Positions 1-64,000 of a stretch of 64,000 nucleotides of DNA are shown here, one piece after another; positions within the stretch are counted from its first letter, which is position 1, and each line of letters starts with the position of its first letter. The translations under genes and the position numbers were made by a program. Source of the stretch: Streptomyces xanthophaeus (GTDB lineage Bacteria; Actinomycetota; Actinomycetes; Streptomycetales; Streptomycetaceae); NCBI RefSeq assembly GCF_000725805.1, contig NZ_KL647137.1:186001-250000 (forward strand), written 5' to 3'. Below the pieces are notes generated by a model that saw only the letters and a list, made by a program, of their open reading frames with translations, had not been told where the DNA came from and made no database searches.

Positions 1-383
1 GCGTCCCCATGCGGCTGCGGGGGCTCCCGGCCGCACAGCGCGAGGAACGGGCCCGCACCCTGCTCGCCCTGGTGGGCCTGGCCGAACACGCGGGCCAGCG
101 CCCCGGCGAACTCTCCGGCGGACAACAGCAGCGCGTGGCCGTGGCCCGCGCCCTGGCCAACGAACCCGACCTGATCATCGCGGACGAACCGACGGGCCAG
201 CTCGACTCCGAGACGGGCCGCTCGATCATGCAACTGCTGCGCGCGGTGGTGCGCAGTGAGGGCGTCACCGCGCTGGTGGCCACCCACGACCCGGCCCTGA
301 TCGAGCTGGCGGACCGGGTCGTGGAGCTGCGTGACGGTCACATCGTCGACGAGCACCGGGTGGACGGGGCGGCTATCCGCTGA
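1..383 (+). CDS. ABC transporter ATP-binding protein, 5'-truncated by the window edge
   Basis: This is the C-terminal half of an ABC ATPase that would energise a membrane transporter. The visible part has the ABC signature LSGGQQQR, a Walker B LIIADEP, the D-loop GQLDSETG and the H-loop histidine in ATHDP. The GQLD and ATHDP style is typical of the MacB/LolD-like ATPases that pair with FtsX-like permeases (family knowledge). The reading frame is open to base 1 and the Walker A lies outside, so the true start is upstream; the ATG at position 9 is internal. The last 11 bases overlap the convergent STAS gene. Substrate is unknown. Confidence 0.9.
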   Translation, partial: VPMRLRGLPAAQREERARTLLALVGLAEHAGQRPGELSGGQQQRVAVARALANEPDLIIADEPTGQLDSETGRSIMQLLRAVVRSEGVTALVATHDPALIELADRVVELRDGHIVDEHRVDGAAIR

Positions 384-810
384 ACGGGCCCCCCGGGACC
401 GGGTGCCGTACGCGGGCCGCGGTGGTCAGCAGGAGGCGGACGGACCGGGAGACGGTGGCCAGTTCTACCCGGCCCCCGCCCCGGGCCCACTGGTCCAGTG
501 CGTGGAGCAGGGCCGAGTCGCAGAAGGTGACCAGCGCCGTGTCGAGGACGAGGCGGCGGGCTCCGCGGTCGGCTCCTTCCCCGAGGAGCCGGCGCAGTGG
601 GGCGGAGGTGTAGTGGTCGAACTCCCCGGCCAGGCTCAGGGCGAGGACGCCGCCCTGGAGCGTGGCCCGTATGCGGGGGAGAGGGTCGGGACCGCAATCC
701 GCCGTGACTTCGGCCAAGGACCCCGGCGGAGCGGCGTCACAGGACAGGGCCGGAAGGTCCGCGGGGGCGTCTGCCGGGGCGTGTATCGGGGCGTTTATCG
801 GAGTGCGCAT
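373..810 (-). CDS. STAS-domain protein (anti-sigma factor antagonist-like)
   Basis: A 145-aa protein. Residues from about 45 onward have the STAS pattern: a beta strand GGVLALSLAGEFD, then LVLDTALVTFCDSALLHAL, which matches the D(L)xxVxFxDSxGL region where the phosphorylatable Ser of anti-sigma antagonists lies. Here the motif reads FCDSALL, so the key Ser is kept but the following Gly is Ala. The first 40 residues are Ala/Pro-rich and probably disordered. Such proteins bind anti-sigma kinases in partner-switching pathways (family knowledge). No partner kinase lies next to it, so it is an orphan here. It converges on, and overlaps by 11 bp, the ABC ATPase. Confidence 0.8.
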   Translation of the reverse strand: MRTPINAPIHAPADAPADLPALSCDAAPPGSLAEVTADCGPDPLPRIRATLQGGVLALSLAGEFDHYTSAPLRRLLGEGADRGARRLVLDTALVTFCDSALLHALDQWARGGGRVELATVSRSVRLLLTTAARVRHPVPGGPFSG

Positions 811-961
811 GACCCCTGCAACGGACCGCGCCCCAGGTGGGAAGCGGAGGGACCCGGTCTTTCACCCGCGCGGGCCGCAGCACTGAGCCGTTCCGGCGAT
901 CTTCGTCCTTCCCCCGTGGCGCGGGTGCGCGTCCCTCGTCCGCGGGCGGTGATGACCGACA

Positions 962-1795
962 GTGGGCGGCGTGGATGTCGAAGAGGTCATCGATGCGCTG
1001 TACGCGCTGACGCCCGCGCAGTTCACGGCGGCGCGGGACGAGGCCGCGGCCGGGGCGAAGCGGGCGGGGGACCCGGCGGCGGCGAAACGGATCGCGGCGC
1101 TGCGCCGGCCCACGCGCGCGGCCTGGACGTCGAACCTGCTGGTCCGGGCGAATCCGGAGGAGGCCGGGCAGTTCTGCCAGCTCGGCGAGGCGCTGCGGGA
1201 GGCCCACCGGTCGCTGGACGGGGAGCAGTTGCGCGAGCTCTCGCACGAGCAGCACGTGGTGATCGGCGCGCTGGCGAGGGAGGCGGTGCGGCTGGCCGCG
1301 GAGGCGGGGACGCCGGTCTCCGAAACGGTGGTGCGGGAGGTCGAGCAGATCCTGCGGGCCGTCCTCGCCGATCCGGACGCGGCCGAGGCATGGACCTCGG
1401 GCCGACTGGTGAAACCTCCGGCCGCGGTGACGGAGTTCCCCGCCCTGGCCCCGGACGCGGCGCGGCCGGCCCCGCCACCGCCCGCGCCGGAGCCGGGGCC
1501 CGGTCACCGGGCCGCCGAGGCCGTGGCGGCGGCCCGGGCCGCGGCGCGGGAGGCGGAAGAGGCCGCGCAGACCAGGGAGGAGGAACTCCGGACCGCCGAG
1601 GAGGCACACGCGCGGGCGGCCGAGGAGGCGGAGCGCGCCGACGCCGCCCGGGACCGGGCGCACGAGGCCGAGACCACGGCCGCGGAACGGGTGCACACGG
1701 CAGCCCGGACGGCCGAGGAGGCCCGCCGCCGTGCGGACACGGCAGCCCGCCACCTCCACGCCCTGACGGACGGACCGATCCCCGAGGACCCCTGA
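962..1795 (+). CDS. Hypothetical coiled-coil protein
   Basis: A 277-aa protein that I do not recognise as a named family. The N-terminal 150 residues are helical and moderately conserved in look (VIDALYALTPAQFTAARDEAA, LRRPTRAAWTSNLLVR). A Pro-rich hinge follows at about 160-180, then a long Ala/Glu/Arg heptad-type region (about 185-265) that should form a coiled coil. There is no signal peptide or membrane segment. A GTG at 962 and another at 971 are both possible starts. Its last 50 bp are the first copy of the tandem repeat that follows (see 1746-2040). Similar proteins occur as hypothetical proteins in Streptomyces; no function is inferred. Confidence 0.75.
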   Translation: MGGVDVEEVIDALYALTPAQFTAARDEAAAGAKRAGDPAAAKRIAALRRPTRAAWTSNLLVRANPEEAGQFCQLGEALREAHRSLDGEQLRELSHEQHVVIGALAREAVRLAAEAGTPVSETVVREVEQILRAVLADPDAAEAWTSGRLVKPPAAVTEFPALAPDAARPAPPPPAPEPGPGHRAAEAVAAARAAAREAEEAAQTREEELRTAEEAHARAAEEAERADAARDRAHEAETTAAERVHTAARTAEEARRRADTAARHLHALTDGPIPEDP

Positions 1796-2040
1796 CCGCC
1801 CACCGCGCGGCTCCGGGCCCGCCACCCGCATGGCGTGAGGGGACGGGCCGAGCCCGGGGACCCTGACCGCCCACGGCGCCGTTCCGGGACCCGCAACCTG
1901 CACGCCCTGGCGGATGGGTCGCGCCTCAGGGACCCCTGACCGCCCACCGCCCACCGCGCGGCTCCGGGGCCCGCCACCTGTATGGCGTGAGGGACGGGCC
2001 GAGCCCCGGGGACCCCCGCCCGCCACCGTGCGGCTCCGGG
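1746..2040. repeat. Four degenerate tandem copies (71-80 bp) of a gene's 3' end
   Basis: Four imperfect head-to-tail units run at about 1746-1817, 1818-1888, 1889-1968 and 1969-2040. Each begins with a form of CCCGCCACCTSCACG or CCCGCCACCCGCATGG, has a GAGGGACGGGCCGAG- or GACGGACCGATC-like middle and ends in GACCGCCCACCGCGCGGCTCCGGG. The first unit contains the last 17 codons and the stop of the upstream gene, so units 2-4 look like tandem duplicates of that end that have since diverged. Unit 3 carries a short internal duplication (CGCCCACCGCCCACCGCG). The remaining 155 bp to the next gene hold nothing I recognise. Confidence 0.8.
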
Positions 2041-2195
2041 GCCCCGGATGAGGGGGACCGGCGTCGGCGGGTTCCGACCTGGTCCCCGCGGGACGTCGGC
2101 GCGTACTGCGCCGGGGGACCGTGGAGCCCGACCGGTCGGCGGCCACCGGGCGTTGCCCGGCGACCGGCCCTTCGGCCCGGAGATGGCAGCGGCCG

Positions 2196-3812
2196 TTACG
2201 GTGCCGCAGCGGTGGGCGGCCGCCGCTCGGCGCAGCGGGTGACGAGCTTGTCCATCAGGGCCGTCGGCAGCGAGGGGTTGGAGGCCCCGGCCCGCGCGAG
2301 CGCACGGGAGGGTCCCGCCAGCAGGTCTGCGAGGACCGACGGCGCCAGCGCCGGGTGGGCGGCCGCGTACTGCCCCGCCCTGGAATCGGCCAGGCACGGC
2401 AGCAGTGCCTCGGCCGTCGCCCGGGGGTGCACGGCGATCTCGTACAGGGCCCGGCGTACGGGTGGCTCGTGGCGGGCCAGCTCCGCCAGCAGGGTGCCCG
2501 GCGCGTCCGGGCTGGCGGCGACCCGGGCCAGCACCTGTACGCCGTGCCGCGCGACCATGGCGCGCAGCCGCTCCTCGGACAGGCCCGGGTGCGGGGCCAC
2601 GGCCTTGACCACCGAGGCGTCCGGGTCGGCGGCCAGCGCGTCCCGCAACTCCGGTGGCAGATCGTGCCGTTCGGCCACCCGCATGCGTACGGCCCCGTGC
2701 GGGGACGCGGCCAGCTCCGCCAGCTCGGCCGTCGTGGCGGCGCTGATCCGCGGTAGCGGTCCCGGCCCGGCCGCGCCCACGACGGCCGGCTGCGCGAGCA
2801 GGTCCAAGGGCAGCCGGGGGTGCTGGGCGACGCGCCTGCGGACCTCCCGCTCCGGGTCGGCGGCCAGCGCGCGGACCAGGGACTCGCCGATCGCTGGGTT
2901 CGCGGCGACCGCGTCCCGCACCTGGGGGGCCGGGTCCAGGGCGAGCCGCTCGTACAACGCCTCCGGCAGATCGGTGCGTTCGGCGAGCTCCCAGCGGACC
3001 GGCACCGAGGGGTGCCCGATCAGGGAGGCCGCCGCCTCGGCCGGGGTGCTCGGGTTCCGTGCCGTCCATTGCAGGGTCTCCAGGACGGTCGACCCGTGCG
3101 AGCCGTCACAGGCGGCGTCCGGGCGCAGCCGGCAGTCGGGCAGCAGGCAGTCGGGGTCGTGGCGGAAGGGGATCTCCTCCTGGTCGCAGACCAGGCAGGA
3201 GGTGGCCGCCGGGAGCCCGTCGCCGGTGATCAGAGCCGCGAGCGCCTCCGGCGGTACGGACTCGTTGCAGGACGCGGCCCGGCGGACCTCGGCGTGCGGG
3301 TGGCGGGCCAGACCGGCCGCCACCTCGGCGGGCGCCCACAGCGCGAGCTCCGCGACCACCGCCACCTCCGGGTCGGCGGCCAGGAGAGGCGCCGCCTCGG
3401 CCGGCAGGACCGGGCACGAGGCGAGCTTCTCCCGGACCAGGGGGTCCGGGTGCGCGGCGAGGAGGCGGGCCCACGCGGGCGGGGCGGTACCCGAGTCGAG
3501 CAGGGCGACCGCGACGTACGGCTGTGCCTCCAGGTCGATGTCGGCCGCCGCCGGCTTCCCCTCGTAGGCCAGGTGCAGAGCGGTGTGCTCCGCGTACGCG
3601 GCGAGCGCCACCGTCTGGGCGCGGCTGAGATCGGCGCGGTCGGCGAGCTCGTCCGCGAGCGCGTCCATGAAGTTTTCGTCGAAGTCCTCGTCGAAGTCCT
3701 CGTCCCCCGCCCCGGCAGCGGGCCCCGCGGCCAGGAGGGCGAGGAGCCGGTCCGTCAGCCGGGGCGGCAGCGCGGGGTTGGCGGCGAGCCCGAGCAGCAG
3801 GGAGTGGTTCAC
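2196..3812 (-). CDS. LRV/HEAT-like repeat protein with a cysteine cluster
   Basis: A 538-aa protein made of about 24-residue helical repeats of the form hxxLAxxPxxxVRxxVAxxPxLPxxLxxxL, which matches the leucine-rich variant (LRV) pattern known from Azotobacter and actinobacteria. Near residues 37-50 there is an acidic run (DEDFDEDFDENF). Between residues 172 and 225 the repeats are interrupted by six cysteines (172, 196, 199, 212, 217, 225), including CLVC and DCLLPDC, a plausible metal or Fe-S site. LRV proteins with an Fe-S cluster are known, but whether this cysteine set is equivalent is inference. The GTG at 3812 gives a GTGA overlap with the upstream LysR gene, implying coupled translation; the frame stays open further upstream, but only inside the LysR gene. 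Confidence 0.8.
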   Translation of the reverse strand: MNHSLLLGLAANPALPPRLTDRLLALLAAGPAAGAGDEDFDEDFDENFMDALADELADRADLSRAQTVALAAYAEHTALHLAYEGKPAAADIDLEAQPYVAVALLDSGTAPPAWARLLAAHPDPLVREKLASCPVLPAEAAPLLAADPEVAVVAELALWAPAEVAAGLARHPHAEVRRAASCNESVPPEALAALITGDGLPAATSCLVCDQEEIPFRHDPDCLLPDCRLRPDAACDGSHGSTVLETLQWTARNPSTPAEAAASLIGHPSVPVRWELAERTDLPEALYERLALDPAPQVRDAVAANPAIGESLVRALAADPEREVRRRVAQHPRLPLDLLAQPAVVGAAGPGPLPRISAATTAELAELAASPHGAVRMRVAERHDLPPELRDALAADPDASVVKAVAPHPGLSEERLRAMVARHGVQVLARVAASPDAPGTLLAELARHEPPVRRALYEIAVHPRATAEALLPCLADSRAGQYAAAHPALAPSVLADLLAGPSRALARAGASNPSLPTALMDKLVTRCAERRPPTAAAP

Positions 3813-4747
3813 CGGCCGGCTCCGGGCTCCGGGGCGGCGTCCGCGGCGGCAGCGCCGGCGGCGGCGGCGGTCAGGGCCGAGGCGAGGGCCTCGGTGTAGG
3901 GCCGCGGGCGGCGCCGTCGGGCGGTGGCGACGCCGATGTGCCGGGCCGGGCGGGGCGCTGCGACCCGTACCGCGACGAGGCCCGGCCCCGGGGCCAGTGC
4001 GACCTCCGGGACCAGGGAGACGCCGACGCCCGCCGCGACCAGGGACTGCGCGAAGAAGTAGTCGGTGGTGGAGGCCGCCACCTGGAGCCCGAAACCGGCG
4101 AGTTCCGCGTACCGGCGCAGGAAGGTCTCGGTCTTCAGGCAGCCGAGCACCCAGCGGTCGCCGGAGAGTTCGGCCGGACCGAGCGAGGGCCGGTCCGCGA
4201 GGCGGTGGCCGCGCGGCAGGACCAGCCACAGCGGGTCCTCCATCAGCGGGGTCCAGTCCAGCCCGGAACGCCCGCCCGCCGGTACCGGCGGCGGCCCGTC
4301 GAAGTGATAGGCCAGGGCGAGGTCGGCGGTTCCGGTGCGCACCATCGGCAGTGCCGTCTCCGGTTCGCCCTCCAGCACGGTCAGCTCCACCTCCGGGTGC
4401 GCGGCGACGAAACGGGACAGGGCGCCGGGAAGGAGATGCCGGCCGCCGCTGGCGAAGGTGGCGACGGTGAGACGGGGCCGGTCCCCGGTCAGCCGGTCGA
4501 TCTCGTGGCGGACCTGGTCCAGTTCGGCGGATATCGTCTCGGCCGCCTCGACCAGCAGCCGCCCGGCCGCGGTGAGCGTGATCCCGCGGGTGCTGCGCAC
4601 GGCCACCGGATGGCCGAGGGTGCGTTCGAGCGCGGCGATCTGCTGGGACACGGCCGAAGGGGTCAGGAGCAGTGCGCCGGCGGCCTTGTTGAAGCTGCCG
4701 TGCTCGGCCACGGCCCGCAGGACGCGGAGCCGCTGAACATCGATCAT
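3809..4747 (-). CDS. LysR-family transcriptional regulator
   Basis: A 312-aa regulator. Residues 1-60 form the winged helix-turn-helix (MIDVQRLRVLRAVAEHGSF, then NKAAGALLLTPSAVSQQIAALE), followed by a periplasmic-binding-like effector domain (LTVATFASGGRHLLPGAL to about 295). The Ala-rich C-terminus is unusual but harmless. It is divergent from the epimerase at 4819, with only 71 bp between the starts, the usual arrangement for a LysR protein that controls its neighbour. It is followed in the same operon by the LRV protein. The effector is unknown. Confidence 0.92.
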   Translation of the reverse strand: MIDVQRLRVLRAVAEHGSFNKAAGALLLTPSAVSQQIAALERTLGHPVAVRSTRGITLTAAGRLLVEAAETISAELDQVRHEIDRLTGDRPRLTVATFASGGRHLLPGALSRFVAAHPEVELTVLEGEPETALPMVRTGTADLALAYHFDGPPPVPAGGRSGLDWTPLMEDPLWLVLPRGHRLADRPSLGPAELSGDRWVLGCLKTETFLRRYAELAGFGLQVAASTTDYFFAQSLVAAGVGVSLVPEVALAPGPGLVAVRVAAPRPARHIGVATARRRRPRPYTEALASALTAAAAGAAAADAAPEPGAGR

Positions 4748-4818
4748 CAGTTTTCCTTACGACGTGTTCAGCAGCTCATCGGTTCCGCTGGGGACGATAC
4801 AACGGCAGGCTCGCAGCC

Positions 4819-5793
4819 ATGGGAAAGATTCTGGTCATCGGAGGCAGCCGGTACTTCGGGAAGACCCTGGTCGCGCGGATGCGCGACGCCGGGGACGAGG
4901 TCACCGTCCTCAACCGGGGCTCCGCCGACCCGCCGCCCGGCGTCCGCCGGCTCGTAGCCGACCGTGACGACGAGGAGGTCCTGCGGGCGGCGCTGGGTCC
5001 ACGGGATTTCGACGTCGTCCTCGACCAGGTCTGCTACACGCCGCACCAGGCCGCCGTCGCCCGGCGGGCCTTCGCCGGTCGCGCCGGGCGGTACGTGATG
5101 ACCTCGACGATGGAGGTGTACGACCCGGCCACGCTTTCCGCCGGGGCCGCGTTCCCCGCCCCGGCCGCCGGCCGGGCCCCGCTCGCCGAGGACCGCCTCG
5201 ACCCCCTGCGCACGCCGTCCGTGCCGGGACTTTCCTGGCAGGACCCCGCGCAGGTGGAGCGCGTCCTCGGCCCCGCGACCGCCTACGCCGAGGGCAAGCG
5301 GCAGGCCGAGGCGGTCTTCCTGCGCGATCCGGTCTTCCCGTACGTCAGCGTGCGCGCCGCCCACGTCCTCGGGGGCGGCCGCGAGGACTTCACCGGCAGG
5401 CTCGCCCACTACGTCGGGCGGATCGGGGCCGGAGTCCCGGTCGAGGTCCACGAGGCCCCGTACGCGACCTCGTTCATCCACCACCGGGAGATCGCGGGCT
5501 TCCTCCACTGGGCCGCGGGGGAGACCTTCACCGGGCCGGTGAACGCGGCCTCGCACGGTGCGCCGGACGTCACCGCCCTGTGCGAGGCGGTCGCCGCGCG
5601 GCTCGGGCGGCGACCGCACTACCGGCTCGTGGCGCAGGGCGCCCCCGCCTCGCCCTTCTCCTTCGACCGGGGGTACGCCATGGACAACAGCCGGGCCGCC
5701 GGGCTGGGCCACCGCTTCGGCCGGGTCGCCGACTGGCTGCCGAGCGCGGTCGACGCCGCCGCGCACGCCCTCACCGACCGGCCGGCGCGCTGA
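4819..5793 (+). CDS. NAD-dependent epimerase/dehydratase (extended SDR)
   Basis: A 324-aa Rossmann-fold protein. The N-terminus MGKILVIGGSRYFGKTLVA carries the dinucleotide-binding GGSRYFG (a GxxxxG variant of atypical SDRs), and YAEGK at about 155-159 supplies the Tyr/Lys pair. The reaction cannot be told from the sequence; reductase, epimerase or dehydratase are all possible. It is divergent from the LysR gene and is the likely target of that regulator (inference from layout). A hairpin 22 bp after the stop terminates it. Confidence 0.88.
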   Translation: MGKILVIGGSRYFGKTLVARMRDAGDEVTVLNRGSADPPPGVRRLVADRDDEEVLRAALGPRDFDVVLDQVCYTPHQAAVARRAFAGRAGRYVMTSTMEVYDPATLSAGAAFPAPAAGRAPLAEDRLDPLRTPSVPGLSWQDPAQVERVLGPATAYAEGKRQAEAVFLRDPVFPYVSVRAAHVLGGGREDFTGRLAHYVGRIGAGVPVEVHEAPYATSFIHHREIAGFLHWAAGETFTGPVNAASHGAPDVTALCEAVAARLGRRPHYRLVAQGAPASPFSFDRGYAMDNSRAAGLGHRFGRVADWLPSAVDAAAHALTDRPAR

Positions 5794-5814
5794 CCTCTGC
5801 GGGACGGCCGGCAG

Positions 5815-5847
5815 CCGTGCCCGGACCGGGCCCCGGTCCGGGCACGG
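5815..5847. terminator. Bidirectional terminator hairpin
   Basis: A perfect 15-bp inverted repeat (arm CCGTGCCCGGACCGG) with a 3-nt loop sits between the convergent epimerase gene and the gene at 5853. There is no U-tract, as is common for Streptomyces terminators. Confidence 0.85.
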
Positions 5848-5852
5848 GGCAG

Positions 5853-6323
5853 TTACGTCGGCAGCCCGAGGATCTCCACGATGCCCTCGGCGTAGGCGGC
5901 GGTCACCGAGCCCGGGGTGCCCGCCGCCTCCCGGTGCAGCTCGGGCAGGGCCCTGCGGATGAACGCGGAGGACTGCCCGTACAGGCCCGCCTCGTGGGAG
6001 GTCCCGTCGTCCTCGGCGCCGAGCAGGACCAGCACCGTCCACAGCAGCGCCTCGCGGGTGGTCCGGCGCGGCGGGCCCGCGGACCACACGGCCATCAGCA
6101 CCCCGGACACCGCCGGAGCGGGCGGGGCCAGCCGTTTCCCCGCGAAGGCGTGCCCCTCCAGTGCCCGGAACGCGGCCGGGTGCCCCTCGGCCGCAGCCCA
6201 CAGCGTGTCCTCGAGGTGCTGCGCGGAACGCCCGCAGCCGCACTCGATGGACGCCCAGTCGTGCCGCGCGATCTCCGCCGCCACCGTGTCCGGTACCAAC
6301 GGGCTGCTGCGCGGGTTGTCCAT
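5853..6323 (-). CDS. Conserved hypothetical protein
   Basis: A 156-aa cytosolic protein of no family that I recognise. It has a CGCG motif near residue 25 (IECGCGRSAQHLEDTLWAAA) and a helical C-terminal half. The ATG at 6323 is chosen because AGAGG lies just upstream; an ATG nine bases earlier (6332) lacks a ribosome-binding site, and a longer frame to 6485 would run into the divergent gene's promoter. It is followed by the shared terminator hairpin. Confidence 0.65.
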   Translation of the reverse strand: MDNPRSSPLVPDTVAAEIARHDWASIECGCGRSAQHLEDTLWAAAEGHPAAFRALEGHAFAGKRLAPPAPAVSGVLMAVWSAGPPRRTTREALLWTVLVLLGAEDDGTSHEAGLYGQSSAFIRRALPELHREAAGTPGSVTAAYAEGIVEILGLPT

Positions 6324-6441
6324 GCCTCTCATGGGAGGAGTATGCGTTTCGGCCACGCCGGGGACCAGAGGCACCCGGTGAGGTCCACCCGGCCGGGCCC
6401 GGAACCGGATTTCCCGGCCCCACGTCTGAGGTCCCGTGCGT

Positions 6442-7548
6442 ATGAAACGAAGAATCCTCACGCTCCTGTTCGCCCTGCTCGTCACCCAGCTCGGCTCCCT
6501 GATCAGCCCGGCCTACGCATGCGGCTGCGGGGCGATGGTCCCCGACGGCCAGTCCGTGATCGGGGTCGACCGCGAGACCTCCGTCGTGCGCTGGGACGGC
6601 CGGACCGAGCAGATCGTGATGCGGTTCACCGTGGGCGGGGACGCCCGCAAGGCCGCCTGGATCATGCCGGTGCCCGGGCGGGCCACCGTGGAACTGGGCG
6701 ATGCGGACCTGTTCGGCGAACTGGCTCAGATGACCAGGCCCGAGCGCAGGACGCGTACCTACTTCTGGCCGCGCGAGGACGACTGGCCGTTCTCCTCGGG
6801 CCGCCGGGACGGGGCCGGCGCCATGGCCCCCGGCACCGCCGACCCGGGCGTCGGCGTCGTCGGCCGCGAACGGCTCGGGGACTTCGACGTGGCCCGGCTC
6901 ACCGCCACCGACCCGGACGCACTGAAGGACTGGCTGGAATCCAACGGCTTCCGGCTCCCCGACCGCCTCGCCGCGGAGGTCAAGCCCTACGTCGACCAGG
7001 GCTGGGAGTACGTCGCCGTGCGCCTCGCCCCGCGGGAGCAGGGCAGGCCGCTGCGCGGCGACCTCGACCCGCTGCGGATCCGCTTCGACAGCGACCGGCT
7101 CGTCTACCCGATGCGCCTGTCGCGGATGGCCCGCACCAGCCAGTCGCTCGGCCTGTACGTACTGGCCGACCACCGGATGGAGCCCGTCTCCGCGATCGGC
7201 GGGAACGCACCGAAGGTGACCTTCGCGGGCAGGATCGCGCCCGAGGACGGCCCGCTCGCCGAACTCACCGGCGGCAAGAAGGTCTTCCTGACCGCGATCG
7301 ACCAGAGATTCCCCGAGCCGGGCCGCATCGACGCCGACCACGAGCTGCGCGCCACCGCCGAGGACACCCCGTACCGCCGGGCCGTCTACCGCGACGAACT
7401 GCTCACGGTGGGGGACGGCATCCCGGTGTGGCTCCTGACCGTCTCCGCCGCCCTGGTGGCCCTGGCGGCCGGAGCAGGCCTCACCGCGAGGGCCCGCCGC
7501 CGTCGCCGGGCCGCGGCGGCGATTCCGGCGTCGACCCCGGCAGGATGA
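6442..7548 (+). CDS. DUF2330-type secreted/membrane-anchored protein
   Basis: A 368-aa protein beginning with a Sec signal peptide ([20 protein letters not shown], then [10 protein letters not shown]), where the CGCG just after cleavage is a hallmark of the DUF2330 family. The extracytoplasmic body contains the conserved WIMPVPG segment. A single C-terminal membrane helix ([19 protein letters not shown]) followed by Arg-rich residues anchors it. Function is unknown; several DUF2330 genes lie near electron-transfer or envelope genes (general knowledge). A GTG at 6436 is possible but sits only 4 bp from GAGG. The 3' end overlaps the convergent dehydrogenase by 68 bp. Confidence 0.85.
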
Positions 7549-8572
7549 CCGTGACCCCGCGGCCCGGCGCGGTGCCCATCGCGGCCAGGGCCGCGGGGGC
7601 CGCGTCCAGCGGGATCGTCGAGGTGACCAGCAGGTCCGGGCGCAGCAGCCCGCCCCGGACCATTTCCATCATCGGCGGGTAGGCGTGCGCGGCCATCCCG
7701 TGGCTGCCGAGGACCTCCAGCTCCCAGCCGATCACCCGCTCCATCGGCAGCGGGGCCGGACCGGCCGCCGCGGGCAGCAGCCCGACCTGCACGTGACGGC
7801 CCCGCCTGCGCAGCCCGCCCACCGAGGCCGCCGCCGTGGCCGGGGACCCCAGGGCGTCGAGCGAGAGCTGCGCGCCCCCGCCGGTCAGCTCCCGCACCGC
7901 CGCGGCCGTGTCCGTCACGGCGCGGGCGTCCACGGTGTGCGCGGCGCCGAGCCTCCGTGCCAGCTCCAGCGCGCCGGGCGCGGTGTCGACGGCGACCACC
8001 CGGGCCCCGGCCGCGGCCGCGATCATCACGGCGGAGAGCCCCACGCCGCCGCAGCCGTGCACCGCCACCCACTCGCCCGCCGCCACCCGCCCCCGGGCGA
8101 CCACGGCCCGGAACGCCGTCGCGAAGCGGCAGCCGAGTCCGGCGGCCGTCGCGTACGACAGCTCCTCGGGCACGGCCACCAGATTGACGTCGGCCCGGTC
8201 GAGGGCCACGTACTCGGCGAAGGAACCCCAGTGCGTGAACCCGGGCTGCGTCTGGTGCGGACACACCTGGTGGTCACCGGCCGCGCAGTCGGGGCAGGTA
8301 CCGCAGGCGCTGACGAACGGGGCCGTCACCCGGTCGCCTGGCCGCCAGCCGGTCACGCCCGCGCCCACGGCCTCGACCACACCGGCGAGTTCGTGGCCGG
8401 GCACGTGCGGCAGCACGATGTCCGGATCGTGTCCCATCCAGCCGTGCCAGTCGCTGCGGCACAGTCCGGTGGCCTCCACCCGCACCACGACCCCGCCCGC
8501 CGACGGCACGGGATCCGCCACCTCCGTGACCTCGGGCAACTCCTCGTACCGTTCGAACACCACCGCGCGCAC
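7481..8572 (-). CDS. Zinc-dependent alcohol dehydrogenase family protein
   Basis: A 363-aa MDR enzyme. The catalytic zinc ligands Cys38 and His60-Glu61 (GHE) and the four structural-zinc cysteines (90, 93, 96, 104) are all present. The Rossmann motif is CGGVGLSAV. It should oxidise an alcohol, or reduce an aldehyde, with NAD(P); the substrate is unknown. The start is a GTG. The C-terminal Pro/Gly-rich tail overlaps the end of the DUF2330 gene. Confidence 0.93.
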
Positions 8573-8702
8573 GGTCCCGCCCTCCGCTCGACTGCCCGTA
8601 CGCTACCCGGCCTTGTCGGGCCCGCGGGGCGGTGGCAGGCTGCCGGGTACTGCCGCCTCGGGCGGCAGCCGACCGGACCAGAGCCCGACCACAGGGGGAA
8701 CC

Positions 8703-8825
8703 ATGAACCGCAAGCGGACAGCCGCCGTCGTCTCCGTCCTGCTCGCCTTCGCCGTCACCGTGCTCGGTGCGGGAGCCCAGGCCCACGCGGCCGCGGGGGA
8801 GAAGAAGGTCGAGGTCATCAAGTAG
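8703..8825 (+). CDS. Small secreted peptide (40 aa)
   Basis: A 40-codon ORF with a good ribosome-binding site (AGGGGGAACC then ATG). It encodes a basic start MNRKRTAAVV, a hydrophobic signal segment (SVLLAFAVTVLG) and an AHA-like cleavage site, leaving a mature tail of about 12 residues that ends in KKVEVIK. It lies alone between the dehydrogenase, divergent upstream, and the DMT transporter, convergent downstream. It is too short for a family call, but the signal-peptide logic and spacing favour a real gene. Confidence 0.5.
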   Translation: MNRKRTAAVVSVLLAFAVTVLGAGAQAHAAAGEKKVEVIK

Positions 8826-8861
8826 CCCCACCGGGGCGGCCCGGGCGGGGACGGCGGCGGC

Positions 8862-9716
8862 TCAGGGCGCGGCCTCCCCCTCCCGGGCCAGGGCGAACAC
8901 CCCGGCGCAGATGAGGGCGATGCCGAGCAGTTGGGGCAGCAGCCACCAGTGGGCCCGCAGGTGTTCCTCGTACAGGACCACCCCCAGCGCGACGCTCACG
9001 CCCGCGTCGCCGAGGGTCAGCGCGGGCTGGGAGGCGACCAGCGGGCCTCCCTGCATGGCGTGTTCGAGCAGCAGCAGGGCCGCGATGCCGGTGACGCCGA
9101 AGGCGTAGGTCTGCCAGGTGGTGAGGAACGCGCCGATGCCCCGCTCGTCGAGGATGTGCACGGAGGACTTCATCAGGGCGGCCGTGAGCGCGTAGCAGAC
9201 TGCGGTGGCGGCCCCGAGGCAGCCGGCCCGGGCGCGGCCCGGGGGACGGCGCAGCCCGGTCACGGCCAGGGCGGTGACCACGACCGCGCAGACGGCCAGG
9301 GACAGGCCCCACCGGTCGAGCGGTACGTGGGTGCGGTTGCCGTCGGGGGAGGCGGCGATCAGCACGATCCCGAGCCCGGCCACCACCCCGGCGACGGCCA
9401 GCCACAGGGCACCGGAGAGCCGCTGGCGGGCCATCAGCGAGGCGATGAGCAGGGCAAGGGGGAGTTCGAGCACGAAGAGGGGCTGTACGAGGGCCAGTGC
9501 GCCGGTGGCCAGGGCGAGGGCCTGTCCCACTCCGGCCGCGATCACGGCGAGGATCCCGGCGACCCACAGCGGGCGCCGCAGGAGGTCGAGGACCAGGCCG
9601 ATCCGGAAGCCGTCGCTCTGGGGCACGGTGAGGGCGGCCCGCCGCTGGAGCACGGTGGCGAGCGCATTGCTCAGCGCCGCGAACAGCGCGAAGAGGACCG
9701 GCAGGACGACGCCCAT
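8862..9716 (-). CDS. DMT-superfamily (EamA-like) transporter
   Basis: A 284-aa integral membrane protein with about nine or ten hydrophobic helices, starting MGVVLPVLFALFAALSNALA, a start that resembles DMT transporters. The C-terminal half contains the typical YEEHLRAHWW loop between the last helices (GVVLYEEHL). Substrate and direction are unknown. The ATG at 9716 is chosen because upstream codons are Arg/Pro-rich non-membrane sequence. The 179-bp gap to the ligase gene has short tandem repeats (GTCTTGCGG twice, GGCCGTTCA twice). Confidence 0.85.
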   Translation of the reverse strand: MGVVLPVLFALFAALSNALATVLQRRAALTVPQSDGFRIGLVLDLLRRPLWVAGILAVIAAGVGQALALATGALALVQPLFVLELPLALLIASLMARQRLSGALWLAVAGVVAGLGIVLIAASPDGNRTHVPLDRWGLSLAVCAVVVTALAVTGLRRPPGRARAGCLGAATAVCYALTAALMKSSVHILDERGIGAFLTTWQTYAFGVTGIAALLLLEHAMQGGPLVASQPALTLGDAGVSVALGVVLYEEHLRAHWWLLPQLLGIALICAGVFALAREGEAAP

Positions 9717-9895
9717 GGCCCGATCCTCGTGGCGTCCGCCGCCCGTCGGCGCCGCGACACCGCCCCGGTCCCGGAGCGGAGCGCGCATTCCCCCTTCCGG
9801 TCCCGTCGGGTCACGTCCGGTCCCGGTACGGACCCGTCGGGGTCTTGCGGGTCTTGCGGGGCCGGTGCGCGGCCACGCTCGGCCGTTCAGGCCGT

Positions 9896-10699
9896 TCAGG
9901 CCGAACCGGCGGCTCCGGACGCGCGGTGCAGGGCCAGGGCCGCGAGGGCCTCGGGGGCGCCCTCCTGGCCGCGGATGCCGGGGAAGGCGTTGACGTCGAC
10001 GATCAGCGGCTTCCCGGCGCCGGTGTCGATGAGGTCGACTCCGTAGACGTCCAGCGAGAACACCGCGCCCACCTCGCGCACCAGGGCGGCCCAGCCCGGC
10101 GGCAGCCGGTCGAGCGGGAGCGGCAGGGTGGGCCCGCGGCCCTGCGGGGACAGCTCCGACCGGCGCAGGGCCGCGAAGACCCGGTCCCCGACCGCCCACA
10201 GCTTGTGGTCCCAGCCGTCGTTGGGTGCGAACGCCTGGACCACGACCGGCTCCTGCGGCCACGCGGCCAGCAGCCCGGCCACGTCACCGGGCCCGTCCAT
10301 CCGGGCGACCAGGTCGCCCCGGTGGCTGTGGCGGCTCTTGACCACCACGGGGGAGGAGGGCGGTCCGGCCTCGGCCCACCCGGTGAGGGAGCCGTAGGTG
10401 GCGGTCGCGGCGAAGGGCAGGCCGGAGCCCAGGGCGAGCTCGGCCATCCGGGTCCGGTCCTGGACCAGCGCGGTCGCCGCCGCGGAGTTCAGCACGGCCG
10501 CGCCCCGCTGCTCCAGGGACCGCGCGAGCTCCAGGGCCTGCGGGGTCCGCGACTTCAGCAGGTACACGTCGGCCGGTTGCCGCGGCGCACCGGCCGTACG
10601 CGGATCGAGGGCCTCGACGGTGTGCTCGCGGGCCAGCAGGGCGGTGGTCGCCGCCAGCAGCGGATGGCCGGGTTCCGGTGTGATCAGGCCGACCCTCAC
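9896..10699 (-). CDS. ATP-grasp ligase (RimK-like), second of a pair
   Basis: A 267-aa ATP-grasp protein. It has a preATP-grasp Rossmann part (MRVGLITPEPGHPLL), the ATP-lid lysine (SPVVVKSRHSHRGDL), the VVQAF hinge and the metal-binding end IVDVNAFPGIRG (DxNxFPG). Such enzymes join a carboxylate to an amine via an acyl phosphate. The GTG start overlaps the stop of the previous ATP-grasp gene by GTGA, so the two are translated together. Substrates are unknown. Confidence 0.85.
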   Translation of the reverse strand: MRVGLITPEPGHPLLAATTALLAREHTVEALDPRTAGAPRQPADVYLLKSRTPQALELARSLEQRGAAVLNSAAATALVQDRTRMAELALGSGLPFAATATYGSLTGWAEAGPPSSPVVVKSRHSHRGDLVARMDGPGDVAGLLAAWPQEPVVVQAFAPNDGWDHKLWAVGDRVFAALRRSELSPQGRGPTLPLPLDRLPPGWAALVREVGAVFSLDVYGVDLIDTGAGKPLIVDVNAFPGIRGQEGAPEALAALALHRASGAAGSA

Positions 10700-11610
10700 G
10701 CGCCGTCACCCGCCCCCGCCGTCGCCGTGGCGGCCGTCGCCTGCGCCGGGATGGACAGCGGCAGCGGTGCGTGCGGTCGCAGGTACGGGGCCGTGGAGCC
10801 GCCCTCCCGGGCCAGCTCCAGCACCGCCCGGGCCACCCGGGCGGCGGCGTCCGGTACCTGACGGAAGCTCGGGAAGTCGTTCACGTCGACCACGACCGGC
10901 CCTTCCGGGCCGAGCAGCACGTCGACTCCGTACAGGTCGAGCCCGTACACCGACCCCACCTGCGCGGCGATCGCGGCGACCTCCGCCGACAGCGGAACCC
11001 GGCGTTCGCGCACCGCGGGGTCCGGGTGCAGCGGGGAGCAGCGCTCGGTCGCGAACAGCTCGCCGCCGACCCCGTACACCTTGAGGTCGGTGCCCGCATT
11101 GGGCACGTACGGCTGGGCGATGAGCATGCCCTCGCCCGTCAGCCGGGGCAGCGTCGCCTCCAGCCGCTCCGGCGAGGACACCAGGTGCACGGCCCGGCCG
11201 GAGCTGCCGTCGGAGGGCTTGACCACCAGGGGGTACTCCGCCTCCGGTATCTCGCGGAGCAGTTCGGGGCGGGCCACCGCATAGGTGGGCGGCAGCGGGA
11301 GGCCGCGGCCGCGCCCGATGGCGGCGGCCAGGGCCTTGTCGCGCACGCCCCGGATCGAGCGGGCGTCGTTGACCGTGGTCGCGCCGGCCGCTGCGGCGGC
11401 CTCCAGGAGGGTCAGCCCGGGTCCGCCGGACACCGTCTTGAGCACCCAGGCGTCGTGCGCCCCCGCGTCCACGGCCTCGGACATGCGCAGCAGGGAGCCG
11501 CCCGGCCGCAGCACGTCCACGTGGTGACCCCATGAGGTCAGTTGCCGGATCACCTCGTTCGGCATGCCGTCGTGGCGGTAGTGCTCCTCCACCAGGAAGC
11601 AGAGCCTCAT
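10696..11610 (-). CDS. ATP-grasp ligase, first of a pair
   Basis: A 304-aa ATP-grasp protein with MRLCFLVEEHYRHDGMPNEV at the start, the nucleotide-binding segment PLVVKPSDGSSGRAV, the hinge MLIAQPYVPN and the metal site VVVDVNDFPSF. It is related to the downstream partner but clearly distinct. ATG 11610 gives a protein that starts at the first Rossmann strand; the frame continues to 11688 without better support. Tandem, non-identical ATP-grasp ligases with coupled translation suggest successive ligation steps on one small molecule or a peptide tag; this is inference. Confidence 0.85.
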   Translation of the reverse strand: MRLCFLVEEHYRHDGMPNEVIRQLTSWGHHVDVLRPGGSLLRMSEAVDAGAHDAWVLKTVSGGPGLTLLEAAAAAGATTVNDARSIRGVRDKALAAAIGRGRGLPLPPTYAVARPELLREIPEAEYPLVVKPSDGSSGRAVHLVSSPERLEATLPRLTGEGMLIAQPYVPNAGTDLKVYGVGGELFATERCSPLHPDPAVRERRVPLSAEVAAIAAQVGSVYGLDLYGVDVLLGPEGPVVVDVNDFPSFRQVPDAAARVARAVLELAREGGSTAPYLRPHAPLPLSIPAQATAATATAGAGDGA

Positions 11611-11986
11611 GGACCTTCCCCATATTCCCCGGACGTCCGCCGATTCCGTCCGGCGAGTTGTGACGCCACAGGATGTCATGGACCGCAATGTGCCGATCGG
11701 TCCGCGTCGGTCCCTCCTGTGCCCCCGGCGGTCGGCGGCCCGGGGCGGCCCGGCAGGGTCCGGCGGACAACCCGGGTGTCCCGCAGGGGTGGTTCGGACG
11801 TGCGAGGTCCGGTTGCCGGCCTCGAAGGTGGGTCAAAAATCGCTTCAAAACAACCCTTAGTGATCACTTCCTCACATGGAGATGGTCAAGGGCTTTTCAA
11901 ATCGATCAATAACTCTCCTATAGTTGCCCCTGGTTACCCCAGGAAACCATTTTCCTCCGTTCCCGCCCGGTATGAGGCCTTGATCG
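11611..11986. other. 376-bp divergent intergenic region before the conservon
   Basis: There is no gene here. From about 11870 to 11930 the DNA is unusually AT-rich for this genome. It contains TATAGT at 11919-11924, with a weak TTCAAA 17 bp upstream (11896-11901), a plausible promoter for the conservon operon. I see no clear promoter for the ATP-grasp genes on the other strand. Confidence 0.45.
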
Positions 11987-13492
11987 ATGACGGCGCCCCC
12001 TTCCCCCCTCCGCCCCTCCGCGCTCGCCCTGCTGGTCACCGCAGCGGCCACCGGCGCGCTCTGCACGGCGGCGGTGGCCGCGGCCCCCGCGTCCGTACGC
12101 GTGCCCCTCGCCTGGTTCTGCGGTGCGGGCGCGCTGCTGCTCGCCGTCGCCGCCTTCGCCGTGGTCTGGTCGACGCGCACCTCCCGCCTGCTGCGCCGCC
12201 GGGTCTCCGGCCTCACCGGGGAACTGGCCGCGCGTGACGCCCACATCGCCCGGCTGACCGCCGACGGAGCGCGCGACGCGGCAGCGCACACCGCCGAGCG
12301 GGGCAGGCTGCTGCACGTCCACGCCGCCGAACTGGAAGGCCTGCAGGCCACCCACGCCGCCGAGCTCGGCGCGCTCGCCGCCACCGGGGCGGCCACCCGC
12401 GAACACCTCGGGGAAGAACTGCGCCGGGCCCGCTCCGGCCGGGCCGCAGCCATGGCGGCCGCGGCCAACGCGGCCGGCCGCATGCAGGCCCTCGCCACCG
12501 GGATGCTCGCCGACCTGCGCGACATGGAGCACCGGCACGCCGACGAGGACGTCCTCGGCGACCTGCTCCACCTCGACCACCGCACCGCCCAGGCGGGCCG
12601 CCTCGCCGACTCCATCGCCGTGCTCACCGGGGCCCGTTCGGGCCGCCGCTGGGCCAAGCCGATCGTCATGGAATCGGTGCTGCGCGGCGCCATGGGCCGG
12701 ATCGGCAGCTACCAGCGGGTCCGGCTGCACTCCACCAGCCAGGCCGCCGTCGCCGGGCACGCCGCCGAGGGCGTCATGCACGCCCTGGCCGAACTCCTCG
12801 ACAACGCCGCGAACTTCTCCCCGCCCACCGCCGAGGTCCACGTGTACGTGGAGGAGGTGCCCGCCGGGATCGTCATCACCGTCGAGGACAGCGGACTCGT
12901 CATGAGCGAGGTCCAGCTGCGCCGGGCCGAACAGGCGGTCAGCGCCGAGTCGCTGGACCTGGCCGGGCTCTCGGGCACCCGACTCGGCCTCGCCGTCGTC
13001 GGCCGCCTGGCCCGCAAGCACGGCCTCACCGTCTCCTTCCGGCCGTCCGCCCGCGGCGGTACCGGCGCCCTGATGATGCTGCCGCACGAGCTGATCAGCC
13101 GTACCCCGGCCGAGACGGCCCCCGCACCGCAGGCCGCCGCCCAGCCGGAGCCCGCCGAGGCCCCGGAGCCCGCCGCCGCGCCCGCCGGCGCCGGCCGCGC
13201 GGGGGACCGTACGCCCGCCCCCGCGGGTACCCCCGCCCCGCAGGGGGGATCCACCGGAGCCGCCCCGGCTCCCGAGACCGGTGAGAGCGGGCTGCCCCAG
13301 CGGCGCCGCGGCCGCACCCTGGCCGCCGCCCACCCCGAAGGGCCCGCCACCGCGGGCCCGGCACCCCGTACGAACGCCACCCCCGCCGACGCGTCCCGGC
13401 CCGCCACCCGCTTCGGCAGCTTCCGGCAGGCCGTCCGCGGCGCCTCGGCGCACCCCACGAACCCCCAGAACCCGGAAGGCACCGCGCAATGA
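11987..13492 (+). CDS. cvnA: Conservon sensor kinase-like protein CvnA
   Basis: A 501-aa membrane protein with two N-terminal transmembrane segments (about 10-32 and 42-62), a coiled coil, and a histidine-kinase-like ATPase domain (N-box HALAELLDNAANFSP, then VEDSGLVM; residues about 265-370). The C-terminal 130 residues are a Pro/Ala-rich disordered tail. Conservon CvnA proteins sense an unknown signal and act with CvnB-D in a complex resembling eukaryotic G-protein-coupled sensing (established for Streptomyces cvn loci). Its stop overlaps the cvnB start (ATGA). Confidence 0.93.
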   Translation: MTAPPSPLRPSALALLVTAAATGALCTAAVAAAPASVRVPLAWFCGAGALLLAVAAFAVVWSTRTSRLLRRRVSGLTGELAARDAHIARLTADGARDAAAHTAERGRLLHVHAAELEGLQATHAAELGALAATGAATREHLGEELRRARSGRAAAMAAAANAAGRMQALATGMLADLRDMEHRHADEDVLGDLLHLDHRTAQAGRLADSIAVLTGARSGRRWAKPIVMESVLRGAMGRIGSYQRVRLHSTSQAAVAGHAAEGVMHALAELLDNAANFSPPTAEVHVYVEEVPAGIVITVEDSGLVMSEVQLRRAEQAVSAESLDLAGLSGTRLGLAVVGRLARKHGLTVSFRPSARGGTGALMMLPHELISRTPAETAPAPQAAAQPEPAEAPEPAAAPAGAGRAGDRTPAPAGTPAPQGGSTGAAPAPETGESGLPQRRRGRTLAAAHPEGPATAGPAPRTNATPADASRPATRFGSFRQAVRGASAHPTNPQNPEGTAQ

Positions 13493-13890
13493 CCGGCTCC
13501 ACCACCGACGAGACGCTCAGCTGGCTCCTGGAAGGCCTCCTGGAGCGCACCCCCGGCGCCCGCCACGCCCTCGTGCTCTCCCGCGACGGCCTCAAGCTGT
13601 GCCGCACCCCGGAGCTCTCCGTCGACCAGGCCGACCAGCTCGCCGCGATCGCCGCCGGCATCCAGAGCCTCTCGCACGGGGCGTCCATCGAGTTCGGCGA
13701 CGGGACCGGCGGAGTCCGCTCCGCCATGGCCGAGTTCTACGGCGGGATCCTCTTCATCGTCGAAGCCGGAGAGGGCGCCCACCTCGCGCTCGTCGCCTCC
13801 GAGGACGCCGACGCGGGCCTGGCCGGACACAACATGTCCGAACTGGTCGAGCAGCTCGGCGAGCACCTCGTCGCCCGGCCCCGGGGGTGA
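13489..13890 (+). CDS. cvnB: Roadblock/LC7 protein CvnB
   Basis: A 133-aa roadblock/LC7-domain protein (LSWLLEGLLERTPGARHALV, then LSRDGLKLC), the usual second gene of a conservon. It probably acts as a regulator or scaffold for the CvnD GTPase. ATGA overlap with cvnA and GTGA overlap with cvnC indicate coupled translation. Confidence 0.95.
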   Translation: MTGSTTDETLSWLLEGLLERTPGARHALVLSRDGLKLCRTPELSVDQADQLAAIAAGIQSLSHGASIEFGDGTGGVRSAMAEFYGGILFIVEAGEGAHLALVASEDADAGLAGHNMSELVEQLGEHLVARPRG

Positions 13891-14240
13891 GCAGGGGCCG
13901 ACCGGCCCGGGACGACTCCCCGGACCGGCTCTACACCCTCACCGGCGGCCGCAGCCGCTCCGGCTCCGACGCCTTCGACCTGGTCACCCTGATCGTCGCC
14001 GAATGCGACCCGGTCCCCGGCATGCAGTCGGAGCACACGGCCATCCTGCGCATGTGCCAGTACCCGACGGCGGTCGTGGAGATCGCGGCCGACCTCGGCC
14101 TGCCCGTGTCCATCGTCCGGATCCTCCTCGCCGACCTGCTCGGCACCGGGCGGATCAGCGCCCGCCACCCCCGCACGACGTACAGCCTTCCCGACCCCGA
14201 CATCCTGGAGCAGGTGCTCGTTGGACTCCGCAGCCTCTGA
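13887..14240 (+). CDS. cvnC: DUF742 protein CvnC
   Basis: A 117-aa protein starting at the GTG that overlaps the cvnB stop. It contains the DUF742 winged-helix pattern (DRLYTLTGGR, LVTLIV, YPTAVVEIAADLGLPVSIVR, ISARHP). It is the third conservon component. The frame is open for another 600 bp upstream, but that is a shadow of cvnA/cvnB. Its last 20 bp overlap cvnD. Confidence 0.93.
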   Translation: MSRGRPARDDSPDRLYTLTGGRSRSGSDAFDLVTLIVAECDPVPGMQSEHTAILRMCQYPTAVVEIAADLGLPVSIVRILLADLLGTGRISARHPRTTYSLPDPDILEQVLVGLRSL

Positions 14241-14853
14241 CGCGATCCCCGATCAGCGTCGCCAGACCCTGCACAGCACCGCCGACAACGGCCTGAAGAT
14301 CGTGATCGTCGGTGGTTTCGGAGTCGGCAAGACCACCATGGTCCGCTCGGTCAGCGAGATCCGTCCGCTGAACACCGAGGAGACCATGACGCAGGCCGGC
14401 GAGGCCGTCGACGACACCGACCAGGTCGCCTCCAAGACCGCCACCACCGTCGCCTTCGACTTCGGCCGCATCACCCTCGACGCGCGCAACGTGCTGTACC
14501 TCTTCGGCGCCCCCGGCCAGGAGCGGTTCTGGTTCCTGTGGGACCGGCTGTTCGCCGGCACCCTCGGCGCCGTCGTCCTCGTCGACACCCGCCGCCTCGC
14601 CGACTCCTGGTACGCCATCGACCGCCTCGAACACCACGGCACGCCCTTCGTCGTCGCCTGCAACGACTTCGGCGGACCCGCGCACACCGAGGAACAGGTC
14701 CGGGCCGCCCTCGACCTGCCGCCCGAGGTCCCGCTGGTGTTCTGCGACGCCCGCTCCCGGGAGTCCAGCAAGCACGTCCTGATCTCCCTCGTCCAGCACC
14801 TGCAGACGGCCGCCCGCACGCACCAGCCGAAGACCCCGGAGCCCACCCCGTGA
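14221..14853 (+). CDS. cvnD: Ras-like GTPase CvnD
   Basis: A 210-aa small GTPase with G1 GGFGVGKTTM (residues about 31-40), a G3-like GAPGQERFWFLWDRL and a G4-like VACNDF, in which NKxD is replaced by N-D-F, as is normal for conservon GTPases. The start is a TTG inside cvnC; no better in-frame ATG/GTG precedes G1. It should be the nucleotide switch of the Cvn complex. Confidence 0.94.
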   Translation: MDSAASDAIPDQRRQTLHSTADNGLKIVIVGGFGVGKTTMVRSVSEIRPLNTEETMTQAGEAVDDTDQVASKTATTVAFDFGRITLDARNVLYLFGAPGQERFWFLWDRLFAGTLGAVVLVDTRRLADSWYAIDRLEHHGTPFVVACNDFGGPAHTEEQVRAALDLPPEVPLVFCDARSRESSKHVLISLVQHLQTAARTHQPKTPEPTP

Positions 14854-16097
14854 CCACCCCCGCCGCACCGGCAGCCCCAGAGCCCGGCCCCGTCCCGCTC
14901 AGCGGCCCCCGGTTCCAGACCGACCCCATCGGGCTGTACCGCGAGATGCGCCGCGACCACGGCGCCGTCGCCCCGGTCGTCCTGGACGGCGACGTACCGG
15001 CCTGGCTCGTCCTCGGCTACCGCGAACTCCACCAGGTCACCAGCGACCCCGCGCTCTTCTCCCGCGACTCCGACCTGTGGAACCAGTGGGACCGCATCCC
15101 CGCCGACTGGCCGCTGCTCCCGATGATCGGCCGCAAGCAGCCCTCGATCCTCTACACCGTCGGCGAACGCCACCGCGAACGCGCCGCCCTGATCAGCGGC
15201 GCCCTGGAATCCATCGACCCCTTCGAACTCAAGGGCCACGCCGAGCGGTTCGCCGACGAGCTCATCGACGGCCTGTGCGGCAAGGGCGCCTGCGACATCG
15301 TCGGCGAGTACGCGATGCTCCTGCCGCTGCGCGTCCTCGCCCGGATCTACGGCTTCTCCGACGAGCAGGGCCCCGGGCTCGTCACCGCCATGAACGACAT
15401 GATCAACGGCCGTGAGGGGGCCCTGGAGGGCCAGCGCCACCTCGGCGGTTCGATGTACGCGCTGCTCACCGCCAAGCAGGCTGCGCCCGGCCCGGACGTC
15501 GTCTCCCGGATGCTCGCCGACCGCGCGGACTTCACCGTCGAGGAGATCGCCCAGGACCTCATGGTCATGATGGCCGCCGGCCACCAGCCCACCGCCGACT
15601 GGATCGGCAACTCGCTGCGCCTGATGCTCACCGACCCCCGCTTCGAGGCCTCCCTGGCGGGCGGCCGGCACAGCGTCGGCGAAGCGATGAACGAAGTCCT
15701 GTGGGAGGACACCCCCACCCAGAACGTGGCCGGCCGCTGGGCCTCCCGCGACACCCACCTCGCCGGACGGCGCATCGCCCGCGGCGACCTGCTGCTGCTC
15801 GGCCTCGCCGCCGCCAACGCCGACCCGCAGGTACGCACCGACGCGGGCGCCCTCACCGGCGGCAACAGTGCCTTCCTCTCCTTCGGACACGGCGAACACC
15901 GCTGCCCGTTCCCCGCCCAGGAGATCGCCGAGGTCATCGCGCGCACCGGCATCGAGGTCCTCCTCGACCGGCTGCCCGACGTCGACCTCGCGGTACCCGC
16001 CGGCGCGCTCACCCGCCGGCCGTCCCCCTGGCTGCGCGGACTGACCGAACTCCCGGTGACCTACACCCCGACCCCCGCCCTTGGAGCCTCCAGATGA
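14850..16097 (+). CDS. Conservon cytochrome P450, CYP157-type
   Basis: A 415-aa P450 translated through a GTGA overlap with cvnD. The heme-binding loop FGHGEHRCPFPAQ keeps the cysteine but lacks the usual Gly two residues later. The I-helix has AGHQPTAD in place of AGxET. The K-helix reads NEVLWED, so the nearly invariant ExxR arginine is a tryptophan. Loss of ExxR is a known property of the CYP157 family, which sits in conservons beside CYP154. The redox partner and substrate are unknown, and a non-oxygenase, regulatory role is possible. Confidence 0.9.
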   Translation: MTTPAAPAAPEPGPVPLSGPRFQTDPIGLYREMRRDHGAVAPVVLDGDVPAWLVLGYRELHQVTSDPALFSRDSDLWNQWDRIPADWPLLPMIGRKQPSILYTVGERHRERAALISGALESIDPFELKGHAERFADELIDGLCGKGACDIVGEYAMLLPLRVLARIYGFSDEQGPGLVTAMNDMINGREGALEGQRHLGGSMYALLTAKQAAPGPDVVSRMLADRADFTVEEIAQDLMVMMAAGHQPTADWIGNSLRLMLTDPRFEASLAGGRHSVGEAMNEVLWEDTPTQNVAGRWASRDTHLAGRRIARGDLLLLGLAAANADPQVRTDAGALTGGNSAFLSFGHGEHRCPFPAQEIAEVIARTGIEVLLDRLPDVDLAVPAGALTRRPSPWLRGLTELPVTYTPTPALGASR

Positions 16098-17329
16098 CGT
16101 GCCCCATCGACCACTCCGCCGCCGCACCCCTCACGCTGGACCCCTTCGTCGCCGACCTCGACGCGGAGAGCGCCGCCCTGCGCGCCGCGGGCCCGCTGGT
16201 GCGGGTCGTCCTGCCGGGCGGCGTCGGCGTCTACGCCGTCACCCGCCACGCGGAGGCAAGAGCCCTGCTGACCGACTCCCGGGTGGTCAAGGACATCGAG
16301 GTCTGGGGTGCCTGGCAGCGCGGCGAGATACCCCTGGACTGGCCGCTGATCGGCCTCGCCAACCCCGGGCGTTCGATGCTCACCGTCGACGGCGACGAGC
16401 ACCGCCGCCTGCGCACCCTCGTCGCGCAGGCCCTGACCGTACGGCGGGTGGAGAAGCTGCGGGCGGGCATCGAGGCCCTGACCACCGGCATGCTCGACCG
16501 GCTGGCGGCCCGGCCGGCCGGTGAACGCGTCGACCTGAAGGCCGAGTTCGCCTACCCGCTGCCCATGAACGTCATCAGCGAACTGATGGGCGTGGACGCC
16601 GCCCTGCACCCGCAGCTCAAGGGGCTCTTCGAGAAGTTCTTCTCGACGCAGACCCGCCCCGAGGAAGTGCCGCAGATGATGGCGGACCTCGGCGCGCTCT
16701 TCTCCCGCATCGTGGAGTCCAAGCGCGAGAACCCGGGCGACGACCTGACCAGCGCGCTGATCGCCGCCTCGGAGAACGGTGACCGGCTCACCACCGAGGA
16801 GATCACCAACACCCTCCAGCTCATGGTGGCGGCCGGCCACGAGACCACCATCAGCCTGATCGTCAACGCGGTCGTCGCCCTCCAGACCCACCCCGAGCAG
16901 CGCGCCCGCGTCCTCAAGGGCGAGGTCCCCTGGGAGAACGTGATCGAGGAGACCCTGCGCTGGTCCACCCCGACCTCGCACGTGCTGATCCGCTTCGCCG
17001 CCGAGGACGTCGAGGTCGGCGACCGGACCCTGCCCAAGGGCGAGGGCCTGATCGTCTCCTTCGGAGCCATCGGCCGCGACGAGGAGCAGCACGGCCCCAC
17101 GGCGGGGGAGTTCGACGTCACCCGCACCCCGAACCGCCACATCTCCTTCGGCCACGGCCCGCACGTGTGCCCCGGCGCCGCCCTGTCCCGGCTGGAGGCG
17201 CTGGTCGCCCTCCCGGCGCTGTACGCCCGGTTCCCCGACCTCACCCTCGCCGTGGCGCCCGAAGAGCTCCGCAACAAGCCGATCCTGACCCAGAACGACC
17301 TCTTCGACCTCCCCGTCCACCTGTCCTGA
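16094..17329 (+). CDS. Conservon cytochrome P450, CYP154-type
   Basis: A 411-aa P450 with all standard motifs: AGHETT in the I-helix, ENVIEETLRW (ExxR intact) and the heme loop FGHGPHVCPGAALSRLE. It overlaps the CYP157-type gene by ATGA. The CYP157-CYP154 order after cvnA-D is the standard conservon layout, so the pair probably functions together. CYP154 members hydroxylate steroids or macrolide-like molecules in vitro (family knowledge); the native substrate is unknown. Confidence 0.93.
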   Translation: MTCPIDHSAAAPLTLDPFVADLDAESAALRAAGPLVRVVLPGGVGVYAVTRHAEARALLTDSRVVKDIEVWGAWQRGEIPLDWPLIGLANPGRSMLTVDGDEHRRLRTLVAQALTVRRVEKLRAGIEALTTGMLDRLAARPAGERVDLKAEFAYPLPMNVISELMGVDAALHPQLKGLFEKFFSTQTRPEEVPQMMADLGALFSRIVESKRENPGDDLTSALIAASENGDRLTTEEITNTLQLMVAAGHETTISLIVNAVVALQTHPEQRARVLKGEVPWENVIEETLRWSTPTSHVLIRFAAEDVEVGDRTLPKGEGLIVSFGAIGRDEEQHGPTAGEFDVTRTPNRHISFGHGPHVCPGAALSRLEALVALPALYARFPDLTLAVAPEELRNKPILTQNDLFDLPVHLS

Positions 17330-17367
17330 CCGGCGAAATTCGCATGTGCGCCCGCCCCGTCCCCTGT

Positions 17368-17373
17368 TAGGTT
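17368..17373 (+). promoter_or_regulatory. Probable -10 element of a leaderless gene
   Basis: TAGGTT fits TANNNT and ends six bases before the GTG at 17380. That is the spacing at which transcription would start on the start codon itself. There is no ribosome-binding site. No convincing -35 is visible. Confidence 0.55.
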
Positions 17374-17379
17374 CATCGC

Positions 17380-18111
17380 GTGCCGAAGCTGAATCAGATC
17401 ATCGCAGTGGAAAAGGGCGTCAAGTCCAAGTCCCTCCAAGAGCTCTCGCAGGCTCACCACGACGTCCAGAAGCCCGCCCTGCTGGCCGGCATCTCCCGGA
17501 CCTACCAGCCCAAGGACGAGGAGGGCGAGCAACTGCCCCCGGAGTCCACGCGGGTGCAGGTCAAGGCCGAGGACGTGCTGCGGGCCACGGCGGGGACGCT
17601 GACGCGGCTGTTCGACGTGACGGCCACCAAGGACTGGGCGAACCGCACGGCCTCGGCCGACGTGGTCGTCGACGGCTCCGTCCTGCTGGAGCAGGTGCCC
17701 GTGCCGTACCTGCTGTTCCTGGAGAAGCAGCTCACGGACATGCACACCTTCGTGCGGAAGCTGCCGGTGCTGGACGCCTCGGAGTCCTGGAACCTGGACC
17801 CGTCCACGGACTCCTGGAAGACGGACCCGGTCCGCACCATCCGCACGAAGAAGGTGCCGCGCAACCACGTCAAGGCCGAGGCGACCGAGAAGCACCCGGC
17901 GCAGGTCGAGGTGTACTACGAGGACGTGCCCGTCGGCTACTGGACGACGGTGAAGTTCTCCGGAGCGCTGCCCGCGCGGAGGGTGAACGAGCTCCTCGAC
18001 CGCGTCGAACGGCTCCAGCAGGCGGTCAAGTTCGCCCGCGAGGAGGCCAACAGCACCGAGGTCGACGACCAGCGGGTCGGTGACGCGGTGTTCGGCTACC
18101 TGTTCAGGTAG
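17380..18111 (+). CDS. Conserved hypothetical protein upstream of two tRNA-like RNAs
   Basis: A 243-aa soluble protein, GTG start, VPKLNQIIAVEKGVKSKSLQ at the N-terminus. It has no enzyme motif that I can identify; it is rich in charged residues with several helical stretches (RVNELLDRVERLQQAVKFAREEAN near the C-terminus). I know similar proteins from Streptomyces and, less surely, from actinobacteriophages, annotated only as hypothetical (a DUF7873-like family). It appears to be leaderless. Its neighbours are the two permuted tRNA-like RNAs at 18159 and 18306, so an RNA-related role is a reasonable but untested idea. Confidence 0.85.
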   Translation: MPKLNQIIAVEKGVKSKSLQELSQAHHDVQKPALLAGISRTYQPKDEEGEQLPPESTRVQVKAEDVLRATAGTLTRLFDVTATKDWANRTASADVVVDGSVLLEQVPVPYLLFLEKQLTDMHTFVRKLPVLDASESWNLDPSTDSWKTDPVRTIRTKKVPRNHVKAEATEKHPAQVEVYYEDVPVGYWTTVKFSGALPARRVNELLDRVERLQQAVKFAREEANSTEVDDQRVGDAVFGYLFR

Positions 18112-18122
18112 CCCCGAGATCG

Positions 18123-18142
18123 CCCCCCGTTCGAGCGGGGGG
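18123..18142 (+). terminator. Hairpin after the 17380 gene
   Basis: A 7-bp G/C stem (CCCCCCG / CGGGGGG) closes a TTCGAG loop 11 bp after the stop at 18111. It could end that transcript or be a processing point ahead of RNA A. Confidence 0.55.
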
Positions 18143-18158
18143 TGCGCGAGAGCGCAAG

Positions 18159-18291
18159 CTGAAACTGATGTTGAAGCTGAACCAGGGGTGACAGTTGGGG
18201 GTTCGAATCCCTCCCCCGGCACTGCGTGCCGGGGTGGCCCAAGCCCGGTAGAGGCGGCCCCGTCAAACTCAGATTCTCGCTCCAGTCTCAG
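18159..18291 (+). ncRNA. Circularly permuted tRNA-like RNA A
   Basis: The elements appear in permuted order. Anticodon-stem 3' strand GGGGT is at 18185-18189 and the T-arm at 18197-18213 (GGGGG, loop TTCGAAT, CCCTC). Acceptor 3' strand CCCCGGC is at 18214-18220, followed by A18221 and a CTGCGT linker. Acceptor 5' strand GCCGGGG is at 18228-18234, the D-arm at 18237-18255 (GCC / GGC with CCCGGTAG in the loop) and anticodon-stem 5' strand GCCCC at 18257-18261. Acceptor pairing is 7/7; the anticodon stem is 5/5 with one G-U. Outside them, 18269-18276 pairs with 18173-18180 (7/8) and 18283-18291 with 18159-18167 (8/9), making a long terminal stem. This is the architecture of bacterial Y RNAs (YrlA) or of a permuted pre-tRNA. 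Transcription is not shown. Confidence 0.75.
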
Positions 18292-18305
18292 TATTCGCCG
18301 CCGAA

Positions 18306-18442
18306 CACCGGATCGACCGAGCGTGGACGATCATCGACGGATGGGGGTTCAAGTCCCTCCTGCGCCTCTTCCGTGGCGCGGTAGTTCAAAGGCAGAACAC
18401 GTCGGTCTCAATATGATCCGCGGCTCTTAAACGCCGCCGGTG
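18306..18442 (+). ncRNA. Circularly permuted tRNA-like RNA B
   Basis: Same order as RNA A with a different sequence. Anticodon 3' strand CGACG is at 18335-18339 and the T-arm at 18343-18359 (loop TTCAAGT). Acceptor 3' strand CTGCGCC is at 18360-18366, followed by T and a CTTCCGT linker. Acceptor 5' strand GGCGCGG is at 18375-18381, then TA, the D-arm GTTC-AAAGGCA-GAAC at 18384-18398 and anticodon 5' strand CGTCG at 18400-18404. Acceptor pairs 7/7 (one G-U), D-stem 4/4, anticodon stem 5/5. Flanking helices are ATGATC 18413-18418 with GATCAT 18329-18334, GCTC 18423-18426 with GAGC 18319-18322, and CCGGTG 18437-18442 with CACCGG 18306-18311. An unpaired GTCTCAAT lies where the anticodon loop would be. 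A strong terminator follows. Confidence 0.75.
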
Positions 18443-18460
18443 TGCGCAATTGGGTGGCAA

Positions 18461-18498
18461 ACAGGGGCCCGGGAGCTGGACATGCTCCCGGGCCCTGT
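18461..18498. terminator. Strong bidirectional terminator hairpin
   Basis: A 15-bp stem (ACAGGGGCCCGGGAGC with GCTCCCGGGCCCTGT, one bulged G) closes a 7-nt loop. It lies 18 bp after RNA B on the plus strand and 48 bp beyond the anti-sigma gene's stop on the minus strand, so it can serve both. Confidence 0.85.
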
Positions 18499-18545
18499 CA
18501 CGTTCCGGGCCCCTTCCCCGCCGTCCGCGGGGCCGGGACCGCGGA

Positions 18546-19268
18546 TCACACCGGTACGGACACGAACACCTTGCCCGCCTCGTTCTCGACGAGGACCGCC
18601 TTGACGTCGCCCGGGTCCACGGCCGCCGAACCGTCCAGCGCCGCCCCCTTGCCCTCGCCGTTCTGCTGGCCGCCCACGACCCAGCCGCCCGCGGTGCGGC
18701 GCGTACCGTCCTGGGCGACGACGACCAGCCGGCAGCGCTCGCCCTGGGGGATCCCCGTCACGGCGGCGTTCACCCGCACCCACTGCGGGGCCGGTGTCAC
18801 CTGTACGTTCATCCGCGCACCCGTCACCCGGTCGGTGGCCGAGGCCACCTTGGTCCCGGCCGGGAGCGAGGGCGCCGCCGAGACCGACGGGGACGGCTCG
18901 GGAGGCAGCGCCCGGGCCTGCGGATCGGCGCCGCCCAGCTGCGCCCCCGCCCAGAACACGGCGGCCAGCGAGGCCGCGGCGGCCAGACCCGCCACACCCA
19001 TGCGGCGGCGCCGATCCCCTGACCGTTCGCCGCGCATCTGCCGCAGCGTCCGCTGGAGCAGCAGGTCACCGCCCTGCGGCGGCCCGTCGAGGAACGCCTC
19101 CTCGGGCACCTCACCGAGCGCCAGCTCCATCTCGCGCAATGCAGTCACCTCCTCCCGGCACTGCACGCAGCCCTCGATGTGTTCCCCGATCCGAAGGGCT
19201 TCCTCGCCGTCCAGGACGCCGAGCACGTACGGGCCGAGCAGTTCCTCCTCGTGTCGCTGCCTGTTCAT
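18546..19268 (-). CDS. Zinc-finger anti-sigma factor
   Basis: A 240-aa membrane anti-sigma protein. The N-terminal ZAS/zf-HC2 motif reads HIEGCVQC (HxxxCxxC) at about residues 30-37. One transmembrane helix follows (GVAGLAAAASLAAVFWAGAQ, about 90-110), then an extracytoplasmic domain of the RskA/anti-sigma-K type (VRVNAAVTGIPQGERCRLVV). It is translated with the upstream sigma gene through an ATGA overlap and should hold that sigma factor at the membrane until a redox or envelope signal releases it. Confidence 0.93.
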   Translation of the reverse strand: MNRQRHEEELLGPYVLGVLDGEEALRIGEHIEGCVQCREEVTALREMELALGEVPEEAFLDGPPQGGDLLLQRTLRQMRGERSGDRRRRMGVAGLAAAASLAAVFWAGAQLGGADPQARALPPEPSPSVSAAPSLPAGTKVASATDRVTGARMNVQVTPAPQWVRVNAAVTGIPQGERCRLVVVAQDGTRRTAGGWVVGGQQNGEGKGAALDGSAAVDPGDVKAVLVENEAGKVFVSVPV

Positions 19269-19876
19269 GCCACCACCTCACGCAGTCCGGCGGGCTGCTG
19301 GGGCGGCCTGCCGTTTCGTTTTCCTGTTCTCGAGCCGTTCTCCCTGGCCCTGTTGTCCGTGAAGACCTCGCGCAGGGCCTTGAGCGCGTAGTGCGAACGC
19401 GATTTGACCGTGCCCGCGGGGATGCCGAGGCTGTCGGCGGCCTCCGCGACGCTGAGCTGCCGGTAGTACAACTCCTTCAGCACGTCCCGGTGTTCCGGCG
19501 AGAGCTGGTCGAGGGCCCCCAGGACCGTCATCGAGTCCACGACGGAGTCGGCGTGGTCCTCCTCCACCGGGGGAGCGGCCGCTTCCCCGGAGACCTCCGG
19601 GGGACGGGCGGCCTTGGCCCGGTACCGGTCGGTGATGATGTTGCGGGCCACCGTCAGCAGCCAGCCGCGCACCGAACCCTTCCCGTTGACCAGGACATCG
19701 GAGTGCCGCCAGGCCCGGATGAGGGTCTCCTGGACCACGTCCTCGGCGGCGGCCCGGTCTCCGGTCAGCCGCGTGGCGTACGCGAGCAGGGCGTGGCCGT
19801 GCTCCTCGTACACCGATTTGATCAGTGCCTCATCGGTCGAGCCCCGCCGAGTGCGGGGCCACAGTGGTCCGGCCAT
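19265..19876 (-). CDS. ECF RNA polymerase sigma factor
   Basis: A 203-aa ECF sigma factor with region 2 (HALLAYATRLTGDRAAAEDV, then VQETLIRAWRH) and region 4 (ALDQLSPEHRDVLKELYYRQ, then LSVAEAADSLGIPAGTVKSR). The ATG at 19876 is preceded by GGAGAGGGTGAG. It is paired with the ZAS anti-sigma gene immediately downstream, making a redox- or stress-responsive module. Whether it is SigL or another paralogue cannot be decided here. Confidence 0.93.
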   Translation of the reverse strand: MAGPLWPRTRRGSTDEALIKSVYEEHGHALLAYATRLTGDRAAAEDVVQETLIRAWRHSDVLVNGKGSVRGWLLTVARNIITDRYRAKAARPPEVSGEAAAPPVEEDHADSVVDSMTVLGALDQLSPEHRDVLKELYYRQLSVAEAADSLGIPAGTVKSRSHYALKALREVFTDNRARENGSRTGKRNGRPPQQPAGLREVVA

Positions 19877-19959
19877 CTCACCCTCTCCGTCTTCCTCGTT
19901 TACGTGGTGCGGACGGAACACGCCCTGGGGGCGCGGGCGGTTCACGTGACGTACGTCAC

Positions 19960-20958
19960 TCAGGTCCGGCAGGTGCGGCCGGTGTTGAGGCAGTCGGTCA
20001 CCGCGGCCATCTGCTGCTCGGTCATGGCGTTCACGAACATCGCGTGGTCGGTCTTCGGGCTGTGCCGCTGCTCGGGGAAGGAGTCGAGGGCGACCGGCGC
20101 GCCCGCGGGGACCTCGTAGGCCAGGGAGACGCGCAGTTCGGGCACGGGGAAGGTGCCCCGCGGACAGGCGCCGCCCGCGGCGGGGAACCGCAGGTGCGAG
20201 CGGTGCCCGGCGGAGGCGGTGTCGATGCCGTTCCAGCAGCTGGGGAAGGTCAGGGTGCGCGTGAGGAGTTCGCCCTCGGGGCAGCGGGGGTAGAGGGTGG
20301 TGGTCCGGTCGGGGGAGCCGGAGCAGCCCCAGCGGGCCCGTACGTCGGTGTCGCTGCCCGCGGTGCGGGCGACGGCGTCGCCGGTCATCCCGCGCAGGAA
20401 CCGCGGCATGGGCACCACCTTGGTCGCCGGGTTCCCGCGGAACTCCACCAGGACCGAGGCCTCCGGCAGGATCTGCCCGGTGTTGCCGTGCCCCGCCGCG
20501 CTCTCGTACGGCCGCGTGCCCGGCCGGTCCGGGCGGCGCAGGACGGGCCAGTAGTACGTGGACCGGTCGCCGCCCGTACAGCTCGTGGGGGCCGCGGCCA
20601 GGGACTCGTCGCTCGACATGGCGTCGGCGGACAGGTTGCCCACGTAGGCGTGCGTGTGGTGGGCCCCGGTCCGCAGCCCGGGCGAGACCACGAGGTTGTC
20701 CTCGTTGTAGTGGCCCTCCGCGTTGCGGCCGCAGTCCACCACCACCGAGCCCGTCGAGGCGTCGGGCCCCGGGGCGGGCGGGCGGTCCGGGGTGCGCGGT
20801 ACGTCGCGTATGTCCACGAAGTCGGAGGGTGCCGGACCGGCGGCTCCGGCCGCGTGCTGCGGACCCGCCGCCCGCGAGGCGCCGAGGACGGCGGCGAGCA
20901 GCCCGCCGCCCAGGACCAGGCAGACGACGAGCGCGAGCAGGCGGTGTTCGTTCCCCAT
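19960..20958 (-). CDS. DUF1996 secreted protein
   Basis: A 332-aa protein whose N-terminus MGNEHRLLALVVCLVLGGGL is a signal peptide or anchor. The body shows DUF1996 features: an early HTHAYVGN histidine motif, FPSCWNGIDT and HRSHLRFP, and a C-terminal cysteine pair. DUF1996 proteins are secreted and often found beside carbohydrate-active enzymes; their activity is unknown. ATG 20958 is used because the frame upstream is not coding-like. It lies 83 bp upstream of the sigma gene on the same strand and may share its transcript. Confidence 0.85.
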   Translation of the reverse strand: MGNEHRLLALVVCLVLGGGLLAAVLGASRAAGPQHAAGAAGPAPSDFVDIRDVPRTPDRPPAPGPDASTGSVVVDCGRNAEGHYNEDNLVVSPGLRTGAHHTHAYVGNLSADAMSSDESLAAAPTSCTGGDRSTYYWPVLRRPDRPGTRPYESAAGHGNTGQILPEASVLVEFRGNPATKVVPMPRFLRGMTGDAVARTAGSDTDVRARWGCSGSPDRTTTLYPRCPEGELLTRTLTFPSCWNGIDTASAGHRSHLRFPAAGGACPRGTFPVPELRVSLAYEVPAGAPVALDSFPEQRHSPKTDHAMFVNAMTEQQMAAVTDCLNTGRTCRT

Positions 20959-21123
20959 GGCGGTCACGGTCGCCGGTGGCGCCACCGGCGTCAACCTGGC
21001 ATCCGCATGGCGGGCGGCGCACCGCCGCTTTTCCGCCCACGTCGCGCTATATGGCCGGAACCACCGGCCCGTACCGTTCCCGGTGGTTGCCGGGCCCGGG
21101 GACGGCCCAGCACAGTACGCCGT

Positions 21124-21861
21124 ATGACACCCGCAGAGCTCCTGCACGCATTCGCCCGCACCCGCGCCTCGCTCGACGGCCGGGAGGTGACCTACTGGTG
21201 GTCCGGAGACGTCTGGTCATGGGGTCCGGGAGAGCCCTACCGGCGCCTCTTCGGCTTCGAGGGCCTCAATGTCGCCCGCCTCGTGAGGGACGGGGAGGGC
21301 GACGGTTACCAACTGCTCACCCGGGAGGCTGCCTTCTACCTGGACCCCCTTACCCGGGAGATCCTGGAGACCTGGGAGGACGAGCCGGTCGTCCACGTCT
21401 GGAACGATCCGGCGAACCAGAAGTGGCGCCCCTTCCCCGTCCCCGTGACCGACCTCGGCGAGCAGGTCTGCTTCAGTCTGGAGATCCCGCTGGCCTACCC
21501 CTCCCCGCTGCCCGTCGAGGAGTTCCCGCAGAACTCGGCGGACGACACCTACCGGGCGCTGGAGCTCTTCCAATTCTACGCGCCCGCGACGGTCCTCACG
21601 ACCGACGCGGACAGCGTCCCCGCCACCATGTCGTGGACCCGGATGTCCCCCTGGCTCCCCTGGATGGCACGGGGACAGCAGCCCGGCGGGCTCACCTTCC
21701 ACTGCCGTGGCCGCAAGCTCGACTCCTACGCCGAGGTCCCGGAACGCACCCGCGCGTACATCGCGGCGCACCACCCGGAGTTCGCCCACGCCCCGGAGAA
21801 GTGGAGCGAGCCGAACGAGACCAGCTGGACCTACTTCCGCAGGCTCGCCGGGGACCACTGA
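21124..21861 (+). CDS. DUF1838 family protein
   Basis: A 245-aa soluble protein with aromatic-rich motifs (YWWSGDVWSWGPGEPYRRLFGF, split here as YWWSGDVW and GEPYRRLF; FEGLNVARLV; SETSWTYFRR-like NETSWTYFRRLAG) that match the DUF1838 family. No catalytic residues are known for the family. It starts at the ATG at 21124, 166 bp after and divergent from the DUF1996 gene. Confidence 0.85.
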   Translation: MTPAELLHAFARTRASLDGREVTYWWSGDVWSWGPGEPYRRLFGFEGLNVARLVRDGEGDGYQLLTREAAFYLDPLTREILETWEDEPVVHVWNDPANQKWRPFPVPVTDLGEQVCFSLEIPLAYPSPLPVEEFPQNSADDTYRALELFQFYAPATVLTTDADSVPATMSWTRMSPWLPWMARGQQPGGLTFHCRGRKLDSYAEVPERTRAYIAAHHPEFAHAPEKWSEPNETSWTYFRRLAGDH

Positions 21862-22269
21862 CACGAACCCCGCCCGGAAGCCTCCCCGGCCCCCGGACCT
21901 GCGGCTCCGCCCGCTGCACGGCCGGCCCCGGGAGACCCCGGGGGGACCCCCGGGGGAGCAGCAGGGGGCGGACAAGGGTTTTCCCCGTATCCAGTTCATT
22001 CCCGCGTTGCCTACTGTCTGCCCACCGGCGATCTTCCCCCTGCACGACCGCCACGCTCCAACCCCACATGGCGCGAGGCCGTCGGGCCGGGCGATCACCG
22101 GTCACGCCGTTGCCCTGCCCCGCCGTCGAGGACGGGCGACGTGGCGCGCAGCGGTGGCCGGGGCGGGATTGACCAGCCCGTTCCGGCCCCGCGGCCGCCG
22201 GTTCACCTCCCACACTGCACCGACCGGTCGCTCCGGCCTGCCCGGAAGCGGCCCGCGAAAGGGAACACC
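21862..22269. other. 408-bp gap before the subtilase gene
   Basis: There is no gene. Near 21935-21957 a G/C repeat (CCCCGGGGGGACCCCCGGGGG) could form a hairpin that ends the DUF1838 transcript. From 21970 to 22060 the base composition falls, and TACTGT at 22011-22016 could be a -10 for the protease gene, but no matching -35 is visible. The open frame from 22141 to 22269 is in phase with the protease but lacks a ribosome-binding site and signal-peptide character. Confidence 0.4.
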
Positions 22270-24057
22270 GTGCACGCATCCAGACGTAGGCTCATATCCG
22301 TGGTGGCGATGTCCGTCACCCTGCTCGCCGGTTCCGCCACCGCTTCGGTGGCCCTGGCCGCCGATGTCCCCGCCCCGGCCGCCGCCGAGGCCGCCGCCGC
22401 GCCGGTCGAGAACCTCATCGTCGGATACAAGTCCACGGCCACGGAGGCCAGCTCCAACACCGCGGCTGCCGACGACGCCGTCGCGAAGGGCAAGAAGGCC
22501 GGCAAGAAGGCGAAGTTCGACCGCCGCCTCGGCACCGGTGCCGCCCTCGTCAACCTGGGCACCGTCGCCCCGTCCGAGGCCGCCGACGTGATGGCGCAGT
22601 TCCGCGCCGACCCGGACGTCGCCTACGTCGAGCCGGACTCCCGGGCCTACGCCCTGGCCACCCCGAACGACACCGAGTACGCCAAGCAGTGGGACCTCTT
22701 CGAGCCCACCGCGGGCATGAACGTTCCCGCCGCCTGGGACAAGACCACCGGCAGCGGCGTCACCGTCGCCGTGATCGACACCGGCTACGTCGCGCACTCG
22801 GACCTCGCCGCCAACGTGGTCGCGGGCTACGACTTCATCAGCACCTCCAGCGCCGCCCGTGACGGCAACGGCCGTGACAACAACCCCGCCGACCAGGGCG
22901 ACTGGAGCGCGGCCGGCGAGTGCGGCCTGAACTCCAAGGCCAGTGACTCCTCCTGGCACGGCACCCACGTCGCGGGCACCATCGCCGCGGCCACCGGCAA
23001 CTCCAAGGGCGTCGCCGGCATCGCGTACGGGGCCAAGATCCAGCCCGTCCGCGTCCTCGGCAAGTGCGGCGGCGCCACCTCGGACATCGTCGACGCCATC
23101 ACCTGGGCCTCCGGCGGCACCGTTGCGGGCGTCCCGGCGAACGCCACCCCCGCCAAGGTGATCAACATGAGCCTCGGTGGCTCCGGTGCCTGCACCGCCA
23201 GCTACCAGAACGCGATCAACGCCGCCGTCGGCCGGGGCACCACCGTCGTCGTGGCCGCGGGCAACAGCAACGCGGACGCGGCCAACTTCTCGCCCGCCAG
23301 CTGCAACAACGTGATCAACGTGGCCGCCAGCAACCGCACCGGCGACCGCTCCTTCTACTCCAACTACGGCGCGATCATCGACGTCGCCGCCCCGGGCGGT
23401 GAGACCCGCCGCGGCACCGACACGCCCGGCACCGTCACCACCCCCGAGAACGGCATCCTCTCCACCCTCAACGCCGGCGGCACCACCCCCGGCGCCGAGA
23501 ACTACGAGCCCTACCAGGGCACCAGCATGGCCGCCCCGCACGTCGCGGGCCTCGCCGCGCTGCTGAAGTCGGCGAACTCCGCGCTGACCCCGGCCCAGAT
23601 CGAATCGGCGATCAAGGCCAACGCCCGACCGCTGGCCGGCACCTGCACCGGCGGCTGCGGCACCGGCCTCGCCGACGCGGCGGCCACCGTCGCCGCCGTG
23701 ACCTCCGGCCCGGTCACTCCGGCCTTCGAGAACACCACGGACTTCGCCATCGGTGACAACGCCACCGTGGAGAGCCCCATCACCGTCAGCGGGAAGACCG
23801 GCAACGCCCCGGCCTCCCTCCAGGTGGGCGTGAACATCGCGCACACCTACATCGGTGACCTGAAGGTCGACCTGGTCGCCCCCGACGGCAGCGTCTACAC
23901 CCTGCACAACCGCGCCGGCGGCAGCGCCGACAACATCGCCACCACCTACTCCGTCAACGCCTCCTCCGAGGTCGCGAACGGCACCTGGAAGCTGCGCGTG
24001 AACGACAACGCGGGCGGCGACACCGGCAAGATCGACTCCTGGAGCCTCGGCTTCTGA
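22270..24057 (+). CDS. Secreted subtilisin-like serine protease (S8) with P-domain
   Basis: A 595-aa secreted protease. The domains are signal peptide (1-31), an I9-type propeptide (about 45-130, ending DVAYVEPDSRAY), the S8 catalytic domain (about 145-465) and a C-terminal proprotein-convertase P-domain (about 480-595; VGVNIAHTYIGDLKVDLVAP). The catalytic triad is Asp170 (AVIDTGY), His230 (WHGTHVAG) and Ser419 (GTSMAAPH), with oxyanion Asn332. GTG 22270 follows GAAAGGGA. It should be an extracellular nutrient or development protease. A 15-bp terminator hairpin follows. Confidence 0.95.
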   Translation: MHASRRRLISVVAMSVTLLAGSATASVALAADVPAPAAAEAAAAPVENLIVGYKSTATEASSNTAAADDAVAKGKKAGKKAKFDRRLGTGAALVNLGTVAPSEAADVMAQFRADPDVAYVEPDSRAYALATPNDTEYAKQWDLFEPTAGMNVPAAWDKTTGSGVTVAVIDTGYVAHSDLAANVVAGYDFISTSSAARDGNGRDNNPADQGDWSAAGECGLNSKASDSSWHGTHVAGTIAAATGNSKGVAGIAYGAKIQPVRVLGKCGGATSDIVDAITWASGGTVAGVPANATPAKVINMSLGGSGACTASYQNAINAAVGRGTTVVVAAGNSNADAANFSPASCNNVINVAASNRTGDRSFYSNYGAIIDVAAPGGETRRGTDTPGTVTTPENGILSTLNAGGTTPGAENYEPYQGTSMAAPHVAGLAALLKSANSALTPAQIESAIKANARPLAGTCTGGCGTGLADAAATVAAVTSGPVTPAFENTTDFAIGDNATVESPITVSGKTGNAPASLQVGVNIAHTYIGDLKVDLVAPDGSVYTLHNRAGGSADNIATTYSVNASSEVANGTWKLRVNDNAGGDTGKIDSWSLGF

Positions 24058-24130
24058 TTCCGGCCCCACCGGCCGGATCCGGCTCCCAACTCGGTCTGAC
24101 AGGCCGATAGTACGGACCAATCCCACTCCG

Positions 24131-24165
24131 CGGACCTGCCGATACAGCTCGTATCGGCAGGTCCG
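24131..24165 (+). terminator. Rho-independent terminator
   Basis: A perfect 15-bp stem (CGGACCTGCCGATAC with its complement) with an AGCTC loop, followed by CGGCTTTT. It lies 73 bp after the protease stop. Confidence 0.9.
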
Positions 24166-24291
24166 ACGGCTTTTCCAGCGGGCTGACTGATTTCTGCGTC
24201 ACAATCCGGGTCCACCCGGCATCTGACCTCGTATTGTCGCGTCTCACAGGAAAGGCACAGGAGCTGGGGACCGAGAGGCTGGTGGCTGTGC

Positions 24292-27051
24292 GTGGTGGCG
24301 GCGGGGCACGCTGACACGAACATCGGGCACGATGAACTGATCAAGGCGGTCGACCGCGCGCTGACCACGCACGGCCGGGCGCTGCTGACAGGACCCGCCG
24401 GAGCGGGCAAGACCGAGCTGGTCCGCGCCGTCGCGGCCGCGGCCGCGGCCCGCCGCGAGACCGTGCTGCGCCTGGCCCCCGAGGCCGCCGACCGATGGAT
24501 ACCGGAAGCCTCCGCCGCCGCCCTCCTGGCCTCCGTCCCGGGCACCGCACTGGAACGGCTCTCCGGCCCCCAGCGCACCGCCATCGCCCAGCTGTGCCGG
24601 GAGGCCGACGCGCCCCGGGCGGGCCGCGACCACGTCGCACTGCGCCTCGCCGTCGTCGAGGTGCTCCGCACCCTCGCCGCCCGCCAGCCCGTCCTCCTCG
24701 TCCTCGACAACGCCCAGTGGCTCGACGCGGAGAGCACCGACCTGCTCCGCTTCGCCCTGCGCCTCACCCCGCCCCGGGTACGGGTCCTGGTGGCCGAATG
24801 CGTCCAGGGCGGAGCCGCGGTGGGCGAGGCCCTCTGCGGTCCGGGCACCCCGGCCGTCCCGGTCCCCGCGCTCGGCGCCGACGAGGTCGCCGAGCTGCTG
24901 GTCCGCCGGGGCCTGCCCGCCCGCCTCGCCGGACGGATCCACCAGGCCAGCGGCGGGAACCCGCGCCTCGCCCTCGCCCTCGGCCAGTCCCTCGCCGGGG
25001 CCCGCGACGGCAGCGCCGACCACGCCGACACCCTGCCCGTCTCCGGCCAGGCCCGCGAAGTGGCCCGCCGCCTCCTCGCCGCGGCCCCCGCCCGCACCCG
25101 CCGTACCCTGCTGCTCGCCGCTCTCGCGGCCCGGCCCACCACCGCACTGCTGCGCCGCGCGGGCCGCCCCGACGCGGAGGCCGAGCTGGCCGAGGCGGAA
25201 CGGGCCGCGCTGGTCAGCGTGGGCGAGGACGGGGCGGTGGAGTTCACCGCGGGCGCGCTGCCCACCGCGCTGGCCGCCGATGCGGGCTGGCCCGAACGCG
25301 CCGCCGGACACGCCGCCCTCGCCGCCGCCGTCGACGATCCCGTCCAGGCCGTACGCCACCGCGCGCTGGCCGTGGACACCCCCGACCAATGGCTCGCCGC
25401 GGAGATCACCGAGGCGGCCGCCTCCTGCCGCCGCCGCGGCCAGCGGGCCCTGGCCGCCGAGCTCGGGCTGCTCGCGGCCGAACGGACGCCGTCCCACCTG
25501 GCCGGGGAGGAGCTGGCCCGGCTCGTGGCCGCCGCCGAGGACGCGGGCTGGGCGGGCCGCGCCGACCTCGCCCGCCGCGCCACCCGGGCCGTCCTGGCAC
25601 GGGACGCCTCCCCGGCCGACCGGGTACGGTCCCGGCTCGCCGTGATCGACGCCGCCGGGCAGGCGCTGGGCACCCTGGAGGAGACCTTCGCCCACGCCAC
25701 GGACGATGCCGCGGGCGATCCCGCCCTGGAGGCCGCCGTCCAGCTGCGCATCGCCTGGAAGCACAACCTGAGCGACGGCGACCCCGTCCGCTCCCGCGAC
25801 GCGGCGGCCCGGGCCGGTACCCTCGCCGCCGCGGGCGGTGACCCGGTCGCCGAGGCCATGGCCCTGACCGTACGGGCCCGGATGGGCCGGATCCTGGGGG
25901 ACCCCGACGCGGAGGACATCCTGGCCGAGGCGCTCGCCCTGCCCGCCCCCGAGGTGCCCCTCGGCATGCGCAACGCCCCGCGCTACCTCGCCGTCCGCCA
26001 CGCCCTCTTCGACGACCGCCTCGACGACGCCCGCCGCCGGCTCATGGTCCTGCTGCCCGCCGTCCAGCGCACCGGCTCGGCAGAGGACGTCTTCGAGGTG
26101 CTGCGCAGCCTCGCCGAGGTCGAACTGCGCGGAGGCCGGTGCGAGGCAGCGTCCGCCCATGCCCGGCGGGCCCTGGAGCTGACGATCGAGGCGGGCCTGT
26201 CTCCCGGCCCCGCCTGGTACGTGGCGGCCATGGCCGAGGCCATGGGCGGCAGTTTCACACGGGCCGCCGGATACGCCCGGCGCGGCATCCAGGCCTCCGA
26301 GGAGGAGCACGACCAGGTGTTCCTCTCGCGCAGCCTGCACGCGCTCGGGCTGGTCGAACTGGCCACGGGCGAGGCGGCCAAGGCGGTGGCCACCCTGCGC
26401 CGGGTCGCCGCACTGGAAGGCGCCCAGCAGGTGGTGGACCCTTCGATCCTGCGCTGGCACGGGGACCTGGCCGAGGCGCTGGTCGCCGCGGACGCACCGG
26501 AGGAGGCAGCGGCCCTGCTGGACTGCGTCGGCGCCACGGCCGCCTCCCTGGGACGGGCCGGGGTGGTCGCCGCCCTCGGCCGGGCCCGGGGCCTGTGCCT
26601 GGCCGCGCAGGGCGACGCCGATGCGGCCGTGACCGTACTGGAGGCCACGGAGCAGCAGTTCGCCGCCCTGGGGCTGCCCCTGGAACGCGGCCGTACGCTG
26701 CTGGCCCTGGCCCGGGTGGAACGGCGCCGCCGCAGGCGGGCCCCGGCCCGCGCGGCCCTGCTGGCCTCGGCCGCGGTGTTCGAGCGGGCCGGGGCGGCAC
26801 CCTGGACGGAACTCGCCGGGGAACCGGCCGCCGCCCCGGGCGAGGCGAGCGCGGCGGACGCGGTCGCCTCCCTGACCGAGGCGGAGGCCCGGCTCGCGCT
26901 GCTCGTCGGCCAGGGGGCCAGCAACCAGGAAGCCGCGGCGAAGCTGTTCCTCAGCGTCAAGACGGTCGAGGCCCGGCTGACCCGCATCTACCAGAAGCTG
27001 GGCGTACGCTCACGGGCCCAGCTGGCCACCGCCCTGCGCGGCAGCCGCTGA
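24292..27051 (+). CDS. Large LuxR-family ATPase regulator (LAL/AAA type)
   Basis: A 919-aa regulator. It has an N-terminal ATPase with Walker A GPAGAGKT (residues 34-41) and Walker B VLLVLDNAQW, a long TPR-like helical middle, and a C-terminal LuxR helix-turn-helix (LTEAEARLALLVGQGASNQE, then FLSVKTVEARLTRIYQKLG). LAL regulators integrate an ATP- or ligand-dependent signal and activate metabolic or antibiotic genes (family knowledge). The GTG at 24292 is one of several closely spaced GTGs. It stands alone, between the protease terminator and the convergent chitinase, so its target is not obvious from position. Confidence 0.9.
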   Translation: MVAAGHADTNIGHDELIKAVDRALTTHGRALLTGPAGAGKTELVRAVAAAAAARRETVLRLAPEAADRWIPEASAAALLASVPGTALERLSGPQRTAIAQLCREADAPRAGRDHVALRLAVVEVLRTLAARQPVLLVLDNAQWLDAESTDLLRFALRLTPPRVRVLVAECVQGGAAVGEALCGPGTPAVPVPALGADEVAELLVRRGLPARLAGRIHQASGGNPRLALALGQSLAGARDGSADHADTLPVSGQAREVARRLLAAAPARTRRTLLLAALAARPTTALLRRAGRPDAEAELAEAERAALVSVGEDGAVEFTAGALPTALAADAGWPERAAGHAALAAAVDDPVQAVRHRALAVDTPDQWLAAEITEAAASCRRRGQRALAAELGLLAAERTPSHLAGEELARLVAAAEDAGWAGRADLARRATRAVLARDASPADRVRSRLAVIDAAGQALGTLEETFAHATDDAAGDPALEAAVQLRIAWKHNLSDGDPVRSRDAAARAGTLAAAGGDPVAEAMALTVRARMGRILGDPDAEDILAEALALPAPEVPLGMRNAPRYLAVRHALFDDRLDDARRRLMVLLPAVQRTGSAEDVFEVLRSLAEVELRGGRCEAASAHARRALELTIEAGLSPGPAWYVAAMAEAMGGSFTRAAGYARRGIQASEEEHDQVFLSRSLHALGLVELATGEAAKAVATLRRVAALEGAQQVVDPSILRWHGDLAEALVAADAPEEAAALLDCVGATAASLGRAGVVAALGRARGLCLAAQGDADAAVTVLEATEQQFAALGLPLERGRTLLALARVERRRRRRAPARAALLASAAVFERAGAAPWTELAGEPAAAPGEASAADAVASLTEAEARLALLVGQGASNQEAAAKLFLSVKTVEARLTRIYQKLGVRSRAQLATALRGSR

Positions 27052-27075
27052 GATCCGGCCGGCCGGGCCGGGCCG

Positions 27076-27999
27076 TCAGCAGCTGAGGTTGTTCCCGGGG
27101 GTCACCCCGAGGAGCTGCGTGAAGCGCTGATAGGTGGAGATCCGGCTCTGGACCTGCGCCGGATTGCCTCCGTTGCACTCCAGCGCACCGTTGATGGAGC
27201 GGATGGTCTCGCCGAAGCCGGCGCCGTTCACCATGGCGTTGTGGGCGGTCATCGTGCCGGGCCCGTTCTGCGTGTTCCAGTACCAGAGCGCCGTCTTCAT
27301 CGCGACGGCCGGGTCCTGTTCGACGAGGTAGGGGTTGGCCAGCAGGTTGATGCCGAGGGCGTCACCGGCCGCCTTGTAGTTGAAGTTCCAGCTCAGCTGG
27401 ATCGGTCCGCGCCCGTAGTACGCGGCCTGGCCGGCCGGACAGCCGTAGGGCTGCGTCGCGTCGCAGTAGTGCGGGTAGTTGGCGGTGTTCTGTTCCACGA
27501 TGTGCACCAGACCGCCCGTCTCGTGGGAGACGTTCGCGAGGAAGGCGGCCGCCTCGCGGCGCTTGACGGTGTCGTCGCCCGTCTGCGCGAAGGCCGGGTA
27601 GGCGGACAGCGCCGCGACGAGCCCGTTGTAGGTGTAGAAGGAGTTCCGGTTCGGGAACATCTGGTTGAACTGGGCCTCGGAGACCACGAACCCGGACGGG
27701 TTGCCGGTGCCCGGGTCGGGGTCCTGGCCCCCGCCGCCACCGCAGGCGCCCTGGTCCGACCAGACGCCCCACTGTCCGGTGGTGCCGGGCGTCTCGCCCT
27801 GGGTCCACCACTTGGCCTGCCAGTTGTGTCCGTTGTGCGAGGCGCTCTGGCCGTTCGTGTAGACGGCGGAGGAGGTCCACGATCCGGCGCAGGCGGCGGC
27901 CGCGGCGGCGGGGGAGGAGGGGAGGGTCAGAGCCAGGCCGGCGGTGACGGCTGCGGCGGCGGCCAGGGACAGGGCGCGGCGGCGAAATGCGCGTATCAC
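27076..27999 (-). CDS. Secreted GH19 chitinase with chitin-binding module
   Basis: A 307-aa enzyme with a signal peptide (1-35), a CBM5/12-type chitin-binding module (about 36-85; HNGHNWQAKWWTQGETPG), a Gly/Pro linker and a GH19 catalytic domain (about 100-307) carrying the catalytic SHETGG glutamate and YYGRGPIQLSWNFNY. It hydrolyses chitin outside the cell. Two DasR-type palindromes flank the -35 of its promoter (28063-28090), so repression by DasR and induction by chitin-derived amino sugars is expected. Confidence 0.96.
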   Translation of the reverse strand: MIRAFRRRALSLAAAAAVTAGLALTLPSSPAAAAAACAGSWTSSAVYTNGQSASHNGHNWQAKWWTQGETPGTTGQWGVWSDQGACGGGGGQDPDPGTGNPSGFVVSEAQFNQMFPNRNSFYTYNGLVAALSAYPAFAQTGDDTVKRREAAAFLANVSHETGGLVHIVEQNTANYPHYCDATQPYGCPAGQAAYYGRGPIQLSWNFNYKAAGDALGINLLANPYLVEQDPAVAMKTALWYWNTQNGPGTMTAHNAMVNGAGFGETIRSINGALECNGGNPAQVQSRISTYQRFTQLLGVTPGNNLSC

Positions 28000-28062
28000 G
28001 TAACTGCTCCTTCAGTGGGGGGAGTTGCCGTGGGGGCGGCGACTACGCCACTGAAGCGAAAA

Positions 28063-28090
28063 TGGTCTGGACCTGTCAAGGTCTAGACCA
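28063..28090 (-). promoter_or_regulatory. Two DasR-type (dre) operators around the chitinase -35
   Basis: Plus strand TGGTCTGGACCT at 28063-28074 and AGGTCTAGACCA at 28079-28090 both match the TGGTCTAGACCA dre core. Read on the minus strand, TTGACA (28074-28079) lies between them as a consensus -35. This is the classical Streptomyces chitinase promoter design. Confidence 0.85.
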
Positions 28091-28113
28091 AGGAGATATC
28101 GTGTGGGGGCATG

Positions 28114-28151
28114 CCCCGGCCCCGGCGCGAGTGATCGCGCCGGGGCCGGGG
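28114..28151. terminator. Terminator hairpin of the rodlin gene
   Basis: A perfect 17-bp G/C inverted repeat (arm CCCCGGCCCCGGCGCGA) with a GTGA loop, 7 bp beyond the rodlin stop on the minus strand. Confidence 0.9.
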
Positions 28152-28158
28152 CGGGCGG

Positions 28159-28572
28159 TCAGCTGCCTGCGGAGAGGTTGCCGGAGAGCACCGGGATGTT
28201 GCTGAGGATGTGCGAGGCGGAGTCGTCGCCCTTGGCCTGAGTGGAGTTCTCGGCGCACTGCTGGTTCTGCGGGTTCGCCAGGACGTTGACGTCCTGGACG
28301 CCGACGTTGGCGATGACCGCCAGCAGGGACTGGGCGTTGACCTTCGCGGGAAGGCCGATGCACAGCTTGTTCAGGGAGCCCTGGACGGCGCTGAGCTGCG
28401 GGCTCATCTTGCCGTGGGTCTCCTGGTTGCCGTAGATCTGCGCGGCGTTGTTCCCGTTGACCGTGTTGACGCCGTTGTCGTTGCCGATCGCCATCGCCGG
28501 GGTGGCTACGGCGGCGCCCGCACCCAGGACGGAGGCGGTGACCGCAGCGGTGGCCATGAGCTTCTTGAGCAT
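28159..28572 (-). CDS. Rodlin (RdlA/RdlB-type spore-sheath protein)
   Basis: A 137-aa secreted protein with a signal peptide (MLKKLMATAAVTASVLGAGA) and the rodlin signature region with THGKMSPQLSAVQGSLNKLC. Rodlins pack with chaplins to make the rodlet layer on aerial hyphae and spores (established). Only one rodlin gene is visible here, while many streptomycetes have a divergent pair. ATG 28572 is preferred; the longer frame to 28602 adds a non-signal segment. The mature part is Asn/Gln-rich with two conserved cysteines. Confidence 0.92.
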   Translation of the reverse strand: MLKKLMATAAVTASVLGAGAAVATPAMAIGNDNGVNTVNGNNAAQIYGNQETHGKMSPQLSAVQGSLNKLCIGLPAKVNAQSLLAVIANVGVQDVNVLANPQNQQCAENSTQAKGDDSASHILSNIPVLSGNLSAGS

Positions 28573-28760
28573 GTGGGGGATCCTTCTGTCGCACTGTCGC
28601 ATGAGATAGCTGCCCTCGGCGGGACGCGCTGATCAACTGCTGTAGGCGCCTGTGGTTATCCCCAGTCACCCGGGTGGCTCAATCCCGGGGTGCACCGGCC
28701 GCTCGGGGTGGCCCGGTCCCGCCGCCGTGGCGGCGAGACTGAGCTCCTCGGGTCCGAGGG

Positions 28761-28952
28761 TCAGCCGGTCTTGCGGCGGACCTTCTTGTTCTTGCCGCCG
28801 GCGCCGCTGCTGGCGCCCTGGACCTTCGCCCGGCTCTGGTGCGCCTGCTGGGACTGGGCATTCGCCGCGTTGCGCTCCAGCGCCTCCCGGAACTTGCGCT
28901 TGGCCGCGTCGGCCGGCGACTCGTCCTGCGGGGTGTCTGTTTCGTCTGCCAT
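28761..28952 (-). CDS. DUF5302-type small basic protein
   Basis: A 63-aa hydrophilic protein (MADETDTPQDESPADAAKRK at the start, a basic GGKNKKVRRKTG end) with a near-perfect AGGAGGA ribosome-binding site. It matches the short actinobacterial DUF5302 family, of unknown function. It is probably monocistronic. Confidence 0.8.
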   Translation of the reverse strand: MADETDTPQDESPADAAKRKFREALERNAANAQSQQAHQSRAKVQGASSGAGGKNKKVRRKTG

Positions 28953-29077
28953 TCGTCCTCCTGGGGTGATCAAGCCGTTTCAGTCTGTCAGCTCGGGTGC
29001 CCGCTGACCAGCGAGTTCCCCGGGAGCGGCGCTCACCGGGCCCGTTCGGCTCCGGTGGGGCGCGGGCGGAGCCGGAG

Positions 29078-29098
29078 CCCCCAAGGATTGCTTGGGGG
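29078..29098 (+). other. Hairpin in the fpr-like upstream region
   Basis: An 8-bp perfect stem (CCCCCAAG / CTTGGGGG) with a GATTG loop, followed by a short AT-rich stretch with a second small palindrome (CATAA...TTATG, 29102-29118). No plus-strand gene ends here, so it is either a stray terminator or part of the leader of the downstream reductase. Confidence 0.4.
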
Positions 29099-29211
29099 TG
29101 TCATAAGTTCTAATTATGAGGCCATAAACTGCCACCCGGTGCTGGATTAGGGTTACCTCAGTTTAAGGTCGTCCTTGATCAAGCTTGTTGTCGCTCGAAG
29201 GGAAACTCGTC

Positions 29212-30573
29212 ATGCCTCGCCCCCTGCGGGTCGCAATCGTCGGTGCCGGTCCCGCAGGGATCTACGCGGCGGACGCGCTGCTGAAGTCCGAGACCGCCGC
29301 CGAGCCCGGCGTGTCCATCGACCTCTTCGAGAAGATGCCCGCGCCCTTCGGGCTGATCCGGTACGGCGTCGCCCCCGACCACCCCCGCATCAAGGGCATC
29401 ATCACCGCCCTGCACCAGGTGCTCGACAAGCCGCAGGTCCGCCTCTTCGGCAACGTCGACTACCCGAACGACATCAGCCTCGACGAGCTGCGCTCGTTCT
29501 ACGACGCCGTGATCTTCTCCACCGGCGCCACCGCCGACCGTGAGCTGAAGATCCCGGGCGTCGACCTGGAGGGCTCCTACGGCGCCGCCGACTTCGTCTC
29601 CTGGTACGACGGCCACCCGGACGTCCCCCGCACCTGGCCGCTGGAGGCCGAGAAGGTCGCGGTGCTGGGCGTCGGCAACGTCGCCCTCGACGTCGCCCGG
29701 ATCCTGGCGAAGACCGCCGAGGAACTGCTGCCGACCGAGATACCCGCGAACGTCCACGAGGGCCTCAAGGCCAACAAGGCGCTCGAGGTGCACGTCTTCG
29801 GACGCCGCGGCCCGGCCCAGGCCAAGTTCAGCCCCATGGAGCTGCGCGAACTGGACCACTCGCCCAACATCGAGGTCATCGTCAACCCCGAGGACATCGA
29901 CTACGACGACGGCTCCATCGCCACCCGCCGCGCCAACAAGCAGGCCGACATGGTGGCCAAGACGCTCGAGAACTGGGCGATCCGCGACATCGGCGACCGT
30001 CCCCACAAGCTCTTCCTGCACTTCTTCGAGTCCCCCACCGAGGTGCTCGGCGAGGACGGCAAGGTCGTCGGACTGCGCACCGAGCGCACCGAACTCGACG
30101 GCACCGGCAACGTCAAGGGCACCGGCCGGTTCACCGACTGGGACGTCCAGTCCGTCTACCGGGCCGTGGGCTACCTCTCCGACGAACTGCCCAAGCTCCC
30201 CTGGGACGTGGCGTCCGGGACCGTCCCCGACGAGGCCGGCCGCGTGATCGAGGCCGGGTCCCACCTCCAGTCGACGTACGTCACCGGCTGGATCCGGCGC
30301 GGCCCCATCGGTCTGATCGGCCACACCAAGGGCGACGCCAACGAGACCGTCGCCAGCCTGCTCGCCGACCACGCGGAAGGCCGCCTGCACGCCCCGGCGG
30401 AGCCCGGCCCGGAGGCCGTCGAGGCCTTCCTCGCCGAGCGGAGCGTGCGCTACACCACGTGGGAGGGCTGGTACCGCCTCGACGCCGCGGAGAAGGCCCT
30501 CGGTGAGCCCCAGGGCCGCGACCGCGTGAAGATCGTCGAGCGCGAGGACATGCTGGACGCGAGCGGAGCCTGA
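29212..30573 (+). CDS. FAD-dependent ferredoxin-NADP+ reductase (FprA-type)
   Basis: A 453-aa adrenodoxin-reductase-like flavoprotein. The FAD motif is AIVGAGPAGIYAAD at the N-terminus, the second Rossmann motif is VAVLGVGNVALDVARIL, and a GWIRRGPIGLIGHTKGDANET segment closes the FAD site. It passes electrons from NADPH to ferredoxin, which could feed P450s such as the two in this window, although that pairing is only inference. ATG 29212 follows GAAGGGAAAC. A bidirectional terminator lies 5 bp after the stop. Confidence 0.94.
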   Translation: MPRPLRVAIVGAGPAGIYAADALLKSETAAEPGVSIDLFEKMPAPFGLIRYGVAPDHPRIKGIITALHQVLDKPQVRLFGNVDYPNDISLDELRSFYDAVIFSTGATADRELKIPGVDLEGSYGAADFVSWYDGHPDVPRTWPLEAEKVAVLGVGNVALDVARILAKTAEELLPTEIPANVHEGLKANKALEVHVFGRRGPAQAKFSPMELRELDHSPNIEVIVNPEDIDYDDGSIATRRANKQADMVAKTLENWAIRDIGDRPHKLFLHFFESPTEVLGEDGKVVGLRTERTELDGTGNVKGTGRFTDWDVQSVYRAVGYLSDELPKLPWDVASGTVPDEAGRVIEAGSHLQSTYVTGWIRRGPIGLIGHTKGDANETVASLLADHAEGRLHAPAEPGPEAVEAFLAERSVRYTTWEGWYRLDAAEKALGEPQGRDRVKIVEREDMLDASGA

Positions 30574-30578
30574 CCGCG

Positions 30579-30615
30579 GAGGGGGCCGGGACCCGGACGG
30601 GGTCCCGGCCCCCTC
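30579..30615. terminator. Bidirectional terminator
   Basis: A perfect 16-bp stem (GAGGGGGCCGGGACCC arm) with a GGACG loop between the convergent reductase gene and the gene at 30622. Confidence 0.92.
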
Positions 30616-30621
30616 GCGCGT

Positions 30622-31119
30622 TCAGTCCCTGACGGACACGATCTTGCGGGTGGCGAGGTCCGCCTGCACGAACACCTGGGTCGTGTCACTGCCCCAGGTC
30701 AGCGTGACCGTGGCAGCGGCCTTGCCCATCCCGTTGCCCGTGGAGGTCACCTTCCACTTCAGGGGCACGTTCTGGGCGCGCAGCACACCGTCGGCGTGGT
30801 TGTTCTCCTCCCACTGCGCCAGCTCCGCCCGGAGCGGCTCGGAGAGGTAGAAGGTGCGCAGCTGCTCCGCGGTCCGCCCGTCGCCGTCGTACACCGCGTC
30901 GATGTAGGCGCCGTAGAAATCGGCGATCCGGGTGAAGGCACCCTCGGGGCTGCCTGAGACGGACGGAGCGCCGGCCGCGGCCCGCGGTGCGGCGGCCGGG
31001 GCGCCCCCGGCGTCGGCGGACGCCGAGGCGCCCGTGAAGAGGGCGAGGGTGAGTGCGGCCGCGGCCGCGGTGGCCGTGAGGGCGACGGCAGTGGTGCGCC
31101 GGGCGGGAAGCTTGGGCAT
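30622..31119 (-). CDS. Secreted hypothetical protein
   Basis: A 165-aa protein with a signal peptide (MPKLPARRTTAVALTATAAA, then LTLALF) and a small alpha+beta domain (FTRIADFYGAYIDAVYDGDG, then TAEQLRTFYLSEPLRAELAQ). It looks like a one-domain extracellular protein. I do not recognise its function. Monocistronic, with the shared terminator downstream. Confidence 0.75.
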   Translation of the reverse strand: MPKLPARRTTAVALTATAAAAALTLALFTGASASADAGGAPAAAPRAAAGAPSVSGSPEGAFTRIADFYGAYIDAVYDGDGRTAEQLRTFYLSEPLRAELAQWEENNHADGVLRAQNVPLKWKVTSTGNGMGKAAATVTLTWGSDTTQVFVQADLATRKIVSVRD

Positions 31120-31208
31120 GGTGCGGAACCTTTCCCCGTGGTGGACGACTGCCCCCAGTGACGCCGCCGAGCTCCCGCCCGGTTTGCGGAATGTGTGAAA
31201 TGGCCGGA

Positions 31209-32498
31209 TTATGCCTCCGGTGGGGCGGCCAGGCAGGTGAGGGCCGCCGCCGTCAGCGCCCGCACGCCCGCCGGGAGCGCCGTGCGCACGTCCGGCGCGA
31301 AATCCGGCGCGTGGTTCGCGGGGAGCGCCGCCAGTTTCTGCGCCGCGTCCGCGCCCGGGGCGGCCGACCAGGCCGCGGGCCCGATCACCCCCAGCATCCA
31401 GTAGGCGAGGCGCACCCCTTCCGCGCCGTGCAGCTCCCGCCCGGCGTCGCCGAACAGCGCGAAGTCCTCCGTGGCCAGCGACGGCGGCCACATGGCCACC
31501 CGCCCGGGGCCGAATTCCGCCAGGTGGGCGGAGCGGACCGCGGCCGTCGTCGCCGGATCGGGATGCGTGACGGGCGAGGAGGACACGCGCACGACCTCCG
31601 GCTCCCGGGGGCAGTCCGCCGCCGCGCACTCGGCGCGGACGATCCGCTCCACCGCCGCTGCCGCCCGCGCGAGCGCCGCCTGACCGGCCGCCCGTACGGT
31701 GACGGCCAGCTCGGCGCGGTCGGGGACCACGTTGGCCCGGTCGCCCGCGTGGAACGCCCCGACCGTGACGGCCACCTGTTCCGAGGGCGCAGCCTCCCGG
31801 GCCACCACCGTCTGCAGCCGGGTCACCACGTGGGCCGCGGTGACCACCGGGTCCACGGTCAGGTGCGGGGCCCCCGCGTGCCCGCCCCGGCCGTGCACCA
31901 CGATCGCGAAGGTCACGCTCCCCGCGGTCATCGGCCCGTACCCGTGGGCCACCATCCCGGAGGGCAGCGGCGCCGCGTGCTGGGCCAGGACGGCGTCCGG
32001 GCGCCCCGTCCGCTCGTACAGCCCGTCCGCCAGCATGGCCCGGGCGCCCTCCAAGGTCTCCTCCGCGGGCTGGCCCACGACGATCAGCGTGCCCCGGCGG
32101 GCCTGCGGCGAGCGGGCCAGCAGCGAGGCCGCTCCCGCCGCCGCGGCCAGGTGCAGGTCGTGCCCGCAGGCGTGGGCCGCCTCGCCCTCGCTCGCGTACG
32201 CCAGCCCGGTGGTCTCCCGCACCGGCAGGGCGTCCAGCTCCGCCCGCAGCACGACCGTCGGGCCCTCGCCGCCGCGCAGCACCCCGGCCACGCCGTGTCC
32301 GCCGATCCCGCGCGTGGTCTCGTATCCCGCGGCCTCCAGCCAGTCCGCGAACCGGCCGGCCGTGCGCTCCTCGGCGCCCGACAGCTCGGGATGGCGGTGC
32401 AGGTCCAGGTAGAAGGTCGTCAGTGGCCGTACGAGAGCGGCCAGTCCGGGGAGTTCGGCGCGTTCGGCTGGTTCGGCTCGCTCGGTCATGCCGTCCAT
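31209..32498 (-). CDS. M20-family amidohydrolase (peptidase/hippuricase type)
   Basis: A 429-aa metal-dependent amidohydrolase with metal-binding motifs LHRHPELSGAEE, ACGHDLHLA, GQPAEETLEGA, GRGGHAGAPH and SLATEDFALFG. Family members hydrolyse N-acyl amino acids or peptides. ATG 32498 and ATG 32489 are both possible; neither has a strong ribosome-binding site. It is divergent from the RiPP precursor gene, but no family logic ties it firmly to that cluster; removal of an acyl or peptide group is possible. Confidence 0.88.
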   Translation of the reverse strand: MDGMTERAEPAERAELPGLAALVRPLTTFYLDLHRHPELSGAEERTAGRFADWLEAAGYETTRGIGGHGVAGVLRGGEGPTVVLRAELDALPVRETTGLAYASEGEAAHACGHDLHLAAAAGAASLLARSPQARRGTLIVVGQPAEETLEGARAMLADGLYERTGRPDAVLAQHAAPLPSGMVAHGYGPMTAGSVTFAIVVHGRGGHAGAPHLTVDPVVTAAHVVTRLQTVVAREAAPSEQVAVTVGAFHAGDRANVVPDRAELAVTVRAAGQAALARAAAAVERIVRAECAAADCPREPEVVRVSSSPVTHPDPATTAAVRSAHLAEFGPGRVAMWPPSLATEDFALFGDAGRELHGAEGVRLAYWMLGVIGPAAWSAAPGADAAQKLAALPANHAPDFAPDVRTALPAGVRALTAAALTCLAAPPEA

Positions 32499-32533
32499 GA
32501 TCGGGCAGGGTCCCGCGGGGCGGGCCGCCAGGG

Positions 32534-32563
32534 CGCTGACACTTCCTGTCAGCGAGGTGACAG
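32534..32563 (+). promoter_or_regulatory. Palindromic and direct TGACA repeats ahead of the RiPP precursor
   Basis: A perfect 8-bp inverted repeat CGCTGACA (32534-32541) / TGTCAGCG (32547-32554) is followed by another TGACAG (32558-32563). Read another way, GTCAGCG at 32548 and GACAGCG at 32559 are direct repeats exactly 11 bp apart, as SARP proteins like. It lies about 92 bp upstream of the precursor start, in a region divergent from the M20 gene. Confidence 0.5.
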
Positions 32564-32654
32564 CGGTACGCCGGGTCCGGTGCAGGTGCGAGCGGTTCTG
32601 ATGGGAGGGCACCACCAGCAGCACCCACCGACCGCACCAGTTGAAGGAGTCACC

Positions 32655-32828
32655 ATGGAGAAGTCGCCGCTCGCCTCGCTCGCCGACGAGATCCTCGAGC
32701 TCGAGTCCGAGACCTTCGAGATCTCCGACTACTCGGACGCCAGCGAGGTCGTGCTCGCCGGTTCCACGAGCTGCAGCTCGACCTCGACCTGTTCCTCGAC
32801 CACCAGCACGACCTCCTGCAGCGCCTGA
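32655..32828 (+). CDS. RiPP precursor peptide (thiazolyl/azole peptide type)
   Basis: A 57-aa peptide with AAGGAG upstream of ATG 32655. Residues 1-36 form an acidic leader (LASLADEILELESETFEISD, then YSDASEVVLAG), the pattern of thiopeptide-type precursors. The core, residues 37-57, contains only Ser (10), Thr (7), Cys (3: residues 40, 46, 55) and one final Ala, starting STSCSSTSTC. The Cys, Ser and Thr can become thiazoles, oxazoles or dehydro-residues by the YcaO, dehydrogenase and split LanB encoded next door. It runs on the plus strand and converges on YcaO-1 with a strong terminator between them. Confidence 0.92.
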   Translation: MEKSPLASLADEILELESETFEISDYSDASEVVLAGSTSCSSTSTCSSTTSTTSCSA

Positions 32829-32848
32829 CCCGTCACGGCGTACGCACA

Positions 32849-32890
32849 CCGGTGCCCCGGCCCCCGCGCGAGCGGGGACCGGGGCACCGG
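32849..32890. terminator. Bidirectional terminator of the RiPP precursor and YcaO-1
   Basis: A long G/C hairpin (CCGGTGCCCCGG arm with CCGGGGCACCGG, extended inside by CCCCGC/GCGGGG and a GCGA loop) between the convergent stops at 32828 and 32922. Confidence 0.88.
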
Positions 32891-32921
32891 CCGTACTGCA
32901 CCCCGGCCGGGCGGGGCCGGG

Positions 32922-34868
32922 TCACGGGAAGGGATGGGGCACCATCCGGACCTCCCCGTCGGCCAGGTCCGTGCCGCGCAGCCCCGCCCGGCGGGGCGCC
33001 GTGCGCAGCCGGGGCATGTACGGGGCCCGCTGCCGCGACCAGCCGAAGTCGATCGGCAGCAGCCCCGGCACGAGCGCGCACACCGTGCGCAGCCCGATCC
33101 GCCGCTGCTCCGGAGTGGTCTGGTCGACGACGATCACCTCGTGTCCGGAGTGCGTCAACTCCTCGACGCAGTACATGAGATCGTCCCGCAGGTCCGCAGT
33201 CCGCGGCCGGCCCTGCGCGTTCCACGACCGGTAGACCTCGGCCATCGGCCGCACGGCCGCCGGTTCGAGGTACGGCCGCACGTACGGGGCCATCACCGGG
33301 AGCCCGTACAGCTGGGCGTGGTCCTTCAGGTGCCGCACCTGCCGGAAGTCCCCGGCCATCGCCTCCAGTTCCGTACGCCGCTCCGCCACCTGCCGGGGCA
33401 GGTGCGGAATGTAGGTGAGGACCTCCGACAGCGCCGCCTCGGCCGCAGCCACCGGGTCCAGGGCCGCGCCCGCGCCGAAGGAGAACAGCCCCGGCCCGCC
33501 GTCGCGCCGCACCGCGAGCGCCGTCACCACGGGCACCGACAGGTCGATCCGGTTGTCGAAGACGTGCACGTCGTAGCCCTGGAGGGCGGCCCGGTCGGCC
33601 ATCATCCGCACCGCCGGACCCGGTACGGAGGCCAAGTCGATCTCCGTCAGCGGCAGTCCGGCGTACCAGGCGACCAGGAAGGCGTCCCGCTCGATCAGTT
33701 CGAGCAGCGCCCCCAGCAGCGCCTCCTCCGTGCAGCTGCCGATCGCGCAGCCGTTGGAGCACTCGAAGACGAAGTTGTCGGCGGCCAGCCCCGCGCTGTA
33801 GTGCACCAGCCGCGCCGGCACCAGCACCGGGCGGTCGTCGCGCAGCGAATGCCCGTACACCCAGGGGATCGGCCGGTCCGGGTCGAAGGGCGACACCATC
33901 GGGTCGTCGCGGTAGGTCTCGGGCGGGTAGACGCCGCACAGGGCCGGGTCCAGGGCGCGCTCGCCCAGCTCCGCGTACGAGGCCGTGAGCAGGGAGCCGC
34001 CGGTGCGCCGGTGGGTGCCCGCGTACCGCTCCAGGCCCTCCAGGTAGGCCAGGTCGCGGCTGGCCGTGAAGCTGTTGGCCTGCCCGCTCCAGGTCACGTC
34101 GGTCAGGCCCGCGTAACCGCGCATGAACACGCTGCCCGCCACGGGAGCCGTCGTCGGCGAGGTGACGTTGATCCAGGTGCCCCCGCCGAGCACCCCGGTC
34201 TCCGGGTTCGCCAGCGCCGCGTGCGGCATGGGGTACGAGGACGCGGCGCGCAGCCGCTGGGCACCCGGCGAGGGCGTCGGCCGGGAGGCCGGGACGAAGG
34301 GGACCGGGGCGTCGCTCCCGCGCGGCCCGCAGTCGGGGCACAGCGGGTCGGCGGCCAGCGGGTAGCTCCGCACCTGGAGGGTCTCCAGGTCCAGCCGGGA
34401 CACCTGGGGCAGGGCCCGGTCGGCCGCGCCGGGGCCGGGCGCGGCCGCGGAGCCGCCGAACACGGCCCCGTGCAGGGCCCGTACCGCGTCCGCGAGGTAC
34501 GGGGTGAGCCGCGGCCAGTCCCCGGCCACCGGGGTGAGGGGCCCGCTGCCCGTCTCCAGGGCGTCGCGCTCGCTCCGGCTGCGCAGCCGCTGCCGGCGCA
34601 TCGCGAGGCACTGCCCGCAGGCGGGCGCGGTGCCGTCGCCGCCCCAGGGGCCGACCAGGACGGCGCGCGCGCCGAGATGGACGGTCGCTGCCGCCCGTAC
34701 GGGCGCGAACGGGTCCGCGGCGCGCGGCCCCAGCGCGTCGTGGACGCCCACGGTGACCACGCGGGCGCCGAGGTCCTCCAGGGCCGCGGCCAGCTCGCGC
34801 CGCGCCGCCTCCATCGGGGTGCCGTCCGGGGCCTGGACGGGGCGCGTGCGCACGGGAGTCGGGGTCAT
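32922..34868 (-). CDS. YcaO cyclodehydratase 1 (azoline-forming)
   Basis: A 648-aa protein. The N-terminal part (1-200) carries two CxxC pairs (CGQC near the start, CPDCG near 180), and the YcaO ATPase domain follows from about 220 (LEGLERYAG, then LLELIERDAFLVAWY). It ends in PHPFP, the proline-rich C-terminus typical of azoline-forming YcaO proteins. It activates peptide backbone amides with ATP so Cys/Ser/Thr side chains cyclise. It overlaps the ABC permease by ATGA, as the last gene of the minus-strand series. It is clearly a paralogue, not a copy, of YcaO-2. Confidence 0.93.
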   Translation of the reverse strand: MTPTPVRTRPVQAPDGTPMEAARRELAAALEDLGARVVTVGVHDALGPRAADPFAPVRAAATVHLGARAVLVGPWGGDGTAPACGQCLAMRRQRLRSRSERDALETGSGPLTPVAGDWPRLTPYLADAVRALHGAVFGGSAAAPGPGAADRALPQVSRLDLETLQVRSYPLAADPLCPDCGPRGSDAPVPFVPASRPTPSPGAQRLRAASSYPMPHAALANPETGVLGGGTWINVTSPTTAPVAGSVFMRGYAGLTDVTWSGQANSFTASRDLAYLEGLERYAGTHRRTGGSLLTASYAELGERALDPALCGVYPPETYRDDPMVSPFDPDRPIPWVYGHSLRDDRPVLVPARLVHYSAGLAADNFVFECSNGCAIGSCTEEALLGALLELIERDAFLVAWYAGLPLTEIDLASVPGPAVRMMADRAALQGYDVHVFDNRIDLSVPVVTALAVRRDGGPGLFSFGAGAALDPVAAAEAALSEVLTYIPHLPRQVAERRTELEAMAGDFRQVRHLKDHAQLYGLPVMAPYVRPYLEPAAVRPMAEVYRSWNAQGRPRTADLRDDLMYCVEELTHSGHEVIVVDQTTPEQRRIGLRTVCALVPGLLPIDFGWSRQRAPYMPRLRTAPRRAGLRGTDLADGEVRMVPHPFP

Positions 34869-35620
34869 GTCCGGTTGCTCCAGCGGAAGGTCTTGAGCCC
34901 GATCGCGCCGAACACCACGGCGAAGCCGAGGAGCACCGCGCAGCCGATGCCGATGGACGACAGCGAACCCGAGCCGGTCAGCGCACCGGTCGCGGCGTCG
35001 TTGAGGTAGCGCAGCGGGAGGATGCGGGACACCGACTGGAGCCACGACGGCATCATGTCCAGCGGCAGGAAGGAGCCGGACAGGAACGCCATCGGCACCA
35101 TCATGCAGTTGGCGATCGCGGCGACGGCCTCGGGCGTGTTCGCGTAGGTGCCGACGATCACCCCGATCGCCATGAACGCGGTGATGCCGAGGACCAGGGC
35201 GGGCAGCACCAGCGGCCAGCGCCCGTCCAGTTCCAGCCCGAACCCGGGCAGCATCGCCACCGCCACGAACACCGCGGCCTGCACGACGCCGACGACGAGC
35301 GCCAGCACGTACCGCGAGGCCAGCACGGTCGTCAGCGGGGTCGGGGTCAGCCGGATCAGCCGCAGCAGGTCGTCGCGCCGCCACTGCATCAGCGTGAACG
35401 CGATGCCGAACACCGCGGCGTTGGCCACGCCCCACGACATCACGCCGGGCGCGATGTACGAGATGTAGGGGCGGCCGCTCTCCTCGACCTCCTGCCCGCT
35501 GAAGATCAGCCCGAAGACGACGAGGAAGAGCAGGGGGAAGGCGAAGGTGAAGAAGAGGGTGGCCTTGTCCCGGACCTGCGCCCGGTAGCCGGCTGCGGTC
35601 AGGGCCGTGTACGCGCTCAT
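34865..35620 (-). CDS. ABC-2 type transporter permease
   Basis: A 251-aa membrane protein with about six helices (DKATLFFTFAFPLLFLVVFG first) and the ABC-2 signature region near LSGSFLPLDMMPSWLQSVSR. With the ATPase immediately upstream it forms an exporter, most simply for the mature RiPP or for self-protection. ATGA overlaps join it to both neighbours. Confidence 0.93.
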   Translation of the reverse strand: MSAYTALTAAGYRAQVRDKATLFFTFAFPLLFLVVFGLIFSGQEVEESGRPYISYIAPGVMSWGVANAAVFGIAFTLMQWRRDDLLRLIRLTPTPLTTVLASRYVLALVVGVVQAAVFVAVAMLPGFGLELDGRWPLVLPALVLGITAFMAIGVIVGTYANTPEAVAAIANCMMVPMAFLSGSFLPLDMMPSWLQSVSRILPLRYLNDAATGALTGSGSLSSIGIGCAVLLGFAVVFGAIGLKTFRWSNRT

Positions 35621-36600
35621 GCCTGGTGCTCCGTGGGGTGGTCTGCGGCGTGGTCGGCGGCGTGGCCCGCGGCCGCACCGGTCAGTTCGAGGTAGACGTC
35701 CTCCAGGGTGGCCGTACGGGTCATCACGCCGTCGAGCCCGGTGAGTGCGTCGACGGCCTGGAGCACCTTGCCCGGGGAGGCGGTCTCCAGGACCAACGAG
35801 CCGCCCTGGAGCACGGCCCGGTCGACGCCCGGCAGCGCGGCCGCGTCGTCGAGCGGGATCCGGCCCGCGGGCAGCAGCAGCCGGGCCGGGGCGCCCGCGG
35901 CGGTGACGAGCCGGTGCGGGGAGTCGAGGGCGGCGACCGTCCCGTCGACGAGGATGGCCACCCGGTCGCACAGGGCCTCGGCCTCGTCGAGGTGGTGGGT
36001 GGTGTAGACGATGGTGCGGCCCTCGCTCTTGAGGGTGCGCAGCACCTCCCACAGATCGCGCCGGGCCTGCGGGTCGAGGGCCGCGGTCGGTTCGTCCAGG
36101 AAGATCAGCTCCGGGCTGTGGACCAGCGCGGAGGCGATGGCCAGCCGCTGGCGCTGCCCCCCGGACAGGTTCTCGACGAGGACGTCGCGCTGCCCGGTCA
36201 GGTCCACCGTCTCCAGCGTGCGGTCCGCGGCGCCCCGCTCGGCCCGGTACAGCCCGGCGACGGTCAGGAGGTGCTCGCGGGCCGTCTGCCGGACGAAGAA
36301 GGCGGAGGCCTGGGTCTGTACGCCGATCCGCGGGAGCAGCGCCGTGTTGCGCGGCCAGGGGCTCTGGCCGAGCACGCGGACGGTCCCGGAGTCGGCCTGC
36401 CGCAGCCCTTCCATGATCTCGATGAGGGTGGTCTTGCCCGCCCCGTTCGGCCCGAGGAGGCCGAAGAACTCCCCGCGGTGGACTTCGAGGGAGACCCCGT
36501 CCACCGCGGTCCGGTCGCCGTAGCGCTTGCGGACCTCCGAGACGGTGACGGCGGCATCGGGGCCGGTGCCGGGAGGCTGGGTGGTGCTGTCAGTGGTCAT
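35617..36600 (-). CDS. ABC transporter ATP-binding protein (DrrA-like)
   Basis: A 327-aa ATPase with Walker A GPNGAGKTT, signature LSGGQRQRLA, Walker B LIFLDEPTAALD and the H-loop YTTHHLDEAE, followed by a C-terminal DrrA-type extension. It pairs with the ABC-2 permease (ATGA overlap). An early-diverging 69-bp gap separates it from the M50 gene. Confidence 0.95.
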   Translation of the reverse strand: MTTDSTTQPPGTGPDAAVTVSEVRKRYGDRTAVDGVSLEVHRGEFFGLLGPNGAGKTTLIEIMEGLRQADSGTVRVLGQSPWPRNTALLPRIGVQTQASAFFVRQTAREHLLTVAGLYRAERGAADRTLETVDLTGQRDVLVENLSGGQRQRLAIASALVHSPELIFLDEPTAALDPQARRDLWEVLRTLKSEGRTIVYTTHHLDEAEALCDRVAILVDGTVAALDSPHRLVTAAGAPARLLLPAGRIPLDDAAALPGVDRAVLQGGSLVLETASPGKVLQAVDALTGLDGVMTRTATLEDVYLELTGAAAGHAADHAADHPTEHQA

Positions 36601-36669
36601 GGGGCGTGCGGTTCCCTCGTTCTCGATGGGGGTGGGGGGAGGAGAGTGGCCGGTGGTGGTCGGCGGTGG

Positions 36670-37791
36670 TCAGGGCGTGGCGGCCACCGCGTACCAGATC
36701 GCGCCCGCCGCACCGGCGGCGAGCAGCAGGACGAGTACGGCCGAGCCCGCGCCGTACGCCATGTAGAGCCGGCGGGCCCGCGCCGGATAGGCGGCGGCCG
36801 CCGTCCGGTCGCGCATCCTCAGCCGCAGGTACGCGGAGCTCGCGGGCGCGAGCCGGGTCACGCGCAGGGCGTGGCCGAGCATCGTGTACCCGTCGAGCGG
36901 GGGCAGCGGCAGGAGGTTGACCAGGGCCTGCGCACTGCCGAGCAGCAGCAGCGCGCCGAGCACGCGGCCGGTCGGGTCGGCCTCGGGCAGGGCCGCCCAC
37001 CAGCCGAAGAAGGGGAGCAGGAAGAGGAGGTTGGCGAAGGCGCCGGCCGCGGCCACGGCCAGCTGCCGACGGCGGCGGCCCAGATAGCGGTAGTTGTCCA
37101 CGGTGCAGTACATGATGGCCACCGGCAGCCGCCAGCGCAGCCCGATCTCCCCGACCGTACCGCCGACATGACGGGCGGCCACCCCGTGCGCGAACTCGTG
37201 CAGGGCCGTGCTGAACCAGAGCAGCGTGGCCACGGCCAGCAGCGGGACCGGACGGGACAGCAACCACCACAGGTCGCGCAGGAGACCGCCCGCCGAGGCG
37301 GCCAGCACACCCTCCATGGCGAGGCACACCAGCAGCAGCGCCCCCAGCACCACCGGGTGCAGGGCGGGCCGCAGGAAGCGGTGCAGCCGGGCCGTCGTGG
37401 CGTCGGCGTCCGCGACCAGGCGCAGCGTGCCGCGCAGCAGGGTCCCGCTGCGCGGCGGCCCCGGCGGCCCCGGCGGGCCGGGCTCCTGCGGTCCCGGGCC
37501 GCCCGCGAGCAGCCGCCGGCTCCCGAGGAGGGCCAGCAGCTGCTGCCAGTTGCCCTCGCCGAGCCTGCGTCCGAAGGCCTCCCCGTACGCGGCCCCGATC
37601 TCCGCGAGGCTGCGGGAGCCGTCGAGGCGCGAGACGAGGAAGTACTCCTTCGGCCCGATCTCGAAGGAGGCCCCCGACACCGGGTCCTTGACCAGGTGCA
37701 CGACGGCCGGCCCGTCGAGCAGCGGCGGGGACAGCAGGATGCCCGGCCGCAGCGCGGGCCGGTGCCCCAGCAGCCCGGCGGGGCCGCTCAC
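36670..37791 (-). CDS. Membrane M50-type zinc protease with N-terminal RRE-like domain
   Basis: A 373-aa protein. Residues about 25-100 resemble a PqqD/RRE fold (AVVHLVKDPVSGASFEIGPK, then YFLVSRLDGSRSLAEIGAAY), the domain that binds RiPP leaders. Then come five to six membrane helices with the site-2-protease zinc motif HEFAHG and the second motif LVNLLPLPPLDGY. In a RiPP cluster this architecture suggests a leader-directed protease, perhaps removing the leader during export; this is inference. The GTG start overlaps the previous stop (GTGA). Confidence 0.85.
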   Translation of the reverse strand: MSGPAGLLGHRPALRPGILLSPPLLDGPAVVHLVKDPVSGASFEIGPKEYFLVSRLDGSRSLAEIGAAYGEAFGRRLGEGNWQQLLALLGSRRLLAGGPGPQEPGPPGPPGPPRSGTLLRGTLRLVADADATTARLHRFLRPALHPVVLGALLLVCLAMEGVLAASAGGLLRDLWWLLSRPVPLLAVATLLWFSTALHEFAHGVAARHVGGTVGEIGLRWRLPVAIMYCTVDNYRYLGRRRRQLAVAAAGAFANLLFLLPFFGWWAALPEADPTGRVLGALLLLGSAQALVNLLPLPPLDGYTMLGHALRVTRLAPASSAYLRLRMRDRTAAAAYPARARRLYMAYGAGSAVLVLLLAAGAAGAIWYAVAATP

Positions 37792-38846
37792 GCCCGCACC
37801 GCCCCGGCGTCCTCGCGCAGCACCCGCCCGAGCAGGTGTGCGAGGTAGGCCTCGTCCCGGATCGTCACGTGCAGCCGGTTGTTGGTCATGTGCATGTAGG
37901 GGGAGAGGAGCAGGGGCAGCGCCGCGGCCGGATCGGTGACCTTCTCGTCCCGGGTGCCGTCCCAGGAACGGAAGACCAGGTCACCGGCGAGCGCCAGGGA
38001 CTCGGCGCGTGCGCGCAGCTCCCGGCAGTGCTCCGCCCACCCGGCCAGGAACGCGGGCAGCCGGCCGGTCTCCCCGGAGGCGAGGGCCTCCCGGACGGCC
38101 GAGAACCGCCGTGCGAGCCCGGGACCGGTCTGCTCGAAGGTGCGGTCGTACTCGGCCGAGCCGATGAATCCGGTCCCCGGGAAGGCCGTGTGCCAGAACT
38201 CGTAGTAGCGGTCCAGATATCCGCCGAGTTCCTCCCGGTCGGGCAGGAACACCCCCGCCATCACCATCATCAACTGCGCCGAGGTGCCCAGCAGTACGGT
38301 GCGCAGGTGGAGGTTCATGCTGCCCAGGGCGTCCATGACCAGATCGCTGGAACGGGCGAAGTGCCATTCGGCGAGCTCGATCCCGGCCGGGCCGCCGTAT
38401 TTGCCGAATTCGGGCTCGTAGGGCTCGTACGCGTAGGAGTTGTTGGGCCGCAGGTTCATCCGGCCGTCGGCCCCCATGAAGGCGGCCCGGTCACCCTCGG
38501 GGAACTCGATGTCGAAGAGGGTGTTGTAGAACTCGTTGAGGAAACCGGAATCCACCTCGTAGAGGGCGGGCCGGGCCTTGAGGAAGGCCGAGACGGCCTC
38601 CTCGGTGCGTCTGCGCACCTCGGGGGCGGACCCCTCGTCCGCGGGCCGCAGCCGCAGGCGCACGTGCGGGCCCTCCAGCCAGTAGTTGATGAAGAAGTGC
38701 CCGGCGAGCAGTCCGTCCGCCTTCAGCGAGGCGATCAGCGGGCGTACGCAGTTCACCAGCAGGGGCTGCGGATTGGCGGCGTAGAAGATGTGCACGGCCT
38801 GCCATGCGCCGCGCCGGTCCGTACCGGGGTCGCTCAGCTCTGACAT
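37788..38846 (-). CDS. Thiopeptide-type bacteriocin biosynthesis protein (SpaB C-terminal domain; LanB elimination part)
   Basis: A 352-aa stand-alone SpaB_C-like protein (WQAVHIFYAANPQPLLVNCV at the N-terminus, HFFINYWLEGPHVRLRLRP, and MTNNRLHVTIRDEAYLAHLL at the end). In split LanB systems this part eliminates glutamate from glutamylated Ser/Thr to give dehydroalanine/dehydrobutyrine; relatives in thiopeptide clusters form the central pyridine by cycloaddition. The sequence does not tell which. The 13-bp overlap with the glutamylation gene supports elimination. Confidence 0.9.
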   Translation of the reverse strand: MSELSDPGTDRRGAWQAVHIFYAANPQPLLVNCVRPLIASLKADGLLAGHFFINYWLEGPHVRLRLRPADEGSAPEVRRRTEEAVSAFLKARPALYEVDSGFLNEFYNTLFDIEFPEGDRAAFMGADGRMNLRPNNSYAYEPYEPEFGKYGGPAGIELAEWHFARSSDLVMDALGSMNLHLRTVLLGTSAQLMMVMAGVFLPDREELGGYLDRYYEFWHTAFPGTGFIGSAEYDRTFEQTGPGLARRFSAVREALASGETGRLPAFLAGWAEHCRELRARAESLALAGDLVFRSWDGTRDEKVTDPAAALPLLLSPYMHMTNNRLHVTIRDEAYLAHLLGRVLREDAGAVRA

Positions 38847-41650
38847 CGGGGTCCGCCTTCCGGGCGTCGCAGGATCGGGGTACGGGTGGTGAAGGTCTCG
38901 ACGGCGAGCTCCGCGACGTGCGCGCCGCGCGCGGACACCGCGTGCAGGGCGTCGGGGGCGGGCAGCATCTCGCGGAAGACGACCCGGTGGCCCGGATCGC
39001 GCAGCAGCGACTCGAAGGCGCCCAGCGAGAGCAGGCTCTCGAAGTCCACGTACTGCGGTTTCGCGCCCAGCGCCGAGGGCCCGGCGGACACGGTCGCGAA
39101 GACCTGCCCGGGCAGGCCGTGGGCGCGGCGCCACCGCTGCCACTCCAGGAAGTGCCCGGCCTCGCGGGCGCCCGCCACCGGCAGGGCTGCCACCGCGGTG
39201 GTCCAGCTCCGGCGGCTCAGCACGACGTCCCCGTGCACCACCCGGGGCCGGGAGGTCACCCCGCCGTGCGGAGCGCCCTGCGGCACTCCCGCCCAGACGT
39301 CCAGCGGCGACATCGAGGACGGCGAGAGCAGCAGCAGCGTCCGCGGGATCGCGGGCAGCGCCAGCGGCACCAGGTAGCCGAGGTAGACCGGGATCACCTC
39401 CAGGCCGAGGCGGCGCGAGCGCAGCACCACCCGCCCGGACTCGGGGACGTGCTCCGCGTACAGGTCGTCCAGCCGCAGCCTGCGGTCCTCGGGCAGGGTG
39501 CCGGCCTCGCCCGGGCAGACGATCTCGTAGTCGGTCAGCGGCCCGTGCAGATTGAGGTTGGTGGTGACCGGACCACCGGTGACCTCGGCGAACACCGCCC
39601 CCTGCGGGGTGACCCGGGCGGCCGTCCGGCGCAGCTCGGCTGCGAGGGCGCCCCCCGCGTCCGGGCCGTCCGGCCCGTCCGGCCGCTCCGGCCCGGCAGA
39701 CTCCTCGTAGACGTGGGTGAAGCGGCTGAAGGGGAAGGACAGGCCGCCGTAGGAACGGTTCAGCACGGTCAGCGGCGCACCGCCGTCCGGGCCGTGGGCC
39801 AGCTGTACGTGGTGACAGCGCGGCGCGAACCCCGCCGCCACCGGCTCCAGTTCGGCGGCGACCGCCTCGATGTCCGCCCCGGTCAGACGCACCTCGGGGC
39901 CGCCGCCCCCCGCCTCCTCGTACGCCGCCCAGTGCGCCCGCATCAGGCCGACGAAGCCGCGCCGCGCCGCGTCAAGGGCGCGGATGCCCGGCAGGCCGAG
40001 CCAGTTCTCCTCGGGCACGTACTCCCCGCGCGCGTCGAAGGGCGTGCGGCGGGCCGTGAACGACAGGTACTGGTCGAAGAAGTCCTCGTGGAAGTCGTGC
40101 ACCAGGCCCAGCAGGTCCTCGCAGCGGCCGCCCTGGCCGTAACGGGCGGTGAAGAAGCCCTCGAAGGTGATCCGCTGGGCGAGCGTGAGGTCGAAGGCCG
40201 GGAGGATCCGCTCGACCTCGCGCAGCGCGCCGCCCCCGGCCGCCGCCCAGGGGGGCGCCGCGGCGCTGACGTCCGTGCCCGCGCTCACGTCCTCGTACAG
40301 CAAGGTCTGCGGCAGCGCCGCCGTCCGCTCGCCCAGTTCCTCCTGAGCCGCGCGCAGCCCGGCGCGCAACGCCCGCAGCAGCTCCGCCCGTTCGCCCTGC
40401 CCGGCCGCCGGATAGCGCTCCAGCACCGCGGCCGGCCCGTCGAGGAGCTCCGCGAGGGTGTGCGCCCAGGGGCGGTCCAGCGCGGTCAGGGACCGCTGGA
40501 AGGCGCGCAGCGGATCGCCGTCGTGGACCTCGGTGTCCAGGCACGGCACCCGGACCATGCCCAGTTGGAGGAGGGCGCCGACGTACGCCTCGCACTCGGC
40601 GGGCGCGGCGCCGTGCTCTGCCGCCAGCCAGTCGGCCAGCTCGTGGTGGCGCAGCTCGGGCCGTTCGCCGAAGAGGGCGAGGAGGCGGTCGAGGGTGCCG
40701 CTGCGGCGCAGGAAGAACAGCCGGTCCTTGACCGCGTCGAAGGTGACCGCCGCGGAGTCGTCCCCGGCCGTGACCGAACGGCGCACGTAGCGGATCCGGT
40801 CCTCGTCGCGGCCCCAGCCGGAGGCCAGGCGCAGCGGCAGGTCGCGTCGGCGCACGGGGTCGGCGAGGACCAGCTCGGCCAGCCGGGCCAGCACGACGAC
40901 GTTGAGCCGGACGTGGCTGCTCCACGCATCCGCGACCCGGATCACGCCCGCGCCGACGCCGTTCCCGATGCCGTTCCCGTTCTCGCCCGCGGGGGTGAAA
41001 CGGCCGGTGGCCACCGCGGTGAAGGTGGAGAACGGGCTGGTCTTGCAGGCCGTGCGGTAGAGGTACGACAGGACCGAGCGCTCGGCCTTGCGGGCCCGGC
41101 CCGTCGGCGCACCGGCATCCGCGGTGGCCTTCGCGTACGCGTCGAGCTGTCCCTCCAGGACCGGCGAGGCCAGCAGCAGGCCGTGGCGCAGCCGGTCGTC
41201 CCCCAGCAGCGCGCGCAGCGCCGCGCGCCCGCGCCCGAGATCGGCGGTGAGGAGCGGCTCCCCCTCGTCGAGCAGCTGCTCCAGCCGGCGCCTGCGCCGT
41301 ACCCAGGAGTCCAGCTGCCCGGCCGCCCCGGGGACCGCGGCGAGGGCCTGCGCGGCCGGGCCGGGGGAGTCGGGCAGCCGGTTGTTGTGGATCTGCCGGC
41401 GCAGCCGCAGCAGTTCCCGGCGGTCGGCCGCGCCCGGGCCGTCCGCCGCCGGATCGGTTGCTCCGACGGCCCGGTGCAGCAGCTCGCTCAGCCGTTCCCC
41501 GTCCGTGCGCAGCGCCTCCTGCGCGGCGAGGACCTCAGCGGCCCAGCGGCCGGTGTCCGGGCAGCGCAGCGCCTCGACCGCGGACAGCGGCAGGCCGGCG
41601 ACGCGCAGCATGAAGCGGTCGCCCGCGTGCCATTCGGTGGTGGTGTTCAT
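38834..41650 (-). CDS. Lantibiotic dehydratase LanB N-terminal (tRNA-Glu glutamylation) protein
   Basis: A 938-aa protein covering the LanB glutamylation domain, with the hallmark KTSPFSTFTAVATGRF near residue 205. The LanB N-terminus transfers glutamate from glutamyl-tRNA to Ser/Thr side chains of the bound precursor. The C-terminal elimination domain of full LanB proteins is missing and is supplied by the overlapping downstream gene. The length fits the stand-alone glutamylation protein of thiopeptide/goadsporin-type clusters. Confidence 0.93.
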   Translation of the reverse strand: MNTTTEWHAGDRFMLRVAGLPLSAVEALRCPDTGRWAAEVLAAQEALRTDGERLSELLHRAVGATDPAADGPGAADRRELLRLRRQIHNNRLPDSPGPAAQALAAVPGAAGQLDSWVRRRRRLEQLLDEGEPLLTADLGRGRAALRALLGDDRLRHGLLLASPVLEGQLDAYAKATADAGAPTGRARKAERSVLSYLYRTACKTSPFSTFTAVATGRFTPAGENGNGIGNGVGAGVIRVADAWSSHVRLNVVVLARLAELVLADPVRRRDLPLRLASGWGRDEDRIRYVRRSVTAGDDSAAVTFDAVKDRLFFLRRSGTLDRLLALFGERPELRHHELADWLAAEHGAAPAECEAYVGALLQLGMVRVPCLDTEVHDGDPLRAFQRSLTALDRPWAHTLAELLDGPAAVLERYPAAGQGERAELLRALRAGLRAAQEELGERTAALPQTLLYEDVSAGTDVSAAAPPWAAAGGGALREVERILPAFDLTLAQRITFEGFFTARYGQGGRCEDLLGLVHDFHEDFFDQYLSFTARRTPFDARGEYVPEENWLGLPGIRALDAARRGFVGLMRAHWAAYEEAGGGGPEVRLTGADIEAVAAELEPVAAGFAPRCHHVQLAHGPDGGAPLTVLNRSYGGLSFPFSRFTHVYEESAGPERPDGPDGPDAGGALAAELRRTAARVTPQGAVFAEVTGGPVTTNLNLHGPLTDYEIVCPGEAGTLPEDRRLRLDDLYAEHVPESGRVVLRSRRLGLEVIPVYLGYLVPLALPAIPRTLLLLSPSSMSPLDVWAGVPQGAPHGGVTSRPRVVHGDVVLSRRSWTTAVAALPVAGAREAGHFLEWQRWRRAHGLPGQVFATVSAGPSALGAKPQYVDFESLLSLGAFESLLRDPGHRVVFREMLPAPDALHAVSARGAHVAELAVETFTTRTPILRRPEGGPRCQS

Positions 41651-41681
41651 CGGGATCGTCCTGGTCCTCTCGTCGGCCCGG

Positions 41682-43301
41682 TCAGGCGATCTCGTGGCGG
41701 AAGTCGGCGGGCAGGGGCCGCTCGTGACCGAGCAGCATGATCAGCAGCGGTGCCTCGTCGCTGCCCGTGAGGCCCAGCTCCTCGACGTACGAGACGTTGT
41801 CGAAGCCGAGGGCCACGCCCGCACCGAGCCCGTGGGCCGCGGCGGTGGTGTAGAAGGTCTGCGCCACGGCGCCGACGGCGGCGTTCACCAGGCGGTAGCC
41901 GCGGTCGCCCACCGCGTCGAGCACGGCCGTGGTCCGTACGGTCGGCACGATGACCGCGCCCGCCTGCTCCAGGTTGTAGTTGGACAGGAAGTAGTTGCGC
42001 TGGAGGAACGGCCCCGGAGGGCCGGGCACCACCGGGCGCAGGGCGTGCGCCTGCGGGTCGTAGGCGTACGTACCCGGTGCGATGCCCTCGACGTGGTTGA
42101 CGAAGGCGTACAGGGCGGTCAGCCGGGGCCCGCCCGGCCGCTCCGCCTCGCTGCCCACCGAGGTGGCGGCGCAGTCGGCCAGGGCGGCGGCCAGCTGCCC
42201 GGCCGTCACCGCACGGCTCGCGTCGAAGCGACCGAAGCTGCTGCGCCGGGCCCGCAGCGCCCGCTCCACGCCGAGCGGGGCGACGGCGGGCGGGGGCAGC
42301 GGCACCGGGGCGCCGCCCCGCACCGGGAAGGCGGCGGCCGCGTCGAGCGCGCCGGGGGCCGGCCGGTCGGCGGCGCGCCCCAGGGTGGCCTCGTGGATGC
42401 GCTCCAGGGTGTCGAACTCCAGCACGGCGCGGGAGCGTTCGCTGTCCCGGTGGAGCACGACGGGGCCGGGGTCCGTGACGGGCGCGGCGGCCCCGGCAGC
42501 GGAGCGTGCCGCGGAGCCGGCCCACTCCAGCGGGACGACCGCGAAGACGCCCTCCTCGCGGGCCTCGACGCCCAGCAGCCGCGCCAGACGTTCCTCGTCG
42601 AACCACAGCACCGGCGCGATCCGCAGCCCGCGCGCCGCGGCCCACAGCCGCCAGGTCTGGAGCAGCGCCCCGACGTCCATGCTCACGGCGTGGAAGGAGA
42701 AGCTGTTGTACTTGAAGGAGTTCTGCCAGTACTTGACCCCCAGGACCAGGTACTGGGAGCAGCCCGCGGCGGCCGCGAGCGGCCCGTGGGCCGAGCCCTC
42801 CGAGCCCTCCGCGCCTTCCGAGCCCTCCCCGCCCTCCGCGCCCAGCACCCGGCGCACCTCACCGGTGACGTCGCCCGTCAGCAGCCGCCGCATGCCGTGC
42901 TGGTGCGGGGCGTAGTGGTACAGGCCCGGGGTGACGGGAGCGCCCGGCCCCGCCGCCCAGTAGACGCTGACCGGGTAGAGCCCGCCGCCGGAGGCGGTGC
43001 CGCGCGACCAGTTGGCCTGCGTGTAGTGGGGCAGGGCGGCCAGGTCGGTGTTGGCCTGGACGCCGAGGCGGCGTCCGGTCAGCCCGTACGAGTCCTGGAG
43101 CATCCCGGACAGCAGCGGCAGGGTGAACTGCGGCCCCGCGCCCGTGGCGGGGGCGGGATCCGGCAGTGGCAGGGTCTGCGCACCGGGATAGAACTTCGCC
43201 TTCCGCGGCCGGTCCACCCAGTCCGGCACGAAGTCGACGGGCTCCATCGGTATCCGGCCTCGGTGCAAGATGGCGTCGGCGTACTCATGGGCGTAGCCCA
43301 C
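41682..43301 (-). CDS. SagB/ThcOx-type azoline dehydrogenase, two nitroreductase-like domains
   Basis: A 539-aa FMN-dependent protein. Domain 1 (about 60-275; WSRGTASGGGLYPVSVYW) and domain 2 (about 335-535; RRSSFGRFDASRAVTAGQLA) are both nitroreductase-like, joined by a Gly/Pro-rich linker. Domain 1 has an odd low-complexity insert (EGGEGSEGAEGSEG). SagB-type enzymes oxidise azolines to aromatic azoles. The GTG start at 43301 follows a strong TAGGAGGA. It is the only dehydrogenase of the cluster. Confidence 0.92.
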   Translation of the reverse strand: MGYAHEYADAILHRGRIPMEPVDFVPDWVDRPRKAKFYPGAQTLPLPDPAPATGAGPQFTLPLLSGMLQDSYGLTGRRLGVQANTDLAALPHYTQANWSRGTASGGGLYPVSVYWAAGPGAPVTPGLYHYAPHQHGMRRLLTGDVTGEVRRVLGAEGGEGSEGAEGSEGSAHGPLAAAAGCSQYLVLGVKYWQNSFKYNSFSFHAVSMDVGALLQTWRLWAAARGLRIAPVLWFDEERLARLLGVEAREEGVFAVVPLEWAGSAARSAAGAAAPVTDPGPVVLHRDSERSRAVLEFDTLERIHEATLGRAADRPAPGALDAAAAFPVRGGAPVPLPPPAVAPLGVERALRARRSSFGRFDASRAVTAGQLAAALADCAATSVGSEAERPGGPRLTALYAFVNHVEGIAPGTYAYDPQAHALRPVVPGPPGPFLQRNYFLSNYNLEQAGAVIVPTVRTTAVLDAVGDRGYRLVNAAVGAVAQTFYTTAAAHGLGAGVALGFDNVSYVEELGLTGSDEAPLLIMLLGHERPLPADFRHEIA

Positions 43302-43330
43302 GGGGTCCTCCTACGGTCGTTCGCGGGGGG

Positions 43331-45286
43331 TCAGGGGAAGGGGTGGGGCGCCGGGTTGAGGTCGCCGGGTTCCAGGTCGCGCCCGCGCAGCCCCGCCTCG
43401 CGCAGAGCCGTCCGCAGCCGCGGCATGCCCAGCGCGCGCTGACGGGACCACCCGAAGTCGATCGGGAGCAGCCCGGGCACCAGGACGCTCACGGTGTGCA
43501 GGCCCAGGGCGCGCTGCTCGGGCAGCGTCTGGTCGACCACCACCACGTCGAAGCCCTCGGTGGCGACGGCGGACACGCACCGTTCCAGGTCGTGCAGGAC
43601 GTCCCCGGAGGCGGCGGAGCCCCATCCGTCGGGCCACCGCAGCGCGTCGACCGGCACCGGGGCCGCACCGGCGCCCGCGCCCGTACCGGTACCCGCCGCC
43701 CCGGGGTGCAGCAGGAAGTCCGCGTGACGTCCCATCTCCGGGACCCCGTACACCAGCGGATGGTCGTGCAGGGCGGTGACCCGGGTGAAGTCGGCGGCCA
43801 TCGCCCGCAGCCGGGCCTCGTCCCGCTCGGTGCGGCCCGGGAGGTTGACGGCGTCCGTCGCGATCTCGCACAGGGCCGAGTCCAGTGCCGACTCCGGGTC
43901 GAGACCGGCGCCCGCGCCGAAGCACATCCGGCCCGGTCCGCCGTCGAACCGCTCGGCGACGGCGGTGACCACCGGGATCGGGAAGGTGATCCGGGTGTCG
44001 AAGAAGCGGGCGCGGTAGCCGTACAGGGCGAGCCGGTCGACCATCGCCCGGGTCGACGCCCGGGTACTGGTGGACGGATCGATCTCGGGCAGCGGCTGCT
44101 GCCCGTACCAGGTCAGCAGGAACGCGTCCCGCTCCACGACCTCCATCAGCCCGAAGTACGCCGCCTCGGCCAGACTGCCGCCCGAGGCACAGCCGTTGGA
44201 GCTCTCCTGCACGAACCGGTTCTCCAGACCCGGCGCGTGGTAGTACGTCAGGATCTCGGGGACCAGCCGCGGCTCGTCGTCGCGCAGCGACCAGCCCCAC
44301 ACCCAGGGGATCTCCCGGTCCGGGTCGAAGGGCCGCACCCGCGGGTTGTCCCGGTAGAACTCCTCGCTGTACAGGCCGACCTCGCGCGGGTCCACCGCCT
44401 GCGCGCCCAGGCCGCGCAGCGATCCGGTGACGCTCGTGGTCCGCGCCCTGGCCCGCATGCCCGCGTACCGCTCCAGTCCCTCCAGGACGCCCACCCGCGC
44501 ACTGTGGTCGAAGGAGTTGGTGTGGCCGCCCCAGAACGTCTCGCGCAGGTACTCGCCCGCACGCATCGAGAAGCAGCCGATGGTGGCGGACGTGGAGGTG
44601 GACGAGACGTCCTGGACCACCGACGGCCCCAGGGCCCCGGCCAGCGGATTGGCGTAGGCCGCGATCTCGATGCCGTACGAGCCGATCGGCCGGGTACGGA
44701 AGACCCCCGGCCGGTACTTGGGCGAGGGCAGCAGCGCGAGCGGCCCGCAGGTGTCCGCGTACGGGGTTCCGCAGCGCGGGCACTCCGGGTCGGGGACCAG
44801 CGGGTAGCGCCGGACGGTGCCGCCGCGCAGGTCGAGCAGCCGGACCTCCGGGTAGGGACCCGCCGCCGCGGGCCGGGCGTGGACGGCCGTGACCAGCGCG
44901 GCCAGGGCGTCGGCGGCGAAGGCGTGGGCGTACGGCCACTCGCCCGCGGCCCGGGTGGGCCCGCCGAGCTCCAGCGCGTCCCGCAGCGCCACGGACCGTA
45001 CCGCCTGCCAGCGCCGCTCCAGGCAGCGCGCGCATCCCGGCCCGCCGGCGGGGACCAGCGGACCGACCACGGCCTGATGCCCGTAAAGGTGCACCGGTAC
45101 GCCCGCCTCCGCGTCCGGACCGGTCCCGGCGGGCCGGGTGAAGGCGTCGTCCAGTCCGAGCACGGACAGGGCGACCGCCGGACCGCCGAGGTCGGCCAGC
45201 GCGCGCTCCAGCAGGGCGGCGAACCGCGACGCCGCCCCGGCCCCGAGCCCTTCGGCCCGGTCCACCGCGACCCGGCTACGCGTCAT
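43331..45286 (-). CDS. YcaO cyclodehydratase 2 (azoline-forming)
   Basis: A 651-aa protein of the same design as YcaO-1: N-terminal CxxC pairs (CARC, CPRCG), the YcaO core (LEGLERYAGMRARARTTSVT, then LMEVVERDAFLLTWYG) and a PHPFP end. ATG 45286 overlaps the upstream leader-binding gene by 11 bp, marking it as that protein's direct partner. Two YcaO proteins in one cluster may split the work (Cys against Ser/Thr, or two core regions). Confidence 0.93.
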   Translation of the reverse strand: MTRSRVAVDRAEGLGAGAASRFAALLERALADLGGPAVALSVLGLDDAFTRPAGTGPDAEAGVPVHLYGHQAVVGPLVPAGGPGCARCLERRWQAVRSVALRDALELGGPTRAAGEWPYAHAFAADALAALVTAVHARPAAAGPYPEVRLLDLRGGTVRRYPLVPDPECPRCGTPYADTCGPLALLPSPKYRPGVFRTRPIGSYGIEIAAYANPLAGALGPSVVQDVSSTSTSATIGCFSMRAGEYLRETFWGGHTNSFDHSARVGVLEGLERYAGMRARARTTSVTGSLRGLGAQAVDPREVGLYSEEFYRDNPRVRPFDPDREIPWVWGWSLRDDEPRLVPEILTYYHAPGLENRFVQESSNGCASGGSLAEAAYFGLMEVVERDAFLLTWYGQQPLPEIDPSTSTRASTRAMVDRLALYGYRARFFDTRITFPIPVVTAVAERFDGGPGRMCFGAGAGLDPESALDSALCEIATDAVNLPGRTERDEARLRAMAADFTRVTALHDHPLVYGVPEMGRHADFLLHPGAAGTGTGAGAGAAPVPVDALRWPDGWGSAASGDVLHDLERCVSAVATEGFDVVVVDQTLPEQRALGLHTVSVLVPGLLPIDFGWSRQRALGMPRLRTALREAGLRGRDLEPGDLNPAPHPFP

Positions 45287-47528
45287 CGCCCGGCTCCCGG
45301 ACGGCCGCCGTCAGGAGCACCCGGACCGTGTGGAGGCCCGCCGACGCCAGGTCGGGGGAGCCCGTCGGTACTACGTAGGCCTCGCGGCCCGCCGCGGCCA
45401 GGCGGCCCTGGACCTCGGCCCAGCCGACGGCCGGCCCGGACACGGGCGGCTCACCGGCGCCGGTCACCGTCAGCGTGCGGGCGTCCAGGTCCCGCAGCAG
45501 CGGGTCGCCGGTGTCGGCCGGAGCGCCCGAAGCCTCGTCCTGCCCGTACTGCACGGCGCCGAGCAGGTCCCGCAGAGCGGTCACCGCGGCCGTCCGCCGG
45601 TCCGGGTCGCTGCCCACGGCCCAGCGCTGCGCGGAGCGGGCGAGCAGGACGTGCACGCCGCTGTGCCCGGACTCCCCGAGGTCCAGCAGTTCCACCGGCA
45701 CCTCCAGCCGGTCCGCCGAGCGCACCAGGAAGAGGAGTTCGGGATCGGCGCCCGCGTCCTCGGGGCCGGGCAGCGGCACCGGGGCCGCAGCCCGGCCCCG
45801 TACGGTCCGTACCAGCGCGTCGTGCGCGAGGGCCGAGAGCAGTCCCGCGGCGGCCGCGTCCGCCGGGGCGGGGCCCGCGCCGGCGCCCGCCCGGGTGCGC
45901 TCGAAGAGCCCGTCGGCGTTGTGCGGGCCGAAGGGACGGACGGCGCCCGCAGGGACGAGCACGGGCTCCTTCGTCAGGAGGGAGACGGCCTGCTGGTGGA
46001 CGCCCGCCTCGCCGGGCAGTCCGGAGGCCGTGGTCAGGGCTGCCGCGGCGACCCGCTCGACGGCTCCGTGGGCGTCGGCCTTGTCCGTCACGAGGGCGCG
46101 GGCCGGGACCACGTGCTCGGCGTACACGAGCGCCGCCGCGTCCAGGGCGCGCATCCGGGCCCCGGCGACGTGGTGGACGTCGAAGGCGACGACGGAGCGC
46201 GCCTGCGTGTGCCCGGTGCCCAGCTCGACCACACCGAGCTTGAGGGGGATCTGCGTCAGCGGCTCGTCCGCGAACCGGGTGAACACCCCCGCGTACGGGC
46301 GCACCAGGGCGGAGCGGCGGTTGAGCTCCTCCACCAGGGCGTCCGCCTCGCGTGCCGTCTCCAGGGTCGGCAGCGCGGGAGTGGCCGAGGTGCCCGCCGC
46401 GGTGAGGTCCACGGGCGCGGGCTCGGTCCCCGCGTCCGCGCAGAACGGGCAGCGGGGGTGCGGGAGCAGCGGCTCGGCGGTGACGTCGAGCGACTCCATG
46501 TCCTGCACGATCAGGCGCCCGGCCGTCTCGGCGGGCAGTGCGCCCGAGGCCGCGCGGAACACCTCGTAGCCGAGCAGGTTGCCGATCATCGCGGCCAGCG
46601 GGCGGCCCGGCACGGGGCCCGTGACCCCGGGGCGGCCCGCGAGCGCCAGCGCGCTCCACAGGTCGGCGGCGGCGCCGGCGGTGTCCTGCCGGGCCGTACC
46701 GGATCCGCCGCGTGCCGTGCCGAGGCGCAGCGCCGCGCAGGCCCAGCAGCCGGTGCCGCCGTGTGTCATCAGCGGGCCGATGACGGCGTCGGCCCCGTAG
46801 GACCAGGCCGGGAGCAGGGTGCGGCCTTCGGGGATCCCGGCGCGCAGCAGGGGCAGCAGGACCGCGGGGGCGGCGCTGCCACCGGTGACCACGACCGTGT
46901 CGTAGCCGTCGAGTTCGCCCCAGCCCAGGCCCTCGGCGCGCTCCGGCAGGGTCCGTATCTCCACCGGGGCCCCGTCGGCGACGGCCTCCGCGACGTCGGC
47001 GTCGAGGGCGGTGCGGTCCAGCCCGGCCGTGACACCGACCAGCGCGCAGCCGTTGCGGACCAGGCTCGTGGCGCACCAGCGCGCCACGGCGTCGTCGCCG
47101 AGCACGGCTGTCCGGGTGGAGCGGAAGCGCAGGAACCGGGCCTCGGCCTCGTCCGCGTAGTGGTCGGCGTAGGCGATCTGCGGGGCGAACCGGCGGGCCA
47201 CGTCCGGCGGGAGCACCGGGTCCGGACCGGGCTGGGCCTGCGGGGGGACGACGGAGCGGGCGAAGTCCCGTTCGTACAGCGTTCTCACCAGCTCGCCGAC
47301 CATCGAGCGCTGGGCGTCGCCGAGCCCCTGACAGAGTTCCTCGACGGTGTGTTCCCCGGTCAGGTGCGGGACGATCAGGGTGGCGAAACGGTACGCCGAC
47401 TTGGCGTTGAGGCGGAACCCGCCGTCGGAGTTGTGGAAGAGCACGCCGTCGGGCGTCTCGGTGAAGAGCACGTCCCGGCGGATCCGGGGCCGGGTCGTCG
47501 CGACGGACGTGTAACTGGCTTGGGACAT
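45276..47528 (-). CDS. TOMM leader-binding cyclodehydratase partner (ocin-ThiF-like/E1-like)
   Basis: A 750-aa protein. Its N-terminal 90 residues fit a PqqD/RRE leader-binding domain (RDVLFTETPDGVLFHNSDGG, then FRLNAKSAYRFATLIVPHLT). A ThiF/E1-like region follows with two CxxC zinc pairs (GCWACAALRL, RCPFCADAG). Such proteins dock the precursor leader for the YcaO partner (established for azole RiPPs). ATG 47528 follows CCAGGGGTG. It is the first biosynthetic gene of the operon. Confidence 0.9.
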   Translation of the reverse strand: MSQASYTSVATTRPRIRRDVLFTETPDGVLFHNSDGGFRLNAKSAYRFATLIVPHLTGEHTVEELCQGLGDAQRSMVGELVRTLYERDFARSVVPPQAQPGPDPVLPPDVARRFAPQIAYADHYADEAEARFLRFRSTRTAVLGDDAVARWCATSLVRNGCALVGVTAGLDRTALDADVAEAVADGAPVEIRTLPERAEGLGWGELDGYDTVVVTGGSAAPAVLLPLLRAGIPEGRTLLPAWSYGADAVIGPLMTHGGTGCWACAALRLGTARGGSGTARQDTAGAAADLWSALALAGRPGVTGPVPGRPLAAMIGNLLGYEVFRAASGALPAETAGRLIVQDMESLDVTAEPLLPHPRCPFCADAGTEPAPVDLTAAGTSATPALPTLETAREADALVEELNRRSALVRPYAGVFTRFADEPLTQIPLKLGVVELGTGHTQARSVVAFDVHHVAGARMRALDAAALVYAEHVVPARALVTDKADAHGAVERVAAAALTTASGLPGEAGVHQQAVSLLTKEPVLVPAGAVRPFGPHNADGLFERTRAGAGAGPAPADAAAAGLLSALAHDALVRTVRGRAAAPVPLPGPEDAGADPELLFLVRSADRLEVPVELLDLGESGHSGVHVLLARSAQRWAVGSDPDRRTAAVTALRDLLGAVQYGQDEASGAPADTGDPLLRDLDARTLTVTGAGEPPVSGPAVGWAEVQGRLAAAGREAYVVPTGSPDLASAGLHTVRVLLTAAVREPGDDA

Positions 47529-47577
47529 GGGACACCCCTGGGTGCGGTCTGGGCGGGATGGTGCGGGGGAGAGGTGG

Positions 47578-47649
47578 TGCAGACAGTGCGGGCGATGCAG
47601 ACGGTGCGGGCGATGCCGGTGGTGCGGGTGGTGCCGGTGGTGCTCAGCG
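47578..47649. repeat. 18-bp tandem repeats between the SARP and leader-binding genes
   Basis: Four copies with 18-bp period from 47578, each a variant of TGCAGACGGTGCGGGCGA or TGCCGGTGGTGCGGGTGG. They lie in the 115-bp gap; the last copy enters the end of the SARP gene (stop at 47644-47646). Confidence 0.8.
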
Positions 47650-49398
47650 CGGTGCGGCGGCCACCGCCGTCTCAAGGCGTTCGCGAGTGAACCAACGCGC
47701 GTAGATCCGAAGGAAGTCGTGCATCCGGTAAGGGGACGAGGGCGGACCGTCCTCCAGGAGACCGGCGTCCACGAGCTGTTCGAGGACGTGGTCGCTCCCC
47801 GCTTCCGTGAGCGGAGCCCGTGGATCGAGCGCGCCCACCCGCAGGAAGGCCGCCCGGAGTTCCGGACCGAGCGCGTCCAGCGCCTGCCCGAAGACCTCCG
47901 GTACGGACATCCGGGGGTCCTCGGCCAGGGCCAGCCGGCCGGGCGGGTCCTCGGCCAGCCAGGAAGCGCAGTCGCCAACCGACAGCCCCGGCCGGGTGAG
48001 CAGGCGGCCCGCCGCGATGCGCAGGGCCAGCGGGAAGTGGCCGCAGACCAGGGCGAGCCGGGCCGTGGCCTGCGCCTGCTCCCCGATCCGTTCGGCCCCG
48101 ACCAGCCCGGCGAGCAGCCCGTGGGCCTCGGCGGCCCCCAGGACGTCGAGCCGGTGCACCGTGCCGCCGTGCGTGGCGACGACGGCGGCGAGCCCGCGCC
48201 TGCTGGTCACCAGCACGGACGCGTCCCCCGTGGCGGGGAGGAGCGCGAGGACCTGGCCGGCGCCCGCGGCGTCGTCGAGGACCACCAGCCGGCGCCCGCC
48301 ACCGGGTCCGGGCAGGTGCTGCTGCGCCTCCTCGGCGCACACGCCCGTGCCGTCGGGCCGGGTCAGCGCCAGGGTGAACACGCCGCCGGGGAAGGCGTCC
48401 TGGACCTCGTGGGCGCACTGGCGGGCCAGCGCGGACTTGCCGATCCCGGGCGCACCGGAGACGACGGTCAGCCGCGGTCCGCCGGTGGCGGTGACCCGCG
48501 CCGCCAGCGCCCTGCGGTCGGCCTCGCGCCCCGCGAACCCGGGTACGGCGAGCAGCCGGGGAGCGCGGTGCTGCGGCGCCGCCGGGGGCAGGGCGCGCGG
48601 TTCGGGTGCGGCGGGTGCCGCGGGCAGCGCCGGGGCGGCCGGGGCGCCCAGGTCCTCGGCGCGCAGGATCGACAGCTCCAGCCGGCGCAGTCCGGCGCCG
48701 GGGTCGACGCCGAGTTCGTCGCGCAGCCGCTCCCGGACGGTCCGGTACTCGGCCAGGGCCTCCGCCTGCCGCCCGGTGCGGTAGAGGGCCTCGATGAGCT
48801 GCTCGGTGAAACGTTCCCGCACAGGGTGCCTGCGGGCGCTCTCGTACAGGTCGACGAGGACCTGATGACAGTTCCCGGCGGCGAGTTCGAGGTCGCAGAC
48901 CCGCTCCAGGACGCGCAGGCGTTCCTGTTCGAGCACCGGTACGGCGTCGCGCTGGAGCATCCGCGAGGCCACGTTGGCCAGCGGGGTGCCGTGCCACAGG
49001 GACAGCGCCTCCCTGAGCCGGTACAGCTCCTCGGGCCTTCCGGAGGCGGGGGATCCGGCCACCTGTGCCCCGGCGACGAGCGAGCGGAACAGCGCCAGGT
49101 CGAGGGTTTCCGTGTCATTGTGCATCCGGTATCCGCCCGGCACGGCCTCGATGGTGGTCGCGGATATGCCGTACTTCGCGAATAGCCGGCGCAAGCGGAG
49201 TACGCAGGTCTGCAATGCGGCGCGTGCGGTGGCGGGCGGCTCCTCGTCCCAAACGGCGCGCAAGAGATAGTCGGTGGACACCATGCCACCGGGGTGAAGG
49301 AGAAGCGCGGCGAGCAGGCTGGTCGGCTTGGACGGTTTGAGAACTACGGTTTCCGGGCCGTGCGCAATGCTCAAGGGCCCCAAAAGCTGGAACCGCAT
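47644..49398 (-). CDS. SARP/AfsR-type pathway regulator
   Basis: A 584-aa activator: an N-terminal OmpR-type winged helix (about 1-90), a bacterial transcriptional activation domain (BTAD, about 95-240; VLVDLYESARRHPVRERFTE), then an NB-ARC-type ATPase (GAPGIGKSALARQ; RLVVLDDAAGAG). It is shorter than full AfsR because the TPR part is lacking. ATG 49398 starts directly at MRFQLLGPLSI. It lies at the head of the RiPP operon and should activate it. Four 11-bp-spaced hexamers sit about 75 bp upstream of its start. Confidence 0.92.
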   Translation of the reverse strand: MRFQLLGPLSIAHGPETVVLKPSKPTSLLAALLLHPGGMVSTDYLLRAVWDEEPPATARAALQTCVLRLRRLFAKYGISATTIEAVPGGYRMHNDTETLDLALFRSLVAGAQVAGSPASGRPEELYRLREALSLWHGTPLANVASRMLQRDAVPVLEQERLRVLERVCDLELAAGNCHQVLVDLYESARRHPVRERFTEQLIEALYRTGRQAEALAEYRTVRERLRDELGVDPGAGLRRLELSILRAEDLGAPAAPALPAAPAAPEPRALPPAAPQHRAPRLLAVPGFAGREADRRALAARVTATGGPRLTVVSGAPGIGKSALARQCAHEVQDAFPGGVFTLALTRPDGTGVCAEEAQQHLPGPGGGRRLVVLDDAAGAGQVLALLPATGDASVLVTSRRGLAAVVATHGGTVHRLDVLGAAEAHGLLAGLVGAERIGEQAQATARLALVCGHFPLALRIAAGRLLTRPGLSVGDCASWLAEDPPGRLALAEDPRMSVPEVFGQALDALGPELRAAFLRVGALDPRAPLTEAGSDHVLEQLVDAGLLEDGPPSSPYRMHDFLRIYARWFTRERLETAVAAAPR

Positions 49399-49864
49399 GA
49401 CTGGTCCCCCGTGTCGGGTCACGTATTTCGCGATGCAGCATGGCGGGGGCGCTGGTCGGTCGAGGTGTTATCCAGACGTACTCCAGAAAAACTCCTGAAA
49501 TAGTCCAGACCAAACCTGTGGCCGAACTCCGCCCCTCGTTGGGCGATGATGGGAACCATACATAACGGATCTTGTGAAAGTCGAGTCGCGGGCTGTCCGG
49601 ATTTCATCACCCCGTCAATAAGGTTCACAGCTAAACGAATTGCGGGGTGCGGCGCCATCCAAGCATGGAGCGATGATCGATTTAAGGTCTATATTCCGCC
49701 AGCGCCCTGGCCGAATCCCCGTGGCCCGTGCGGGGGTTCGGCGGGACAGGGCCGGGTGCCCCGTGTCGCCCGTTCGAGGGAGCCGGCACTCCCGCCGGAA
49801 TGCATTGCTGTTCAAGGGAGTTCGTACCGGAGCGATACCCGACCCCGTACGCACTGGAGAGCTC
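49399..49864. other. 466-bp divergent intergenic region
   Basis: Besides the SARP-type repeats at 49471-49513, this gap has no ORF with coding character. It is AT-rich between 49540 and 49700. No sharp promoter is visible for the plus-strand oxidoreductase, but GGAGAG just before 49865 is a good ribosome-binding site. Confidence 0.4.
49471..49513 (-). promoter_or_regulatory. Four 11-bp-spaced direct repeats: SARP-type operator
   Basis: Plus-strand hexamers TCCAGA (49471), TCCAGA (49482), TCCTGA (49493) and TCCAGA (49504) start exactly 11 bp apart. SARP proteins bind direct repeats of 11-bp period overlapping the -35 of target promoters (family knowledge). The site faces the SARP gene, so autoregulation is the simplest reading. 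Confidence 0.8.
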
Positions 49865-50527
49865 ATGAAGATCGGCATCATCGGCGCGGGCAACATCGGC
49901 GGCAATCTCACCCGCCGGCTCGCGCAGCTCGGGCACGAGGTGTCCGTGGCGAACTCCCGCGGACCGCAGACCCTGGCCGCGCTCGCCGAGGAGACCGGGG
50001 CGACCGCCGTCACCGTCGCCGAGGCGGCCCGCGGCGCCGAGGTCGTCGTCGTCACCGTCCCCCTGAAGAACGTGCCGGACCTCCCGCCCGGCCTCTTCGA
50101 CGGAGCCGCCGCGGGCTTCGCCGTCATCGACACCTGCAACTACTACCCGCAGCAGCGCGACGGCAGGATCGCCGGCATCGAGGACGAGGGCCTGACCGAG
50201 AGCCGCTGGACCGAGCGCCAGATCGGACACGCGGTCGTCAAGGCCTTCAACGGCACCTACGCCGAGGACATCCTCGACCGGCACCGGCCGGCCGGCGCCC
50301 CCGACCGGATCGCGCTGCCCGTGGCGGGCGACGACGAGGCGGCGAAGAAGACCGTCCGCGCCCTCATCGAGGAACTCGGCTTCGACACCGTGGACTCCGG
50401 CGGCATCGACGAGTCCTGGCGCCAGCAGCCCGACACCCCCGTATACGGACTGCGGGACGGAGTCGAGGCGGTGACCAGGGCCCTCGCCGAGGCCTCCCCG
50501 GTCCGCCCGGAGGCCTTCCGAGGCTGA
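49865..50527 (+). CDS. NAD(P)-binding oxidoreductase (F420-dependent NADP reductase-like)
   Basis: A 220-aa Rossmann protein starting MKIGIIGAGNIGGNLTRRLA, with the N-terminal GxGxxG and a later VVVVTVPLKNVPDL. This fold is typical of the NADP oxidoreductase family that includes F420-dependent NADP reductases. Cofactor and substrate cannot be read off. It is independent of the RiPP cluster by orientation. Confidence 0.85.
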   Translation: MKIGIIGAGNIGGNLTRRLAQLGHEVSVANSRGPQTLAALAEETGATAVTVAEAARGAEVVVVTVPLKNVPDLPPGLFDGAAAGFAVIDTCNYYPQQRDGRIAGIEDEGLTESRWTERQIGHAVVKAFNGTYAEDILDRHRPAGAPDRIALPVAGDDEAAKKTVRALIEELGFDTVDSGGIDESWRQQPDTPVYGLRDGVEAVTRALAEASPVRPEAFRG

Positions 50528-50606
50528 CGCCCCCCGCCCGGCTCCGGTCTGCGGCCGGGGCCGGGCGGTGCCACGATGGTCACAGCGGCGGAAAGCAGGC
50601 GGCGGC

Positions 50607-52010
50607 ATGACGGCATCCGCGGGGACCCATCCGGGCCGGGGGCTGTTCTCCCGGCAGGACCGGGCGGTGATCGCCGCCGCTGCCCTCTCCATGCTCCTCG
50701 TCCAGATGGACTGGTTCGCCCTGAACCTGATGCTCCCCGTGATGGCCAGGGACTTCCACACCGCCTCCACCGATCTCCAGTGGCTGGTCAGCGGCTACAT
50801 GCTGGCCCTCGGCTCCCTCATGATCACGGGCGGGCGGGCGGCCGACCTCCTCGGGCGCCGCCGCGTGCTGGTCACCGGCCTCACCGGCTTCGCCGCCGTC
50901 TCCGTCGTGTGCGCGCTCGGCCAGAACACGGCCTGGCTGACCGCCGGACGCGTGGTCCAGGGAGGCTTCGCAGCCCTGGTCCTCCCCGTGGCCGTGGCCG
51001 TGGTCACCGCCTACTTCCGCGACGCGCGGCAGGGCCGCGCCGTGGCCACCGTGCTCGCCTTCAGCGCGATCGGCACCGCCCTGGGCCCCTTCGTCGGCGG
51101 CGCCTTCGCCGAACACGTCAGCTGGCGCGCGGTGTTCCTGCTCAACGTGCCCGTCTGCGCCGTCGCGGCCCTGCTCATGCTGCGCTACGTACCCGAGACC
51201 CGCGACGAGGAGGCCGCCGGGGGACTGGACCTCCCCGGGGTCCTGACGCTGGCCGCCGGGCTCAGCGCGGTGATGATCGGCGTCGACCAGGGCCGGGCCT
51301 GGGGATGGGGCTCCGCGGCCACCCTGACGTGCCTGTTCGGCGGTGCGGCCCTGCTCGCCGTCTTCGTCCGCATCGAGCGGCGGGCCGCCGAGCCCCTGCT
51401 CGACCTGGGGCTGCTGCGCAACCGGCCGTTCGTCGCCGTCACCCTGGCCGGTTCGCTGTCCAACGTCGTCTACTGCCTGGTCGCGGTGCTGTCCGCGCTC
51501 TACCTCCAGCAGGTGCGCGGTCTGTCCCCGTTCGAGGCCGGGCTGGTCTTCCTGTCCCTGTCCGTCGGGGCCGGGGCCGCCAGCTACTGGTCCGGCCATC
51601 TGGCGCAGCGATGGCGCCCCGAGTCGCTGATGGCGGCCGGGATGCTGCTGTGCGGGGCCGGTCTGCTCGCCCTGACCTGGTCCACCCCGCTCGCCCTCTA
51701 CACCGCGGTCTTCGCCGTCGTCGGGACCGGTGTGGGCCTGAGCTGGGCCCTGACGAACGTGGCCACCCAGTCCTACGTCGCCGCGAACCGCCTCGCCGCG
51801 GCGTCAGGCCTGGTCCTGACCTCGCTGGTGCTGCTCGGCGCGGTGGCCGTGGCCGTCGCGGCCGGTGTGCTGGAAGTGATCAGCGGGTCTGCGGCCCGGG
51901 CCGCTTCCGACGGCCCGGCCATCGAGTCGGTGCTGCGCGTGGCGGCACTGCTCTCGATGCTGGGAGCCGCCGCCCTGGCGGGCGTCGTACGGCGCGGGGT
52001 CAGGGCCTGA
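50607..52010 (+). CDS. MFS drug transporter (DHA2-like)
   Basis: A 467-aa protein with about 14 hydrophobic helices. It has the MFS motif A loop (GRAADLLGRRRVLV) and the motif C region (AIGTALGPFVGGAF) of proton-driven drug exporters. ATG 50607 comes 13 codons into the open frame and starts the usual short N-terminal cytoplasmic segment. Its end overlaps the convergent cold-shock gene by 11 bp. Confidence 0.92.
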   Translation: MTASAGTHPGRGLFSRQDRAVIAAAALSMLLVQMDWFALNLMLPVMARDFHTASTDLQWLVSGYMLALGSLMITGGRAADLLGRRRVLVTGLTGFAAVSVVCALGQNTAWLTAGRVVQGGFAALVLPVAVAVVTAYFRDARQGRAVATVLAFSAIGTALGPFVGGAFAEHVSWRAVFLLNVPVCAVAALLMLRYVPETRDEEAAGGLDLPGVLTLAAGLSAVMIGVDQGRAWGWGSAATLTCLFGGAALLAVFVRIERRAAEPLLDLGLLRNRPFVAVTLAGSLSNVVYCLVAVLSALYLQQVRGLSPFEAGLVFLSLSVGAGAASYWSGHLAQRWRPESLMAAGMLLCGAGLLALTWSTPLALYTAVFAVVGTGVGLSWALTNVATQSYVAANRLAAASGLVLTSLVLLGAVAVAVAAGVLEVISGSAARAASDGPAIESVLRVAALLSMLGAAALAGVVRRGVRA

Positions 52011-52206
52011 CGTGGTGGGCCTCCATGCGGCCCGGACCCAGCTCTATGGTGAAGGTGACCTGCTGCCCCTCGGACAGCACGCGCGGGTCGCCCTCGATGT
52101 GCTCCTCCTCGACGAAGACGGGCGTCGTCGAGCCGAGCGGAAGGATGAACCCGTACCCCCGGTCGCGGTTGTACGACTGGACGAACCCCTTGACGCGTGG
52201 CTCCAT
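52000..52206 (-). CDS. Cold-shock-like protein
   Basis: A 68-aa CSD protein. The RNP1-like GYGFI is present (DRGYGFILPLG), while the RNP2 part reads VFVEEEHI rather than VFVHF, so the second nucleic-acid-binding strand is altered. It is longer in loop than CspA-type proteins and may be a divergent member. Overlaps the MFS gene tail-to-tail. Confidence 0.85.
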   Translation of the reverse strand: MEPRVKGFVQSYNRDRGYGFILPLGSTTPVFVEEEHIEGDPRVLSEGQQVTFTIELGPGRMEAHHVRP

Positions 52207-52298
52207 CGCGCACCTCCCGTGACACGACCCTGGCCCACGGCCGCGGGTACCGCCTTCCGGGCGATTCCGATCGGGTGAGACCGGGCCCCTGCCGGCGC

Positions 52299-52817
52299 CT
52301 AAGCCGTCTGGCGCCGCTCCAGCAGGCCCCGGACGTACGCCGCCTGGCCGGCGTGCTGGAGGTCGTCGGCCAGGACGCTGACCAGGCGGACGCCCAGCGT
52401 GACCGGCGGGTCCCAGCGCTCGTCGACCACGCGGTCCAGGTCGGCCGCGGCGAGGGCGCGGACGAAGCGGAGCGTCTGCTCGTGCACGGCGTCGACGTAC
52501 TCCAGCAGCAGCGTGCCGGAGGCGACCCGGACCGTGCCGGCCTGGCGGGCGGTGTGTCCGTAACCGGTGGAACCGGCGGGCAGCGGCAGGTCGAACCGGG
52601 TGGCGAACCCCTGGGCCTCCCAGACCTGTTCGAGCTCCGCCGCGTCCGCCACGTGGTCGTCCTGGACCCTGGTGAGATGCCAGACGAGCCAGGCGACGGA
52701 ATTGGCGTCCGGGTCGACGCGTGCGCCCAGCTGCTCCTCCGAGAGCCCGTCGACGACCTCGTGCACGATCTCCTGGATGCGGCCGAACCCGTCGGCGATG
52801 ACCTCCGTAGCCTTCAT
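52299..52817 (-). CDS. DinB-family (DUF664-like) protein
   Basis: A 172-aa four-helix protein with the DinB histidine pattern: WLVWHLTRVQDDHVAD in the middle and DDLQHAGQAAYVRGLL near the end (metal-binding His). Actinobacterial members include mycothiol-dependent enzymes. The exact reaction is unknown. Confidence 0.85.
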   Translation of the reverse strand: MKATEVIADGFGRIQEIVHEVVDGLSEEQLGARVDPDANSVAWLVWHLTRVQDDHVADAAELEQVWEAQGFATRFDLPLPAGSTGYGHTARQAGTVRVASGTLLLEYVDAVHEQTLRFVRALAAADLDRVVDERWDPPVTLGVRLVSVLADDLQHAGQAAYVRGLLERRQTA

Positions 52818-52900
52818 GCCACCACCATGCAAGGCACAGCGCTCCGCCCGCCACGAACGACACGCGGCGGGCGGAGCGGGATCTGCCGACGGGACGGGCG

Positions 52901-54475
52901 TCAGCCGGTGGCCGCGGCCTTCTCGGTGACGGCCCCGGTCACGGCCTCGGCCACGGGCTTCTCGGTGACCGCCTTGTCGGTGACTGCCGTCCCGGTCGCG
53001 GCCGTCCCGGACGCCGCGGTACGGCCGGTTCCGGCGGTCACCGTCCCGGAGCCGCCCCGCAGGCCCAGCCAGCTGATCACGGCGACCAGGGCGAAGGCGA
53101 CGGCGCCGATCCCGAAGGTGAGGGTGAATCCGGATTCCGCGGGCAGCGGGGGAACCCCCGCAGGCAGGTGCTCGATGGTCTGCGAGGCCAGGATCGTGGT
53201 GACCACGGCACTGCCGATCGCACTGCCCGTGGACCGGGAGATCGAGTTGATGCCGTTGGCGATGCCGCTCTGGTGGTGCGGGACGCTGGCCATGATCACG
53301 GCCGGCATGGCGGCGTAGCCGAAGCTGACGGCCGCGCCGACCACGAGCCCGGCGCCGATCACCGAGGCGCTGTGGGAGTGGTCCAGGGCCAGCCAGCCGA
53401 AGCCGACGGCGCCGAGGACGGCGGCCAGTGCCAGGGCCACCCGCGGTCCGCGGTGGCGTACGAGCTGTCCGCCGATCGGCGAGGCGAGCAGCGAGACGAT
53501 CGCACCGGGCAGCAGGAACTGCACGGAGGCGCGCAGGATGGAGGCGTCGAAGCCGTAGCCGGTGAGGGCCTCGGGCATCTGGACGAGGTACGAGACGCCC
53601 AGGAAGTTGGCGAACATGCCGAACCCGACGAGGATGCCGGCGAGGTTGGCCATGAGCACCGGGCGGTGGACGAACATCCGCATGTCGACGAGCGGCTCGC
53701 GGACCTTGAGCTCGGTCAGCACCCAGACGGCGGTCATGACGGCGGCGCCGGCGAAGCTGCCCAGCGTGCGGCCGGAGGCCCAGCCCCACTCGTGGCCCTG
53801 GGAGATCGGCAGCAGGAGCAGCAGCAGGGCGATGCCGAGGGTCAGGGCGCCGAGGAAGTCGGTGCGCCCGCCGGTCTTGTGCCGGGTCGCGGGTACCAGG
53901 AACACGACCGCCAGCAGGGCGATCACGGCGAAGCCGGTGGCCATCCAGAAGGCGTTGCGGTAGTCCGCGTCGGCCCCGGAGGTGAGCAGGCCGGTGGCGA
54001 CGAGCGCGAGACCGCTGCCGAACGCGAGGGTGCCGCTGACCAGCGCCATGGCGCCGGGAAGCTTCTGCGGGCGGACCTCCTCGCGCAGGACCGACAGGGC
54101 CAGCGGGAAGATCGCGGTGGCGGCGCCCTGGAGCACGCGTCCCAGGATCAGCAGCGGCAGCGAGGTGGCCAGCGCGGCGACGACGGAGCCCGCGACCATC
54201 ACGCCGAGGACGGCCACCAGGGTCGGCTTCTTGCCGTGCTGGTCGCCGAAGCGGCCCAGCAGCGGGGTGAAGACGGCCGCCGACAGCAGCGTTGCGGTGG
54301 TCACCCAGCTCACATTGGCCGTGGAGGTGCCCAGGTCCGTACGGATCAGGCCCAGGATCGGGACCGGCAGGGTCTGCATCATCGACACGACCATGGCGGC
54401 GAGGCTCAGGGCGAAGACGATGACCGTCTCGTTCCTTTGCCCGGGGTCCGGGGAGGCGGGGGAGGGGGTGCTCAT
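52901..54475 (-). CDS. MFS transporter (14-helix drug/H+ antiporter type)
   Basis: A 524-aa exporter with motif A (GRFGDQHGKKPTLV) and about 14 helices. The last 45 residues are a Thr/Ala/Val-rich repetitive tail (VTDKAVTEKPVAEAVTGAVTEK-like) with no membrane character. It is divergent from a MarR gene and probably under its control. A 10-codon ORF sits just upstream in the leader. Confidence 0.92.
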   Translation of the reverse strand: MSTPSPASPDPGQRNETVIVFALSLAAMVVSMMQTLPVPILGLIRTDLGTSTANVSWVTTATLLSAAVFTPLLGRFGDQHGKKPTLVAVLGVMVAGSVVAALATSLPLLILGRVLQGAATAIFPLALSVLREEVRPQKLPGAMALVSGTLAFGSGLALVATGLLTSGADADYRNAFWMATGFAVIALLAVVFLVPATRHKTGGRTDFLGALTLGIALLLLLLPISQGHEWGWASGRTLGSFAGAAVMTAVWVLTELKVREPLVDMRMFVHRPVLMANLAGILVGFGMFANFLGVSYLVQMPEALTGYGFDASILRASVQFLLPGAIVSLLASPIGGQLVRHRGPRVALALAAVLGAVGFGWLALDHSHSASVIGAGLVVGAAVSFGYAAMPAVIMASVPHHQSGIANGINSISRSTGSAIGSAVVTTILASQTIEHLPAGVPPLPAESGFTLTFGIGAVAFALVAVISWLGLRGGSGTVTAGTGRTAASGTAATGTAVTDKAVTEKPVAEAVTGAVTEKAAATG

Positions 54476-54513
54476 GGCTGGCTGGACCTTCTTCGGGCTT
54501 CGGACTTCGGGCT

Positions 54514-54546
54514 TCAGAGCTTCAGGACGCAGATGTTTGACTTCAT
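54514..54546 (-). CDS. Leader peptide ORF (10 aa) upstream of the MFS gene
   Basis: ATG at 54546 has GGAG seven bases upstream and encodes MKSNICVLKL followed by TGA. It ends 38 bp before the MFS start, and the gap is made of short GAAGC-type repeats. This looks like a translated leader that could attenuate or couple to the exporter. Short ORFs occur by chance, so this is a candidate only. Confidence 0.45.
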   Translation of the reverse strand: MKSNICVLKL

Positions 54547-54558
54547 CAAGTAACTCCG

Positions 54559-54628
54559 TCGACGGTAGACGTCGATAGTTAAGGTGGTCAAGTAAACAAT
54601 TGATAATGTCAATGATCCTGAGTACGCT
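54559..54628. promoter_or_regulatory. Divergent marR-MFS promoters with overlapping palindromes
   Basis: Plus strand (marR): TTGATA at 54600-54605, a 17-bp spacer and TACGCT at 54623-54628, six bases before the ATG, so marR is probably leaderless. The palindrome ATTGATAATGTCAAT (54599-54613) covers its -35. Minus strand (MFS): TTGACC (54586-54591), 18 bp, TACCGT (54562-54567), overlapped by TCGACG-gtaga-CGTCGA (54559-54575). Both palindromes are plausible MarR operators. Confidence 0.65.
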
Positions 54629-54634
54629 CCAGGT

Positions 54635-55075
54635 ATGAGCGACACCGCCCCGCGCACCCCCACCAAGCTCGAACTGCTGGAGCTGCTCGCCGCCATCGGC
54701 ACCGCCCAGTGGCGAGATTTCGCGGCCGCCGCGGCCCACCACGGACTCACCTCCACCCAGGCCCGGGTCCTGGCACAGCTCAACGGTCCCCTGCCGATGC
54801 GCGGCCTCGCCGCCCTGCTGGTGTGCGACGCGTCGAACGTGACCGGGATCGTCGACCGCCTGGAGGCCCGCGAGCTGGTCCGCCGCGAGCCGGACCCCGC
54901 CGACCGCCGGGTCAAGAACGTGGTGGCGACGGACGCGGGCCGCGAGGTCATCCGCCGGGTACGGGCGGAGATGCAGGCGACGCACGGCGCGCTCGACACC
55001 CTCGACGCGGCCGAGAGCGCAACGCTCTACGGCCTGCTGGAACGCCTGCGCCCCACGATGGAGAAGGACGCCTGA
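54635..55075 (+). CDS. MarR-family repressor
   Basis: A 146-aa winged-helix protein (LTSTQARVLAQLNG; MRGLAALLVCDASNVTGIVD; RREPDPADRRVKNVVATDAG). It is divergent from the MFS exporter and should repress it until a toxic ligand binds. The start is probably leaderless. HutD follows after 5 bp. Confidence 0.93.
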   Translation: MSDTAPRTPTKLELLELLAAIGTAQWRDFAAAAAHHGLTSTQARVLAQLNGPLPMRGLAALLVCDASNVTGIVDRLEARELVRREPDPADRRVKNVVATDAGREVIRRVRAEMQATHGALDTLDAAESATLYGLLERLRPTMEKDA

Positions 55076-55080
55076 CCGCC

Positions 55081-55677
55081 GTGACCGCCACGCATGCCGC
55101 GCCGGGCGACGGCGCACCGCGGGTGCTGCGGGCGGCCGACCGCCGCGGCAGCGCATGGAAGAACGGCGGCGGGGTCACCCGGGAGATCGCGGCCTGGCCC
55201 GAGGGGGCCGGTACGGACGGGTTCGCCTGGCGGGTGAGCCTGGCCGACGTGGCCGTCGACGGGCCCTTCTCGGGCTTCCCCGGGGTCGACCGCACGCTGA
55301 CCCTGGTCGAGGGGGCGGGCATGGACCTGACGGTGGCCGCCGAGCCCCGCCGGGTGGACGAACGCTTCGTGCCGCAGGACTTCCCCGGGGACGCGCCGAC
55401 CGGCTGCCGGCTCCTCGGCGGCCCCGTCCGGAACTTCAACGTGATGTACCGAAGGAGTGGCGTCCGGGCGCAGACCGCCGTCGTGCGCGGCCGTCTCGCG
55501 CTGGCCGCCGCTCCGGGTGAGACCCTGCTGGTGGTCGCCCTGTCCGGCCGGGCCGCCGTCGAGGTCTCCCCGGGCCCGGCCGTCGAGCTGGGCCCGTACG
55601 ACGCGCTGCTGGCGACCGGCCCGTTCGGCGGCCTCGCCCGCACCTCGGGCCACCTCGCGGTGGTGCGGTTCGCCTAG
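55081..55677 (+). CDS. HutD-family protein
   Basis: A 198-aa cupin-like protein with the HutD start (WKNGGGVTREIAAWPEGAGT) and FAWRVSLADVAVDGPFSGFP. HutD homologues regulate histidine use in pseudomonads; the role in Streptomyces is unknown. It is cotranscribed with marR (5-bp gap), and GTG 55081 is used. No hut genes are nearby. Confidence 0.9.
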   Translation: MTATHAAPGDGAPRVLRAADRRGSAWKNGGGVTREIAAWPEGAGTDGFAWRVSLADVAVDGPFSGFPGVDRTLTLVEGAGMDLTVAAEPRRVDERFVPQDFPGDAPTGCRLLGGPVRNFNVMYRRSGVRAQTAVVRGRLALAAAPGETLLVVALSGRAAVEVSPGPAVELGPYDALLATGPFGGLARTSGHLAVVRFA

Positions 55678-55707
55678 GCCGGGCGGACGCTCAGCGGACG
55701 CCCGGCT

Positions 55708-57567
55708 TCACCCCCGGCCGGGGCGGACGCCCAGCTTCACCCACTTCGCCGTGCTGGGGACCCCCTTCGCGTCGAGCAGGAACAGCATGTAGTACCCGGG
55801 CGGGGCATCGGCCGCACCGGGCGGCGTCCGCAGCCCGACGGACCGGCCGCTGGTCCCGGTCAGGCGGAGCTCCAGATGGCGCTGGCTGGTGTTCACGGAG
55901 TGCGTGACGGTGGTCGGCGCCAGCAGGACGGCCCGCGCGACGGCCTGCGGGGTCGAGGAGTCGACCCGGAACGCCGTGTCGTAGGCGAGTTCCCCCGCGG
56001 GTGCCCGGTCGAGGGCGGGCCTGCTGCCCCTGTGCAGGTAGGCGGGCTCGTACAGCTCGATGCTGCCGTCCATGCCGTCCCGGATGTCGGGGTCGTTCGC
56101 GATCTGCTGGAGTTCGTCCCCGGTCACCATCAGCCGGCCGTCCGGCATGACCAGGGCGTTGGAGTGGTAGCCGCGGGGCAGTCGCTGGGCCGGGCCGAGC
56201 CGCCAGCGGCCGTCCGCGCCGCGGAGCTCGATCTGCCGGTACTTGGGGTCGGCCTTCGGATTGAACGGCCCGCTCCCGTAGTCCCGGGTGTCGAGGGCGC
56301 CGTTCACGGTCAGGAGCGTGCCGTCCGGCAGGATCAGGGTGTCGTCCTGGGTGCGGCCGAAGGCCCGCGGCTCCTCCGTGGTCCAGCGGTTCCCGGACAG
56401 CCGGTACGTGTGCGGGTCGCGCGGGTCCCCGCCGAGCACCAGCACGGAGTCCGGGCCGCGGAAACCGGCGGGGAGCGGCACCGCCGAGCCGTAGCCGCGG
56501 AAGTCGGCCGGGCGCCGGGGCAGGTCGGTGCGCACGTCCTTGACCGGATCGAACGCCCACTGCTGGTCCGCGTCGCGGCCGAGGCCGTAGACCAGGCCGT
56601 TGCGCATCGAGAAGAGGTGCGGGTAGTCGTTGCGGAACGGGGCCTGCGACCGCAGTTGCTGCGAGGGGAGGTCCAGGGGGATGTCGAACGGGCGCCAGGG
56701 CACGGGGTGGCCGAGGGCCGGGAAGCGTTCCACCACCGGGGTGGGCGTGCCCGTGCCGCGCTCGGACTGGCCGGACATGATGATCTGCCGGCCGTCCGCG
56801 GCGGTCACGGACGAGGGGTACCAGCGACCCACCGCCATGTCGCGGTTGCGGTACCAGGTCTCCGTCCACGGGTCGAACACGAAGGACAGCTTGGCGCCGC
56901 TGCCGCCCTTCCCGCCGACGTTGCCCCCGAAGACCGCGACCATCCCGTTGGGCAGGAAGGAGTGTCCGGCGCAGAAGAACGGCGCCGGACGCGGGGCGTG
57001 GGTGCCGTCGGGCATCAGGACGACCGGGGGAGGGACCTTCTTGAAGGCCCGGGCCCCGGTACCGCGCGCCGGGTCCCAGAGGTAGGCGCGGCCCGCGTTG
57101 GTGCGCCCGACGGTATTGGTGGGGCCGGTCTCCTTGGTGGGGTCGGCCTCCACCCGTTCGAAGGAGAAGAGCAGCACCTTGCCCGTCGGCAGCTGGGCGA
57201 CGTGCACCCCGAAGTCGGGGGACGGGAAGAAGTCCGTGAAGCGGCCGGACGCCGCGGCGGAGAAGCGGGAGTTGACCTTCCGCTGGGACTCCCCGAGCGC
57301 GGTCAGGCTCGCGGTCCTGCTCCCCTGCGGGTAGCCCTCGGTGTCCCGGGCGGCCCGCCGGAGCCGGGCGTGGGCCCGCGCGTGCTCCTCGCCCAGCACG
57401 GCTGCCTCGTCACCCGCCGCCGAAGCCCCGTCGGACCGGGGGCCGGCGGCGAGGGGAGCGGTGGAGCGGGGAGCGGCGGGGGCGGGCGGAGCCCATGCCG
57501 TGGTCACGGCCAGGGCGGAGATGATCACGGACGCCGACAGGACGGCGGACCGGTGCGCGCGGGACAT
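55708..57567 (-). CDS. Secreted copper radical oxidase (galactose oxidase-like)
   Basis: A 619-aa exported kelch-propeller protein with a signal peptide (residues 1-31). Candidate copper/radical residues are the Cys in FFCAGHSFLPNG, the Tyr in VGRWYPSSV, the Tyr-His in RGYHSNALVMPDG and the His in TVTHSVNTSQRH, followed by a DUF1929 Ig-like C-terminal domain. It resembles GlxA-type oxidases that act in glycan deposition at hyphal tips, but the true GlxA locus has cslA beside it and here no cellulose synthase is visible. Confidence 0.88.
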   Translation of the reverse strand: MSRAHRSAVLSASVIISALAVTTAWAPPAPAAPRSTAPLAAGPRSDGASAAGDEAAVLGEEHARAHARLRRAARDTEGYPQGSRTASLTALGESQRKVNSRFSAAASGRFTDFFPSPDFGVHVAQLPTGKVLLFSFERVEADPTKETGPTNTVGRTNAGRAYLWDPARGTGARAFKKVPPPVVLMPDGTHAPRPAPFFCAGHSFLPNGMVAVFGGNVGGKGGSGAKLSFVFDPWTETWYRNRDMAVGRWYPSSVTAADGRQIIMSGQSERGTGTPTPVVERFPALGHPVPWRPFDIPLDLPSQQLRSQAPFRNDYPHLFSMRNGLVYGLGRDADQQWAFDPVKDVRTDLPRRPADFRGYGSAVPLPAGFRGPDSVLVLGGDPRDPHTYRLSGNRWTTEEPRAFGRTQDDTLILPDGTLLTVNGALDTRDYGSGPFNPKADPKYRQIELRGADGRWRLGPAQRLPRGYHSNALVMPDGRLMVTGDELQQIANDPDIRDGMDGSIELYEPAYLHRGSRPALDRAPAGELAYDTAFRVDSSTPQAVARAVLLAPTTVTHSVNTSQRHLELRLTGTSGRSVGLRTPPGAADAPPGYYMLFLLDAKGVPSTAKWVKLGVRPGRG

Positions 57568-57652
57568 GGCACTCCTCAGGTTCGGACCCCGCCGATACTA
57601 GGAGAAACCGGACGTCGTGCCGGTGTGGCTCGACCGGTCCCGGCACCCGGCG

Positions 57653-58699
57653 TCAGGCCGACCCGCGGCGCACCAGGGAGGTGGCGGTGACCACCGAGCC
57701 GGGCACCGTACGGTCCCCGTCCCGGGCCGCGTCCAGCGTGCCCAGGAGCAGCCGGACCATCAGACGCCCCATGCCCTCGATGTCCTGACGGACCGTCGTC
57801 AGCGGCGGCTCGGCCCGCTCGGCCACCTGCTCGGCGTCGTCGAAGCCGATCAGCGCCACGTCCCCGGGCACGGTCCGGCCGCGCTCCCGCAGGACCCGCA
57901 GCGCACCCGTGGCCATCAGGTCGTTCGCCGCGAACACCGCGTCGATCCGCTCTCCGCGGTCCAGCAGTTCGGCCATCGCGCGGGCCCCGCCCGCTTCGGT
58001 GAAGTCCCCCTCGGCGACCAGTGAGGGTGCGGTGGCGGGCAGTACGTCCTCGTAGCCGCTCAGCCGGTCCGCCGCCGAGGTCTGGTCGAGCGGCCCGGCG
58101 ATGTGCGCGATCCGCTGCCGGCCCTGCTCCAGCAGGTACCGTACGGCCTCGCGCGCGCCCCCGCGGTTGTCGGCGTCCACGTACGCCACCTGGCCGTGGT
58201 CCCCGGGTCCGGCGGTCCAGCCGGGTCGGCCGCCGTACACCGTGGGCATGCCGATGCGACGGGTGATCGCGGGCAGCGGGTCGTCGGTGTGCAGGGAGAA
58301 GGCCAGTGCCCCGTCCACGTGACCGCCGGCCAGGTAGCGCTCGATCCGGTCGTAGTCGCCGCGGTCCTCCACCAGCAGCAGCACCAACTGGGCGTCGTGC
58401 GCCGTCAGTTCCTTGCTGATGCCGCGCACCTGACGGGAGAAGAAGGGATCGGAGAAGATCCGGATCTCCGGCTCCGCGATGATCACGGCGACGGCCCCGG
58501 TGCGCCGGGTGACCAGGGTGCGGGCGGCGGGGTTGGGCACGTACCCCAGGTCCCGCACGGCTTCGCGCACCCGCTCCACCAGGTGCGAGCGGACCCCGTC
58601 GCCGCCGTTGACCACGCGCGACGCGGTGGCCCGGGACACCCCGGCGTGCGCCGCCACCGCCTCCAGGGTGGGGCGGCCCCCAGGGCGCTGTCCGGACAC
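57653..58699 (-). CDS. LacI-family transcriptional repressor
   Basis: A 348-aa regulator: LacI helix-turn-helix (TLEAVAAHAGVSRATASRVV) at the start and a periplasmic-binding-like sugar domain (AVIIAEPE... to GFDDAEQVAERAEPPLTTVR). GTG start. Upstream on the same strand there is only the CBM6 remnant, so its original target, perhaps the lost glycosidase, may be gone. Confidence 0.93.
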   Translation of the reverse strand: MSGQRPGGRPTLEAVAAHAGVSRATASRVVNGGDGVRSHLVERVREAVRDLGYVPNPAARTLVTRRTGAVAVIIAEPEIRIFSDPFFSRQVRGISKELTAHDAQLVLLLVEDRGDYDRIERYLAGGHVDGALAFSLHTDDPLPAITRRIGMPTVYGGRPGWTAGPGDHGQVAYVDADNRGGAREAVRYLLEQGRQRIAHIAGPLDQTSAADRLSGYEDVLPATAPSLVAEGDFTEAGGARAMAELLDRGERIDAVFAANDLMATGALRVLRERGRTVPGDVALIGFDDAEQVAERAEPPLTTVRQDIEGMGRLMVRLLLGTLDAARDGDRTVPGSVVTATSLVRRGSA

Positions 58700-58855
58700 G
58701 TGTGCTCCTCACGCGGGTCCGCGGGCGGGGCCTCGCAGGACAGCAGCGTATCCGCTGCGGCCGGGAACGCGGAGGGAGTTCCCGGCCGCAACGGCGTCCG
58801 GTTCCGGCGGTCCGCCCGGGGGAGCCGGCCGGCGGGCGGCGCAGGACAGTGCCGG

Positions 58856-59419
58856 TCAGTGGCCGAAGTCGAACCAGTTGAGGCTGACGAAGTCGGCGCT
58901 CTGGCCGCTGGTGAAGGTCAGGTGGACGTCGTGCCGGCCCGTGGCCCCCGTGATGTTCGCGGGCACCGTGCGCCAGTTCTGCCGGCCCCCGGTGTTCGCT
59001 ACGGAGAAGCTGCCGACCGGCGGGCCGGTCCGGCTGTCGAGGCGGACCTCGACGAGTCCGCCGACCCCGCCCGCGGCCCCGCTCGCCACGCGTCCGCGGA
59101 ACTGCCGGGCGGCCGTGCCGGCGCCGAAGTCCACGTCCCGGTACAGGGCCCAGTCGCCGTCCCCGAGGGAGGTCAGGTGCCGCCCGCCGCCGGCGTCCGT
59201 GGTGTTCTCCTGGACGGTCCCGGCCTGGTCGTCGTGGGACTCGGCCTGCACGGCGGCGTACGCGTCGCGGCTGCCGGTGGGCGGCGGGGTGGTCGGCGCG
59301 GTCGTCGGGGGCGTGGTCGGGGGTGTGGTGGGCGGGGCCTCCGGGCGGGCGACGCCTGCGCGGACGTGGGGTCTCCGGACGGGCGGGGGGCCTCCGGGCG
59401 GGGCGCACCCACGGCGCCC
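58856..59419 (-). pseudogene. CBM6 C-terminal remnant of a secreted carbohydrate-active enzyme
   Basis: The open frame from 59419 down to 58856 lacks a start codon before a GTG at 59251. Reading towards the C-terminus, it encodes a Thr/Pro linker (TTPPTTPPTTAPTTPPPTG) followed by a complete CBM6-like module of about 130 residues (YAAVQAESHDDQAG to SADFVSLNWFDFGH). The catalytic domain and signal peptide are missing. Upstream is a G/C-rich stretch with a duplicated GGGGCCTCCGGGCGGG, so the 5' part seems to have been deleted or scrambled. Confidence 0.7.
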
Positions 59420-59446
59420 TCACCCGTCCGGCCCAACCCGCCTTCC

Positions 59447-59680
59447 TCATACGGGCGGGCCCAGGACCTCCCGCGCTCCGGGCAGGTCGTGCACGGAGAC
59501 CGCCGTGCCCGTCAGGGGCAGCAGCCCCTCCAGCGGGCACATCAGCGCGGGCACCTCGTGGTCGACCTCCCACTGCCCGGCCGCGTTCCCACCCGCGTGG
59601 TCGGTGGTGCGGACGGCGTACAGGTGTCCCGAACAGCCCCGGCAGATCAGGGGCCAGTGGCCGGTCACAGCAGCTCCCAT
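59447..59680 (-). CDS. Small hypothetical protein with CRGC motif
   Basis: A 77-aa ORF; the core sequence from residue 5 is VTGHWPLICRGCSGHLYAVR, with cysteines CRGC and a later C. ATG 59680 and GTG 59668 are both possible. It could be a small zinc-binding protein; I do not recognise a family. It lies between the CBM6 remnant and the carboxylase epsilon-like ORF. Confidence 0.5.
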   Translation of the reverse strand: MGAAVTGHWPLICRGCSGHLYAVRTTDHAGGNAAGQWEVDHEVPALMCPLEGLLPLTGTAVSVHDLPGAREVLGPPV

Positions 59681-59970
59681 GGCAGTGCGGCAGCCGCGGA
59701 CGGGCGGCAGGACGAACTCCGCCCGGGGCGGCGGACGGAGGGGCTGCGGCGGGCCGTCCCCGGCGTGCCGCCGTGGCCGCGCGCTTGTAGCGTCGGACGC
59801 GTCAGGACTCCTGGTGAGCCGACAGGAATCCGCCGGCCGGTCCGCTCGCGCGGGTCACGTCGCGCCAGTGCGCCGAGCCGGCCGCGTGCCGCCCGCATCA
59901 GCGCCGAGCCGGTCCGCCCCTCGCGCCGCGACCGTGCGCACGCGCAGCCCCCGTACGAGAGGCCGTGCCG

Positions 59971-60183
59971 ATGTCGATGGATGCCCCGATAGCGAGCCTG
60001 CTGCGTGTCGAGAAGGGCCTGGCAGCCCCCGAGGAACTGGCCGCGATAGCGGTCGTGGTCGCCTGCTACGCACGCCGGTCCGCCGGTGACCGCGCCGCGG
60101 GCGGCGGCGGATCCACGGCCGGCCGACGGCGTACCGCCCGGCCGGACGCAGGCTGCTGGGCAGGCTGCTGGGCCTGCCGCTGA
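59971..60183 (+). CDS. Acyl-CoA carboxylase epsilon-like protein
   Basis: A 70-aa protein whose N-terminal 35 residues (IASLLRVEKGLAAPEELAAI, then AVVVACYARRS) match the short epsilon subunits (AccE/PccE) of actinobacterial acyl-CoA carboxylases, which stabilise the carboxyltransferase and help supply malonyl- or methylmalonyl-CoA. The Gly/Arg-rich end with CWAGCWACR is odd. No beta subunit is adjacent. Starts at 59965 (GTG), 59971 and 59977 are all possible. Confidence 0.7.
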   Translation: MSMDAPIASLLRVEKGLAAPEELAAIAVVVACYARRSAGDRAAGGGGSTAGRRRTARPDAGCWAGCWACR

Positions 60184-60199
60184 ATCCGTTGCAGCGCCG

Positions 60200-60231
60200 C
60201 TTCCGCCGGCCGCGAGCGCGGCCGGCGGAAG
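60200..60231. terminator. Bidirectional terminator
   Basis: A perfect 14-bp stem (CTTCCGCCGGCCGC arm) with a GAGC loop between the convergent epsilon-like ORF and the FAD hydroxylase. Confidence 0.9.
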
Positions 60232-60245
60232 GGAGGGGGAGTCGG

Positions 60246-61874
60246 TCACGCCCGGCGCAGCACCGTCGAGAGCACGCCGGACAGCACGGCCTCCGGGTCG
60301 TCCACGGCGCCCTCCGAGCGCCACGCCACGAACCCGTCGGGCCGTACGAGCACCGCGCCCTCCGGCGTCAGCCCGTGGGCCTCGGCCCAGTCGGCGCCGT
60401 TCTCCTGGACCAGATCGGCCCCGGCGTCGCCCACGGTGTAGGCGTCCAGCCGGGCCGAGAGCCGTCCCGCCGCCCGTTCGGCGGCCGGCCCCCACGGGGT
60501 CCCCGTACCGCTGAGCAGCACGAAGGAACGCTCGTAGAGGTCCAGGGTGGAGATCCGCTCGCCCGCCCTGGCCAGCCACAGGTGCGGGGCCCGGGTCCCG
60601 GTGTCACCCATCAGGCGCAGCGCGTCGGGGATGATCGCCCGGCCGGGCTCGCCGCCGACGACCGCGCCGTCCGGGTAGCAGTAGCCCATCGCCGTGGGCA
60701 GCACCCCGCTGCCCGGCCCGCCGCCCATCGTGGGCGGCGGCGCGTACCCGGGGTGGCTGTGCTCCGCGGAACGGGCCGAGGCGCGCTCGCTCGTGGCCTT
60801 CGCCACCGGCAGCCGCTCCGACTGGTACGTGTCGAGCAGCGGCATCCCGGCCGACCCGTCCAGCACCGCCGCGATCTTCCAGGCGAGGTTGTGCCCGTCC
60901 TGGATGCCGGTGTTGGAACCGAAGGCCCCGGTGGGCGACATCTCGTGGGCGGCGTCCCCGACGAGGAACACCCGGCCCGAGGAGTAGCGTTGCGCCACCC
61001 GTTCGGCCGCGTGCCACGGCGCCTTGCCGCCGATCTCCACGTCCAGGTCGGGCGCGCCGATCGCATTGCGGATCTGCTCCACGCAGCGCTCGTCGGTGAA
61101 GTCCTCCAGCGTCTCGCCGTTCTCCGGGTGCCAGGGCGCGTGGAAGACCCACTGCTTGTCGTTGTCCACCGGCAGCAGGGCCCCGTCCGCACCCGGACGC
61201 ATCAGGTAGCAGACGATGAAGCGCAGGTCACCCAGGACGTCGATGAGGCGTTCGGAACGGAAGGTGACGCTCACGTTGTGGAACAGCTCGCCACTGCCGG
61301 TCTGCGGGATGCGCAGCTGCTCCCGGACGGGGCTGCGGGGTCCGTCCGCCGCGATCAGGAAATCGGCGCGCACCGTCGTGTGCTCACCGGTGTCCCGGTT
61401 CTTGACCACCGCGGTGACCCCGGTGTCGTCCTGGTCGAAGGTCATCAGTTCGGTGGAGAACCGCACATCGGCGCCCTGCGCCCGGCTCTGCGTGGCCAGG
61501 ACGGGCTCGATGTTGTTCTGGCTGCACAGGCACCAGCCCGTCGGGCTGAAACGGCGCAGCGCACCGGACGGGTCGATCTCCTTGATCAGCCAGTTCCGGT
61601 CGCCGCTCGTCAGTGACTGGGCCTGCAGAATGCCCTGGACGCCCTCCAGTACGGCCGCCGCCTGGCGGATCGCGCCCTCCGCCCCTGCCGTACGGAAGAG
61701 TTCCATGGTCCGGGCGTTGATGCCGCGGCCGCGCGGATGCGCGGAGGTTCCGGAGTGCTTCTCGACGAGCAGGTGCCTGACCCCGAGACGGCTCAGGAAC
61801 AGCGAGGTGGACAGGCCCACGAGAGAGCCGCCCACGACGAGAACCGGTACACGAACATCGGCTTTGTCTTCCAT
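60246..61874 (-). CDS. whiE-VIII: FAD-dependent polyketide hydroxylase (whiE ORFVIII-like)
   Basis: A 542-aa PheA/TetX-type FAD monooxygenase with VPVLVVGGSLVGLSTSLFLS at the start, the DG motif FLIAADGPRSPVREQL and the second FAD motif FLVGDAAHEMSPTGAFGSNT. It is divergent from a SchA/CurD-like gene and followed across the divide by a cupin and a ketosynthase, the arrangement of the spore-pigment whiE locus, where ORFVIII hydroxylates the pigment late in sporulation. In S. coelicolor its promoter depends on SigF (known). Confidence 0.88.
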   Translation of the reverse strand: MEDKADVRVPVLVVGGSLVGLSTSLFLSRLGVRHLLVEKHSGTSAHPRGRGINARTMELFRTAGAEGAIRQAAAVLEGVQGILQAQSLTSGDRNWLIKEIDPSGALRRFSPTGWCLCSQNNIEPVLATQSRAQGADVRFSTELMTFDQDDTGVTAVVKNRDTGEHTTVRADFLIAADGPRSPVREQLRIPQTGSGELFHNVSVTFRSERLIDVLGDLRFIVCYLMRPGADGALLPVDNDKQWVFHAPWHPENGETLEDFTDERCVEQIRNAIGAPDLDVEIGGKAPWHAAERVAQRYSSGRVFLVGDAAHEMSPTGAFGSNTGIQDGHNLAWKIAAVLDGSAGMPLLDTYQSERLPVAKATSERASARSAEHSHPGYAPPPTMGGGPGSGVLPTAMGYCYPDGAVVGGEPGRAIIPDALRLMGDTGTRAPHLWLARAGERISTLDLYERSFVLLSGTGTPWGPAAERAAGRLSARLDAYTVGDAGADLVQENGADWAEAHGLTPEGAVLVRPDGFVAWRSEGAVDDPEAVLSGVLSTVLRRA

Positions 61875-62151
61875 CAGCTGCGGGCTCCTGTTTTCTGTGT
61901 GGGGGAGTGGACTCTTTATGCCCCCGATCGGTGGTCAGGCCCAAGTGATTCGCCGGTTGTCACCCGCTTGATCCGGACATGTAGCGGTACGTCCCCTCTC
62001 GGACGACGATGAGCGACAGCGGCTCCCCCTGAGATGTGCCGGCCTGCTCTGCCATGGCGAGAGGCTGCGGCCGGTCCGGGCAGACGCCACCGATGACGGA
62101 CGAGGGGTCCGTGCGCGATGGATCTCCACCCCCTCACGAAGGAGTGAGTAG
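61875..62151. promoter_or_regulatory. Divergent spore-pigment promoter region
   Basis: A 277-bp region between the divergent hydroxylase and SchA/CurD genes, AT-richer than its surroundings. In whiE loci this interval carries both operon promoters (P1 and P2). I see AAGGAG before 62152 but no motif I can assign firmly. Confidence 0.5.
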
Positions 62152-63252
62152 ATGACAACCACCCTGTCCGAACGGGTGTCGCAGTCAGCCTTCGACGGCT
62201 CCATGCTCCGGGTCGTACTGCTGATGGACCTCCACGAGGGGACCCAGCAGCAGTTCTTCGAGGCGTACGAACAGCTCCGCCACGACATCGCGTCGGTTCC
62301 GGGCCACATCAGCGACCAGCTGTGCCAGTCCTTCGAGAACCCCTCGCAGTGGCTCATCACCAGCGAGTGGGAGAGCGCGCCCCAGTACCTCGCCTGGGTG
62401 AACAGCGACCACCACGCCGAACAGGTGAAGCCGCTGGGAGCCTGTGCCCGCGCGATGCGCCCGCTCAAGTTCACCGTGCTGCGCGAGACCGGACGCGGCT
62501 ACGACCAGGCCGCGAGGCCCTCCACCGCCCGGCTCCAGGACACCCCCCGCCTCGGTGCGGACATCGTCCGCCACGCGCTGACCTTCACCGTCAAGCCGGG
62601 CAGCGAGAAGAAGGTCGCGGAGATCCTCTCCGACTACGCCTCCCCCAAGGCCCGGGTCGACGACCACACCAGACTCTGCCGCACCTCGCTGTTCATGCAC
62701 GGCAACCGCGTCGTGCGCACCGTCGAGGTCCAAGGAGACCTGATGGCCGCCCTGCGCCACGTCTCGGAACAGCCCGAGGTGCGCGCCGTGGAACAAGCCA
62801 TCAACCCCTACCTGGAGAAGGACCGGGACCTGAACGATCCCGAGTCCGCGCGGATGTTCTTCATGCGCGCCGCGCTCCCGGCGGTCCACCACATCGCCGC
62901 ACCGGAAGCGGAGTCCGAGGACGTGACGCGACACGCCGTCTTCTACCCGGCCCGGCCCGGCTGCGGCCCGGCGCTCGCCCGCTTCCTCGCCCGACAGGAC
63001 GAGGACGCCGCCCGCCGCCCCGAAACCCCCGTTCGGAGCAGCAGCATCTTCCAGCGCGACGACATCGTCGTCCGCCTCATCGACGTCCGCGGCCCGCTCG
63101 ACGCCGAGCCCGAGACCACCTTCGGGATCCACGGCGCGCGCAAGGCAGCGGTTCTGGACCGGCTGACGGCCCCCGGCTCCGCCGAGCGGGCCGGCGCCCA
63201 GCGCCACACCATGGACCTGATCACCGACCGCCGGGCCTCCGCGCAGTCCTGA
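62152..63252 (+). CDS. whiE-I: SchA/CurD-like spore-pigment protein (whiE ORFI-like)
   Basis: A 366-aa protein. The N-terminal part (about 18-105) is an ABM/SchA-like ferredoxin-fold dimeric domain (MLRVVLLMDLHEGTQQQFFE), and two further SchA/CurD-type units follow (RHALTFTVKPGSEKKVAEIL; RHAVFYPARPGCGPALARFL). This is the first gene of whiE and curamycin-type spore-pigment operons. Its biochemical role is unclear, perhaps a monooxygenase or cyclase partner. GAAGGAGTGAGTAG lies just upstream. Confidence 0.87.
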   Translation: MTTTLSERVSQSAFDGSMLRVVLLMDLHEGTQQQFFEAYEQLRHDIASVPGHISDQLCQSFENPSQWLITSEWESAPQYLAWVNSDHHAEQVKPLGACARAMRPLKFTVLRETGRGYDQAARPSTARLQDTPRLGADIVRHALTFTVKPGSEKKVAEILSDYASPKARVDDHTRLCRTSLFMHGNRVVRTVEVQGDLMAALRHVSEQPEVRAVEQAINPYLEKDRDLNDPESARMFFMRAALPAVHHIAAPEAESEDVTRHAVFYPARPGCGPALARFLARQDEDAARRPETPVRSSSIFQRDDIVVRLIDVRGPLDAEPETTFGIHGARKAAVLDRLTAPGSAERAGAQRHTMDLITDRRASAQS

Positions 63253-63315
63253 TCCCTCCCCTGCCCCCCACCCCCCAGCCCGTCCAGGCTTCCCACACGC
63301 CAGGAGGAACCCGCC

Positions 63316-63759
63316 ATGACCAGACAGCGCCCACGCATCGTGGACCTCAGCGAGACGCCGCCCAACCGCCGGCGCGGAGGCGATCTGAGGGCGGTGCTCA
63401 CCCCGACCTCGGTGGGTTCGACCAGTGGCTTCATGGGCCTGGCGATCATGGCCCCCGGTGAGTCGATCGCCGAGCACTACCACCCGTACTCCGAGGAGTT
63501 CGTGTACGTGGTCAGCGGGCACCTGGAGGTCGACCTCGACGGCGAGGCCCACCCCCTGCGCACCGACCAGGGACTCCTGGTCCCGCTGAACGTGCGCCAC
63601 CGCTTCCGCAACGTCGGCGACGTCGAGGCCCGCATGGTCTTCCACCTCGGTCCGCTCGCCCCCCGGCCGGAGCTCGGCCACGTGGACACCGAAGAGGCCC
63701 CGCACCCGGAGAGCACCGCGTGGGAGCAGCCCCCGGACCGTACGGGAGCGGTCTCGTGA
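63316..63759 (+). CDS. whiE-II: Cupin-domain spore-pigment protein (whiE ORFII-like)
   Basis: A 147-aa cupin with the metal-binding histidines [20 protein letters not shown] and [10 protein letters not shown]. It matches the second gene of whiE loci. It lies 63 bp after ORFI and overlaps the ketosynthase start by GTGA. Confidence 0.9.
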
Positions 63760-64000
63760 CCCGCCGCCGTGTGGCGGTCACCGGGGTCGGCGTCGTCGCC
63801 CCCGGTGGAATCGGCGTCACCGCCTTCTGGGACCTGCTCTCCAACGGCCGTACGGCCACCCGCGGGATCACCCTCTTCGACCCGAAGGGGTTCCGCTCCC
63901 GGATAGCCGCGGAAGTCGACTTCGACCCCGCCGCGCACGGCCTCGGCCCCGAGGAGACGGCCCGCGCGGACCGTTACATCCAGTTCGCCCTGGTCGCCGC
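63756..64000 (+). CDS. whiE-III: Type II ketosynthase alpha (KS-alpha, whiE ORFIII-like), 3'-truncated by the window edge
   Basis: The first 81 codons of a KS-alpha: [40 protein letters not shown] and [10 protein letters not shown] are the standard N-terminus. The active-site Cys lies beyond the window. GTG 63756 overlaps the cupin stop. It builds the polyketide chain of the spore pigment, together with a chain-length factor and ACP expected downstream. Confidence 0.93.

Follow-up and report, generated by a model that had tools for sequence, protein, structure and literature searches.

The window analysed here, a 64,000-nucleotide stretch of a Streptomyces xanthophaeus contig, carries an RNA element in which the two halves of a tRNA stand in reversed order, and the question that this locus raises is what kind of RNA it is and which protein it works with. 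An earlier note on the same DNA had described the element as a circularly permuted tRNA-like RNA, built either like the bacterial Y RNAs of the YrlA type or like permuted tRNA genes. The element, module A with its stem (18158-18292), is half of a larger unit, of which the second copy, module B with its stem (18305-18443), and the DUF7873 gene upstream lay outside that initial observation.

Layout of the locus

The gene at 17380-18111 (+ strand, as are all features below) encodes a 243 aa protein assigned to DUF7873 (PF25283) with 402.8 bits, the Pfam cut-off being 27, and its product is the predicted partner of the RNA. The protein is slightly acidic (33 K+R vs 36 D+E), and no significant match in the PDB was found for its AlphaFold model (pLDDT 93.8, pTM 0.68), so that a putative RNA-binding role rests on genetic linkage and on conserved motifs in the RNA stems. 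Just past the stop codon, alignment and RNAalifold place a G+C-rich hairpin (18123-18142) whose position is kept across the Streptomycetaceae. The conserved stretch behind the gene spans about 360-390 nt and holds both A and B.

In module A, the 5' strand of a long, imperfect outer stem (18158-18180) is followed by the 3' strand of an anticodon-type stem with the variable region (18185-18196), and then by the tRNA-like part (TLD-A) in the permuted order that had been claimed for it and that our analysis bears out: the T-arm with its loop TTCGAAT (18197-18213) and the acceptor 3' strand (18214-18220) come first, and the acceptor 5' strand (18228-18234) and the D-arm with its GG (18235-18255) come after, all of them supported by covariation or, for the D-arm, by comparison of the window's own sequence with tRNA D-arms, to which tRNA-Leu is nearest. 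The two acceptor strands form seven of seven pairs and enclose a 7-nt loop, ACTGCGT (18221-18227), with a discriminator-like A and without CCA; in other loci ACCA often stands at this position. The 5' strand of the anticodon-type stem (18256-18264), placed like its partner by RNAalifold and coordinates, completes five pairs (four G-C and one G-U), and the outer stem closes with its 3' strand (18268-18292), which contains a conserved TCGCTC motif. The stems thus stand as the earlier note drew them, and the pairing of the outer flanks into a long stem, 18158-18180 with 18268-18292, is confirmed by RNAalifold and by the cognate pairing test described below.

Module B follows the same plan at 18343-18398. 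Its arm starts with the 5' strand of a basal stem and a conserved GGATCGACCG motif (18305-18319), followed by the 5' strand of an upper stem together with the 3' strand of the anticodon-type stem (18319-18342). The T-arm with the loop TTCAAGT (18343-18359), the acceptor 3' strand (18360-18366), the acceptor 5' strand (18375-18381) and the D-arm (18382-18398) are all supported by covariation, and the acceptor loop TCTTCCGT (18367-18374) has a discriminator-like T and again no CCA. RNAalifold and pairing tests place the 5' strand of the anticodon-type stem and the 3' strand of the upper stem at 18397-18426, and the arm ends with a conserved CTTAAACG motif and the 3' strand of the basal stem (18426-18443). 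Behind it lies a strong inverted repeat without a T-run (18464-18495), which yielded no terminator score under the T-run rule and is a possible 3' end of the transcript.

Structure, covariation and linkage to DUF7873

A single-sequence fold was modestly better than those of shuffles (z -1.8; 9 of 200 shuffles were equally good), and the structural case therefore rests on comparison. When domains were aligned with MAFFT, standard pairs occupied 99.8% of the cells in 39 A domains (74% when shuffled, 40-54% when slid) and 99.2% in 30 B domains (67% and 39-49%, respectively), with double changes at 14 of 15 pairs in A and 15 of 16 in B. Because these domains had been chosen by a finder that demands pairing, two finder-independent tests, RNAalifold and the pairing of cognate flanks, weigh more. 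RNAalifold, run on 31 loci aligned by MAFFT without structure, recovered both permuted cloverleaves, the anticodon-type stems and the outer stem of A, in a set in which most pairs were nearly invariant and double changes were found in 17 of 83. Outer stems played no part in the selection of modules, and in 33 viral loci their flanks formed more stable pairings with the cognate partner than with partners taken from other viruses, with means of -30.4 vs -22.4 kcal/mol for A (z -10.7) and -31.0 vs -20.8 kcal/mol for B (z -13.1); the true partner was the single best one in 8/33 loci for A and 10/33 for B, with a median rank of 2. In the 37 loci with both B motifs, the parts of the B stem below and above these motifs covaried separately (z -7.9 and -13.1), and RNAalifold favours a different basal register for B, in which GGATC pairs with GATCC. 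Covariation had been proposed beforehand as the check on the element, and it was found across loci both for the tRNA helices and for the outer stems; its absence was not what was seen.

The stems also carry conserved motifs. Of 55 loci, 47 have GCTCnR behind module A, compared to 4 in the control, and 41 have TTAAAYG behind module B, compared to none in the control; RATCRA precedes B in 46, a figure that stands without a control. A search of GTDB contigs gave at least 585 matching stretches, of which the best 80 were retained. Among these best 80, the T-loop of TLD-B was present in every locus and that of TLD-A was missing in 11 with the stem retained, a plain hairpin replacing the module in most of the 11, as judged by eye. 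TLD-A can thus be lost while its stem persists, which makes the stem the core of the structure and the module a tip that can be detached.

These results bear on a reading in which the modules regulate the DUF7873 mRNA from its 3' UTR, where cuts by tRNA-processing enzymes would set the stability of the message. The modules do lie on the same strand, directly downstream of the gene, and a scan limited to the sigma-70 consensus found no promoter-like site between the two. But two separate modules with conserved stem motifs are more than a processing site requires, and the stem outlives the loss of TLD-A, which makes this reading quite improbable.

The association with DUF7873 was quantified with the motif finder in 90 non-redundant loci (31 bacterial and 59 viral or phage), obtained from 133 fetched DUF7873 loci after leaving out two with too short a downstream sequence and the near-duplicates. 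At least one module was found within 700 nt downstream of the gene in 84/90 loci (two modules in 55 and one in 29), compared to 1/90 in upstream controls, 2/90 on the reverse strand and 7/900 in shuffles. Linkage was seen in all 31 bacterial loci and in 53 of the 59 viral or phage loci, the six module-less loci all being viral. Covariance models recovered modules in four of these six (L079, L101, L102 and L105), gave doubtful ones in L133 and found no convincing module in L077.

Among 61 genomes, comprising that of the window and its relatives, 32 had DUF7873 and 30 had a DNA match to the element, all 30 falling within the 32; the covariance model of B, trained in part on these genomes, found a match beside DUF7873 in 32/32. 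Of 396 genomes sampled across the phylum, 7 had DUF7873, all seven of the same genus, and the family extends to 73 phage records and 61 IMG/VR loci. The window's protein is up to 97% identical to those of named Streptomyces among the matches listed, and the 80 genome loci (the best 80 of at least 585) fall into 31 components that share flanks. These many flanks, together with IS630 and IS5 transposase genes that come after the DUF7873 unit on one Streptomyces flavofungini plasmid (L135:5001-8211), suggest horizontal movement of the unit. In the Gordonia phages GodonK and Ziko, small and probably spurious genes are annotated over the RNA modules (L126:6003-6131 and L132:4988-5197), and one DUF7873-bearing viral contig has a tmRNA gene of its own (L092:3476-3876, 108.7 bits).

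The conserved pair of elements and its DUF7873 gene point to an undescribed RNA-protein system.

What the modules mimic and how they may act

In 53 of 55 loci the D-arm of A was nearest to tRNA-Leu when compared with a full library (leave-one-out recall 85%, false rate 4.4%), which included ARAGORN predictions in or near the element. With a strict library that drops those predictions (recall 84%, false rate 4.8%), the assignment to Leu was kept in 44/55 loci (25/33 viral and 19/22 bacterial), among them the window's own A module, and the same comparison gave no clear isotype for the D-arm of B. Of 65 A modules, 48 have an A directly after the acceptor, and of 74 B modules, 53 have a T there, singly found modules being assigned to A or B by their D-arm. 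The loci also contain 34 tRNA-Leu genes, 32 of which have A as the discriminator.

Of 139 module loops, 45 carry CCA immediately behind the discriminator, its place in precursors of permuted or two-piece tRNAs, and each of eleven other offsets has it in at most two loops. It was present in 40/90 viral and 5/49 bacterial modules (19/42 and 4/23 when only A modules are counted), in neither acceptor loop of the window, and its presence did not depend on whether tRNA genes in the vicinity encode CCA (16/33 modules at CCA-poor loci, 3/5 at CCA-encoding loci). A T at position -1 of the acceptor 5' strand was found in 56/90 viral modules, in 14/26 bacterial B modules and, without clear enrichment, in 7/23 bacterial A modules. 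The first acceptor pair was G-C in 46/55 A and 46/55 B modules, and the acceptor loops ranged from 4 to 42 nt. Judged from their sequence, the CCA offset, the T at -1 and the G-C first pair are probable marks of tRNA-precursor ends, stronger in phages than in Streptomyces.

CCA was also found in 7 of 38 Ro60-linked finder matches, some of the matches being false. In three pairs of Ro60-linked Y RNAs (L248, L249 and L258), the D-arm of one copy follows the pattern TGGCGGAA..AGACGC, which several tRNA-Leu share; given D-arms of this type, the likeness to Leu may be common to the DUF7873-linked and the Ro60-linked systems.

We propose, with a probability of about one half, that DUF7873 joins the RNA encoded downstream of it in a single Y-RNA-like ribonucleoprotein that is independent of Ro60. 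The stretch of about 360-390 nt would be transcribed, its conserved stem motifs would be bound by DUF7873, and its modules would recruit or occupy enzymes that read the acceptor-T-D half of a tRNA. With less confidence, the acceptor loop may also be opened by RNase P and tRNase Z. The product, as in two-piece tmRNA, would be a tRNA mimic in two pieces, nicked and with its CCA end free for extension or charging, and held together by the stem and DUF7873. In phages the element would keep tRNA metabolism favourable in infection, and in Streptomyces it would be a horizontally acquired copy. Counting against this proposal are the dispensability of TLD-A in 11 of the best 80 loci, the rarity of CCA in bacterial modules (5/49) and in particular its lack in both loops of the window, the unclear enrichment of T at -1 in bacterial A modules, the independence of CCA from the tRNA genes nearby, its occurrence in some Ro60-linked modules, the acidic protein with no significant PDB match, and the lack of a clear isotype for B.

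Alternatively, the modules may stay closed and unprocessed, serving as decoys or tethers for an enzyme that recognises the elbow of tRNA; PNPase, a modification enzyme and a defence nuclease that cuts tRNA would be candidates. There is a precedent in YrlA, which tethers PNPase and carries tRNA-like modifications (as described in PMC8394870); several of the element-bearing phages are large and tRNA-rich, the acceptor loops are of variable length (4-42 nt), and CCA is missing from most of those in bacteria. Closed modules would, however, leave unexplained why CCA occupies one exact offset in 45/139 modules, why T stands at -1 in viruses and why the G1-C72 pair is so frequent, and we regard this alternative as possible but rather unlikely.

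The ribonucleoprotein proposed above can be taken one step further. Leucyl-tRNA synthetase is not known to need the anticodon for charging. A phage-spread particle could have its modules opened by the RNase P and tRNase Z of the host and the CCA end of its A module charged by leucyl-tRNA synthetase; by delivering or withholding such Leu-tRNA-like ends, the particle would influence translation or weaken defences that act through tRNA, a scheme that we consider doubtful.

The DUF7873 family, which has no known function, numbers at least 7,655 homologues among the 7,999 candidates that were scored, and these results supply it with a strong, testable partner RNA. They also extend Y-RNA-like tRNA mimicry past Ro60 and into many large phages, supply permuted tRNA-like genes for bacteria, some of them with encoded CCA ends, and make the question of what permuted modules bind directly approachable.

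Relation to Y RNAs, permuted tRNA genes and two-piece tmRNA

Like YrlA (RF02553), modules A and B present a permuted T-arm, acceptor and D-arm on a long stem, and a tandem pair is sometimes present at Streptomyces Ro60 loci as well; the gene linked to A and B, unlike that of YrlA, is DUF7873 and not TROVE. YrlA was the best Rfam family for both copies in the search that the earlier note had called for, yet the scores of 23.2 and 25.6 bits were obtained at a relaxed threshold and do not reach the gathering cut-off of 69. Nothing in the window was found at Rfam cut-offs, and no Rfam family at cut-off covered the stretch in 14 diverse loci. The YrlA pair linked to Ro60 in the same genome (L063:6464-6763 = L032:293-601) also scored below the cut-off (52.3 and 35.8 bits), so the Rfam threshold misses these Streptomyces Y RNAs. 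This pair adjoins the one TROVE match of the genome, on contig 21, and the window lies on contig 19.

The motif GCGMAGG at Streptomyces Ro60-linked copies is presumably the Ro60-binding site. It was found upstream of 4/139 DUF7873-linked modules vs 24/32 Ro60-linked matches at 30 Ro60 loci, in scans that used slightly different windows and with some of the other 8 Ro60-linked matches probably false. Over the 61 genomes, 23 had both DUF7873 and TROVE, 9 DUF7873 alone, 11 TROVE alone and 18 neither (p 0.01); when class-level outgroups were removed, the co-occurrence in the 52 remaining genomes gave a p-value of 0.24. TROVE was not seen in 9 of the 32 DUF7873 genomes, in searches with a model that matches just a short stretch in genomes of this set. 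Of 50 viral records with DUF7873, fragments included, 8 had TROVE, as did 1 of the 7 phage genomes that are named. Both DUF7873 and TROVE were reported in Deinobacterium chartae, a control genome.

A and B could still be an ordinary YrlA pair that moved off its Ro60 locus and binds the Ro60 of the host in trans, with DUF7873 as an accessory. The shared permuted module on its stem, the rank of YrlA as best family, the tandem modules at Streptomyces Ro60 loci, a loose likeness by eye of the B motif CTTAAACG/ATCGACCG to the basal loop of Rfam YrlA, and the co-occurrence above expectation in 61 genomes all fit such a displaced pair. The scarcity of the Ro60-site motif, the failure to see TROVE in 9 of the genomes with DUF7873 and in 42 of the 50 viral records, fragments among them, and the fading of the co-occurrence without outgroups render it unlikely. 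The YrlA-like folding logic claimed for A is upheld, and membership in YrlA is not supported for either module, given the lack of the Ro60-site motif (135/139), the lack of Ro60 linkage and the sub-cut-off Rfam scores.

The resemblance to the permuted tRNA genes of red and green algae and of Thermofilum lies in the 3' half preceding the 5' half across a short intervening sequence, of 1-74 bp in algae and archaea according to PMC3978253; in A and B, too, the acceptor strands face a short intervening loop with the 3' half upstream of the 5' half. The table of a 2014 review has no permuted tRNA genes under Bacteria (PMC4033280). In algae and Thermofilum a complete tRNA arises via a circle, whereas A and B have a long stem in place of the anticodon loop. 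When the halves were rejoined, ARAGORN gave no isotype in 28/40 joins, and in the others the isotype depended on where the join was made. A plain permuted tRNA gene, the second reading offered for module A, is thus unsupported, because the anticodon-type stem extends into a long covarying stem; the joined halves gave no stable isotype either. True permuted tRNA genes, whose transcripts would be circularised and cut into complete decoding tRNAs, would match the gene order, the discriminator, the CCA in a third of the modules, the G1-C72 pair, the U at -1 and the loops of 4-42 nt, inside the range described for algae and archaea (PMC3978253), but the covarying outer stem that continues the anticodon-type stem and the join-dependent isotypes make them very improbable. 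Tandem tRNA-Asn genes (L222:1418-1569 and L223:1406-1558) scored 57-61 bits with the B model, since one copy's end followed by the next copy's start has the layout of a permuted tRNA, and tandem tRNA genes are accordingly a false-positive class for searches of permuted modules. Three further permuted tRNA-like matches (L228:757-833, L230:628-706 and L233:944-1025; 43-48 bits with the B model) had no tRNA genes in the stretch and no listed TROVE or DUF7873 match adjoining.

Two-piece tmRNA, which some phages have (PMC9004378), shares the gene topology of acceptor 3' half, loop and acceptor 5' half, and PMC3985003 gives RNase P and tRNase Z as the probable nucleases that cleave its precursor. 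As a candidate for the element it is not supported, the window giving neither a tRNA nor a tmRNA by ARAGORN and no tmRNA match at the Rfam cut-off. The DUF7873 locus differs in having two modules, and the partner of tmRNA is SmpB (PMC3985003), whereas the linked gene of A and B is DUF7873. If the doubtful scheme of a phage-spread particle with chargeable, nicked modules is real, it would be a third type of tRNA-mimic system, next to tmRNA-SmpB and Y RNA-Ro60.
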